Source: Oceanotoga teriensis (GTDB taxonomy: Bacteria > Thermotogota > Thermotogae > Petrotogales > Petrotogaceae). Taken from it: a stretch of DNA of 35,172 bases. The stretch is from positions 1 to 35,172 of the forward strand of contig NZ_QGGI01000023.1 in assembly GCF_003148465.1 (NCBI RefSeq). The letters run 5' to 3'. This document shows positions 1-35,172 of the stretch, one piece after another (positions within the stretch are counted from its first letter, which is position 1; each line of letters opens with the position of its first letter). Below the pieces are notes generated by a model, which was not told the DNA's origin, made no database searches, and saw only the letters and a list, made by a program, of their open reading frames with translations. The position numbers were made by a program, and so were the translations under genes.

Positions 1-73
1 TTGCTATATCTACTCCCACTACTAATGTTTTTTCATCCACTTGTTTTATTTTATTATTTTGTGTATAATTCAT
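1..73 (-). CDS. IS110-family transposase, N-terminal fragment cut by the window edge
   Basis: Reading leftwards from an ATG at 73 gives 24 residues that run off the window, ending in LVVGVDIA. Hydrophobic strands followed by VGVDIA are the first catalytic-aspartate motif of the RuvC-like DEDD domain found at the N-terminus of IS110 transposases (known for the family). A strong AGGAGG lies at 81-86, seven bases from the ATG, so the start is well supported. IS110 proteins are usually 300-450 residues, so nearly all of the gene is outside. The family uses a DEDD nuclease plus a C-terminal serine and is guided by a bridge RNA. Whether the element is intact cannot be seen. The family call rests only on this short motif and its position. 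Confidence 0.6.
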   Translation of the reverse strand, partial: MNYTQNNKIKQVDEKTLVVGVDIA

Positions 74-190
74 TTAGGTTCCTCCTTTGTAAAATATTTG
101 ATGGATTCTTGTTACACTTTTATTTTACGGGGAGGTTCCTTTTTTTTCAACCTCTTTCTTTTTTTATTTCAGGAATGCTCCTAAATAATT
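74..190 (-). mobile_element. Noncoding leader of the IS110-like element (possible bridge RNA region)
   Basis: This stretch upstream of the transposase start holds no credible gene but has two small dyads. One pairs 132-137 (gaggtt) with 149-154 (aacctc); the other pairs 171-174 (agga) with 179-182 (tcct). In the IS110 group of this family the noncoding end upstream of the transposase encodes the bridge RNA, whereas IS1111-group elements carry it downstream. The assignment is therefore inference from position, and the outer boundary of the element is not visible. Confidence 0.3.
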
Positions 191-244
191 TATAATATAT
201 TTTTTATAATTTTATTTTCTTATCTTAATTATACAGTAAACAAT

Positions 245-273
245 TTATATTGCTATGTATTTTTTGATATAAT
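245..273 (+). promoter_or_regulatory. Promoter for rqcH
   Basis: A perfect -10 hexamer TATAAT (268-273) is preceded by TG one base away (265-266), an extended -10. A weak -35 (ttatat, 245-250) sits 17 bases upstream. The rqcH ribosome binding site (ggag, 291-294) follows. Visual match only. Confidence 0.45.
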
Positions 274-302
274 TATATTATATTAATATTGGAGATGATT
301 AA

Positions 303-1862
303 ATGCCTTTAGATGGACTAGTTTTTCATAAATTAATAAATGAAATAAAAGAAAATTGTTTGGGAAGTAGTATAAGAAATATTTATCAACCTATTAATTC
401 TGAAGTTCTTATTCAACTTAGAAATAATAATATTCTTTTTTCTTTGAATAATCCTGCTTATATAATGCTTTTAAAAGATAAACCCGAAGTCCCTGAAAAT
501 CCTGTGAATTTTTCTCAATATTTGAGAAAATCTATAAAAGGATTTAAAATAAAAAATATTGTACAATTATCTATGGATAGAACAGGTTATATAGAATTAG
601 AAGGATTTAATTTAATAGGAGATTTAAAAAAATACAGACTATATTTTGAACTGATGGGTAGAAATTCAAATTTGATACTTGTTAACTCTGAAAATAAAAT
701 AGAAGATGCTTTAAAAAAATATAATGAAAATCTTAGAACTATTCTTCCAGGAGCTAAATTTGTACCATTCTTTGATGATTCTAAAAAAAATTTTCTCTTG
801 GATCATTCTAATATAGATGATTTATTTGTTGGTTTTTCTAAAAAATCTTATAAATTTCTTAAATATAATGGTTTAGACAAAACTTTGAAATCATTGGGAA
901 ATAATAAATTATATTTTTTTAAAGAAGATAATAAATATGATGTATCAGCTATAAAACCTATAAAAGAAGATTTTGAATTACTTGATCCTTCGGTAGCCAT
1001 ATTGAAATTATTTGAGTTTTCATCAAATCAATCAAGAATTATACATTTAAAAAAAGATTTAGAAAAAATAATAATTAAAGAAATAGATAAAAATGAAAAT
1101 CTTAAATATAAGCTTTTAAATGATATTTCAGAGGAAAAAAATATAGAAGATTTGATAAATAAGGGAGAACTTTTGCAAACATATATTTTTAAAGCAAAAA
1201 GAGGTGACTCTTATATAGATGTTTCAGATTGGAATAATGGAAAAACTTTTAGAATAGAACTCGATCCATTAAAAAATCCTTCTACCAATCTTGAAAATTA
1301 TTTTAAAAAAATAAAAAAAATAAAAACTAGAGTCATAATTTCGAAAAAGAGATTGCGTAAAACTGAAAATATTCTCGATTATCTTTATCAATTACTATTA
1401 ACAATTGAAGAATCAGAAGACATAGATAATTTATCAGATATACGCGAAGAAATGTTTGAAGAAGGTCTGTTAAAAAAAGATAAGAAGTTAAAAAGAAAAA
1501 ATAATAAGATCTCTTTTAAAACTTTTAAATTTAAAGATTTTGATATATTCATAGGAAAAAATAATAAGCAAAATGATGAATTGACAAGAAATGCTTCTAA
1601 AGAAGATATTTGGTTACATACACATAATATTCCAGGTTCACATGCAATAATAAAATCTGCTGGAAAGATTGTTCCTGACGATGTTATAGAATATGCAGCT
1701 TCATTAGAAGCTTCATTTTCAAAAGCTAAAATGTCTTATAATGTTCCTGTAGACTTCACAACAAGAGATAATGTTTGGAAACCAAAAGGTTCCAAACCCG
1801 GAATGTGGCTTTATAAAAACTATAAAACTATAATAGTAAATCCAAAAAAATCCGACACTTAA
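303..1862 (+). CDS. rqcH: RqcH / NFACT-family ribosome quality-control protein
   Basis: The 519-residue protein has NFACT architecture: an N-terminal NFACT-N domain (about 1-250), a lysine-rich helical coiled-coil middle (about 250-400), and a C-terminal NFACT-R domain (about 405-515) containing DIWLHTHNIPGSHAII. Residues D92-R93 match the Asp-Arg pair that is essential in Bacillus RqcH. Known role: binding of obstructed 50S subunits carrying peptidyl-tRNA and recruitment of tRNA-Ala, so that a C-terminal alanine tail marks the stalled peptide for degradation. Older annotations call it a fibronectin-binding protein (FbpA/PavA). Length is slightly below the roughly 570 residues of Firmicutes homologues. 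It is a single-gene unit, and its last codons form the left arm of the terminator shared with the convergent HAD gene. The ATG follows ggagatg at normal spacing. Confidence 0.9.
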   Translation: MPLDGLVFHKLINEIKENCLGSSIRNIYQPINSEVLIQLRNNNILFSLNNPAYIMLLKDKPEVPENPVNFSQYLRKSIKGFKIKNIVQLSMDRTGYIELEGFNLIGDLKKYRLYFELMGRNSNLILVNSENKIEDALKKYNENLRTILPGAKFVPFFDDSKKNFLLDHSNIDDLFVGFSKKSYKFLKYNGLDKTLKSLGNNKLYFFKEDNKYDVSAIKPIKEDFELLDPSVAILKLFEFSSNQSRIIHLKKDLEKIIIKEIDKNENLKYKLLNDISEEKNIEDLINKGELLQTYIFKAKRGDSYIDVSDWNNGKTFRIELDPLKNPSTNLENYFKKIKKIKTRVIISKKRLRKTENILDYLYQLLLTIEESEDIDNLSDIREEMFEEGLLKKDKKLKRKNNKISFKTFKFKDFDIFIGKNNKQNDELTRNASKEDIWLHTHNIPGSHAIIKSAGKIVPDDVIEYAASLEASFSKAKMSYNVPVDFTTRDNVWKPKGSKPGMWLYKNYKTIIVNPKKSDT

Positions 1863-1872
1863 CTGTGTCGGA
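1851..1872. terminator. Bidirectional terminator between rqcH and the Cof-type phosphatase
   Basis: A perfect 8-bp stem (tccgacac 1851-1858 with gtgtcgga 1865-1872) closes a 6-base loop. It overlaps the rqcH stop codon. On the minus strand the stem is followed directly by seven T (1844-1850), so it is a good intrinsic terminator for the leftward gene. The plus-strand tail (ttaattat) is weaker. Confidence 0.75.
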
Positions 1873-2673
1873 TTAATTATAAAAAATTTTGTAAAGTTCT
1901 TCATAAACCCCATTTTCGTCATTGTCTTTTTCTGATAAATTCGAAAATTTTTCTAATAATAATTCATCTGAATTTTTCATGGCTATGCCAAGCCCACTAT
2001 ATTTTAACATTTCATAATCATTCATACTATTTCCCATCGTTATTATTTCTTCATTTTTTATTCCTTTCATTTTTGCATAATAAGATACACCAGAATATTT
2101 ATTAACTCCATCTGCCATTATTTCTACGGAATGAGGTGTTGAATGAGTTAATGATAATGACATTCCTTCTTCTTTTATAAATTTTTCAAGATGTGCTATA
2201 TTATCCATATAATCCCTAAATATTACCATCTGAGGATCTCTTTCTATTTTATTTATAAGATTTTTTGATATCATATGAGGAATTTCATATTGTTGAAAAA
2301 GATTTACAAGAAAATCAGATTTTTCATTTAAATAAATCATACTATCTTCATAAACAGTTACATTTATTTTATTTTGTATACCAAATTTTAAAAGTTTTTC
2401 TGTTTCTTCAATCTTTATAGACTTAGAATAAATTGATTTTTCTTCTTTTAAGTCTTTTATAATAGCACCATTAGAACATATCATATGTATTGGAAGATCT
2501 AATATTTTTCCATATTGCTTGGAAGTTAAAAATGTTCTTCCCGTTGCTATTATAATTTCTATACCATCTTGATGAAGAGATCTCAATATTTCTATATTTT
2601 TTTGTGATATTTCAGACTTATTGTTTAAAAGTGTTCCATCGAGATCTAAAGCAACCATTTTATACTTTGACAC
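1873..2673 (-). CDS. Cof-type HAD-superfamily phosphatase (HAD-IIB)
   Basis: This 266-residue protein has all the HAD motifs. The nucleophile motif DLDGT has D10 as nucleophile and D12 as general acid. Motif II is in IICSNGAII/IIIATGRT, a lysine precedes YSGV, and the metal-binding motif GNSMNDYEML lies near the C-terminus. A Cof-type C2B cap fits the central 85-190 region. Such enzymes dephosphorylate small sugar phosphates, FMN or pyridoxal phosphate; the substrate cannot be told. The start is GTG at 2673, supported by agaggtga four bases upstream. An in-frame ATG at 2657 would still include the nucleophile but lacks a binding site. It appears to be a single-gene unit ending at the hairpin shared with rqcH. 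Confidence 0.88.
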   Translation of the reverse strand: MSKYKMVALDLDGTLLNNKSEISQKNIEILRSLHQDGIEIIIATGRTFLTSKQYGKILDLPIHMICSNGAIIKDLKEEKSIYSKSIKIEETEKLLKFGIQNKINVTVYEDSMIYLNEKSDFLVNLFQQYEIPHMISKNLINKIERDPQMVIFRDYMDNIAHLEKFIKEEGMSLSLTHSTPHSVEIMADGVNKYSGVSYYAKMKGIKNEEIITMGNSMNDYEMLKYSGLGIAMKNSDELLLEKFSNLSEKDNDENGVYEELYKIFYN

Positions 2674-2705
2674 ATAATCACCTCTGTTTATTTTATTTTA
2701 TTTTC

Positions 2706-2733
2706 ATTATAATATTAACTTATACTCTTTAAA
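2706..2733 (-). promoter_or_regulatory. Promoter for the Cof-type phosphatase gene
   Basis: On the minus strand TTTAAA (2733-2728) is separated by 16 bases from TATAAT (2711-2706), about 30 bases upstream of the GTG start. The -35 matches only partly. Confidence 0.4.
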
Positions 2734-2760
2734 GATTTATTCAATTTAAGTAAAAAATAA

Positions 2761-2808
2761 AAACCGGAATAAATCAAGTATTTTTTATACTCAATATTAT
2801 TCCAGTTT
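2761..2808 (-). terminator. Terminator of the potABCD operon
   Basis: GGAATAA (2766-2772) pairs with TTATTCC (2797-2803). Outer A-T and C-G pairs extend the stem, with one mismatch, and a small inner stem (agta/tact) lies in the loop. On the minus strand the hairpin is followed by GGTTTTTATTTTTT. It begins directly after the potD stop codon. Confidence 0.7.
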
Positions 2809-2814
2809 TGTTCT

Positions 2815-3849
2815 TTAATTTAATTTTATTTTTTGCCAGATTTGATTATATATTTCAACGTTTTCTCCTAAATCTTCTTTGAATTCATTGTTTTTAAGAT
2901 CTGCTATTGAATATTTAGGTGTTATTTCTCTAATTTCTCTTGATTTTATATTTATAGAAGGCAATTCTAAATAATCTACTATTTTTGCATATATATCAGG
3001 TCTTTGTATAAAATTTAAAAATTTATATCCAAGTTCTTTGTTTTTTGAACTTTTTAACATAACCATTGAATCCATATACATTGCTCCACCACTTTTAGGT
3101 ATAAAATAATCTATATTTTCTCTCATATTTTCTTCAAGTTCTAAAAATATATTTTCTGCATAGCCTTGAACTATCCAAAATTCTCCAGTTGAGAATCCCT
3201 TTGCAAAAGATTCTGCATCAAATTTTAAAATATTTTCCTTCCATTTGTTTACAAGATTTGCGGCTTCTTCTAATTGTCTTTTATCCTTTGTATTAACTGA
3301 ATAATCCAAAGTTTTTAATGCTGCTCCCAAAACTTCTCTCATATCATCGAGCATTGTCATTCTATTTTTATATCTTTCATCAAGAAATATATCCCAATCT
3401 TTTTCATAGTTTTTTACATATGTTTTATTAACTGCTATTCCTGCTGCACCTAAAACATATGGAACTGAATAAAACAAACCTTCATCATACTTAATCTTCT
3501 TTAAAACTTCATTATCTAAATATTTCATATTCGGTATTTTTTCTTTATCCAATTTCTCAAGTAAATCTAACTTTATCATTATAGAAGTATAATCTCCAGA
3601 AGGAAATACTATATCATACCCTACTCCGCCTGTTATCATTATTTTTGCAAACATTTCTTCATTTGATGCAAAAACATCGTAAATTACTTTAACATCATAT
3701 TCTTTTTCAAATTCTCTAAGAACTTCATTTGGAATATAATAAGACCAATTGAAAATATATAATTTTTCTTTATTATCTATAAGATTTAAAGTAATTATCA
3801 AACCAAATGATATAAGAATTAATAATGTCATCACCCATTTTATTTTCAT
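2815..3849 (-). CDS. potD: Spermidine/putrescine ABC transporter substrate-binding protein (PotD-like)
   Basis: The 344-residue periplasmic binding protein has a basic N-terminus and one hydrophobic segment (about 5-24). The mature part opens with LYIFNWSYYIPNEVLREFEKEYDVKV-type sequence, the hallmark of PotD/PotF proteins, in which a Trp and Tyr near the start line the polyamine site. MYMDSMVM near residue 255 fits the usual C-lobe contacts. I see no lipobox cysteine, so the hydrophobic segment is either an uncleaved anchor or an SPase I signal. It is the last gene of the operon, 14 bases after potC. The family is confident; polyamine as substrate is inferred from family and operon. Confidence 0.87.
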   Translation of the reverse strand: MKIKWVMTLLILISFGLIITLNLIDNKEKLYIFNWSYYIPNEVLREFEKEYDVKVIYDVFASNEEMFAKIMITGGVGYDIVFPSGDYTSIMIKLDLLEKLDKEKIPNMKYLDNEVLKKIKYDEGLFYSVPYVLGAAGIAVNKTYVKNYEKDWDIFLDERYKNRMTMLDDMREVLGAALKTLDYSVNTKDKRQLEEAANLVNKWKENILKFDAESFAKGFSTGEFWIVQGYAENIFLELEENMRENIDYFIPKSGGAMYMDSMVMLKSSKNKELGYKFLNFIQRPDIYAKIVDYLELPSINIKSREIREITPKYSIADLKNNEFKEDLGENVEIYNQIWQKIKLN

Positions 3850-3863
3850 CTAAATCCCTTTCC

Positions 3864-4640
3864 TTAAAATAAATATTTAAAAAATCTTCTGGTAGATACA
3901 GCCAATATAATCGTTCCAAATATCATAACTACGGATAATGCATTTATAACCGGTGATACTCCAAATCTGATCATTGAATATATTTGTAATGGTAATGTTG
4001 TCGAGCCTGGTCCAGAAACAAAAAAAGTTATTACAAAATCATCTATAGAAAGTGTTACAGTCATCAATATCGATGATATTATAGCGGGTTTTAAAACAGG
4101 CATCATAACTTTAGTTAAAGCCTGAATTTCTGTTGCTCCTAAATCATAAGATGCTTCTATTAATGAATAATCTATATCTTCCATGGCCGATAAAGCGATA
4201 AATAATACATAGGGAATGTTAAATGTAGTATGAGCTATAAATATCGTAAATAAACCCAATCTCATCTTTAATACTCCAAATAAAATTAATAATGAAACTC
4301 CAACGATGATATCTGGCATTACAAGAGAAACATAAGAAATTTTTTGAATTACATTTTTATTCTTTAAAGAATGCCATTTTAAGCCTATTGCAGCTATTGT
4401 ACCTATAATCGTTGAAAATAAAGCTGAAGTTATAGCTATTGTAATGGAATTAAAAAATGCCTTCCAGATTTCACCAGAATTGGTAAAAAGTTCTTTATAC
4501 CATTTTAAAGAAAATCCATTCCAATGCATACTTTTAGATGAATTAAAAGAATAAATTAAAAGAGTTATTATAGGTGTATAAAAGAATATAAAAGTTATTA
4601 TCAATATAATAAGGGAAAATATTCTTCTCTCTTTTTTCAT
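3864..4640 (-). CDS. potC: Polyamine ABC transporter permease (PotC-like)
   Basis: The 258-residue inner-membrane permease has about six hydrophobic segments. The binding-protein-dependent transport signature EASYDLGATEIQALTKVMMP (about 162-181) is the EAA loop that contacts the ATPase. DDFVITFFVSGPGSTTLPLQIYSMIR is characteristic of PotC rather than PotB. Length is typical. Its ATG overlaps the potB stop by four bases (ATGA), indicating translational coupling. It pairs with PotB to form the membrane channel. Confidence 0.88.
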   Translation of the reverse strand: MKKERRIFSLIILIITFIFFYTPIITLLIYSFNSSKSMHWNGFSLKWYKELFTNSGEIWKAFFNSITIAITSALFSTIIGTIAAIGLKWHSLKNKNVIQKISYVSLVMPDIIVGVSLLILFGVLKMRLGLFTIFIAHTTFNIPYVLFIALSAMEDIDYSLIEASYDLGATEIQALTKVMMPVLKPAIISSILMTVTLSIDDFVITFFVSGPGSTTLPLQIYSMIRFGVSPVINALSVVMIFGTIILAVSTRRFFKYLF

Positions 4641-5476
4641 AATACCACTTTCTTCTTTTTATCATTTTTATTCATAAATATTAATATACCTGATACAGTT
4701 ATTATAGTTATAAAAACTGAGATAGCAGAAGCAAGAGGCCAATTTCTTGTTATCATTAGTTCTCTTGATATCACATTACCAATCATCATTGAATTTATCC
4801 CACCAACGAGTTGAGGTATAGCATAATTTCCAAATGCAGGTATAAAAGTAAATATCATAGCTGTATATATACCAGTTTTTATATTTGGCAAAAAAACTTT
4901 AAAAATACTTTCGCTTTTAGTAGCCCCAAGATCTCTCGCTGCTTCGAGTAATGAAAAATCAAATTTTTCTATCGTCGAAAATAGTGGCAGTATTGCATAT
5001 GGTAAATACGTGTAAACCATTACAGTTATTATAGATCCATTATTATATAGAAACATCAAATAATCATCTATTATTCTAAACTTCAATAATATTTGATTTA
5101 ATAGTCCATTATTCCCCAAAATAGCAATCCATGAATATATTCTAACCAAAAAATTGGTCCAAAATGGTATTATTATAAAAAATATTAATTTATCTTTATG
5201 ATTACTTCTTGCTATGTAATAAGCACTTGGTATTGCAAAAAAAATAGTTATTATTGTTGAAACTATAGCAACAAATGATGTATTTAAAAATATTTTTAAA
5301 AGTGAAATATCAAACAAATCTATATATGCTTTAAAACTTAATTGCCAATCAACCCCACCATAAAGTGCTTTTTTTAAAAAACTATATATAAATATAATAG
5401 TGGTTGGAAGTATAAAAAATAAAGTTGTCCATAATATAAATGGAGTTATATAAGTTATTCCATATTTTTTTTTCAT
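4637..5476 (-). CDS. potB: Polyamine ABC transporter permease (PotB-like)
   Basis: The 279-residue permease has about six membrane segments. Its EAA loop is EAARDLGATKSESIFKVFLP (about 182-201), followed by FIPAFGNYAIPQLVGG, a region typical of PotB. The N-terminal FFILPTTIIFIYSFLKKALYGG also fits the family. The start overlaps the potA stop by four bases and the stop overlaps the potC start by four, so potA-potB-potC should be translated in coupled fashion. Confidence 0.88.
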   Translation of the reverse strand: MKKKYGITYITPFILWTTLFFILPTTIIFIYSFLKKALYGGVDWQLSFKAYIDLFDISLLKIFLNTSFVAIVSTIITIFFAIPSAYYIARSNHKDKLIFFIIIPFWTNFLVRIYSWIAILGNNGLLNQILLKFRIIDDYLMFLYNNGSIITVMVYTYLPYAILPLFSTIEKFDFSLLEAARDLGATKSESIFKVFLPNIKTGIYTAMIFTFIPAFGNYAIPQLVGGINSMMIGNVISRELMITRNWPLASAISVFITIITVSGILIFMNKNDKKKKVVL

Positions 5477-6585
5477 AAATCTACCTCCACTATATAACCA
5501 TCATTCATATCCCACCATATATAAACATCTTCATACCAATCAATTATTCCTTCATCAATAATATATTTTGCATGTTGTTTTTGAACATTAAAAGTAAATT
5601 TTTCATTTATTTTAATATAATATTTAGTTTGAAATCCTTTATATATCATTTTATCAACTGTACCATTTAAAACATTAAAATCATCCGTTAAACTTAAAGG
5701 TTTTTCTTTAGTAATTCTTATTTTTTCTGGTCTTATAGTTACTCTAACTTTTTCATTTATATTTATTTTTTTATCTAAATAAACTTTTAAATTACCAAGA
5801 TCTTTAACTTCTATTTCAGCACAATTTCCATTTATATCCTTAACTATACCTGTAAAAAAATTTGTTTCTCCTATGAAATTAGCAACAAATGAATTAGAAG
5901 GCATTTCATATATTTCATAAGATGTTCCTATCTGTTGTACTTTTCCATTATTCATAACTGCAATTCTATCAGATACGGATAATGCTTCTTGTTGATCATG
6001 AGTAACAAATATAAAAGTTATTCCAACTTCATCATGTATTGCATCTAGCTCTAATAACATATGTTGTCTTAACTGAGCATCAAGTGCGCTTAAAGGTTCA
6101 TCAAGAAGTAATATTCTAGGTTCATTCACGAGTGCTCTGGCTATCGCAACTCTTTGTTTTTGTCCTCCAGATAATTGATTTGGTTTTTTATTTATATGTT
6201 CATTCAATTTTACTAAGTCTAAGTATTTTTTTACTGCAAAATCTATATCTTTTTCATTCATTTTTTTTAATCTCAATGGAAAAGCAATATTTTCATATAC
6301 ATTTAAATGTGGAAATAATGCATAATTTTGAAATATAGTATTCACTTTTCTTTTATTTGGAGGAAGCTTCAAAAGATCTTCACCATCCATATATATATGT
6401 CCGTTGGTTGGCTCTAAAAATCCTCCTATCATTCTTAAAAGGGTTGTTTTCCCACAACCTGAAGGTCCTAATAAAGAAAAAATTTCTCCAGACTTAATTT
6501 CAAGGTTTACATCATCCAAAGCAACAAAATCGTCTTCATAATAAATTTTATTAAGATTCTCAATCTTAATAGAGCTTCCTTTCAA
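5473..6585 (-). CDS. potA: Polyamine ABC transporter ATP-binding protein (PotA-like)
   Basis: The 370-residue ATPase has Walker A GPSGCGKTT (40-48), Q-loop FQNYALFPH, signature LSGGQ (138-142), Walker B ILLLDEP (158-164), D-loop SALD and the switch histidine in FVTHDQ. The C-terminal third (about 240-370) is a TOBE-type regulatory domain, as in PotA/FbpC/UgpC. It energises PotBC at the inner face of the membrane. The start is TTG at 6585, supported by gggaggg seven bases upstream. It is the first gene of the operon (order ABCD), which lets the ATPase be made first. Confidence 0.9.
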   Translation of the reverse strand: MKGSSIKIENLNKIYYEDDFVALDDVNLEIKSGEIFSLLGPSGCGKTTLLRMIGGFLEPTNGHIYMDGEDLLKLPPNKRKVNTIFQNYALFPHLNVYENIAFPLRLKKMNEKDIDFAVKKYLDLVKLNEHINKKPNQLSGGQKQRVAIARALVNEPRILLLDEPLSALDAQLRQHMLLELDAIHDEVGITFIFVTHDQQEALSVSDRIAVMNNGKVQQIGTSYEIYEMPSNSFVANFIGETNFFTGIVKDINGNCAEIEVKDLGNLKVYLDKKININEKVRVTIRPEKIRITKEKPLSLTDDFNVLNGTVDKMIYKGFQTKYYIKINEKFTFNVQKQHAKYIIDEGIIDWYEDVYIWWDMNDGYIVEVDL

Positions 6586-6634
6586 ATTATTACCCTCCCA
6601 TCTTTCATATATGTTTAATGATAAAACAAGGGTA

Positions 6635-6663
6635 ATTATACACTTTTATAGATTTCTATTGTA
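6635..6663 (-). promoter_or_regulatory. Promoter for potABCD
   Basis: On the minus strand TATAAT (6640-6635) lies 17 bases from a weak -35 (TACAAT, 6663-6658). It sits in the only gap between the phospholipase-fold gene and potA, about 50 bases before the potA start. Confidence 0.4.
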
Positions 6664-6685
6664 TTAAAATGTGAATGTATTCTAA

Positions 6686-7867
6686 TTACAAATTGTAAAT
6701 ATTCCAATATCTTTTAAATTCTTTAATATATTCTTCTGAAATTTCTGAACTATGTATTATAATAGAATTTTCATCATTCTTGTTTTGTGCAGAATTAGTA
6801 AAATTAAAAGAACCAGTTAAAACTTTTTTTTCATCAAAAATAATAACTTTATGATGAAATACTTTTGAATTTTTATCTACTATAACTTCTACATTTTCAG
6901 ATTTTAATTGTTCCCAAGTAGACCACTTTGAACCAGCTTGAAAATTTTCCATTATTACTTTAACTTCTACCCCCCTATTTTTAGCTTTAATTAAAGCATC
7001 TGCTATTTCTTTATCTGTAAAAGTAAATATCATAACATATATATTCTTTTCTGAACTATTTATAAGATCTATTATTCTTTGCTTAAGATTATCCTCTGGT
7101 GTAAAATAAGATTCTATATACCCACTATTAAAATCAAATTTATTATTTAATTTTTTACCATTATTTTTTTTACCAAATAATTCATCATAAAATTGTTCTT
7201 CAAATTCAAGAATATAATTTTCTATTAAATCATTATTATATATAAATATCATATTATTTGAATTATAATTCAACCCATTATTTGTTAGATTTGTACTTCC
7301 CGTTATGAGACAATATCCATCTATTATTATAAATTTATTATGCATTAATGCATAATTAGAATCATATTTGAGTTCTATATTATCTTCTTTTTCAAGCATA
7401 CTTGAATAAGTATTTTGATTTTGTGATTCTAAAACTATTTTTATATATATTCCATCTCTAGAAAGATCTTTTAATGTTTGAACTATCTCTATATTATCTA
7501 TATCATAAATACTCATATAAATATACTTTTTAGCTTTTTTTAATTCTTCAATAAAAATTTTTTGATTATAAATATTTTTTTCTGAAGTGTTTTCATCATA
7601 AAATAATATTGTAGAATCTTTAGTCGGTTTTATTGTGATATTCCATGTATCTTCGCCAAGATTAAATGTATAAAAGTTTTTACTTCCACCAGCTCTAAAA
7701 AAAAATTCATTATTTTTATAATATGCAGATGGTATTTTATTTAAATCATCATATTTTAAATTTTTAAAATTTAAAATATCCCCTTTTTGTAAAAACAGGT
7801 CAAAGGTTGATGAAAAAGCAAATATAAAAACAAAAATAATATAAAAAACTAAAAAAAATTTTTTCAT
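6686..7867 (-). CDS. Secreted phospholipase-D-fold protein (two HKD motifs; putative nuclease or phospholipase)
   Basis: The roughly 393-residue protein starts with a clear export signal (MKKFF followed by a hydrophobic stretch to about residue 22). It has two PLD-like halves: HNKFIIIDG then GSTNLTNNG (first HxK...D plus GSxN), and HHKVIIFDEK then GSFNFTNSA (second). Both catalytic histidines and lysines are present, so it should be active as a bilobed phosphodiesterase. Bacterial relatives include exported nucleases and cardiolipin-synthase-like enzymes; the substrate is not predictable. The open frame extends to a TTG at 7882, but that lies inside the ribosome binding site. The ATG at 7867, seven bases after gggagg, is the start. 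It is transcribed alone, divergent from tldD, and no hairpin is obvious after the stop. Confidence 0.83.
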   Translation of the reverse strand: MKKFFLVFYIIFVFIFAFSSTFDLFLQKGDILNFKNLKYDDLNKIPSAYYKNNEFFFRAGGSKNFYTFNLGEDTWNITIKPTKDSTILFYDENTSEKNIYNQKIFIEELKKAKKYIYMSIYDIDNIEIVQTLKDLSRDGIYIKIVLESQNQNTYSSMLEKEDNIELKYDSNYALMHNKFIIIDGYCLITGSTNLTNNGLNYNSNNMIFIYNNDLIENYILEFEEQFYDELFGKKNNGKKLNNKFDFNSGYIESYFTPEDNLKQRIIDLINSSEKNIYVMIFTFTDKEIADALIKAKNRGVEVKVIMENFQAGSKWSTWEQLKSENVEVIVDKNSKVFHHKVIIFDEKKVLTGSFNFTNSAQNKNDENSIIIHSSEISEEYIKEFKRYWNIYNL

Positions 7868-7936
7868 TTTAATTCCTCCCAATATTATAAAGTTTATATT
7901 ATATATTATAATATTTTTATTTATATATTTATTAGT

Positions 7937-7965
7937 TTGATTTTTAATTTATTGAATAGTATAAT
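7937..7965 (+). promoter_or_regulatory. Promoter for tldD-pmbA
   Basis: TTGATT (7937-7942), a 17-base spacer and a perfect TATAAT (7960-7965) lie 38 bases before the tldD start. This is one of the best sigma-70-type matches in the window. Confidence 0.65.
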
Positions 7966-8003
7966 TTTAATAAGTTATATAAACTAATTAAGGAGGGATA
8001 AAA

Positions 8004-9413
8004 TTGAATTTATCTCATGAAGAGTATTCGGATATTCTAAACAAAGCTTTAAGCAATGGTGGAGAATATGCCGAAATTTTTTTCGAAGAAGTTTATTCAA
8101 ACTTCATAATATATGATAATGGGAAATTTGAAGGATCTAATTTTTCAAGCAGAAAGGGTGCCAGTTTAAGAGTTGTAGATGGTGATGAGACTATATTTGC
8201 TCATACAAATAATCCAAATTATGAAAATTTATTGCAATTATCTGAAAATTTATCTAAAAGTGCCTCTTCTATGTTTAAAAAAAATAATATTAAAATTGAA
8301 AATTTTGAAAAGCTTGAAGATAGAGGTCTCAATGATTATGATATTAATTTTAATGATATTGGTATGAATCAAAAAATTGAAAAAATAAACTTAGCTGTAA
8401 ACACTTGTAAAGAGTATGATTCAAGAATAAAACAAATTACAGTAAGATATGGCGATACTCAAAGAAAAGTAAAAATAATAAATTCAGAAGGTAAAATTGT
8501 AGAAGATATAAGAAATTATCCTATTTTTTATGTCGTAACAATAGCCAAAAATGAAAATGATGAAATGTTTACAGGATTATCTGGAAATTCTGAAAATAAA
8601 GGATTTGAATTTTTTACAGATGAAATGATAATAAAAGCTTCTAAAGAAGCTTGTAATCAAGCTATTGTTCAATTAGAAGGCGAGGATGCTCCGGCAGGAG
8701 AGTTTACTGTTATTTTATCAGCCGAAGCAGGTGGTACTATGGTTCATGAGGCTTGTGGACATGGAATGGAAGCTGATTTAGTACTTTCAGGATCTGTTTA
8801 TAGAGACAAAGTTGGTAAAAAAATAGCTTCTGAAAAAATAACCGTCATCGATGATGGAACATTACCTAATAAAAGAGGAACTTTGAATTATGATGATGAA
8901 TGTAATAAAACAGAAAAAACAGTATTAATAGAAAACGGTGTGTTAAAAGGTTATATGCATTCAAGAATTACAGCTAAAAAATTTGGCGTTGAACCTACTG
9001 GTAATGGTAGAAGAGAAACTTATATGCATTTGCCTATAGTTAGAATGAGAAATACTTTAATAGCCCCTGGAAAAGATGACCCAGATGAAATTTTAAAATC
9101 TGTGGAAAATGGCATCTTCGTAAAAAAAATGGGTGGTGGACAAGTAGATGTAATATCTGGAGATTTCCAATTTGGAATAAGTGAAGGTTATTTAATAGAA
9201 AATGGAAAGCTTACAAAAGCAATAAGAGGAGCTTCTCTCGTTGGTAATGGACTAAAAGTATTACAAAGCATAGATATGGTGGGAAATGATTTAGGCTTTG
9301 CAGTAGGAACATGTGGAAAAGATGGTCAAGGTGCTCCTGTTTCTGATGCCCAACCAACAGTAAGAATACCTAAAATGGTTGTAGGTGGAGTTGTAAAAGG
9401 AGGAGACAAATGA
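8004..9413 (+). CDS. tldD: TldD-type metalloprotease subunit
   Basis: The 469-residue protein carries the TldD active site HEACGH (HExxxH, 248-253) in MVHEACGHGMEADLVL. The glycine-rich C-terminal GTCGKDGQGAP supplies the cysteine ligand expected from TldD structures. TldD pairs with PmbA/TldE to form a zinc protease that degrades unfolded peptides; in other bacteria it processes microcin B17 and degrades CcdA. The start is TTG at 8004, preceded by aggagg at 7991-7996. The stop overlaps the pmbA start by four bases, so the two subunits should be made in balance. Confidence 0.93.
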   Translation: MNLSHEEYSDILNKALSNGGEYAEIFFEEVYSNFIIYDNGKFEGSNFSSRKGASLRVVDGDETIFAHTNNPNYENLLQLSENLSKSASSMFKKNNIKIENFEKLEDRGLNDYDINFNDIGMNQKIEKINLAVNTCKEYDSRIKQITVRYGDTQRKVKIINSEGKIVEDIRNYPIFYVVTIAKNENDEMFTGLSGNSENKGFEFFTDEMIIKASKEACNQAIVQLEGEDAPAGEFTVILSAEAGGTMVHEACGHGMEADLVLSGSVYRDKVGKKIASEKITVIDDGTLPNKRGTLNYDDECNKTEKTVLIENGVLKGYMHSRITAKKFGVEPTGNGRRETYMHLPIVRMRNTLIAPGKDDPDEILKSVENGIFVKKMGGGQVDVISGDFQFGISEGYLIENGKLTKAIRGASLVGNGLKVLQSIDMVGNDLGFAVGTCGKDGQGAPVSDAQPTVRIPKMVVGGVVKGGDK

Positions 9414-10738
9414 TGAAGGATATACTTTTAAATATCTGTGAAAATACTAAACAAAAAGGATTTGATGTACAAATAAATGTTTTCATAAGTAAAGAAAAAA
9501 AAGCTTCTTTTTCTAATCAAAAATTGGAAGAATTATCCGAAGGAGAAAAAGGTACAGCAGGAATAAAATTGATAAATAAAGATGGAAAGAAAAGTACTTC
9601 AACTACTAATATAATAACTGAAGAAGGTATAAAAGAAGCTATTGAAAAAGCTATTGAAATGAATGAATTTTCCGAAGAAGATTCTGGAAATATAATTTCA
9701 GATCAAAAAGATTTTGAATTTATGGACTGGACTTATGATAAAACAACTGCTGAAATTGAATTAAATGATATCATTGAAATGGCTAAAGAACTTGAGAAAA
9801 AAGCTTTATCTTTAGATGATAAAATAAAATTTGTAAGAGGATCTTCTGTAGAAACTTCTACTATAAGAAATTATTTTGTTAATTCAAATAAAGTTTTTAA
9901 GCAATCTTATTTTACAGTTGCAGAAGCTTCAATAACTTTAGCAGCTATTTATGAAGAAGATTCATCCATGGGTTTCGATTTTGATGTACAATCTAGCATA
10001 AGAAATATTAACTTGGATAGAATTGCAAAAAATGCTTGTGAAAAAGCCCTAAGTGGTTTAAATTCAACTCTTTTAAATTCTGGAAGATATGATATAATTC
10101 TTTCTCCTTTTGCAAGCGCTATGTTGTTGAGTGTATTATCAACTCCATTATCTGGCGAAAGTGTTTATAAAGGAAAATCATTTTTGGGGGGTAAACTTGA
10201 AAAACAAATTGCTTCAAAAAAAGTTACCTTATTGCATGATCCTATGAATGGTTCTGCCCCAATAATGCAATCATATGATAATGAAGGAATAAATACTTCA
10301 AGATTTAATTTTATAGAAAAAGGTGTTCTTAAAAATTTCGCTCATAATCTTTATTCTGCAAAAAAACTCGGAATGAAACCAACAGGAAATGCTTTTGCTT
10401 CATCTAATTCTGGAATTCCAATAATTTCTACAATAAATATGCATCTCATGTCAACAAGTACAAGAAAAAATATAATAAATAAAGAAAAAGCTTTATATAT
10501 AACACAAATGATGGGATTACACACCGCTGATCCTATATCAGGAAGATTCTCAATTCAAATTAGCGGTCAATTGATTGAAAATGGAGAATTCACTAAAAGT
10601 TTCAGAGGTATGACACTTGCTGGAACTTTATCAGAACTCTTAGAAAATATAGAAGAAATTGGTTCCGATTTTAAATATATGGGATCCATTGCAGGTTCAA
10701 CAACTTTGATAAAAAATATGAGTATCGGTGGAAAATAA
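9410..10738 (+). CDS. pmbA: PmbA/TldE-type partner of TldD
   Basis: The 442-residue PmbA/TldE homologue lacks the HExxxH motif, as expected for the non-catalytic subunit. It keeps the family fold and C-terminal signature regions (SAPIMQSYDNEGINTSRF, KPTGNAFASSNSG, and SGRFSIQISGQLIENGE). It starts at the first of two tandem ATGs (9410, 9413), with aggaga just upstream inside the end of tldD. No other gene follows in the operon, and a strong bidirectional hairpin ends it. Confidence 0.9.
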   Translation: MMKDILLNICENTKQKGFDVQINVFISKEKKASFSNQKLEELSEGEKGTAGIKLINKDGKKSTSTTNIITEEGIKEAIEKAIEMNEFSEEDSGNIISDQKDFEFMDWTYDKTTAEIELNDIIEMAKELEKKALSLDDKIKFVRGSSVETSTIRNYFVNSNKVFKQSYFTVAEASITLAAIYEEDSSMGFDFDVQSSIRNINLDRIAKNACEKALSGLNSTLLNSGRYDIILSPFASAMLLSVLSTPLSGESVYKGKSFLGGKLEKQIASKKVTLLHDPMNGSAPIMQSYDNEGINTSRFNFIEKGVLKNFAHNLYSAKKLGMKPTGNAFASSNSGIPIISTINMHLMSTSTRKNIINKEKALYITQMMGLHTADPISGRFSIQISGQLIENGEFTKSFRGMTLAGTLSELLENIEEIGSDFKYMGSIAGSTTLIKNMSIGGK

Positions 10739-10742
10739 AAAG

Positions 10743-10774
10743 AATAACTCTCTGTTAAAAAACAGAGAGTTATT
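10743..10774. terminator. Bidirectional terminator between pmbA and rplT
   Basis: A perfect 14-bp stem (10743-10756 with 10761-10774) has an AAAA loop and T-rich tails on both strands. It lies in the 36-base gap between the convergent pmbA and rplT stop codons. Confidence 0.88.
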
Positions 10775-11131
10775 TTATACTTTTAATGCTTCTTTTGCTA
10801 TATTTACGTATTCTTTAAAAGATTCCATATCTGTAGCTGCTATTTCAGCTAACATTTTTCTATTTATATTAACATTAGCTAATTTCAAACCATGAATTAA
10901 TTCATTATATTTCATGCCTTCCATTCTTGCTGCTGCATTTATTCTTGTAACCCATAATCTTCTGTAATTTCTCTTTTTCTTTTTTCTATCAGCATATTCA
11001 AAATTTCCATTTCTTAAATATTGTTCTTTAGCTAATGTATATCTTCTACTTAAAGCACCTCTATAACCTTTAGCTGCTTTTAATATCTTCTTTCTCTTTT
11101 TTCTTGCGTTAACAGCTCTTTTTACTCTCAT
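10775..11131 (-). CDS. rplT: 50S ribosomal protein L20
   Basis: The 118-residue, highly basic protein has typical L20 sequence (RVKRAVNARKKRKKILKAAK, GYRGALSRRYTLAKEQ, and LWVTRINAAARMEGMKYN). It is an early-assembly 23S rRNA binder that also represses its own operon in characterised bacteria. It is the last gene of infC-rpmI-rplT, 18 bases after rpmI. The ATG follows gggagaggt. Confidence 0.98.
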   Translation of the reverse strand: MRVKRAVNARKKRKKILKAAKGYRGALSRRYTLAKEQYLRNGNFEYADRKKKKRNYRRLWVTRINAAARMEGMKYNELIHGLKLANVNINRKMLAEIAATDMESFKEYVNIAKEALKV

Positions 11132-11149
11132 CAGTACCTCTCCCTTCTA

Positions 11150-11353
11150 TTATCTTAGTCCTAATATTCTTTTAGCTTCTTTTTCGAATGATGCATTAAT
11201 TTCAACTGGTCTCTTCAATCTTCTCATTTTTGAATTTGTTTTTTTACCTGTATTATGTCCAGTATGACTTCTATGTCTTACAACTTTTCCAGAACCGGTA
11301 ACTTTATATCTTTTTTTTGCAGCACTTTTTGTTTTAATTTTTATCTTTGCCAT
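11150..11353 (-). CDS. rpmI: 50S ribosomal protein L35
   Basis: The 67-residue basic protein has the L35 signature KTKSAAKKRYKVTGSGKV and HNTGKK near the middle. Length is normal. It sits between infC (24-base gap) and rplT as in most bacteria. An aaaggagg ribosome binding site precedes the ATG. Confidence 0.97.
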   Translation of the reverse strand: MAKIKIKTKSAAKKRYKVTGSGKVVRHRSHTGHNTGKKTNSKMRRLKRPVEINASFEKEAKRILGLR

Positions 11354-11377
11354 ATTGCTTCCTCCTTTAATTGAGCC

Positions 11378-11905
11378 TTAATTATTTTCAGCTTTTATTG
11401 GTTCAAGGAATATGTCCATATCTCTTCCAACCATTTTAGCAGGTCTAGATAATTTTCCATATTCAGAAGTTTCTTCAATAATTCTATCAATTAACTCTTT
11501 TCCTTTGTCTTTGAACATAATATCTCTACCCAAAAACATTATTACTGCTCTAACTTTTTGACCTTCTTTCAAAAAATCATTTATCTTTCTGACCTTAGTA
11601 TCAAAATCATGATCATCGATTCTAAGTCTAAATTTCATCTCTTTAACAACTTGCTTTTTCTGATTTTTTTTAGCTTCTTTCTCTCTTTTTTCTTTCTCAT
11701 AAAGATATTTACCCAGGTCCATAATCTTAGCAACAGGTGGCTTAGCAGTTGGTGCAACCAAAACTAAATCGAGTCCAGCTTCTCTTGCTTTTATTAAAGC
11801 TTCTTTTGTAGGAGTTACGCCCAATTTTTCACCTTCAGCGTCGATCAACAGTACTTTAGGAACTTTTATCTTTTCATTCCTAATAACTTTATTCTTATCG
11901 CTTAT
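11378..11905 (-). CDS. infC: Translation initiation factor IF-3 with a non-AUG (AUA) start
   Basis: The reading frame encodes a 175-residue IF-3. The N-domain begins NEKIKVPKVLLIDAEGEKLG, a lysine-rich linker follows, and the C-domain includes MKFRLRIDDHDFDTKVRKI and VIMFLGRDIMF. There is no ATG, GTG or suitable TTG at the N-terminus. The frame runs up to a TGA at 11914-11912, and a TTG at 11848 would remove conserved N-domain strand 1. The best start is ATA at 11905-11903, seven bases after a GGTG of the ribosome binding site, giving (M)SDKNKVIRNEKIKV. Rare start codons on infC (AUU, AUA, AUC) are the known basis of autoregulation, because IF-3 itself rejects them. It is first in the operon with rpmI and rplT. 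Confidence 0.92.
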   Translation of the reverse strand: MSDKNKVIRNEKIKVPKVLLIDAEGEKLGVTPTKEALIKAREAGLDLVLVAPTAKPPVAKIMDLGKYLYEKEKREKEAKKNQKKQVVKEMKFRLRIDDHDFDTKVRKINDFLKEGQKVRAVIMFLGRDIMFKDKGKELIDRIIEETSEYGKLSRPAKMVGRDMDIFLEPIKAENN

Positions 11906-11936
11906 AAGAAATCACCATCCTTTGATTTATAAATAA

Positions 11937-11966
11937 AATACGGGTGACGAAAACGTCACCCGTATT
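11937..11966 (-). terminator. Attenuator hairpin in the infC leader
   Basis: A perfect 13-bp GC-containing stem (11937-11949 with 11954-11966) has a four-base loop. On the minus strand it is followed by TTATTTAT. It lies 31 bases upstream of the infC start and so inside the leader, where it can only act as premature termination of infC-rpmI-rplT. Its 3' arm sequence GTCACCCGTA also occurs upstream in the leader (see the leader entry). Confidence 0.75.
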
Positions 11967-12075
11967 ATTGTATATAAGGCTTATATTATATCTAAATTGA
12001 TTACCTCTGACGGCTTTATGCCCGGGGTGGGAAGTTCAACGTTACGGGTGACTTCCACTTTAAATTGAAATTATA
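11967..12075 (-). promoter_or_regulatory. Structured infC-rpmI-rplT leader (L20-leader-like attenuation region)
   Basis: Between tRNA-Lys and the attenuator there is a conserved-looking GC-rich segment in AT-rich surroundings. On the minus strand GGAAGT (12056-12051) pairs with ACTTCC (12035-12030). GTCACCCGTA (12052-12043) overlaps the 3' base of the first arm and runs into its loop. It is identical to the 3' arm of the downstream terminator and so could pair with the terminator's 5' arm as an antiterminator. A perfect TATAAT directly after the tRNA CCA (12075-12070) could be the operon's own -10. Firmicutes infC operons are controlled by L20 binding to a similar terminator/antiterminator leader; identity with that class is inferred from architecture only. 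Confidence 0.6.
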
Positions 12076-12151
12076 TGGTGGGCCATGCAGGATTCGAACC
12101 TGCGGCCTACTGATTAAGAGTCAGCCGCTCTACCAACTGAGCTAATGGCCC
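12076..12151 (-). tRNA. tRNA-Lys (anticodon CTT)
   Basis: A 76-base cloverleaf includes an encoded CCA. The acceptor GGGCCAT pairs with ATGGCCC, discriminator A. The D-arm is AGCTCAGTTGGTAGAGC. The anticodon loop CTCTTAA reads AAG. The T-arm is GCAGGTTCGAATCCTGC. It has its own strong promoter and lies just upstream of the infC leader, so read-through could feed the operon. Confidence 0.96.
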
Positions 12152-12171
12152 ATTTACCCAATCCGTGTTTA

Positions 12172-12200
12172 ATTATACAGCACAGATAAAATTTTGTCAA
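12172..12200 (-). promoter_or_regulatory. Strong promoter for tRNA-Lys
   Basis: Consensus TTGACA (12200-12195), a 17-base spacer and consensus TATAAT (12177-12172). The start would fall about 10-15 bases before the tRNA. This is the only perfect double-consensus promoter I found. Confidence 0.88.
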
Positions 12201-12227
12201 GAAAAACTTATTTCGGTTTCGTTAACA

Positions 12228-12422
12228 TTATTTAGCAGCTGAACTCTTCTTGGAGTCGTTTATATAGTATCCGCTACCTTTGAATGAAATCCCAACATTT
12301 CCTATAACTCTTTCTGCTTTTTCACCACATTCTTCACATTTTATATCAGGTCTTTCATTCATAGAATGTATGGTAGTGAACTCATGTCCGCATTTGGTAC
12401 ATCTATATCTATAAATAGGCAT
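12228..12422 (-). CDS. FmdB-family zinc-ribbon protein
   Basis: The 64-residue protein begins MPIYRYRCTKCGHEF and continues to CEECGEKAERVI. Its two CxxC pairs (C8/C11 and C29/C32) form the zinc ribbon of the FmdB family, and the C-terminus is a short flexible serine/lysine tail. FmdB was proposed as a regulator in methylotrophs, but the function of these widespread small proteins is not established. A gggaggt ribosome binding site is nine bases upstream of the ATG. It lies 63 bases downstream of ogg on the same strand and may belong to that operon. Confidence 0.88.
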   Translation of the reverse strand: MPIYRYRCTKCGHEFTTIHSMNERPDIKCEECGEKAERVIGNVGISFKGSGYYINDSKKSSAAK

Positions 12423-12485
12423 TGATACTTACCTCCCTTCAAAAAAATTTTAGCATTATTTTTTTTATTTTTTGTTAAAATAAAG

Positions 12486-13118
12486 TTATTTATCTATGCT
12501 TCCTTTTGCTAAATACCAAAGATATAAATCTAATTTTCCCATATCTTCTCCAAATTTTTTTGATAAAGGTATAAGTCTTTGTTCCATATTTATATATTTT
12601 TTTTCATTCCAACCAGATTTAGGTAGCTCATTTATAAGATTCGATTTTAACATTATTCTCATTATATGCTTATCTAAAATAGCTAAATTTTTTTCTCCTG
12701 TATTTCTAAGAAAATGGCTGGCTTCTTTCCATCCAATCCCTTTGACATTCTTAGCTATATATTTTCTAATTTCAAATGGATTATTATTTTTTAGCATATT
12801 TTTTAATTCTGGAATAATCCATCTGTTTTCAATTATGTACTTAGTTCTTGTGTTTGGAAATCTATGTCCTACTTCTTTCATTTTCTTATTCAAATCTTCA
12901 TAACTTAGATGAGCAAATCCTTCTTTTCCTATATAAGTTTGTGCTTTTATACCACCTTTCGATGTCCAATTTGCCGTCATTACACAAAAACTAAGTTCTG
13001 AAAATAAGTCCAAAGAATCTCCATTTTCTCCCAAATCCTCAAATTCTTTAAATCTATTTTCAACATCAATTTTTATAATTGGTTTTATTTCATTTAATTC
13101 ATTTAAAAGATTTTCCAT
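12486..13118 (-). CDS. ogg: 8-oxoguanine DNA glycosylase/AP lyase, Ogg2 type
   Basis: The 210-residue HhH-GPD protein has its helix-hairpin-helix at KNVKGIGWKEASHFLRNTG (about 124-141). K131 is the expected Schiff-base lysine and D149 in LAILDKHIMR the catalytic aspartate. Length and motif positions match the short Ogg2 enzymes of Methanocaldococcus and Thermotoga maritima, which remove 8-oxoguanine opposite any base and cleave the strand by beta-elimination. It follows the membrane-protein gene by 14 bases, at the end of the operon that starts with the phosphoesterase. Confidence 0.88.
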   Translation of the reverse strand: MENLLNELNEIKPIIKIDVENRFKEFEDLGENGDSLDLFSELSFCVMTANWTSKGGIKAQTYIGKEGFAHLSYEDLNKKMKEVGHRFPNTRTKYIIENRWIIPELKNMLKNNNPFEIRKYIAKNVKGIGWKEASHFLRNTGEKNLAILDKHIMRIMLKSNLINELPKSGWNEKKYINMEQRLIPLSKKFGEDMGKLDLYLWYLAKGSIDK

Positions 13119-13132
13119 TTAAAAATTCCTTT

Positions 13133-13831
13133 CTAATCAAATTTTTTAGATGTCACTCTCATAGAATAAAATCCTATAACCATATAAATTATAAATACTA
13201 TAAACATTGCAAAAAACTCTTGATTTGAAAGTTTATTCATACCAATAGCTATATCATTATTTCCTATTTTTAAACCTGCATAGGTTTCAAGAATATAAAA
13301 AGTATAAAAAGACATCAAAAAAGCACCAAATATAACAGATAATCCTGATATTATTTTTTCATAATTTTTTGAAATTATTAGAGCAAGTATAATACCAATA
13401 ATCGCAAAGAAAATCCATGGTATATATTCAGAATTTATTGGAATATCTTTTAACCATTTACTATCCTTTGTAATTAAAAATGTTCCTATATTATATCCTA
13501 AAAAACCTCCAAGCAAAAGTCCTCCTATAGACATTGCAAGCTTCACTATGCTATAAAATATCATTCCAAAAACAAAACTTACTATTAAATATATAACAAA
13601 TTTATAATCGGAATATTGATCTATTAAATTTCTAATTTGTTCTAATTTCAAAAGATATGGAATCAAAAATGAATATGCTCCAAAAAAACCTATAAAAAAT
13701 ATAGAAATTTTTGATGATAACTTAGCAAAAAAAGTAAGAAATATAGCTATTGGTAACAAAACCCATATTGAAGTAATTAAAACGTCATAATAAGATAGCA
13801 GTAAAGAAGTTGCACCCTTCAATTCTTCCAT
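13133..13831 (-). CDS. Conserved multi-pass membrane protein, function unknown
   Basis: About 232 residues with seven or eight hydrophobic segments and glycine-rich transmembrane stretches (SIGGLLLGGFLGYNIGTFLI). This resembles the TMEM198/DUF4203-type membrane domain, but I do not recognise a specific function. There are no charged motifs suggesting transport coupling. The frame opens at GTG 13840, but that GTG is part of the agaggtga ribosome binding site. ATG at 13831, five to six bases further on, is the likely start. It lies in the phosphoesterase-MFS-membrane protein-ogg operon. Confidence 0.7.
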   Translation of the reverse strand: MEELKGATSLLLSYYDVLITSIWVLLPIAIFLTFFAKLSSKISIFFIGFFGAYSFLIPYLLKLEQIRNLIDQYSDYKFVIYLIVSFVFGMIFYSIVKLAMSIGGLLLGGFLGYNIGTFLITKDSKWLKDIPINSEYIPWIFFAIIGIILALIISKNYEKIISGLSVIFGAFLMSFYTFYILETYAGLKIGNNDIAIGMNKLSNQEFFAMFIVFIIYMVIGFYSMRVTSKKFD

Positions 13832-13845
13832 AAAATTCACCTCTT

Positions 13846-14928
13846 TTAATCTTTTTCAGAAAATAATAATCCAGTTGAAACTATAGTTAAAGCTGAAAGT
13901 AATATAAACAAATTTGGTATTGCCATAGCTGCTAAATAAGGTCCAAAAATATTTCCGCTTATCCTCAAAGAAGAAAAAAATGACATTCCAGTATTTTCAA
14001 ACCCTTTAGATAAAACAGACGCGTATTCACTGCTCATAGTAAGAGATAGTCCCAAAAAAATACCTCCTATAAATAAAATAGATAAAAATATAATGGGATT
14101 ATCTATGAAAAGATATGAAATAAATAATATAATTCCTGTGAATATAGGCATAATTTTTTTAATTCCTATTAATTTATGCTTAGCAAAATTACCTATCATA
14201 AGACCAACCGAAAATAAAGAAGCTATTACTTTTCCCAAAATAGCATTTTCGTATATTTGTTCAACATATATAGGTAAGACTACTTGTAAAGCAACTATAG
14301 ATATTAAAACAGAAATACCATAAAAAGTTGCTAATAGTATTAATAAAGAAAATTTTTTAGGTTCTTTTTTGTTTAATACATCAACTTCAAAATTCTTTAT
14401 TTTTTTAAAAGTAAAAAATAAATAAAATAAGACAATAATAGATAATAAAAAAAGAAATTGTTTAGGATAATATATAAAAAAACTTCCCAAGATCAAAGGT
14501 CCTAATATAGCTCCAAGACTGCCCATAATTTCTATATAACCATAAAATTTAGATTTATTTTTTATATTTAAAGATGATTTGGATACTCCCGTAAGAGATA
14601 TATTATAAAAAACTGGATCAAAAAAGCCTTGAACAGCTCTTAAAATTATACTCAAAATAGGATTATATAGAAAAAAAGATATCAACATAACAATTATACC
14701 CCAAAAAAATAAAGATATAGAGTATGTTCTTTTTTCACCATATTTTGATAGGAATTTTCCCCATAATGGTCCTATTATCATTGATACAAGTGGTGTTATA
14801 GCTATAAAAGTACTTGCAAAAAATTCAGAATTAAAAATTTCTTTAATTTGTGTAAAAGATGAAGCTATACCAACTTGAGTAAAAACACTAAAAAAAGGTA
14901 AGAGTAAAAAAATCCGCAAGCTATCCAT
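13846..14928 (-). CDS. Major facilitator superfamily transporter
   Basis: A 360-residue, very hydrophobic protein with 10-12 predicted membrane segments. The loop between segments 2 and 3 carries GPLWGKFLSKYGEKRTYSISL, the MFS loop 2-3 signature (G-x-x-x-D/S-K/R-x-G-x-R). Length is short for the usual 380-420 residues but not obviously truncated at either end. It resembles drug:proton antiporters; the substrate is not predictable. The ATG follows a gggggat site. It lies 13 bases after the phosphoesterase gene and 14 bases before the next one. Confidence 0.83.
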   Translation of the reverse strand: MDSLRIFLLLPFFSVFTQVGIASSFTQIKEIFNSEFFASTFIAITPLVSMIIGPLWGKFLSKYGEKRTYSISLFFWGIIVMLISFFLYNPILSIILRAVQGFFDPVFYNISLTGVSKSSLNIKNKSKFYGYIEIMGSLGAILGPLILGSFFIYYPKQFLFLLSIIVLFYLFFTFKKIKNFEVDVLNKKEPKKFSLLILLATFYGISVLISIVALQVVLPIYVEQIYENAILGKVIASLFSVGLMIGNFAKHKLIGIKKIMPIFTGIILFISYLFIDNPIIFLSILFIGGIFLGLSLTMSSEYASVLSKGFENTGMSFFSSLRISGNIFGPYLAAMAIPNLFILLSALTIVSTGLLFSEKD

Positions 14929-14941
14929 TAAAATCCCCCGT

Positions 14942-15502
14942 TCATTTTTTTAATTCAAAAGAATCATAATAATTATTATTTTCTATATCAATAAGATTTA
15001 ATTTTATTTTATTATCAAAAATTTCTAAAATGCCACAACTTTTAGGTGTCTGTTCCTTTGGAATAGAAACAGAACCAGGATTAAATATCAAAATATTTTC
15101 TTTCTTTTCTATCTTTGAAATATGCGTATGTCCATGTATTAAAATATCCATATTTCTTTCATTTGAAATTTTAATAGCTTCTTCTATCGTAGGTGTCCAA
15201 CCATGAGTCAACATTAAATTGAACTTACCATAACTTTCAAAGCTCATATATTTTGGTTCTGGTAGATTCAAAACATAATGATCTATTTGAGAATCACAAT
15301 TTCCAGTAACATAATTATAATTTAATTTATTTAAAATTTCTATACAAACTTTAGGTTCATATTTATATGGCAAATCATTTCTTGCACCATGATATAAAAA
15401 ATCTCCTAAAATAAAATATTTATCAACATCACCAATACTATTCAAAGCTTTTTCAAGATAAAAAGCTGAACCATGTATATCACTTATAACTCCTATCTTC
15501 AT
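14942..15502 (-). CDS. YfcE-type metallophosphoesterase
   Basis: The 186-residue calcineurin-like phosphoesterase has SDIHGS (D8, H10), LGDF (G33, D34), GNCD (67-70), a following THGW histidine, and HGHTH near residues 126-130: the full dinuclear metal set. Relatives (YfcE, MJ0936) hydrolyse phosphodiesters such as bis-pNPP or cyclic nucleotides in the cytoplasm. Two in-frame ATGs occur. The one at 15508 touches the AGGAGG directly, so the ATG at 15502, with normal spacing, is chosen. It is first in its operon, with a clear promoter upstream. Confidence 0.88.
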   Translation of the reverse strand: MKIGVISDIHGSAFYLEKALNSIGDVDKYFILGDFLYHGARNDLPYKYEPKVCIEILNKLNYNYVTGNCDSQIDHYVLNLPEPKYMSFESYGKFNLMLTHGWTPTIEEAIKISNERNMDILIHGHTHISKIEKKENILIFNPGSVSIPKEQTPKSCGILEIFDNKIKLNLIDIENNNYYDSFELKK

Positions 15503-15553
15503 AAACATCCTCCTTTTAATATAAAAAATATCAGTATTAAAAATAAGCTTTAA

Positions 15554-15582
15554 ATTTTAACATATTGATATAAAAATTACAA
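15554..15582 (-). promoter_or_regulatory. Promoter of the phosphoesterase-MFS-ogg operon
   Basis: TTGTAA (15582-15577), a 17-base spacer ending TGT, and TAAAAT (15559-15554), an extended -10. It lies about 50 bases upstream of the phosphoesterase start. Confidence 0.6.
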
Positions 15583-15637
15583 TAAATTTAATTTAATTTT
15601 TAAACTTCAAAAATTTTTTTATATTAATTATATGTTG

Positions 15638-15643
15638 TATAAT
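15638..15643 (+). promoter_or_regulatory. Possible -10 for the 15691-17185 operon
   Basis: A perfect TATAAT lies 48 bases before the first start codon, without a convincing -35 (a T-rich run sits at the right distance). Confidence 0.3.
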
Positions 15644-15690
15644 AAATATATATGTACTAAAAATAAATTTATTAATGAGGAGGTTTTTTT

Positions 15691-16146
15691 ATGGGTGGAA
15701 TGAAAATAAAAGTAGATGAAAGTTTTATAAATGGACTTGTTGATAAAATAATAGAATCGAATACAACTATAAAAGGACTTAAAAATTTAAATGTTGAATT
15801 GAAAAATGAAGGTATTCATTTTCAAGTAGAAGTAGAAATTCTTAAAAAATATATGAAATTTGATACTTTATTAAAAATCGTAGATAAACCCGAAGATCTA
15901 AAATCTGGAATATTAAAATTAGAACTTTCCGGAGATACTGGAATAAGAAAAATATTAGAAGGGGTTTTTGATATAGCCTCTAAATTCACTCAAGCTTTTT
16001 CGTCTGAAGATAATTATATTTCCATAGATCTAAATAAAGTTGATATAAATCCTGTAATAAATTCAACTTTAAAATCACTAAAAATAGATAGTTTTGAAGT
16101 AGAAAATGGCTCATTTATTTTAGAATTAAATTATAGGGAGGAATAA
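15691..16146 (+). CDS. Small protein of unknown function, possible paralogue of the next gene
   Basis: 151 residues, no signal peptide or membrane segment, alternating charged and hydrophobic beta-rich sequence. I do not recognise the family. Its C-terminal part (DLNKVDINPVINSTLKSLKI, then SFEVENGSFILELNY) resembles the end of the next protein (NIVLKNLKFDDDKIIVDLSY). That suggests a shared fold in which a strand pair holds a ligand or partner; this is inference by eye. A strong gaggagg precedes the ATG; a second ATG three codons later is less well spaced. It is first in a run with the next gene, gatC and yraN. Confidence 0.65.
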   Translation: MGGMKIKVDESFINGLVDKIIESNTTIKGLKNLNVELKNEGIHFQVEVEILKKYMKFDTLLKIVDKPEDLKSGILKLELSGDTGIRKILEGVFDIASKFTQAFSSEDNYISIDLNKVDINPVINSTLKSLKIDSFEVENGSFILELNYREE

Positions 16147-16148
16147 TT

Positions 16149-16532
16149 TTGCCTGCTCATTTTGAAATTGATTCTAACACTTCAAAAAAAATTCTTTCTG
16201 GAGTTTTAAAAGATAATTCATCAAAGATAATAAAAATGTTATTTGATAAATCTACTAAATTTAAATTTATGAATAATACCATAGAAGTAAAAGTAATAAT
16301 GTTCAAATTCTTTTTAACTCTTGAAAAATTTCCTTACTCTTTAAATGGAGTATATGAATTTTCTCATAATATACCAATAGATAAAATAAATTTAAAAGAT
16401 TTACCAAAAAATATCATTATAAATAAAAACAGAATATTTATAAATGTTCCAGAAAATATTATTAGTAAAAATATAGTTTTAAAGAATTTGAAATTTGATG
16501 ATGATAAAATAATTGTAGATCTATCTTATTAA
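16149..16532 (+). CDS. Small protein of unknown function, paired with the upstream gene
   Basis: 127 residues with no export signal or metal motif; no family recognised. It starts with TTG at 16149, two bases after the stop of the upstream gene, and its ribosome binding site (gggaggaa) lies in that gene's last codons, so the pair is probably translationally coupled. The repeated short-strand character and the similar C-terminal ending suggest duplication from a common ancestor. It precedes gatC by 17 bases. Confidence 0.6.
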   Translation: MPAHFEIDSNTSKKILSGVLKDNSSKIIKMLFDKSTKFKFMNNTIEVKVIMFKFFLTLEKFPYSLNGVYEFSHNIPIDKINLKDLPKNIIINKNRIFINVPENIISKNIVLKNLKFDDDKIIVDLSY

Positions 16533-16549
16533 ATAATTGGAGGTAAAAA

Positions 16550-16843
16550 ATGATAAAGATTGATAATGAATTAATAAAAAAACTCGAAAAATTATCCAAT
16601 ATCGAATTAAAAGACAATGAAGAAATCATAATTAAAAATGATCTGAACAATCTTTTAAACTATATGTCTCTTTTAGATAATATCGATGTTTCAGATGAAG
16701 AGGAACTTTTTTCACCAATAAAAGACGAATTAAAATCAATAACTCATGAAGATATTCCCGAAAAATTTAAAAGCGATGACATAATAAACAATTTCCCTGA
16801 AAAAAATGAGAAATATCTAAAAGTTCCAGGAATTCATAATTAA
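16550..16843 (+). CDS. gatC: Asp-tRNA(Asn)/Glu-tRNA(Gln) amidotransferase subunit C
   Basis: 97 residues with the GatC pattern: LIKKLEKLSNIELKDNE at the start, a central LNNLLNYMSLLDNIDVSDEEE, and the C-terminal FPEKNEKYLKVPGIHN, which matches the family's P-E-x-x-x-x-x-F/Y-x-V-P ending. GatC is the small scaffold joining GatA and GatB, the transamidosome that makes Gln-tRNA or Asn-tRNA. gatA and gatB are not in the window, so they must lie elsewhere. A ggaggt site precedes the ATG. Confidence 0.85.
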   Translation: MIKIDNELIKKLEKLSNIELKDNEEIIIKNDLNNLLNYMSLLDNIDVSDEEELFSPIKDELKSITHEDIPEKFKSDDIINNFPEKNEKYLKVPGIHN

Positions 16844-16846
16844 AAC

Positions 16847-17185
16847 ATGAACAATTTAGGAAAAAAATATGAAAAAATAGCTTTCGAATATCTAAAAAAA
16901 GAAAAATACAAAATCTTGGAACTAAATTATACGACAAAAATAGGCGAAATCGATATAATAGCTATGAAAAACAAAACTTTAATACTGATAGAAGTCAAAG
17001 GTGGAACTAATAAATTTGGTGATCCCGCATATAGGGTAAACAGAAAAAAAATAATTAAAATATCCAAGGTGGGCGAAATCTTTATAAATACTCATAGAGA
17101 ACTCGATTTTGAAGATGTCCAAATAGATGTTATATCTGTAAATACTGAAGGAATCATAAAACATTTTCAACAACAAAGAATATGA
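16847..17185 (+). CDS. yraN: YraN family (UPF0102) putative endonuclease
   Basis: 112 residues starting LGKKYEKIAFEYLKKEKYKILELNY and then KIGEIDIIA and LILIEVKGG, the GEID(I/L)I and (V/I)EVK core of the YraN restriction-endonuclease-like fold. The metal ligands would be the E/D of GEID and the E-K of EVK. The usual arginine after EVKxR is not evident (EVKGGT). The cellular role is unproven in the family. Its ATG is three bases after the gatC stop with no separate strong binding site, so coupling is likely. It is last in its operon. Confidence 0.83.
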   Translation: MNNLGKKYEKIAFEYLKKEKYKILELNYTTKIGEIDIIAMKNKTLILIEVKGGTNKFGDPAYRVNRKKIIKISKVGEIFINTHRELDFEDVQIDVISVNTEGIIKHFQQQRI

Positions 17186-17205
17186 AGAGGCTAAATAAGC
17201 CTCTT
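17185..17205 (+). terminator. Terminator of the gatC-yraN operon
   Basis: An 8-bp stem (aagaggct 17185-17192 with agcctctt 17198-17205) has a five-base loop, then TTAATTT. It begins at the yraN stop codon. Confidence 0.78.
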
Positions 17206-17214
17206 TTAATTTAA

Positions 17215-17240
17215 AAAACCGTTCCAAAAAGAACGGTTTT
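17215..17240 (-). terminator. Terminator of tRNA-Arg
   Basis: A perfect 10-bp stem (17215-17224 with 17231-17240) has a six-base loop, with TTTT on the minus-strand 3' arm. It is three bases past the tRNA's CCA and could act on both strands. Confidence 0.78.
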
Positions 17241-17242
17241 AT

Positions 17243-17317
17243 TGGTGCTCCCAGCAAGAATCGAACTTGCATTTGAGGATTAGGAATCCTCCGTTCTATC
17301 CGTTGAACTATGAGAGC
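17243..17317 (-). tRNA. tRNA-Arg (anticodon CCT)
   Basis: A 75-base cloverleaf includes encoded CCA. The acceptor GCTCTCA pairs with TGGGAGC (one G-U). The anticodon stem GAGGA/TCCTC encloses TTCCTAA, anticodon CCT for AGG. The T-arm is GCAAGTTCGATTCTTGC. It is expressed alone, convergent with yraN. Confidence 0.95.
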
Positions 17318-17339
17318 TTTCGAATAAATTACAGAATTT

Positions 17340-17368
17340 ATTATACCACAAAAACCTTTATTTGTAAA
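17340..17368 (-). promoter_or_regulatory. Promoter of tRNA-Arg
   Basis: TTTACA (17368-17363), a 17-base spacer ending TGG (extended -10), and TATAAT (17345-17340), about 22 bases before the tRNA. Confidence 0.8.
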
Positions 17369-17429
17369 TATTTAAGAAGATAATTAAAAATGAAAAATAT
17401 AAAAGATTTAAAATTATGAGGTGTTTTTA

Positions 17430-18644
17430 ATGATTGTAAATATAGTTGGTGGTGGAGCATCAGGAATTATTGCGGCAATAAATGCCGCTAAAAATGGTCA
17501 TGAAGTCAATATATTTGAAAAAATGAAAAATATCGGTAAAAAAATACTTGCAACAGGTAATGGAAAGTGTAATTATACAAATAAAAAAATGGATGAAACA
17601 TTTTTTTATTGTAAAAATAAAGAATTAATAAAAAATTCATTACAAATATTTGATGATAAATCAACAATATCTTTTTTTAAATCTATAGGAGTGTATCCGC
17701 GAGAAATAGATGGAAGAATATACCCTATAACTGAAAACTCCTTGTCTATAGTAAAAAGTTTAGAAAATGAATTAAATAGATTAAATATAAAAATATATAC
17801 AAAAACAAAAATATTCAAAATAGATATCTTAAAAAATAAATTCATATTGAATGATAAATATGAATCTGATATTTTAATAATCGCAGCAGGCGGAAAATCT
17901 TACCCTGCATTGGGATCGGATGGTTCTATAAATTCTGAATTGATAAAACTTGGACATACGTTCAAAACACAGAGACCAGCACTTGTTCAATTGATATCTA
18001 ATGATTATTTTCTACCTCAATTAAAAGGTGTTCGAGTTAAAGGTAATGCTTCATTGTTTGATCATAAAAACATAAAAATAATAGAAAAAAATGGTGAAAT
18101 ACTATTTACAGACTATGGATTATCTGGTATACCTTCTATGCAAATAAGTAGATTTATAAAACCAGAAAAAAATTATATAATAAAAATAGATTTGGCTCAA
18201 AATATAGATAAAGATGAAATAAATAATTATTTAATAAATCAAACAAGATTGAATCCCAATTTAAAAATAAGTGATTCTCTAATGGGAATTATACATTTTA
18301 AATTGATAAATATAATATTACAGATAAACAATATACATAATATACCTCTAAATCAATTAAAAAGATCTGATAGAAATAAAATAATTAATTCTATCAAAAA
18401 TTTTAACATAAATATAAATGGTACAAAAGGTTGGAAAGAATCACAAGTGACAACTGGTGGAATAAATTTAAATGAAATAAACGAAATAAATTTTGAAAGT
18501 AAAAAAATTAAAAATCTTTATATATGTGGCGAAATATTAGATATCGATGGTGATTGTGGCGGATATAATCTTCAATGGGCTTGGACATCAGGATATATAG
18601 TGGGAAATAATATTATGAGAAGGGATAAAAATGATACAAATTAA
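17430..18644 (+). CDS. HI0933/YhiN-family flavoprotein (NAD(P)/FAD-dependent oxidoreductase)
   Basis: 404 residues. The N-terminal FAD-binding Rossmann motif is NIVGGGASGIIAAINAAKNG, followed by the family signature KNIGKKILATGNGKCNYTNK. The C-terminal part has VTTGGINLNEIN and LYICGEILDIDGDCGGYNLQWAW, which closes the FAD site in this family. Relatives include BaiN-type and aminoacetone-oxidase-like proteins; the true substrate is unknown. The frame opens at a GTG at 17421, but that is part of the gaggtg ribosome binding site, so ATG 17430 is taken. Its last 14 bases overlap the next flavoprotein gene. Confidence 0.88.
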   Translation: MIVNIVGGGASGIIAAINAAKNGHEVNIFEKMKNIGKKILATGNGKCNYTNKKMDETFFYCKNKELIKNSLQIFDDKSTISFFKSIGVYPREIDGRIYPITENSLSIVKSLENELNRLNIKIYTKTKIFKIDILKNKFILNDKYESDILIIAAGGKSYPALGSDGSINSELIKLGHTFKTQRPALVQLISNDYFLPQLKGVRVKGNASLFDHKNIKIIEKNGEILFTDYGLSGIPSMQISRFIKPEKNYIIKIDLAQNIDKDEINNYLINQTRLNPNLKISDSLMGIIHFKLINIILQINNIHNIPLNQLKRSDRNKIINSIKNFNININGTKGWKESQVTTGGINLNEINEINFESKKIKNLYICGEILDIDGDCGGYNLQWAWTSGYIVGNNIMRRDKNDTN

Positions 18645-20202
18645 TAATCTGAGAATGGCATATAGTCATACTGAAGAAGAATTATTAAATGAAATAGAAA
18701 TAAACTATGGAATCAAAAAAAATAATATAGAAAAATATATCATATTAAAAAAATCTATAGATGCCAGAAGCAAAAAAAGAATGATATTTTTTGAATACAA
18801 TCTAGCTTTAAAATTAAAAAATGAAAACTCTAAAAAATATTCAAAGTATGAAGAAAAAAATTATTCAGTTCCAGAATATGGAAAAGAAAAAATTCCCAAT
18901 AAACCAATAATCGTCGGCAGTGGTCCGGCTGGAATGTTTACAGGATTAATCCTTGCCGAAAATGGTTTTAATCCAATAATACTTGAAAGAGGAAAAGATA
19001 TTAAAACTCGAAGCAAAGATGTTAAAAATTTTTGGAATAATGGAATATTTAATGAAAAAAGTAATGTTCAATTTGGTGAAGGTGGAGCTGGAACTTTCTC
19101 TGATGGTAAATTAACTACTTTAATAAAAGATAAGAATAGTAGAATAAAAAAAGTATTAGAGGAATTCTGTGAAGCTGGTGCACCAAAAGAAATACTGTAT
19201 TTAAATAAGCCCCATATAGGTACAGATATTTTAAAAATAGTTGTAGAAAATATAAGAAACAAAATAGAAAAACTTGGTGGAAAATATTATTTTGATTCTA
19301 ATGTAACAGATTTAATTATAAAAAATTCTGAAATAATGGGAGTAATAATAAACAATAATGAAAAACTATATAGTAATAATATAATATTATCAATAGGACA
19401 TTCATCAAGAGATACATTTGAAATGCTTTTAAAAAATAATATAGAAATACATCAAAAACCTTTTTCAATGGGAATTAGAATTGAACATGATCAAGATTTA
19501 ATAAATGAATCTCAATATGGAAAATTTAAAAATGATTCAAAATTGGGAGCTGCAGATTATAAATTATCTTATAGAACGAAACAAAATAGAGCTGTTTATA
19601 CATTTTGTATGTGTCCTGGTGGATATGTAATTGCATCTCAATCTGAAAAAAATTCTATAGTAACAAATGGAATGAGTAAATATTTGAGAAATAATAAAAA
19701 CTCTAATTCAGCAGTTCTTGTTAATATAAACACAGAAGATTTTAACTCAGCTCATCCATTGGCAGGTATGTTCATGCAAAGAAAAATAGAATATTCATCT
19801 TTCAATCCAAATAAACCATATTTTGCACCAGTACAATTATTAGAAGACTTCTTAAATAATAAAGTTTCAAAAAAAATAAAAAATATAGAACCTTCTTATA
19901 CTCCTGGATATTATTTTAAAGATTTAAATGAAAATATTCCGAATTTTATATCAGAAAGTTTAAAAGAAGGTATAATCAATATGGGAAACAAATTGAAAGG
20001 GTTTGATTATAAATACTCTGTATTAACTGGTTTTGAAACGAGAAGCTCATCTCCTATAACTATAATTAGAAATAAAAATTTAGAATCTTTAAAAGGTCTT
20101 TATCCTGCTGGCGAAGGAGCAGGATATGCGGGTGGCATAACTTCTTCCGCTGTTGATGGTATAAGAGTAGCTGAAGAAATTATTAAAAAATACAAACCAT
20201 AA
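18631..20202 (+). CDS. FAD-dependent dehydrogenase (COG2509 type)
   Basis: 523 residues. A 90-residue N-terminal domain precedes the FAD motif PIIVGSGPAGMFTGLILAEN, then VQFGEGGAGTFSDGKLTT, a signature of this uncharacterised dehydrogenase family. Later come HSSRDTFEML and, at the C-terminus, GLYPAGEGAGYAGGITSSAVDG, which completes the FAD site. It is related to geranylgeranyl-reductase-like flavoproteins; the substrate is unknown. The ATG lies 14 bases inside the end of the upstream flavoprotein, with agaaggga as binding site, so the two are coupled and may work together. Confidence 0.86.
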   Translation: MIQINNLRMAYSHTEEELLNEIEINYGIKKNNIEKYIILKKSIDARSKKRMIFFEYNLALKLKNENSKKYSKYEEKNYSVPEYGKEKIPNKPIIVGSGPAGMFTGLILAENGFNPIILERGKDIKTRSKDVKNFWNNGIFNEKSNVQFGEGGAGTFSDGKLTTLIKDKNSRIKKVLEEFCEAGAPKEILYLNKPHIGTDILKIVVENIRNKIEKLGGKYYFDSNVTDLIIKNSEIMGVIINNNEKLYSNNIILSIGHSSRDTFEMLLKNNIEIHQKPFSMGIRIEHDQDLINESQYGKFKNDSKLGAADYKLSYRTKQNRAVYTFCMCPGGYVIASQSEKNSIVTNGMSKYLRNNKNSNSAVLVNINTEDFNSAHPLAGMFMQRKIEYSSFNPNKPYFAPVQLLEDFLNNKVSKKIKNIEPSYTPGYYFKDLNENIPNFISESLKEGIINMGNKLKGFDYKYSVLTGFETRSSSPITIIRNKNLESLKGLYPAGEGAGYAGGITSSAVDGIRVAEEIIKKYKP

Positions 20203-20215
20203 GAGAGGTGTTTTT

Positions 20216-20980
20216 ATGAAACTGATATCTTGGAATGTAAATGGTATTAGAGCTATATATAAAAAAAATTTATTGGACTTTATTAAAAAATATGAGCCAG
20301 ATATTTTATCCATACAAGAAATAAAAGCTATGGAAGATCAATTACCAAAAAAACTCATAAATTTTGGTGATTACAAAAAATATTTTTTCTCTGCCGAAAG
20401 GAAAGGATATAGTGGAGTATCAACTTTTACAAAAAAAGAACCTAAAAATATAAAATTTGGAATGGATAATAAAATATTTGATTCTGAAGGAAGAACTTTA
20501 ATAACAGAATTTGACAATTTTTCATTATTCAATATATACTTTCCAAATGGAAAAGCAAATGATGAAAGACTGAAATATAAAATGGATTTTTATTATTATT
20601 TGTTAGATTATTTAGAAGAATATAAAAAAACTCAACCAAATATAATAATATGTGGAGATGTAAATACCGCACATAAAGAAATAGATTTAGCAAGGCCCAA
20701 AGAAAATAGTAACACTTCAGGGTTTCTTATAGAAGAAAGAGAATGGATAGATAAACTTTTAGAAAGTGGTTTTTTAGATGCTTTTAGAGTTTTTAATAAA
20801 AAAGAAGATCAATACTCTTGGTGGGATTATAAAACAAAAGCAAGAGAAAGAAATGTTGGTTGGAGAATAGATTATTTTTTTATAAGCGAAACTATAAAAA
20901 ATAATCTAAAAAACGCTTATCATTTAGATGAAATAATGGGATCAGATCATTGTCCAATTGGTATCGAAATAGAGATATAG
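20216..20980 (+). CDS. xth: Exodeoxyribonuclease III
   Basis: The 254-residue exonuclease/endonuclease/phosphatase-fold enzyme has MKLISWNVNGIRA (N7), SIQEIK (E35, metal ligand), FNIYFPNG, CGDVNTAH (catalytic Asp and Asn, about 144-146), NVGWRIDYFF and the C-terminal GSDHCP (D244, H245). This is the complete catalytic set of the AP-endonuclease/ExoIII family, acting in base-excision repair. An agaggtg site precedes the ATG, 13 bases after the flavoprotein stop. The operon ends in a dyad overlapping its stop codon. Confidence 0.93.
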   Translation: MKLISWNVNGIRAIYKKNLLDFIKKYEPDILSIQEIKAMEDQLPKKLINFGDYKKYFFSAERKGYSGVSTFTKKEPKNIKFGMDNKIFDSEGRTLITEFDNFSLFNIYFPNGKANDERLKYKMDFYYYLLDYLEEYKKTQPNIIICGDVNTAHKEIDLARPKENSNTSGFLIEEREWIDKLLESGFLDAFRVFNKKEDQYSWWDYKTKARERNVGWRIDYFFISETIKNNLKNAYHLDEIMGSDHCPIGIEIEI

Positions 20981-20999
20981 TATTTACTATATCTCTATT
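20968..20999. terminator. Dyad shared by the ends of xth and the HAD-IB gene
   Basis: A perfect 15-bp inverted repeat (20968-20982 with 20985-20999) has only two central bases. It covers the xth stop codon and the last codons of the convergent HAD gene. Neither strand has a long T tract, so terminator function is less sure than for the other convergent pairs. Confidence 0.5.
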
Positions 21000-21637
21000 A
21001 TATCCCAACTATTTTTTTCACTATATTTTTTTAATTTTTTATCTGGCGAAACACATATAGGATTTCCTACTATCTTTAAAAAAGGTAAATCTGAAATAGA
21101 ATCCGAATAAAAAAAAGCCTTTTCAAGATCTACATGATTTTTATCCATATACTCTTTAACACGTCTTACCTTCTCTTCTCCATAACAGCTAGTTTCTTCA
21201 ACGCCTATAAATCTATCTTCTTCATAGATCAATCGAGTGCAAATTTTTTCATGTAAATTAAAATATTCAAAAACTGGATGACAAACATTTTCAGGAGATG
21301 CCGAAAGTAAGATTAATTTAGCCCCTCTTTCTCTATGTTTTTCAACTTCTAAAATCATACTTTTTCTTATAAAATTAATGCCATATTCTTTAAACCATTT
21401 ATCAGTCCTATCATAAACTTTTTTCTTACTTTCTCCCACAAAATCATTGGACAGTTTAGAAGTTATGTCCTCGAGTTCATATATTCCAAGATAATAAAAA
21501 ATAGGCATATATAAAAGTTTAGTATATTCCTTAAATTTTATTTGTCCAGTTTTTAATAAATACTTAAAGTATAAAGGACCACTATTCTTAGTTAACAAAG
21601 TTTTATCCATATCAAAAAAAACAGTATATTTAAACAT
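20987..21637 (-). CDS. HAD-IB family phosphatase (SerB-like)
   Basis: 216 residues. Nucleophile motif FDMDKTLL (D9, D11), motif II LLSAS (about 103-107), a conserved lysine in KVRRVKEYM, and the metal motif YSDSISDLPFL (about 178-188). A small helical C1 cap lies between motifs I and II. The family includes phosphoserine phosphatase and other small-molecule phosphatases; substrate unknown. The ATG at 21637 follows a ggggtgg site. It is a single-gene unit sharing the divergent promoter region with the alpha/beta hydrolase. Confidence 0.85.
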   Translation of the reverse strand: MFKYTVFFDMDKTLLTKNSGPLYFKYLLKTGQIKFKEYTKLLYMPIFYYLGIYELEDITSKLSNDFVGESKKKVYDRTDKWFKEYGINFIRKSMILEVEKHRERGAKLILLSASPENVCHPVFEYFNLHEKICTRLIYEEDRFIGVEETSCYGEEKVRRVKEYMDKNHVDLEKAFFYSDSISDLPFLKIVGNPICVSPDKKLKKYSEKNSWDIIEI

Positions 21638-21666
21638 AATCCACCCCTATTTTAGAACTATATATA

Positions 21667-21725
21667 ATTTTACCATATATGAATTATAACTTTAAATTAA
21701 TTTTTTGTTATATTTATGGTAAAAT
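21667..21725. promoter_or_regulatory. Divergent promoters with mirrored extended -10 elements
   Basis: TATGGTAAAAT occurs at 21715-21725 on the plus strand and at 21677-21667 on the minus strand, a perfect 11-bp inverted repeat with 37 bases between. Each copy is an extended -10 (TGG-TAAAAT) pointing towards its own gene, the HAD-IB phosphatase or the hydrolase. A minus-strand -35 candidate TTAAAG lies at 21695-21690; the plus-strand -35 is not clear. Confidence 0.45.
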
Positions 21726-21772
21726 AATAATGAGAGGTAATTCATTTTTTAATTGATGAGGAGGGAAAATAT

Positions 21773-22660
21773 ATGCAAATAGTTTTAAAAGAAATAGAAC
21801 TTTTAAATGGAGAGATTTATGGTTATAGATATAAAAAAGGGGGAGAAAAAACTTTAATTTTAGTTCATGGAAATATGACTTCATCAAAACATTGGGATAT
21901 ATTAATGGAAAACTTATCGGATGAATTTACAATTTATGCAGTAGATTTAAGAGGATTTGGAATCTCTTCATACAAAAATCCTATAAATTCTTTAGAAGAT
22001 TTTTCAAAAGATTTAAAATTATTTTGTGATAGTTTGAATTTAAAAAATTTCTATCTAATGGGTTGGTCAACTGGTGGTGGAATAGTTATGGATTTTACAG
22101 CAGACAACCCAGAATATGTAAAAAAATTAATTTTAATGGAATCAGTTGGAACAAGAGGTTATCCTATTTTCAAAAAAGATTCTAATGGTTCACCAACTTC
22201 AGAACTTATAAAAACAAAAGAAGAAATAGCAAAAGATCCTATTCAAGTAATTCCAATTTTAAAAGCCTATGAAGAAAAAAATAGAGAAATGTTAAAAACA
22301 ATATGGAATATGTCAATATATACTCATAATAAACCTTCAGAAAAAAAATATGAAGAATATATAGATGATATGTTGAATCAAAGAAATTTAGTAGATGTAG
22401 ATTTTGCACTTGCTATATTTAATATATCTGAAGAAAGCAATGGAATAATTTCTGGAAATGCAAAAGCAAAAAAAATAAAATGTCCAGTTTTAATTCTTTG
22501 GGGAAAAAATGATATAGTTGTTCCAGAAAAAATGGCTTTAGATATAAAAAATGATATTGGAGAAAATGCAAAATTACACTATTTAGAAGATTGTGGACAT
22601 TCTCCTATAATTGATAATATCAATTTATTAAAAAATACCGTAGAAGAATTTTTAAAATAA
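21773..22660 (+). CDS. Alpha/beta hydrolase
   Basis: 295 residues. Oxyanion-hole motif VHGN (31-34), nucleophile elbow GWSTG (97-101, S99), acid D247 in WGKNDIVVP and H276 in LEDCGHSP complete the catalytic triad. The lid region (about 130-210) is helical. It is similar in plan to carboxylesterases, haloperoxidase-like and 3-oxoadipate-enol-lactonase-like enzymes; the substrate cannot be assigned. There is no signal peptide, so it is cytoplasmic. A gaggaggg site lies before the ATG. It is a monocistronic gene ending at a strong hairpin shared with hydF. Confidence 0.85.
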   Translation: MQIVLKEIELLNGEIYGYRYKKGGEKTLILVHGNMTSSKHWDILMENLSDEFTIYAVDLRGFGISSYKNPINSLEDFSKDLKLFCDSLNLKNFYLMGWSTGGGIVMDFTADNPEYVKKLILMESVGTRGYPIFKKDSNGSPTSELIKTKEEIAKDPIQVIPILKAYEEKNREMLKTIWNMSIYTHNKPSEKKYEEYIDDMLNQRNLVDVDFALAIFNISEESNGIISGNAKAKKIKCPVLILWGKNDIVVPEKMALDIKNDIGENAKLHYLEDCGHSPIIDNINLLKNTVEEFLK

Positions 22661-22666
22661 TTTATT

Positions 22667-22695
22667 AAAACGAAGACAAAATTTGTCTTCGTTTT
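22667..22695. terminator. Bidirectional terminator between the alpha/beta hydrolase and hydF
   Basis: A perfect 14-bp inverted repeat (aaaacgaagacaaa 22667-22680 with 22682-22695), flanked by T/A runs on both strands, lies in the 38-base gap between convergent stops. Confidence 0.85.
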
Positions 22696-22698
22696 AAA

Positions 22699-23886
22699 TT
22701 AAAGCAAATCTGGAATCATAACCCTTTCTAAAACACCATTCAAATAAGATATTATAACTCCATAATTATAAATTGGAATATTCAATCTTTTTATATGTAC
22801 AAGTCTTCTCATCATTATTGTTCTTGTTAATGTACAACCTCCACAATGAATAATAATCTTTGTATTCAATAAATCTTCTTCATCTGGAAACTCTTTCCCT
22901 GCAATAAACTTAAAATTTAACTCTTTCCCAGTATATTTTTTCAGCCAATTTGGTATTTTTACTCTCCCTATATCTTCACTCATAGGTCTATGTGCACAGC
23001 CTTCCATTATAAGAATCGAATCTCCATCATTAAGATTTTCTATTTCTTCTATATTTTCAGACAATAATCTTAAATCACCTTTATGTCTTGCCTCAAGAAT
23101 AGAAAATGTGGTTAATTTGATATCTTCAGGAATCAATTGCGATACTTTTTTTATAGCTTGAGAATCAGTTATAACCAAGTCTGGTTTTTTACTAAGTAAC
23201 TTTAAGACATTAGGAATACCTTCTATTGAAGTTTCTACTGGAAAAGCTTTTTTATCTAAAATTTCTCTTATTGCATTAACTTGAGGCATTATCAATCTAC
23301 CCTTTGGGGCTCCAGTATCTATTGGAATTATCAATAAAACAATATCATTTTCTTTTATGAATTCTGGAATCATTGGAATTGATCTTTCTTCAGGTTTCAT
23401 AGAAACTATTTTATTTTTTAATTCTTCAATTCCAATATTCTTTTTTGCTGAAATACTAACAAAATTCTTTTTATACTTTTTACTATAATACTCAATAATA
23501 TCACTTTTAAACATATCTATCTTATTTAAAACTATTAAAAAAGGTATAGCATTTTTTTCAAATATTTTTAAAATATTTGAAAAATAAACATCGGGGTAAT
23601 CATCAACAACCAAAAGTCCAATATCTGATTTCATAAAGGCATGATGAGCTTTTTGTACTCTTTTATTTCCTAAATTCCCCACATCATCTATACCCGGAGT
23701 ATCTATAATAGTAACGGGACCAATCGGATGTAATTCCATCGTTTTATAAACAGGGTCAGTAGTAGTACCAGGATAATCTGAAACAAGAGCAATATCTTGA
23801 TTCAATAAAGAATTTATAATCGAAGACTTTCCAACATTTCTTTTACCAGAAATAACTATATTGAGTCTGTATCCACCTAAAGACAT
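22699..23886 (-). CDS. hydF: [FeFe]-hydrogenase maturation GTPase HydF
   Basis: 395 residues. The N-terminal GTPase domain has GKRNVGKS (14-21), a TTTD switch, DTPG (62-65) and NKID. The C-terminal cluster domain has C297-A-H299 and, 47 residues later, H347-C348-G-G-C351, the CxH...HCxxC motif that binds the [4Fe-4S] cluster of HydF. HydF is the scaffold on which HydE and HydG products are assembled and from which the diiron subcluster is transferred to apo-hydrogenase. The ATG lies four bases after the hydE stop. It is last in the operon and has all catalytic residues. Confidence 0.95.
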   Translation of the reverse strand: MSLGGYRLNIVISGKRNVGKSSIINSLLNQDIALVSDYPGTTTDPVYKTMELHPIGPVTIIDTPGIDDVGNLGNKRVQKAHHAFMKSDIGLLVVDDYPDVYFSNILKIFEKNAIPFLIVLNKIDMFKSDIIEYYSKKYKKNFVSISAKKNIGIEELKNKIVSMKPEERSIPMIPEFIKENDIVLLIIPIDTGAPKGRLIMPQVNAIREILDKKAFPVETSIEGIPNVLKLLSKKPDLVITDSQAIKKVSQLIPEDIKLTTFSILEARHKGDLRLLSENIEEIENLNDGDSILIMEGCAHRPMSEDIGRVKIPNWLKKYTGKELNFKFIAGKEFPDEEDLLNTKIIIHCGGCTLTRTIMMRRLVHIKRLNIPIYNYGVIISYLNGVLERVMIPDLL

Positions 23887-23890
23887 AATA

Positions 23891-24946
23891 TCACCTACTC
23901 AAAGCTTTCATCGTTATAGGAGAAACTTTAAGATTTCTTTTTTTTAACTCCTTTAAAGTTTCAAAAAAATCTATTTTAGCTTTATTATCATATATATTAT
24001 AATTTTTTCTATATATATCGGGTGTTATATTAACCATAACTACATTACAAAAATACTTTAAAGATTCATAATGAGAATTATAATTTAATGTTCCTAAAGC
24101 AGTAGTTGCTGGCATTTGAGCTTTTGGAACAGTTAATCTTGCAGCACAACAAGCATTCATCGTTTTTACAACAGAACCATTTTTCATATTCTCAAAAGGT
24201 GTATTTTTAGAAGCTATTAATGGTCCTATTCCTATCATTCTAACATTTTCATCTCTCATAAAAATAATATCATCAGCCATATCATCATCTGTTTGATTTG
24301 GAAGACCTACTATAAATCCTGATCCTGTTACATAACCTATTGAATCAGTATATTTTAATATATTTACTCTGTTATAATAATTTTTATCTGGATGAATATC
24401 ATCAAATAATTCTTTATTTATACTTTCATGTTTTATTAAAGTTCTTATAGCTCCAGATTTTTTAAATTTCAAATAAGACTCCAAAGATCTTTCGCCTATA
24501 GATATAGAAACTGGAAGTTTTGTTTTTTCTCTTATAATTTTTATTATACTCATCAAATCTTCATCTTTAAAAAAATTATCTTCTCCACTTTGAAGAACTA
24601 TTGTATCTAAACCCCATTTTTTTGCTTTCAATGCAGAATTTATTATTTCCTCATTACTCATCCTGTACCTATTTATATTCAAATTATCTCTTCTTATACC
24701 ACAATAGTCACAATTTTTAGAACAATAATTACTAAACTCTATAAGAGCTTTAATTGATACATAATCAACAGTAAAAAAATTTTTAACTCTCTTAGCTACT
24801 TCATACATTAAATACCTTTCTTTACCATTCAAAGAAAGTATATATTTTATATGTTCTTTTTCAATTGTCATATTATTGGAAAAAAAATCTAAGATTTCTT
24901 TTCCTTTTAAATCAAATTGTTGATATAAATCATTAAATATTTCCAT
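23891..24946 (-). CDS. hydE: [FeFe]-hydrogenase maturation radical SAM protein HydE
   Basis: 351 residues. The radical-SAM motif C75-x3-C79-x2-C82 lies in FSNYCSKNCDYCGIRRDN. Further family features are the SISIGE, GFIVGLPNQTDDD and LTVPKAQMPATTALGT segments. HydE acts on the cysteine-bound iron complex produced by HydG to build the H-cluster dithiomethylamine/diiron unit. The open frame extends upstream to 25006, into hydG, but the ATG at 24946 has aaaggaga at correct spacing and gives a protein the size of the Thermotoga enzyme, so it is chosen. The gap to hydG is 16 bases. Confidence 0.94.
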   Translation of the reverse strand: MEIFNDLYQQFDLKGKEILDFFSNNMTIEKEHIKYILSLNGKERYLMYEVAKRVKNFFTVDYVSIKALIEFSNYCSKNCDYCGIRRDNLNINRYRMSNEEIINSALKAKKWGLDTIVLQSGEDNFFKDEDLMSIIKIIREKTKLPVSISIGERSLESYLKFKKSGAIRTLIKHESINKELFDDIHPDKNYYNRVNILKYTDSIGYVTGSGFIVGLPNQTDDDMADDIIFMRDENVRMIGIGPLIASKNTPFENMKNGSVVKTMNACCAARLTVPKAQMPATTALGTLNYNSHYESLKYFCNVVMVNITPDIYRKNYNIYDNKAKIDFFETLKELKKRNLKVSPITMKALSR

Positions 24947-24962
24947 AAAATCTCCTTTAAAA

Positions 24963-26378
24963 TTAAAAATATAGATCTCTTTGATCTGTTGATTTAATTT
25001 TTTCAAGATTTGATAAAAGTTTTTCTTTCATATTTATATCTTTAATACCTTTCAGTTCATTATTTATAACCTTTAAACAAGAATTTTTAGTTTCATCAGA
25101 AGCATAATCAACAACATACTCCATTAAAGTACTTATAGCATTTGGTGTACAAAAACGTTTAACAAAACCCGGAATTGCGAATTCCATAAAATGTTCACCT
25201 GTTCTACCCAATCTATAACATCCAGTACAAAAAGAAGGTAAAAAATTATTATCTGTAAGTTGTTTTATAACTTCATCTAAAGATCTTTGATCACCGAGAA
25301 CAAATTGAGATTTTTTATATGATTCTTTATCTTGTGTTGAATAAGCTCCAACCCCTATATTTGAACCTGCATCTATTTGAGAAACACCAAATTCCATAAG
25401 ATCATTTCTAATACTTATAGGTTCTCTAGCTGTTAATATCAATCCTGTATAAGGCACGGCAAGTCTTAATATAGCAACTAATTTTTTAAATTTTTTGTCA
25501 TCAACTATATATGGAGGTCTTTCAGAAACAGGTGTATTTAAAGCAGGTTCTATTCTCGGAAAAGAAATGGTATGAGGGCCTACATTAAACCTTTCTTCAA
25601 AATGAATGGCATGGGATAAAAGGCCCATCATTTCATATTTCCAATCATACATTCCAAATAAAGCTCCTATTCCAACATCATCTATTCCAGCACCAAAAGC
25701 CCTATCCAAAGAATATAATCTCCATCTATAACTAGATTTTGGACCTCTTGGATGTATCTTTTTAAAAGTTTTTTCATGATATGTTTCTTGAAAAACTTGA
25801 AAAGTTCCTATTCCTGCATCATGAATTATTTTAAACCCTTCAATAGTCTGAGGTGCAGCATTTATATTAACTCTTCTTATATTACCATGACCACTTTTGA
25901 CAGAATAAACTGCTTCAACGGTTTTTGCAATAAATTTAGCATCATACATCGGATGTTCTCCATAAACTAATATAAGTCTTTTATGACCTCTGTCTATTAA
26001 AGCTTTAGTTTCTTGTTTAACTTCATCAATACTTAAAGAATTTCTAAATATTTCTTTATTAGAAACTCTAAATCCACAATACTCACAATCATTTATACAT
26101 TCATTTCCTATATACATAGGTGCAAACAAAACAATTCTGTTACCATAAACTTTTTCTTTTAATTTCTTTGCTCCATCAAATATCATATTTTCAAGTCTTT
26201 CATCTTCACAATTTAAAAGATATGACATTTCTTCAAGATTCAATCTATTTTTATCCAAAGATTTTTGAATGATATCTTCAACTCTTTTTGGATCTGGATT
26301 AATATTTTCTTGAAGTAATGTACTTATTTTCTCATCATCAATAAATGTTTTAGTTTTTGAATCCTTAATATAAAACAT
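24963..26378 (-). CDS. hydG: [FeFe]-hydrogenase maturation radical SAM protein HydG
   Basis: 471 residues. The radical-SAM motif C94-x3-C98-x2-C101 lies in GNECINDCEYCGFR. The C-terminal HydG-specific motif C384-x2-C387-x22-C410 binds the auxiliary cluster with its dangler iron. HydG is a tyrosine lyase that makes CO and cyanide for the H-cluster; its relative ThiH lacks the C-terminal motif, so the call is firm. It is the second gene of the operon, 12 bases after the TM1266-like regulator. Confidence 0.95.
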   Translation of the reverse strand: MFYIKDSKTKTFIDDEKISTLLQENINPDPKRVEDIIQKSLDKNRLNLEEMSYLLNCEDERLENMIFDGAKKLKEKVYGNRIVLFAPMYIGNECINDCEYCGFRVSNKEIFRNSLSIDEVKQETKALIDRGHKRLILVYGEHPMYDAKFIAKTVEAVYSVKSGHGNIRRVNINAAPQTIEGFKIIHDAGIGTFQVFQETYHEKTFKKIHPRGPKSSYRWRLYSLDRAFGAGIDDVGIGALFGMYDWKYEMMGLLSHAIHFEERFNVGPHTISFPRIEPALNTPVSERPPYIVDDKKFKKLVAILRLAVPYTGLILTAREPISIRNDLMEFGVSQIDAGSNIGVGAYSTQDKESYKKSQFVLGDQRSLDEVIKQLTDNNFLPSFCTGCYRLGRTGEHFMEFAIPGFVKRFCTPNAISTLMEYVVDYASDETKNSCLKVINNELKGIKDINMKEKLLSNLEKIKSTDQRDLYF

Positions 26379-26390
26379 TTTAATACCCCC

Positions 26391-26639
26391 TTAGTATTTT
26401 AAAATATGTGATTTTACTTTAACCCCTGATACTTGCCCCAATTTACCATTTAAAGCACCTATTAAATCTGTATTAGATTTAAAGATTATAAATATAATGG
26501 CGATATTTTCTTTTTTCATCGGATACCCGACTCTTAAAAGAATATTATCGCCAAAATCATGAAGTATTTTATTTACTTTTTCAAAAGATTCTTCTCTGTT
26601 TGTAATCGCAATTGAAATCATAGCTATTTTTTCTTCCAT
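26391..26639 (-). CDS. TM1266-type iron-only hydrogenase system regulator
   Basis: 82 residues, MEEKIAMISIAITNREES followed by a beta-alpha-beta-type small domain and ending VSGVKVKSHILKY. This matches the ACT/NikR-C-like family named after Thermotoga TM1266, found beside hydrogenase maturation genes. Its biochemical action has not been shown. Its gggaggg ribosome binding site is inside the 3' arm of the leader hairpin described at 26640-26757, so expression is probably controlled by that leader. It is first in the hyd operon. Confidence 0.88.
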   Translation of the reverse strand: MEEKIAMISIAITNREESFEKVNKILHDFGDNILLRVGYPMKKENIAIIFIIFKSNTDLIGALNGKLGQVSGVKVKSHILKY

Positions 26640-26757
26640 AAAAAAAGCCCTCCCTTTGATATTTTTTTCTCAAAGGAAGGAGGATACAATATATGGCAAG
26701 TAAACCTGATAAGTTTTATTTTTGATCAGTATTGTCATAAAATTCCCTCTTCCTTTG
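26640..26757 (-). promoter_or_regulatory. Two-state leader RNA of the hydrogenase maturation operon (candidate riboswitch/attenuator)
   Basis: Three minus-strand segments compete. Segment 1 is CAAAGGAAGAGGG (26757-26745), segment 2 CCTCCTTCCTTTG (26683-26671), segment 3 CAAAGGGAGGGC (26658-26647). Segments 1 and 2 pair over 12 positions with one bulge. Inside that helix are ACAATA/TATTGT (26735-26730 with 26691-26686) and CTGAT/ATCAG (26729-26725 with 26710-26706), a nested three-helix arrangement. Alternatively segments 2 and 3 pair over 10 positions (one G-U), followed by seven U up to the ATG. That is an intrinsic terminator that also covers the first ribosome binding site. No known riboswitch consensus was recognised. 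Confidence 0.6.
26670..26738 (-). CDS. Possible 22-codon leader ORF upstream of the hyd operon
   Basis: ATG at 26738 follows ggaagaggg by six bases and opens a frame of 22 codons (MTILIKNKTYQVYLPYIVSSFL) with a TGA at 26672-26670, inside segment 2 of the competing leader helices. Its binding site is in segment 1. If translated, ribosomes would break the 1:2 helix and affect termination. It may equally be a chance ORF in a structured RNA; three tyrosines are its only notable bias. Confidence 0.28.
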   Translation of the reverse strand: MTILIKNKTYQVYLPYIVSSFL

Positions 26758-26819
26758 ATGTCAGAATTATGTCCTTCACCTCAGGAAAAATATTAACTTG
26801 TTCTATTTTTAACAATGTT

Positions 26820-26828
26820 ATTATAACA
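26820..26828 (-). promoter_or_regulatory. Promoter (extended -10) for the hyd leader
   Basis: TGT-TATAAT (26828-26820) on the minus strand. No good -35 is found at 16-18 bases. The predicted start near 26813 gives a leader of about 175 bases. Between this site and the tmRNA terminator I see only AT-rich sequence. Confidence 0.45.
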
Positions 26829-26912
26829 AAAAAACATTAATTAAAAGTTACTCATTATCATATATTTGGTTTTATTTTATTAATAACATGTTTATAATAC
26901 TACAAAAAATAA

Positions 26913-26938
26913 AAAAAGAGAGTTTATCCTCTCTTTTT
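26913..26938 (-). terminator. Terminator of tmRNA
   Basis: A perfect 10-bp stem (26913-26922 with 26929-26938) has a six-base loop. The minus-strand tail TTTATTTTTT follows. It lies six bases past the tmRNA CCA. Confidence 0.85.
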
Positions 26939-26943
26939 ATAAA

Positions 26944-27297
26944 TGGTGGAGACGGCGGGAATCGAACCCGCGTCCGAACATAAGCCGCACCGACTTCTCC
27001 GAGCGCAGTTCATGTTTAAGATTTCAGATTAATATCTTTCATGAACAAAAAATAAAAATCCTATCATTGTAAAATTTCCATAAATACTCCAATGAGAAAG
27101 TATAAATGTAAGAGTCCTTTTAATGACACCCAACTAATTCATGAGACTCGGCATCAAAAAGTGGGCGAGCTGCGCTTAGGCAGCTAAAGCGTAATTTTCT
27201 TCTGCGTTTATATTTATGTGTTCGCTTTTTAACGAGGTTGCGAAACCTCGACTCGCTTCTCGGAACGGCCTATACCCGTCGAAGCCTTTTCGTCCCC
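26944..27297 (-). ncRNA. ssrA: Transfer-messenger RNA
   Basis: This 354-base RNA starts GGGGACGAAAAGGCTTCGACG and ends GGTTCGATTCCCGCCGTCTCCACCA-like sequence with encoded CCA. The acceptor GGGGACG pairs with CGTCTCC (one G-U). The tag frame reads ...GCA GAA GAA AAT TAC GCT TTA GCT GCC TAA (stop at 27178-27176), so the tag ends AEENYALAA; the exact resume codon (GCA or the AAC before it) is uncertain. It is a one-piece tmRNA that rescues ribosomes on broken mRNA and tags the peptide for proteolysis. It is expressed from its own promoter. Confidence 0.96.
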
Positions 27298-27310
27298 ATA
27301 CGCTTTATTC

Positions 27311-27339
27311 ATTATATCATATATTGTTAAAGATTTCAA
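27311..27339 (-). promoter_or_regulatory. Promoter of tmRNA
   Basis: TTGAAA (27339-27334), a 17-base spacer and TATAAT (27316-27311), about 14 bases before the mature 5' end. The -35 overlaps the stop codon region of the HEAT-repeat gene. Confidence 0.8.
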
Positions 27340-27953
27340 GATTTTTGAAGTTGCCAACTGATCTTTTCAGATATTTCTGGTTCAATCTCTCTTAAATATG
27401 GAACGAGTTCAAAATCAGATAATAATACTTTTACAAGAGAATCTAAGACAAGAGCTCTTATAGAATTGGAGTTTGTATTTTTATATTTTGAGATTAAATT
27501 ATTTACAACTCTTTTTGATGGCATGTTGGTCATAGCCATTATACTGATTTCTTCAAGTTCACCTCCATCATCTATATAAGTTTCAATATACTCAAGATAT
27601 TTTTCATCTTTAGTTAATTTTAAAAGATTTTCATATATTATAGGAAAAGCTCTTTCATCAGAAAAACTATTGATCATTCTTTCTAAATAAGGTATTATTT
27701 CTTTACATTCAAAATCTGCAAGTATTTCAGCTAAATATAACAAAGAGATATCATCATCTTCATTTAAATCAAATCTATTTTTAAATTCTTCAAATAAATA
27801 GTCTTTACCATCTGCTGCTCCCATTATTTCTAAAATATCTCTTGCCAATTCTCTTGTTTCTACATCTTCTTCACTCAAAAGATCTACTATTTTAGGAATG
27901 GCTGAAACACCTTTTTCTTCTATTATTTTTTGTATTAATTCTTCTCTATCCAT
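27336..27953 (-). CDS. HEAT-repeat protein
   Basis: 205 residues of short paired helices with repeats resembling VSAIPKIVDLLSEEDVETRELA and KRVVNNLISKYKNTNSNSIRALV (about five HEAT-like units). It is acidic, with no export signal or enzyme motif. Such solenoids serve as binding platforms; the partner is unknown. It lies 11 bases after recN and is probably co-transcribed, which hints at a link with DNA repair but does not show one. Confidence 0.75.
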   Translation of the reverse strand: MDREELIQKIIEEKGVSAIPKIVDLLSEEDVETRELARDILEIMGAADGKDYLFEEFKNRFDLNEDDDISLLYLAEILADFECKEIIPYLERMINSFSDERAFPIIYENLLKLTKDEKYLEYIETYIDDGGELEEISIMAMTNMPSKRVVNNLISKYKNTNSNSIRALVLDSLVKVLLSDFELVPYLREIEPEISEKISWQLQKS

Positions 27954-27964
27954 AAAATCACTCC

Positions 27965-29560
27965 TTACAAAACTATATCTCCATACATATCTTTTATTTC
28001 TTTATCCCTTTCATCTGAATTTAATCTTATTATAGATGAATAAGTTTTAGCATTTTTTTCAATTTTTAATATTTTAAAATGTCTATTTGCATCATTTGCA
28101 ACTTGTGGCATATGAGTAATAACTATTACTTGTTTATTTTTTGAAAGCTCTTCCAACTTTTCACCTACCACATCTGCCATTCTTGGACCAACGCCAGAAT
28201 CTATTTCATCAAACAACATAGTATCTATTGAATGATCATTTCCAAAAACTGTTTCCATAGCTAAAAGAATTCTTGACATCTCACCACCAGATGCAATTTC
28301 CGAAAGATTTAAAAATGGACTTTGAGGTGTTGTTTTTAATAAAAGAATAGCTTTATGTGCACTCGTATTATCTGGTTCTTTATCAGAAAATCTAAAATCT
28401 ATACTCGCATTTTTCATATTTAAATCATATAGATTTTTCTCTATGGATTTTTTCAAACTATTTAAATAATCAATACTTTTTTTTATAATATTATTAGATT
28501 CTTGCTTTAATTTCTTTTTTAATTCTTTAAGCTTTGGTTCTATTAAGTCTATTTCATCTTTTAGTTCTGAAAGATATTCATATTCTTTTTTCATATTTTC
28601 AAGTTTTAAGATAACATCTTCAAGAGAAGGTCCATATTTCCTCTTTAAATTTATTATTTCATTAAGTCTATCTCCAACTTGTTGCAATTCATTTGGATCT
28701 ACATTTAAATCTTCAAGCTTATACTCGAGATTACCATGTAAATCATTTAAAAGTTCTTGAATATTGAGAGCTTGTTCATAATATTCTTTAAATCCAAAAT
28801 CCGATATCTTAGAGAGATTATAAACAACATTCCCGATAGCAATATCGAGATTAAATTCTTCATTATCCTTCAAAATATTTAAATCTTCATAAAGATTCTT
28901 TCTTATTTCTTCTACATTATTTAAAGCTTTATATCTATCATTCAATTCATCATCTTCACCAATAACTGGATTTAATCTCTCTATTTCTTCAATTTGATAA
29001 TTCAAAATATCGAGCTTTCTAAAAATTTCTGACGGATCTGATGGAATATGTTCAAATTTACTCTTCAAACTACTGTATTCTTTAAAATAGTCATCATAAT
29101 GAGAAAAAAGCTCTGGTTTTTTATCTCTAAGTAAAGAATATATCAATTTACTTTGATAGGATTCATCCCTCAACAATATATTTGAATCTTGAGAATGAAC
29201 TTCTATTAAATGTTTTCCTATTTTTTGAATTAATTCTTTTGGAACTATTGTACCATTTATCCTAAAAAAAGCTCTTTTAGAAGTAAATGTTGAAGAAATT
29301 ACAAGCTCTTCTGAATCTAAGTTGAAATCATCTTTAATTAAATCTCTTATTTCATCATCAACTATAAAAAAAGCCGAAATATTCCCTTCATCTGTTCTAA
29401 GATTCTGTGGTATATTTCCAGTCAAAAATGCATTTATAGCAGAAATAAACATGGACTTACCAGCACCAGATTCACCAGTTATAACATTCAGTTTTTCATG
29501 AAAGTCTACATTGGCATCTTTAAAAAGCCCAAAATTTTTAAGAGATAATGATACTATCAA
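27965..29560 (-). CDS. recN: DNA repair protein RecN
   Basis: About 531 residues of SMC-like architecture. The N-terminal ATPase half has the P-loop GESGAGKS (29-36 from this start). A long coiled coil (about 150-370) follows. The C-terminal half has the signature LASGGEMSRILLAME and Walker B MLFDEIDSGVG, then VITHMPQVA. RecN bridges DNA ends in double-strand-break repair. The frame opens at TTG 29572, but this touches the aaagg site; TTG 29560, which gives MIVSLSLKNFGLF like typical RecN starts, fits the ggtga site better. The start is therefore uncertain by four codons. Confidence 0.92.
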   Translation of the reverse strand: MIVSLSLKNFGLFKDANVDFHEKLNVITGESGAGKSMFISAINAFLTGNIPQNLRTDEGNISAFFIVDDEIRDLIKDDFNLDSEELVISSTFTSKRAFFRINGTIVPKELIQKIGKHLIEVHSQDSNILLRDESYQSKLIYSLLRDKKPELFSHYDDYFKEYSSLKSKFEHIPSDPSEIFRKLDILNYQIEEIERLNPVIGEDDELNDRYKALNNVEEIRKNLYEDLNILKDNEEFNLDIAIGNVVYNLSKISDFGFKEYYEQALNIQELLNDLHGNLEYKLEDLNVDPNELQQVGDRLNEIINLKRKYGPSLEDVILKLENMKKEYEYLSELKDEIDLIEPKLKELKKKLKQESNNIIKKSIDYLNSLKKSIEKNLYDLNMKNASIDFRFSDKEPDNTSAHKAILLLKTTPQSPFLNLSEIASGGEMSRILLAMETVFGNDHSIDTMLFDEIDSGVGPRMADVVGEKLEELSKNKQVIVITHMPQVANDANRHFKILKIEKNAKTYSSIIRLNSDERDKEIKDMYGDIVL

Positions 29561-29610
29561 AGAATTCACCAACCTTTATAGTTATACAATTCTATTATTT
29601 TTATACCAAT

Positions 29611-29619
29611 ATTATAGCA
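29611..29619 (-). promoter_or_regulatory. Promoter (extended -10) for recN
   Basis: TGC-TATAAT (29619-29611) on the minus strand, about 50 bases before the recN start. No good -35. Confidence 0.4.
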
Positions 29620-29758
29620 TAATAAGAAAAAATTTTTACCTGATATAATAAACTGTTAATATGGTTTATTATAAAATATAAGTAAATTTAATATTTATTA
29701 TGTACAAATATAAAGGTATAGATAAATAATACGATATATAAGATAAGAGAGGTAAAAA

Positions 29759-30724
29759 ATGAATATAATTAATAAAATAGAAGAAATAAAAAACGAATAT
29801 AAACTCTACGCTGAAGATAAAAAAATATATATAGCCTTTTCTGGTGGATTAGACAGCACTGTAGCCGCTCTAATAGCCAGAGATACTTTTGATAATTCAA
29901 AAATAACTTTAATAAATGTATGTTTTGGAGCTTATTCTTATTCAAAAGGATTAGAAGCAGTTTTAAGTCTCGCAAATCAAATGAATTTAAGATTATTTTT
30001 CACTCAAGGTGAAAAAGAGCAAGAAAATTTAATGTATCACGGACCAAATTGTAATCAATGTACAAAAAATATAAAACTTGGAAAAGTTAAAGAATTCGTA
30101 TATAAAGGTTTAGTAGTTGTTGGATCAAATCAATCAGACTCCTGGGGAAAACTTGGTATAAAATATAATGATGGAATTTATTCACCACTATTAAATTTAA
30201 ACAAAAAAGAAATAAATGAAATTTTAAATTTTTATGGATTTAAAATTCCCAAAATAGGCGAAAGTAATTTTAGAGAAGGTTGTAAATTCAAACATTTATT
30301 AAAAATGGCTGTTAATAATAAATTTCATTCAAGAGCAGATGTAATTGCAAATGAAGTACTTCATGATATATTGGATTTTTATAATTATGAAAGAACTCTT
30401 GGAAATGTAAAGATAATAGGTCCTTTATCAAAAAATATTGCTCTCATAAATGTAAAACCAATACCAGAAAACTCAATAAAAAAAATAATAATAGAAAAAA
30501 TTTCTCAAGAAGAAACTATAGATGAAGTCGTTTTTGTTGATAAACCTTTAAAATTAAAAGTCGCTGCTAATCCTGGTATAATTAATAATGAAAATTCTAA
30601 ATATTGGATAGAAAATGGAAGATTGGCACCTGAATTTGCAATGCCAATTGAAGTAGATTGGAATACCAAATCAAATAATAATAAATTGTGGACTTTTTCT
30701 GTTGTAGATTATCAATTTCTATAA
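29759..30724 (+). CDS. LarE-like PP-loop ATP-pyrophosphatase (putative sulfur transferase)
   Basis: 321 residues. PP-loop SGGLDST (28-34) binds ATP. C98-N-Q-C101 and GSNQSD follow, and C175 in FREGCKFK sits where LarE has its sacrificial cysteine (C176 in Lactobacillus plantarum LarE). LarE sulfurates the carboxylates of the nickel-pincer cofactor precursor for lactate racemase; other PP-loop enzymes thiolate tRNA. I saw no larB or larC nearby, so a LarE role is doubtful and another sulfur-transfer substrate is possible. The C-terminal 100 residues are not recognised. A gagaggt site precedes the ATG. Confidence 0.72.
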   Translation: MNIINKIEEIKNEYKLYAEDKKIYIAFSGGLDSTVAALIARDTFDNSKITLINVCFGAYSYSKGLEAVLSLANQMNLRLFFTQGEKEQENLMYHGPNCNQCTKNIKLGKVKEFVYKGLVVVGSNQSDSWGKLGIKYNDGIYSPLLNLNKKEINEILNFYGFKIPKIGESNFREGCKFKHLLKMAVNNKFHSRADVIANEVLHDILDFYNYERTLGNVKIIGPLSKNIALINVKPIPENSIKKIIIEKISQEETIDEVVFVDKPLKLKVAANPGIINNENSKYWIENGRLAPEFAMPIEVDWNTKSNNNKLWTFSVVDYQFL

Positions 30725-30753
30725 GATTCGTATGAACTTTAAAGGGGGATTCT

Positions 30754-31068
30754 ATGATAAAAAACATTATGGAAGATATTGTGGGGGAATGTTTAACTGA
30801 AATACTCAAAGACACAAATATAAAAGTTTGTAAATGTCAAAAATGTATTAGTGACATAATGGCATTAACTTTAAATCATGTAAAACCAAAATATGTTTCT
30901 ACCAAAAAAGGGGAAATATATACAAGAGTCGAACTACAAAATAGTCAATTAAAAGTAGATTTAATGGATACTATAATAAAATCAATATTAATAGTTGCAA
31001 GAAATCCAAGACATAATCAAAAAATAGATAAAATTCAAAAAATAGACAAAATAGAAAAAATAGATTAG
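30754..31068 (+). CDS. ComFB-like protein with a KID-repeat tail
   Basis: 104 residues. Residues 1-88 match the ComFB family (MEDIVGECLTEILKD, C26-x-C28-x2-C31, DIMALTLNHVKPKYV). The cysteines probably bind zinc. ComFB was named for the Bacillus late-competence operon, and relatives have been reported to bind cyclic dinucleotides. The tail KIDKIQKIDKIEKID is a low-complexity repeat that coincides with the left arm of the terminator. It lies 29 bases after the PP-loop gene with ggggg as binding site, and may be in the same operon. Confidence 0.75.
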   Translation: MIKNIMEDIVGECLTEILKDTNIKVCKCQKCISDIMALTLNHVKPKYVSTKKGEIYTRVELQNSQLKVDLMDTIIKSILIVARNPRHNQKIDKIQKIDKIEKID

Positions 31069-31084
31069 TTTTAATCTATTTTTT
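31055..31084. terminator. Bidirectional terminator overlapping the ends of the comFB-like and MATE genes
   Basis: A perfect 13-bp stem (31055-31067 with 31072-31084) has a GTTT loop. Each arm encodes the last codons of one of the convergent genes, so both proteins end in EKID. Both strands have six T at the end of the stem. Confidence 0.82.
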
Positions 31085-32450
31085 CATATTTTTCTACAAC
31101 TCTTATTTTCCAATTTCCAAATTTTAAAAATAAATATGCGAGAACCATTGCCGAAATATTACTTATTATCATAGCAATAAAAATACCTTTAAATCCATAT
31201 ATATCTGCCATAAAAACAACTAAAGGAATTCTTATCACCCAAAGTCTTATCATATCAACTGTCGTTGATTGTACTGTATGACCAGTTCCCCTTAAAGCCC
31301 CCATAAATATAGACATAGTAGCAAAAAAAGGTAAAGAGAATGAAACCATTTTAAAAAATACCTTTCCCATCTCAATAACTTCAGGATCATTTATAAAAAA
31401 CCTTGTAACATATTGACCAAAGAAAAATAATAAAAAAGAAATACTCAAAATTATAGAAAATGTTATAAAAGCTGCTTTTTTAACAGTTTCTTCAGCTTTT
31501 TCAGGCTCATCTGCCCCTATAAATTGTCCACACATAGAAGCTGTTGCGAGTTCCATACCAATAGCAAACATAACAACCATTGAATTTATTCTATTTCCCA
31601 CACCATAAGCACTGACAACAACAGTCCCAAAACTTGAAACAACACCCATTATTATAGTAAAACCTATTGAAGTAATTGACTGGCCAATAGAAGCAGGAAA
31701 TCCTATTTGTAAAACCTTTTTGATGAGTCTAAAATCAGGTTTAAAATATTTAATATCAATTTTAAATCCATATGTTCCTTTTATCAATGTAAACATAAAA
31801 TAACATGCTATTATACTCCTCGCCAAAAAAGTTGCTAAAGCTGCTCCAAGAACACCAAAATCAAAATAAAAAATAAAAATAGGGTCTAAAATAATATTAA
31901 TAATAACGGATAAAAATGTAAATTTTAACGCTATAAAAGAATTTCCCCAGCCTCTATATATTCCAGCAGAAAGCTCCATTAAAAACATGAAAGGCATGGC
32001 TAGAACTATAATATTCATATACTGTACGCTTAAATCAAAAACTTCTTGAGATACTTTCATAATACTTATAATATTTGGAGAGAATAATAAAACTATAAAC
32101 ATTATTACAATTGAAAGAACAACTATAGTTACTATAGTATTTGCAGCAGATTTTTCAGCCATAGTTTTATCTTTCATTCCAGTATATTGCGAAACCATAG
32201 AAGAGCCAGCATGAGAAAAACCGGAAGCCAATGAAATAAATATAAAAATTATGGGCCATGTGATAGTTGGAACAGAAAACTCTATTTTTCCAAGTTTTCC
32301 TAAAAAGAAAGCATCCGTTATATTATAAATCGTTTGTAATATATTAGTTAATATTATTGGCCAAGCAAGCTTAAATAAAACACTTTTTATACTACCTTCA
32401 AAAATATTAATTTTTTGATTTCTTTGTTGAATAATAGTAATCACTCCCAA
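31071..32450 (-). CDS. MATE-family efflux transporter
   Basis: About 455-459 residues with 12 hydrophobic segments in two homologous halves, typical of the NorM/DinF superfamily (LAWPIILTNILQTIYNITDAFFLG at the start; a second such segment after residue 230). It is a cation/drug antiporter in the inner membrane; the substrate is not predictable. The frame opens at TTG 32450, but that TTG lies against the gggagtga site. No ATG follows before conserved sequence begins; GTG 32444 overlaps the site, and an ATT at 32435 has ideal spacing. The start codon is thus unresolved. It ends in the hairpin shared with the comFB-like gene. Confidence 0.87.
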   Translation of the reverse strand: MGVITIIQQRNQKINIFEGSIKSVLFKLAWPIILTNILQTIYNITDAFFLGKLGKIEFSVPTITWPIIFIFISLASGFSHAGSSMVSQYTGMKDKTMAEKSAANTIVTIVVLSIVIMFIVLLFSPNIISIMKVSQEVFDLSVQYMNIIVLAMPFMFLMELSAGIYRGWGNSFIALKFTFLSVIINIILDPIFIFYFDFGVLGAALATFLARSIIACYFMFTLIKGTYGFKIDIKYFKPDFRLIKKVLQIGFPASIGQSITSIGFTIIMGVVSSFGTVVVSAYGVGNRINSMVVMFAIGMELATASMCGQFIGADEPEKAEETVKKAAFITFSIILSISFLLFFFGQYVTRFFINDPEVIEMGKVFFKMVSFSLPFFATMSIFMGALRGTGHTVQSTTVDMIRLWVIRIPLVVFMADIYGFKGIFIAMIISNISAMVLAYLFLKFGNWKIRVVEKYEKID

Positions 32451-32471
32451 AAACAGTTTGTTTACCTAACT

Positions 32472-32480
32472 ATTATATCA
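32472..32480 (-). promoter_or_regulatory. Promoter (extended -10) for the MATE gene
   Basis: TGA-TATAAT (32480-32472) on the minus strand. Transcription would start near 32465, leaving only 15-30 bases of leader before the start codon. Confidence 0.45.
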
Positions 32481-32544
32481 TATTAATCCTAAAAATAAAT
32501 AATATATGTATAATATAAAAAACAAAATAATTAGGAGGGGAAAA

Positions 32545-33528
32545 ATGAAATTTTTATTTGATCATATTTTAACAGACTATTGGAAAGTAAAAATAGAAGA
32601 AATTTCAAATGAATTTAAAAATTTTAATGTAATTAAAAAAGATCCTAATATTCCTTTAAAAGAACAATTAGAAGATATAGATTGTTTAATAGGTGGCTCT
32701 ATAAAGAAAGAAGATTTAATAAAAGCAAAAAATTTAAAAGCTATTTTTGTACCTTTTTCTGGAGTAAACACTTTACCCCTAGAAGATTTAAAAAAATCAA
32801 ATATAATAGTATCTAATTCTAAAGGTAATGGAAAAGTAGTTGCTGAAAGGGCCGTAAGTCTTTTAATGTCATTAACAGGTAAAATAATTGAATATGATGA
32901 AGATCTTAGAAAAAATATATGGCATGGTTTTGCAGCTGGTGAAAACCCAGAGTCTTCTTGGGAAAGTATTATAGAAAAAAAAGTAGGAATATTAGGTGTT
33001 GGAAGCATAGGAAAAAATATAGCCAAATATTTAAAACCTTATGATTGTAAAATAATTGGGTATAAAAAAAATATAGTAGGTCAATCAAAAGATTATGATG
33101 AATATTTTGATATTATAACTAATAACTTTGATTATACAATAAAAAATTCAGATATAATATTCATATCTCTTCCATTAACTGACTCTACAAGAGATTTAAT
33201 AAATAAAGATAATATAATAAAATTCAAAAACAAAATCATCATAAATGTTGGAAGAGGGCCTATAATATCTCAAGAAGCTTTATATATTGGATTAAAAGAA
33301 AATATATTAAAAGGAGCCTGCATAGATGTTTGGTACAATTACCCTGAAAAAAACTCCAATCAATGTATGCCTTTAGATTATCCTATAAATGAATTCAAAA
33401 ACATCATATTATCTCCGCATGTTGGTGGATTTAATGAAAAAGCTTTGAAATTGAGTATAGACTGGTGTGTTGAAAATATAAAAGCTTATTTAAATACTGG
33501 TAAGCCTAAAAACATAGTAAAAATATAA
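32545..33528 (+). CDS. D-isomer-specific 2-hydroxyacid dehydrogenase family protein
   Basis: 327 residues with the NAD-binding motif GVGSIGKN, then NVGRGPIISQEAL (catalytic Arg region) and SPHVGG with the catalytic His. The N-terminal catalytic lobe begins MKFLFDHIL. The family reduces 2-oxoacids such as glyoxylate, hydroxypyruvate or pyruvate; the substrate is unknown. The open frame begins at ATG 32506, but that ATG overlaps a TATAAT box at 32509-32514. The ATG at 32545, preceded by taggagggg, is the real start. It is monocistronic and ends at a hairpin shared with lnt. Confidence 0.86.
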   Translation: MKFLFDHILTDYWKVKIEEISNEFKNFNVIKKDPNIPLKEQLEDIDCLIGGSIKKEDLIKAKNLKAIFVPFSGVNTLPLEDLKKSNIIVSNSKGNGKVVAERAVSLLMSLTGKIIEYDEDLRKNIWHGFAAGENPESSWESIIEKKVGILGVGSIGKNIAKYLKPYDCKIIGYKKNIVGQSKDYDEYFDIITNNFDYTIKNSDIIFISLPLTDSTRDLINKDNIIKFKNKIIINVGRGPIISQEALYIGLKENILKGACIDVWYNYPEKNSNQCMPLDYPINEFKNIILSPHVGGFNEKALKLSIDWCVENIKAYLNTGKPKNIVKI

Positions 33529-33550
33529 AGGGGAAAATTCCCCTTTATAT
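33523..33550. terminator. Bidirectional terminator between the dehydrogenase and lnt
   Basis: A perfect 13-bp stem (33523-33535 with 33538-33550) contains CCCC/GGGG and overlaps both stop codons. The tails are only moderately T-rich. Confidence 0.72.
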
Positions 33551-35020
33551 TATAGCAAATAATAAAGCCAATATAAATAAAATTATTTTTAAAATATTTC
33601 TTATTTTTATATAAATAGTTATATCATCATTTTTAAATACTTCAAAATTATCCATTTTTTCTTCATGTGGTTTATAAAGATCTGTTATTCTTCCGTATTT
33701 ATCAACTTTACCTGTTAACCCCGTATTAGAAACTTGCAAAAATTCTTTTCTATTTTCAACAGCTCTGAATATAATTTGAGAAAAATGTTGTTTTAATGCC
33801 GTATTATTATCAAACCAACCATCATTTGTTATAGAAAGTAAGAATTGAGCACCATTTTTTGTGAGTTCATTTGAAACCTCAGGAAAATAAGTCTCAAAAC
33901 AAATCTGTGTACCTATTTTGGTATTTGACACATCAAAAACATTATATTCCTTACCAGTCTCATAATACCTAATTAAATTAAAAGCATTAAAATTATCAAA
34001 AATAAACTTATATGGCAAAAATTCCGCAAAAGGAACGAGTTTTACTTTATCATAATAATCTGATATATTGCCCTCACTATCGTATAACCATGCTGTATTA
34101 TAATTTTTATCTAAGCTCATTCTTGGATATCCCATAATAACTGGTTTATTTACAGAACTTATATTTACTTTGAGAGCTAAATTTATTTCAGTATCTCTTA
34201 TATCTTCTAAAAATGCCGATTCTGGTAAAATAACCAAATCTGTATCAAACTCTTGTGTTTCTTTTAAAATATCAGAAAACATCATATAACTATTCCATTT
34301 ATTAGAATTATATTTTATATTTTGAGGAACATTCATTTGAATAGCCGTGACTTTAAAAGAATCCTCATCATTAAACATTGGTAAAAATCTTTCAATTGAA
34401 AAATTAACTACATAAATCATACTCAAAATAATTGGAATTTTTATGATCCAATTTCTTGATTTATCAAAAGCAATTAAAGAGTTTATAAAAACTATTATAA
34501 AACTTATACCAAGATACCCAAATATTGAAGCGATTTGTAAAATCCCTATATGATCATAAAGAGCATATCCCAAAGAACCACCAGTAAAAGCAAAATCTCC
34601 AATAGTTTTTAACCCCTCAGCTGCAGTATATGCAAAAGAATAAAATAGAACGAGTGACCAATAGTTTTCTTTTCTATATTTTCTATTATGATACATCTCT
34701 GAAAGAAGCCAAATCAATAAATAAGGTAAAACAAGTAATAAAATCATACCTATAAATCCTATAAAACCAATAAAAGAACTATACCCATTTAAAACTTGAG
34801 GTATATTCTTTGTTAAAACTGGAATTTGCCACCAAAAAGTGGTAAAAAGCATTGAAAAAGAATATATTATGGTATGAAGAAATCTTTCATAAGTTTTTTT
34901 TGAATCGGCCATATTTTTTAAATAAAAAATTAAAGAAAAAAACACTAAAAAAGAAAATAGATTTCCAGGCATAGATAATCCTGTTAATATACCTGATAAT
35001 AATGAAAGTAAATAAGACAT
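33545..35020 (-). CDS. lnt: Apolipoprotein N-acyltransferase
   Basis: 491 residues. The N-terminal half has about six or seven membrane segments. From about 220 a nitrilase-type domain follows with the Glu-Lys-Cys triad visible as LPESAF (Glu), YYDKVKLVPFAEF (Lys) and GTQICFETYFPE (Cys). Lnt adds the third acyl chain to lipoproteins at the periplasmic face of the inner membrane. Its presence supports an envelope with processed lipoproteins. The ATG follows gggaggagg. Confidence 0.92.
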   Translation of the reverse strand: MSYLLSLLSGILTGLSMPGNLFSFLVFFSLIFYLKNMADSKKTYERFLHTIIYSFSMLFTTFWWQIPVLTKNIPQVLNGYSSFIGFIGFIGMILLLVLPYLLIWLLSEMYHNRKYRKENYWSLVLFYSFAYTAAEGLKTIGDFAFTGGSLGYALYDHIGILQIASIFGYLGISFIIVFINSLIAFDKSRNWIIKIPIILSMIYVVNFSIERFLPMFNDEDSFKVTAIQMNVPQNIKYNSNKWNSYMMFSDILKETQEFDTDLVILPESAFLEDIRDTEINLALKVNISSVNKPVIMGYPRMSLDKNYNTAWLYDSEGNISDYYDKVKLVPFAEFLPYKFIFDNFNAFNLIRYYETGKEYNVFDVSNTKIGTQICFETYFPEVSNELTKNGAQFLLSITNDGWFDNNTALKQHFSQIIFRAVENRKEFLQVSNTGLTGKVDKYGRITDLYKPHEEKMDNFEVFKNDDITIYIKIRNILKIILFILALLFAII

Positions 35021-35172
35021 TTTTTCCTCCTCCCTCTATAAAATACGCTTAAGTGAATATTTCATGATAATTCATAAAAATTAAAAAAAACAAAAAAATA
35101 TAAAAGATAATAAATAATGAAAGAAATTTTATTTATTAAAAAATTAATAAACATAAAATATGGTAGTAGTTA
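35021..35172. other. Right-edge intergenic sequence with no recognisable feature
   Basis: AT-rich sequence upstream of lnt. It must carry the lnt promoter, but I see no clear pair of hexamers and no repeat or coding start before the window ends. Confidence 0.5.

What the first reader, a model, noticed from the sequence alone, without database searches (positions are those of the whole stretch)
26640..26813. Undescribed-looking two-state RNA switch controls the [FeFe]-hydrogenase maturation operon
Seen: in the minus-strand leader, CCTCCTTCCTTTG (26683-26671) can pair with CAAAGGAAGAGGG upstream or with CAAAGGGAGGGC downstream. The downstream pairing makes a terminator-like hairpin with seven U that also buries the gggagggc ribosome binding site of the TM1266-like gene. 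The upstream pairing closes a nested structure with two further helices (ACAATA/TATTGT, CTGAT/ATCAG) and a 14-15 base internal bulge, like a riboswitch aptamer with P1-P2-P3. Inference: ligand or protein binding to the upstream fold would prevent termination (an on-switch). Candidates are iron or Fe-S status, SAM, tyrosine or the TM1266-like protein itself. I recognise no known riboswitch consensus.
Basis: partly seen in the sequence, partly recalled or inferred. Interest (0 to 1): 0.78.

Follow-up and report, generated by a model that had tools for sequence, protein, structure and literature searches.

The report
RNA hairpin switch for hydrogenase maturation
A small, almost perfectly two-fold symmetric RNA hairpin sits in front of the genes that build the metal centre of hydrogen-making enzymes in at least four bacterial phyla, is in no RNA catalogue we could search, and probably switches those genes off when a partner, most likely the small protein encoded right after it, binds.

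Summary
The three segments lie where stated: segment 2 (26683-26671) pairs with segment 1 (26757-26745) or segment 3 (26658-26647). In 39 diverse examples 93% of pairs hold and the spacer shows 5-6 pair types. It occurs in 64/103 Thermotogota and in Ignavibacteria, Neomarinimicrobiota and Bacillota, before TM1266, hydG, hydE or hydF, sometimes hydA or an ABC or ECF transporter gene. No Rfam family matches and no paper found describes it. In 44 of 58 leaders, forming the hairpin gives the terminator and blocking it gives the antiterminator; elsewhere the hairpin holds the ribosome site. Predicted: stabilised hairpin = OFF. All 87 positive genomes first tested encode TM1266; in the wider Bacillota scan 64 of 70 do, the other six hits looking like chance. 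I favour TM1266 protein as binder (PyrR-like attenuation); a small-molecule riboswitch is the main rival. Sequence evidence only.

The parts
26820..26825 (-). TATAAT, likely -10 box of the hyd operon promoter (transcript would start near 26812, upstream of the sensor hairpin)
   Evidence: Sequence; a TATAAT at a similar distance precedes the hairpin in many relatives. The consensus scan did not list it because no good -35 is present. Not tested experimentally.
26750..26787 (-). Conserved sensor hairpin H (anti-antiterminator): P1 5 bp, tandem G.A/A.A, P2 4 bp, tandem A.A/A.G, P3 3 bp, variable loop
   Evidence: CM match 26745-26794, 62 bits, E 1e-12. Covariation. Stability -13.9 kcal/mol.
26773..26784 (-). 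5' strand of H, CTGAGGTGAAGG read from the C of the CUGA-N4-RAGG consensus
26753..26764 (-). 3' strand of H, CTGACATCAAAG (same consensus as the 5' strand: near two-fold symmetric duplex)
26745..26757 (-). Segment 1: 3' strand of H and 5' arm of the antiterminator
26671..26683 (-). Segment 2: 3' arm of the antiterminator and 5' arm of the terminator
26647..26658 (-). Segment 3: 3' arm of the terminator; includes the Shine-Dalgarno-like GGGAGGGC (26654-26647)
26640..26646 (-). Seven-U tract of the terminator
26391..26639 (-). TM1266-family protein (82 aa), putative regulator and proposed binder of H
   Evidence: TIGR03959 92.7 bits, cut-off 60.8; PF21699; 51% identical to PDB 2nzc
24963..26378 (-). 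hydG, H-cluster maturase
   Evidence: TIGR03955 496 bits
23891..25006 (-). hydE, H-cluster maturase
   Evidence: TIGR03956 285 bits
22699..23886 (-). hydF, H-cluster maturation GTPase
   Evidence: TIGR03918 506 bits

Best explanation
A cis-acting RNA family of the [FeFe]-hydrogenase H-cluster maturation regulon. The nascent leader can form a conserved, quasi-palindromic hairpin H (CUGA-N4-RAGG ... CUGA-N4'-RAGG: 4-bp spacer helix between two tandem purine.purine loops). H and the antiterminator share segment 1; the antiterminator and the terminator share segment 2. Without effector the antiterminator forms first and the operon is transcribed. When H is stabilised, segment 1 is withheld, the terminator (which also buries the TM1266 ribosome site) forms, and expression stops. 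In other loci H itself contains the Shine-Dalgarno sequence and would act on translation. The most likely stabiliser is the oligomeric TM1266-family protein, often the first gene of the operon: a feedback loop like PyrR/pyr attenuation, probably with a bound signal (iron, Fe-S or an H-cluster intermediate) deciding whether it binds. Shown by comparative sequence: H, its covariation, its gene context, the mutually exclusive folds, co-occurrence with TM1266. Inferred: the OFF sign, TM1266 as binder, the signal.
For: Covariation: 93.4% of cells paired, 93 cells changed on both sides, score 0.575 v 0.222 shuffled. Context: Thermotogota 64/103 genomes; Ignavibacteria 5/197, Neomarinimicrobiota 15/199, Bacillota; in Bacillota 44 of 47 hits with E<=8e-4 lie beside TM1266/hydE/hydF/hydG. 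Switch: 44 of 58 leaders give terminator with H forced and antiterminator with H blocked; in the window the nascent RNA prefers the antiterminator (-28.3 v -22.2) until segment 3 exists, then H+terminator wins (-36.9 v -29.4). SD-in-hairpin versions: L029, L092, L094, L095, L133, L139, L223. TM1266 link: 64/64 Thermotogota and 23/23 Ignavibacteria/Neomarinimicrobiota/first Bacillota positives carry it; Bacillota hits in 64 of 205 TM1266+ v 6 of 193 TM1266- genomes, Fisher 7e-15, the six lying in coding or unrelated sequence. Eight HydG+ TM1266- genomes lack H. H also precedes hydG/hydF where TM1266 is encoded elsewhere. RNA symmetry: 7.1 of 8 half-site letters equal on both strands.
Against: No binding or expression data. 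Genomes are related, so the counts are not independent; the five Petrotoga-like losses may be one deletion of adjacent parts. TM1266 is itself a regulon member, so co-occurrence is also expected if it is only a client. Many Bacillota TM1266+ genomes have no detected H, though the search used strict filters and diverged versions exist. G042 has HydG and TM1266 without H. TM1266 has no known RNA-binding relatives; its fold is NikR-C/ACT-like. In 14 of 58 leaders, the window among them, the terminator also wins or the test is uninformative when H is blocked at equilibrium.
Confidence: 0.6

Rival explanations
1. H is the aptamer of a new small-molecule or metal riboswitch (two tandem purine.purine sites, perhaps two ligands) that senses iron, an Fe-S or H-cluster precursor, SAM, tyrosine or a compound imported by the co-regulated transporters; TM1266 is just one of the regulated genes.
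For: Wide distribution over at least four phyla, strong conservation of loop nucleotides, both termination and SD architectures, tandem copies (G774, G820, G600) and control of transporter genes (L107, L210, L212, L235, L238) are all usual for riboswitches.
Against: The conserved part is a short rod-like, nearly two-fold symmetric hairpin without junction, pseudoknot or bulge pocket. It was always found with TM1266 in the genome, even where TM1266 lies elsewhere, and was absent from the eight HydG+ TM1266- genomes examined.
Confidence: 0.3
2. H is bound by another protein of the H-cluster pathway or a general Fe-S/redox regulator, not by TM1266.
For: HydE/F/G are present wherever H is found, so any of them could moonlight as regulator, as aconitase/IRP1 does (general knowledge).
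Against: HydG+ genomes without TM1266 lack H, so HydG alone does not predict H; TM1266 does better.
Confidence: 0.1
3. One reading: the seg1:seg2 fold with two inner helices is a three-helix aptamer and an ON switch.
For: All its helices can be drawn in the window sequence, and the seg1:seg2 pairing is conserved as antiterminator.
Against: Inner helices and loop length are not conserved even in the nearest relatives; the conserved nucleotides lie in H, upstream.
Confidence: 0.03

Closest known systems
PyrR-binding attenuator of the Bacillus pyr operon (Rfam RF00515)
   Same: Protein-stabilised anti-antiterminator hairpin, antiterminator and terminator share strands; the regulator can be the first gene of the operon; several attenuators in one regulon (PMC7430163).
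   Different: Different hairpin sequence and structure (sub-threshold RF00515 hits of 20-23 bits against 54), two-fold symmetric, unrelated putative regulator (TM1266, NikR-C-like), H-cluster genes.
RAT hairpins of the LicT/SacY/BglG antiterminators (RF03530 bglG-cis-reg)
   Same: Short stem with two purine-rich internal loops bound by a protein dimer (general knowledge) and mutually exclusive with a terminator.
   Different: There the bound hairpin is the antiterminator (ON); here it is the anti-antiterminator (OFF predicted). Only 16 bits against 80 for RF03530.
Metal/cofactor riboswitches near hydrogenases (e.g. Moco RNA upstream of a hydrogenase cluster in Eubacterium limosum, PMC5651825)
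   Same: Cofactor-related control RNA upstream of hydrogenase genes.
   Different: No sequence or structure match; here the maturases are the targets.
TM1266 / TIGR03959 / PF21699, PDB 2nzc
   Same: The window protein is a clear member.
   Different: No molecular function has been reported in the papers searched; this work proposes one.

Membership tests
Any Rfam 15 family | Score above the family's gathering threshold in the leader | tested here: not met
   Window at gathering and at E<=10, L011 and L012 lax, 40 related loci at gathering: no hit over H or the terminator. The same searches did find real TPP, c-di-AMP, RNase P and tmRNA elements.
PyrR-binding attenuator | PyrR-site sequence and structure | tested here: not met
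   Best 23 bits against gathering 54
PyrR-binding attenuator | Anti-antiterminator / antiterminator / terminator competition | tested here: met
   44 of 58 leaders; window energies; hence 'works like', not 'is'
RAT / BglG-type antiterminator | RAT sequence and structure | tested here: not met
   16.3 bits against gathering 80
Riboswitch (ligand-binding RNA) | Direct small-molecule binding without protein | not testable with these tools
   Needs in-line probing or SHAPE
Intrinsic-terminator attenuator | G+C-rich hairpin followed by U run before the first gene, with an alternative fold | tested here: met
   Note: the simple consensus scan did not list the window's terminator because its loop is longer than the scan allows.
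TM1266 family (TIGR03959) | Score above 60.8 bits | tested here: met
   92.7 bits; model aligns to 2nzc with TM 0.93
RNA-binding protein (TM1266 as binder of H) | Specific binding of H | not testable with these tools
   Only indirect: co-occurrence, invariant R36 and near-invariant R15, K66, K76, two-fold symmetric RNA

The most novel reading that the evidence does not exclude
TM1266-family proteins, orphan since their 2006 structure, are RNA-binding sensors: a NikR-C/ACT-like oligomer without DNA-binding domain recognises a two-fold symmetric tandem G.A hairpin and, depending on an H-cluster-related signal, terminates transcription or blocks translation of the whole H-cluster maturation regulon, including newly linked ABC and ECF importers, in at least four phyla.
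Probability: 0.5. Interest if true: 0.88.

Novelty: new variant of a known kind. Interest (0 to 1): 0.8.

Why it matters
How cells control assembly of the H-cluster, the most active biological H2 catalyst, is hardly known. This gives a compact RNA regulon signature that (1) shows coordinated control of hydE, hydF, hydG and sometimes hydA at RNA level across phyla, (2) gives a testable role to a protein family with a structure but no function, (3) names candidate transporters (SsuA/NrtA-like ABC system and an ECF S component) linked to H-cluster metabolism, and (4) offers a part whose removal could deregulate maturase expression in H2-producing bacteria. It also makes the question 'what does the cell sense when it decides to build H-clusters' directly testable with a roughly 40-nt RNA and an 80-aa protein.

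Tried and rejected
Rfam membership: none. Ordinary unregulated terminator: rejected, because H covaries, appears without terminator in SD-type loci and precedes separate hyd loci. DNA-binding palindrome: conserved U.G pairs, one-sided G-U changes and hairpin folding favour RNA. Pattern hits outside the regulon were judged chance: L065 (Bradyrhizobium, in CDS), L067/L126, L110, L213, L219, L224, L226, L233, L234, L237, L243, L244. First cross-phylum models were too narrow: R2 required a GRYN spacer and found only 3 of 398 Bacillota genomes; reading leaders by eye showed the spacer sequence is free, and R3 found 70. Three searches failed because a genome handle was needed and two because one reference contained a stop codon. 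Literature searches and two genome-wide ncRNA surveys gave no description; supplements of those surveys could not be searched.

Full report
WHERE IT IS. The window is contig C23 of a 2.79 Mb draft genome, with relatives in the Marinitoga/Petrotoga group (a 62% TM1266 homologue, L005, and its leader match the Marinitoga lauensis record L064). On the minus strand: tmRNA (27297-26944), its terminator (26938-26913), a TATAAT box (26825-26820), the leader, a TM1266-family gene (26639-26391), hydG, hydE and hydF.

Segments 1, 2 and 3, the seven-U tract and the buried ribosome site are all where stated. Segment 1 pairs with segment 2 at -15.9 and segment 2 with segment 3 at -15.1 kcal/mol. Shuffling the region downstream of segment 1 does not reproduce that pairing (z = -6.3; in relatives 49 of 56 leaders beat all 60 shuffles, mean z -5.9).

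Comparing leaders of TM1266 homologues shows one strongly conserved element, upstream of and overlapping segment 1: a 38-nt hairpin (26787-26750 here). Twenty leaders align without gaps outside the apical loop; 98.8% of the cells of a 12-bp structure are paired and 6 pairs change on both sides.

HOW WIDESPREAD. A covariance model finds the hairpin in 64 of 103 Thermotogota genomes, one or two per genome. Downstream: usually TM1266-hydG-hydE; hydG directly (L088, L090, L096, L097, L100, L101, L105, L108); hydE (L093); a separate hydF (L079, L098, L102, L103, L106, L109, L111, L112); hydA-TM1266-hydG (L082 and L087 read directly, L083 by its near-identical leader and gene spacing); and an ABC importer (L107). 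An exact pattern scan and then the models found it in Ignavibacteria (5 of 197), Neomarinimicrobiota (15 of 199) and Bacillota, mostly before TM1266 or maturase genes. Reading Bacillota leaders showed that the spacer is free in sequence: CUGA-UAAA-GAGG pairs with CUGA-UUUA-AAGG, CUGA-CUUA-GAGG with CUGA-UAAG-GAGG. With these included (alignment A4, 39 sequences) 93.4% of cells are paired, the spacer pairs show up to 5-6 standard pair types, and the covariation score is 0.575 against 0.222 for shuffles and at most 0.19 for slid structures. The general model R3 gives hits in 70 of 398 Bacillota genomes; of the 47 hits with E <= 8e-4, 44 lie beside TM1266, hydE, hydF or hydG, two before an ECF S-component gene and one inside a coding sequence. 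The phylum and class labels rest on record titles and the tool's grouping.

ANATOMY OF THE HAIRPIN. Both strands read C-U-G-A-N4-R-A-G-G. In A4 the first C and the final G are invariant on both strands, and 7.1 of 8 half-site letters are identical between strands on average. The half-site is C-G, U.G (35/39 and 38/39), G.A, A.R; two half-sites face each other across four base pairs. One Thermotogota copy is CCUGAGAUCAAGG-GAUUU-CCUGAGAUCGAGG (L088). Such symmetry suggests a two-fold symmetric partner or two equal sites (inference).

HOW IT LIKELY WORKS. Folding of leaders to the end of the U tract: in 44 of 58 with a recognisable terminator, forcing the hairpin leaves the terminator formed, whereas blocking its 5' strand makes the 3' strand pair with the terminator's 5' arm and the terminator vanishes. 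In the window, before segment 3 is transcribed the antiterminator fold is better (-28.3 against -22.2 kcal/mol); once segment 3 exists, hairpin plus terminator is better (-36.9 against -29.4). So the default of a fast polymerase would be read-through, and anything that stabilises the hairpin early would cause termination. In other loci the hairpin's 3' strand is the Shine-Dalgarno sequence (e.g. L029 GAGGAGG-UUAAAAUA-AUG; L133, L223), predicting translational repression. Both point to OFF when bound. The order of events, the promoter and the sign are inferred, not shown.

WHO BINDS. TM1266 (TIGR03959) is present in 64/64 hairpin-positive Thermotogota genomes and 23/23 others tested. In Bacillota hits fall in 64 of 205 TM1266-positive and 6 of 193 TM1266-negative genomes (Fisher p = 7e-15), and those six hits lie in coding or unrelated sequence. 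HydG-positive, TM1266-negative genomes have no hairpin: five Petrotoga-like genomes with hydG still behind ssrA and three Bacillota. Hairpins stand before hydG or hydF in genomes where TM1266 lies elsewhere. TM1266 of the window is predicted with pLDDT 96 as beta-alpha-beta-beta-alpha-beta, nearly identical to 2nzc (four chains) and similar to the NikR C-terminal domain, but 82 residues long with no DNA-binding domain. Invariant R36 and near-invariant R15, K66, K76 are candidates for RNA contacts. A protein-free riboswitch is not excluded, and the co-occurrence can be partly explained because TM1266 is itself a target. I give about 0.6 to TM1266 and 0.3 to a small molecule.

EXTRA REGULON MEMBERS. 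An SsuA/NrtA-like ABC importer is under the hairpin in Thermotogota (L107) and Bacillota (L238; in L221 after a TM1266-like gene); L107 and L221 binding proteins align end to end, 29% identity, E 3e-43. A second SsuA-type ABC system follows the hairpin in L235. An ECF S-component-like protein follows the hairpin in L210 and L212 and sits directly upstream of TM1266 in G042 (L118). Their substrates could be H-cluster precursors or signals (speculation).

COMPARISON WITH KNOWN. No Rfam family reaches threshold, nor do lax searches show anything credible. Two genome-wide ncRNA surveys do not mention hydrogenase genes in their main text. Mechanistically the closest is PyrR attenuation (PMC7430163): protein-stabilised anti-antiterminator, regulator gene often first. 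It is not that family by sequence or regulator. In Thermotoga neapolitana RNA-seq under CO2 the regulator, HydG, HydE and HydF are listed with values 5.98, 6.39, 7.52 and 1.28 (PMC7039931), compatible with strong regulation of this operon but not evidence for the mechanism.

LIMITS.

Noticed in passing
window 27297-26944 (-); L004, L006, L113-L117: ssrA (tmRNA) lies directly upstream of the hyd operon, an order kept in several relatives, including Petrotoga-like genomes that lost TM1266 and the hairpin.
   Followed up: partly
L107 (G064), L221 (G790), L238 (G742): A homologous SsuA/NrtA-like ABC importer is under the same RNA in two phyla; a candidate importer for something needed in H-cluster synthesis.
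   Followed up: partly
L210, L212, L118: ECF transporter S-component-like protein under the hairpin in two Bacillota genomes and adjacent to a TM1266 gene in G042, which has no hairpin.
   Followed up: partly
G774 (L143), G820 (L211), G600: Tandem copies of the hairpin in front of hydG or TM1266, as known for tandem riboswitches.
   Followed up: no
L155, L159, L164, L170, L175 leaders (Bacillota): Leaders of TM1266 with apparently degenerate or two-part versions of the CUGA/RAGG pattern that R3 scores poorly or not at all; may be a diverged subclass.
   Followed up: no
L096, L097, L100: The hairpin covers the Shine-Dalgarno of a short ORF or start codon followed by a terminator-like hairpin before hydG; possible translation-coupled version.
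   Followed up: no
L036 / L064 (Marinitoga lauensis): hydG appears split into two ORFs, perhaps a sequencing error or frameshift.
   Followed up: no
second TIGR03959 matches below cut-off: Most Thermotogota genomes also encode a weaker TM1266-like paralogue (about 30 bits); its role is unknown.
   Followed up: no
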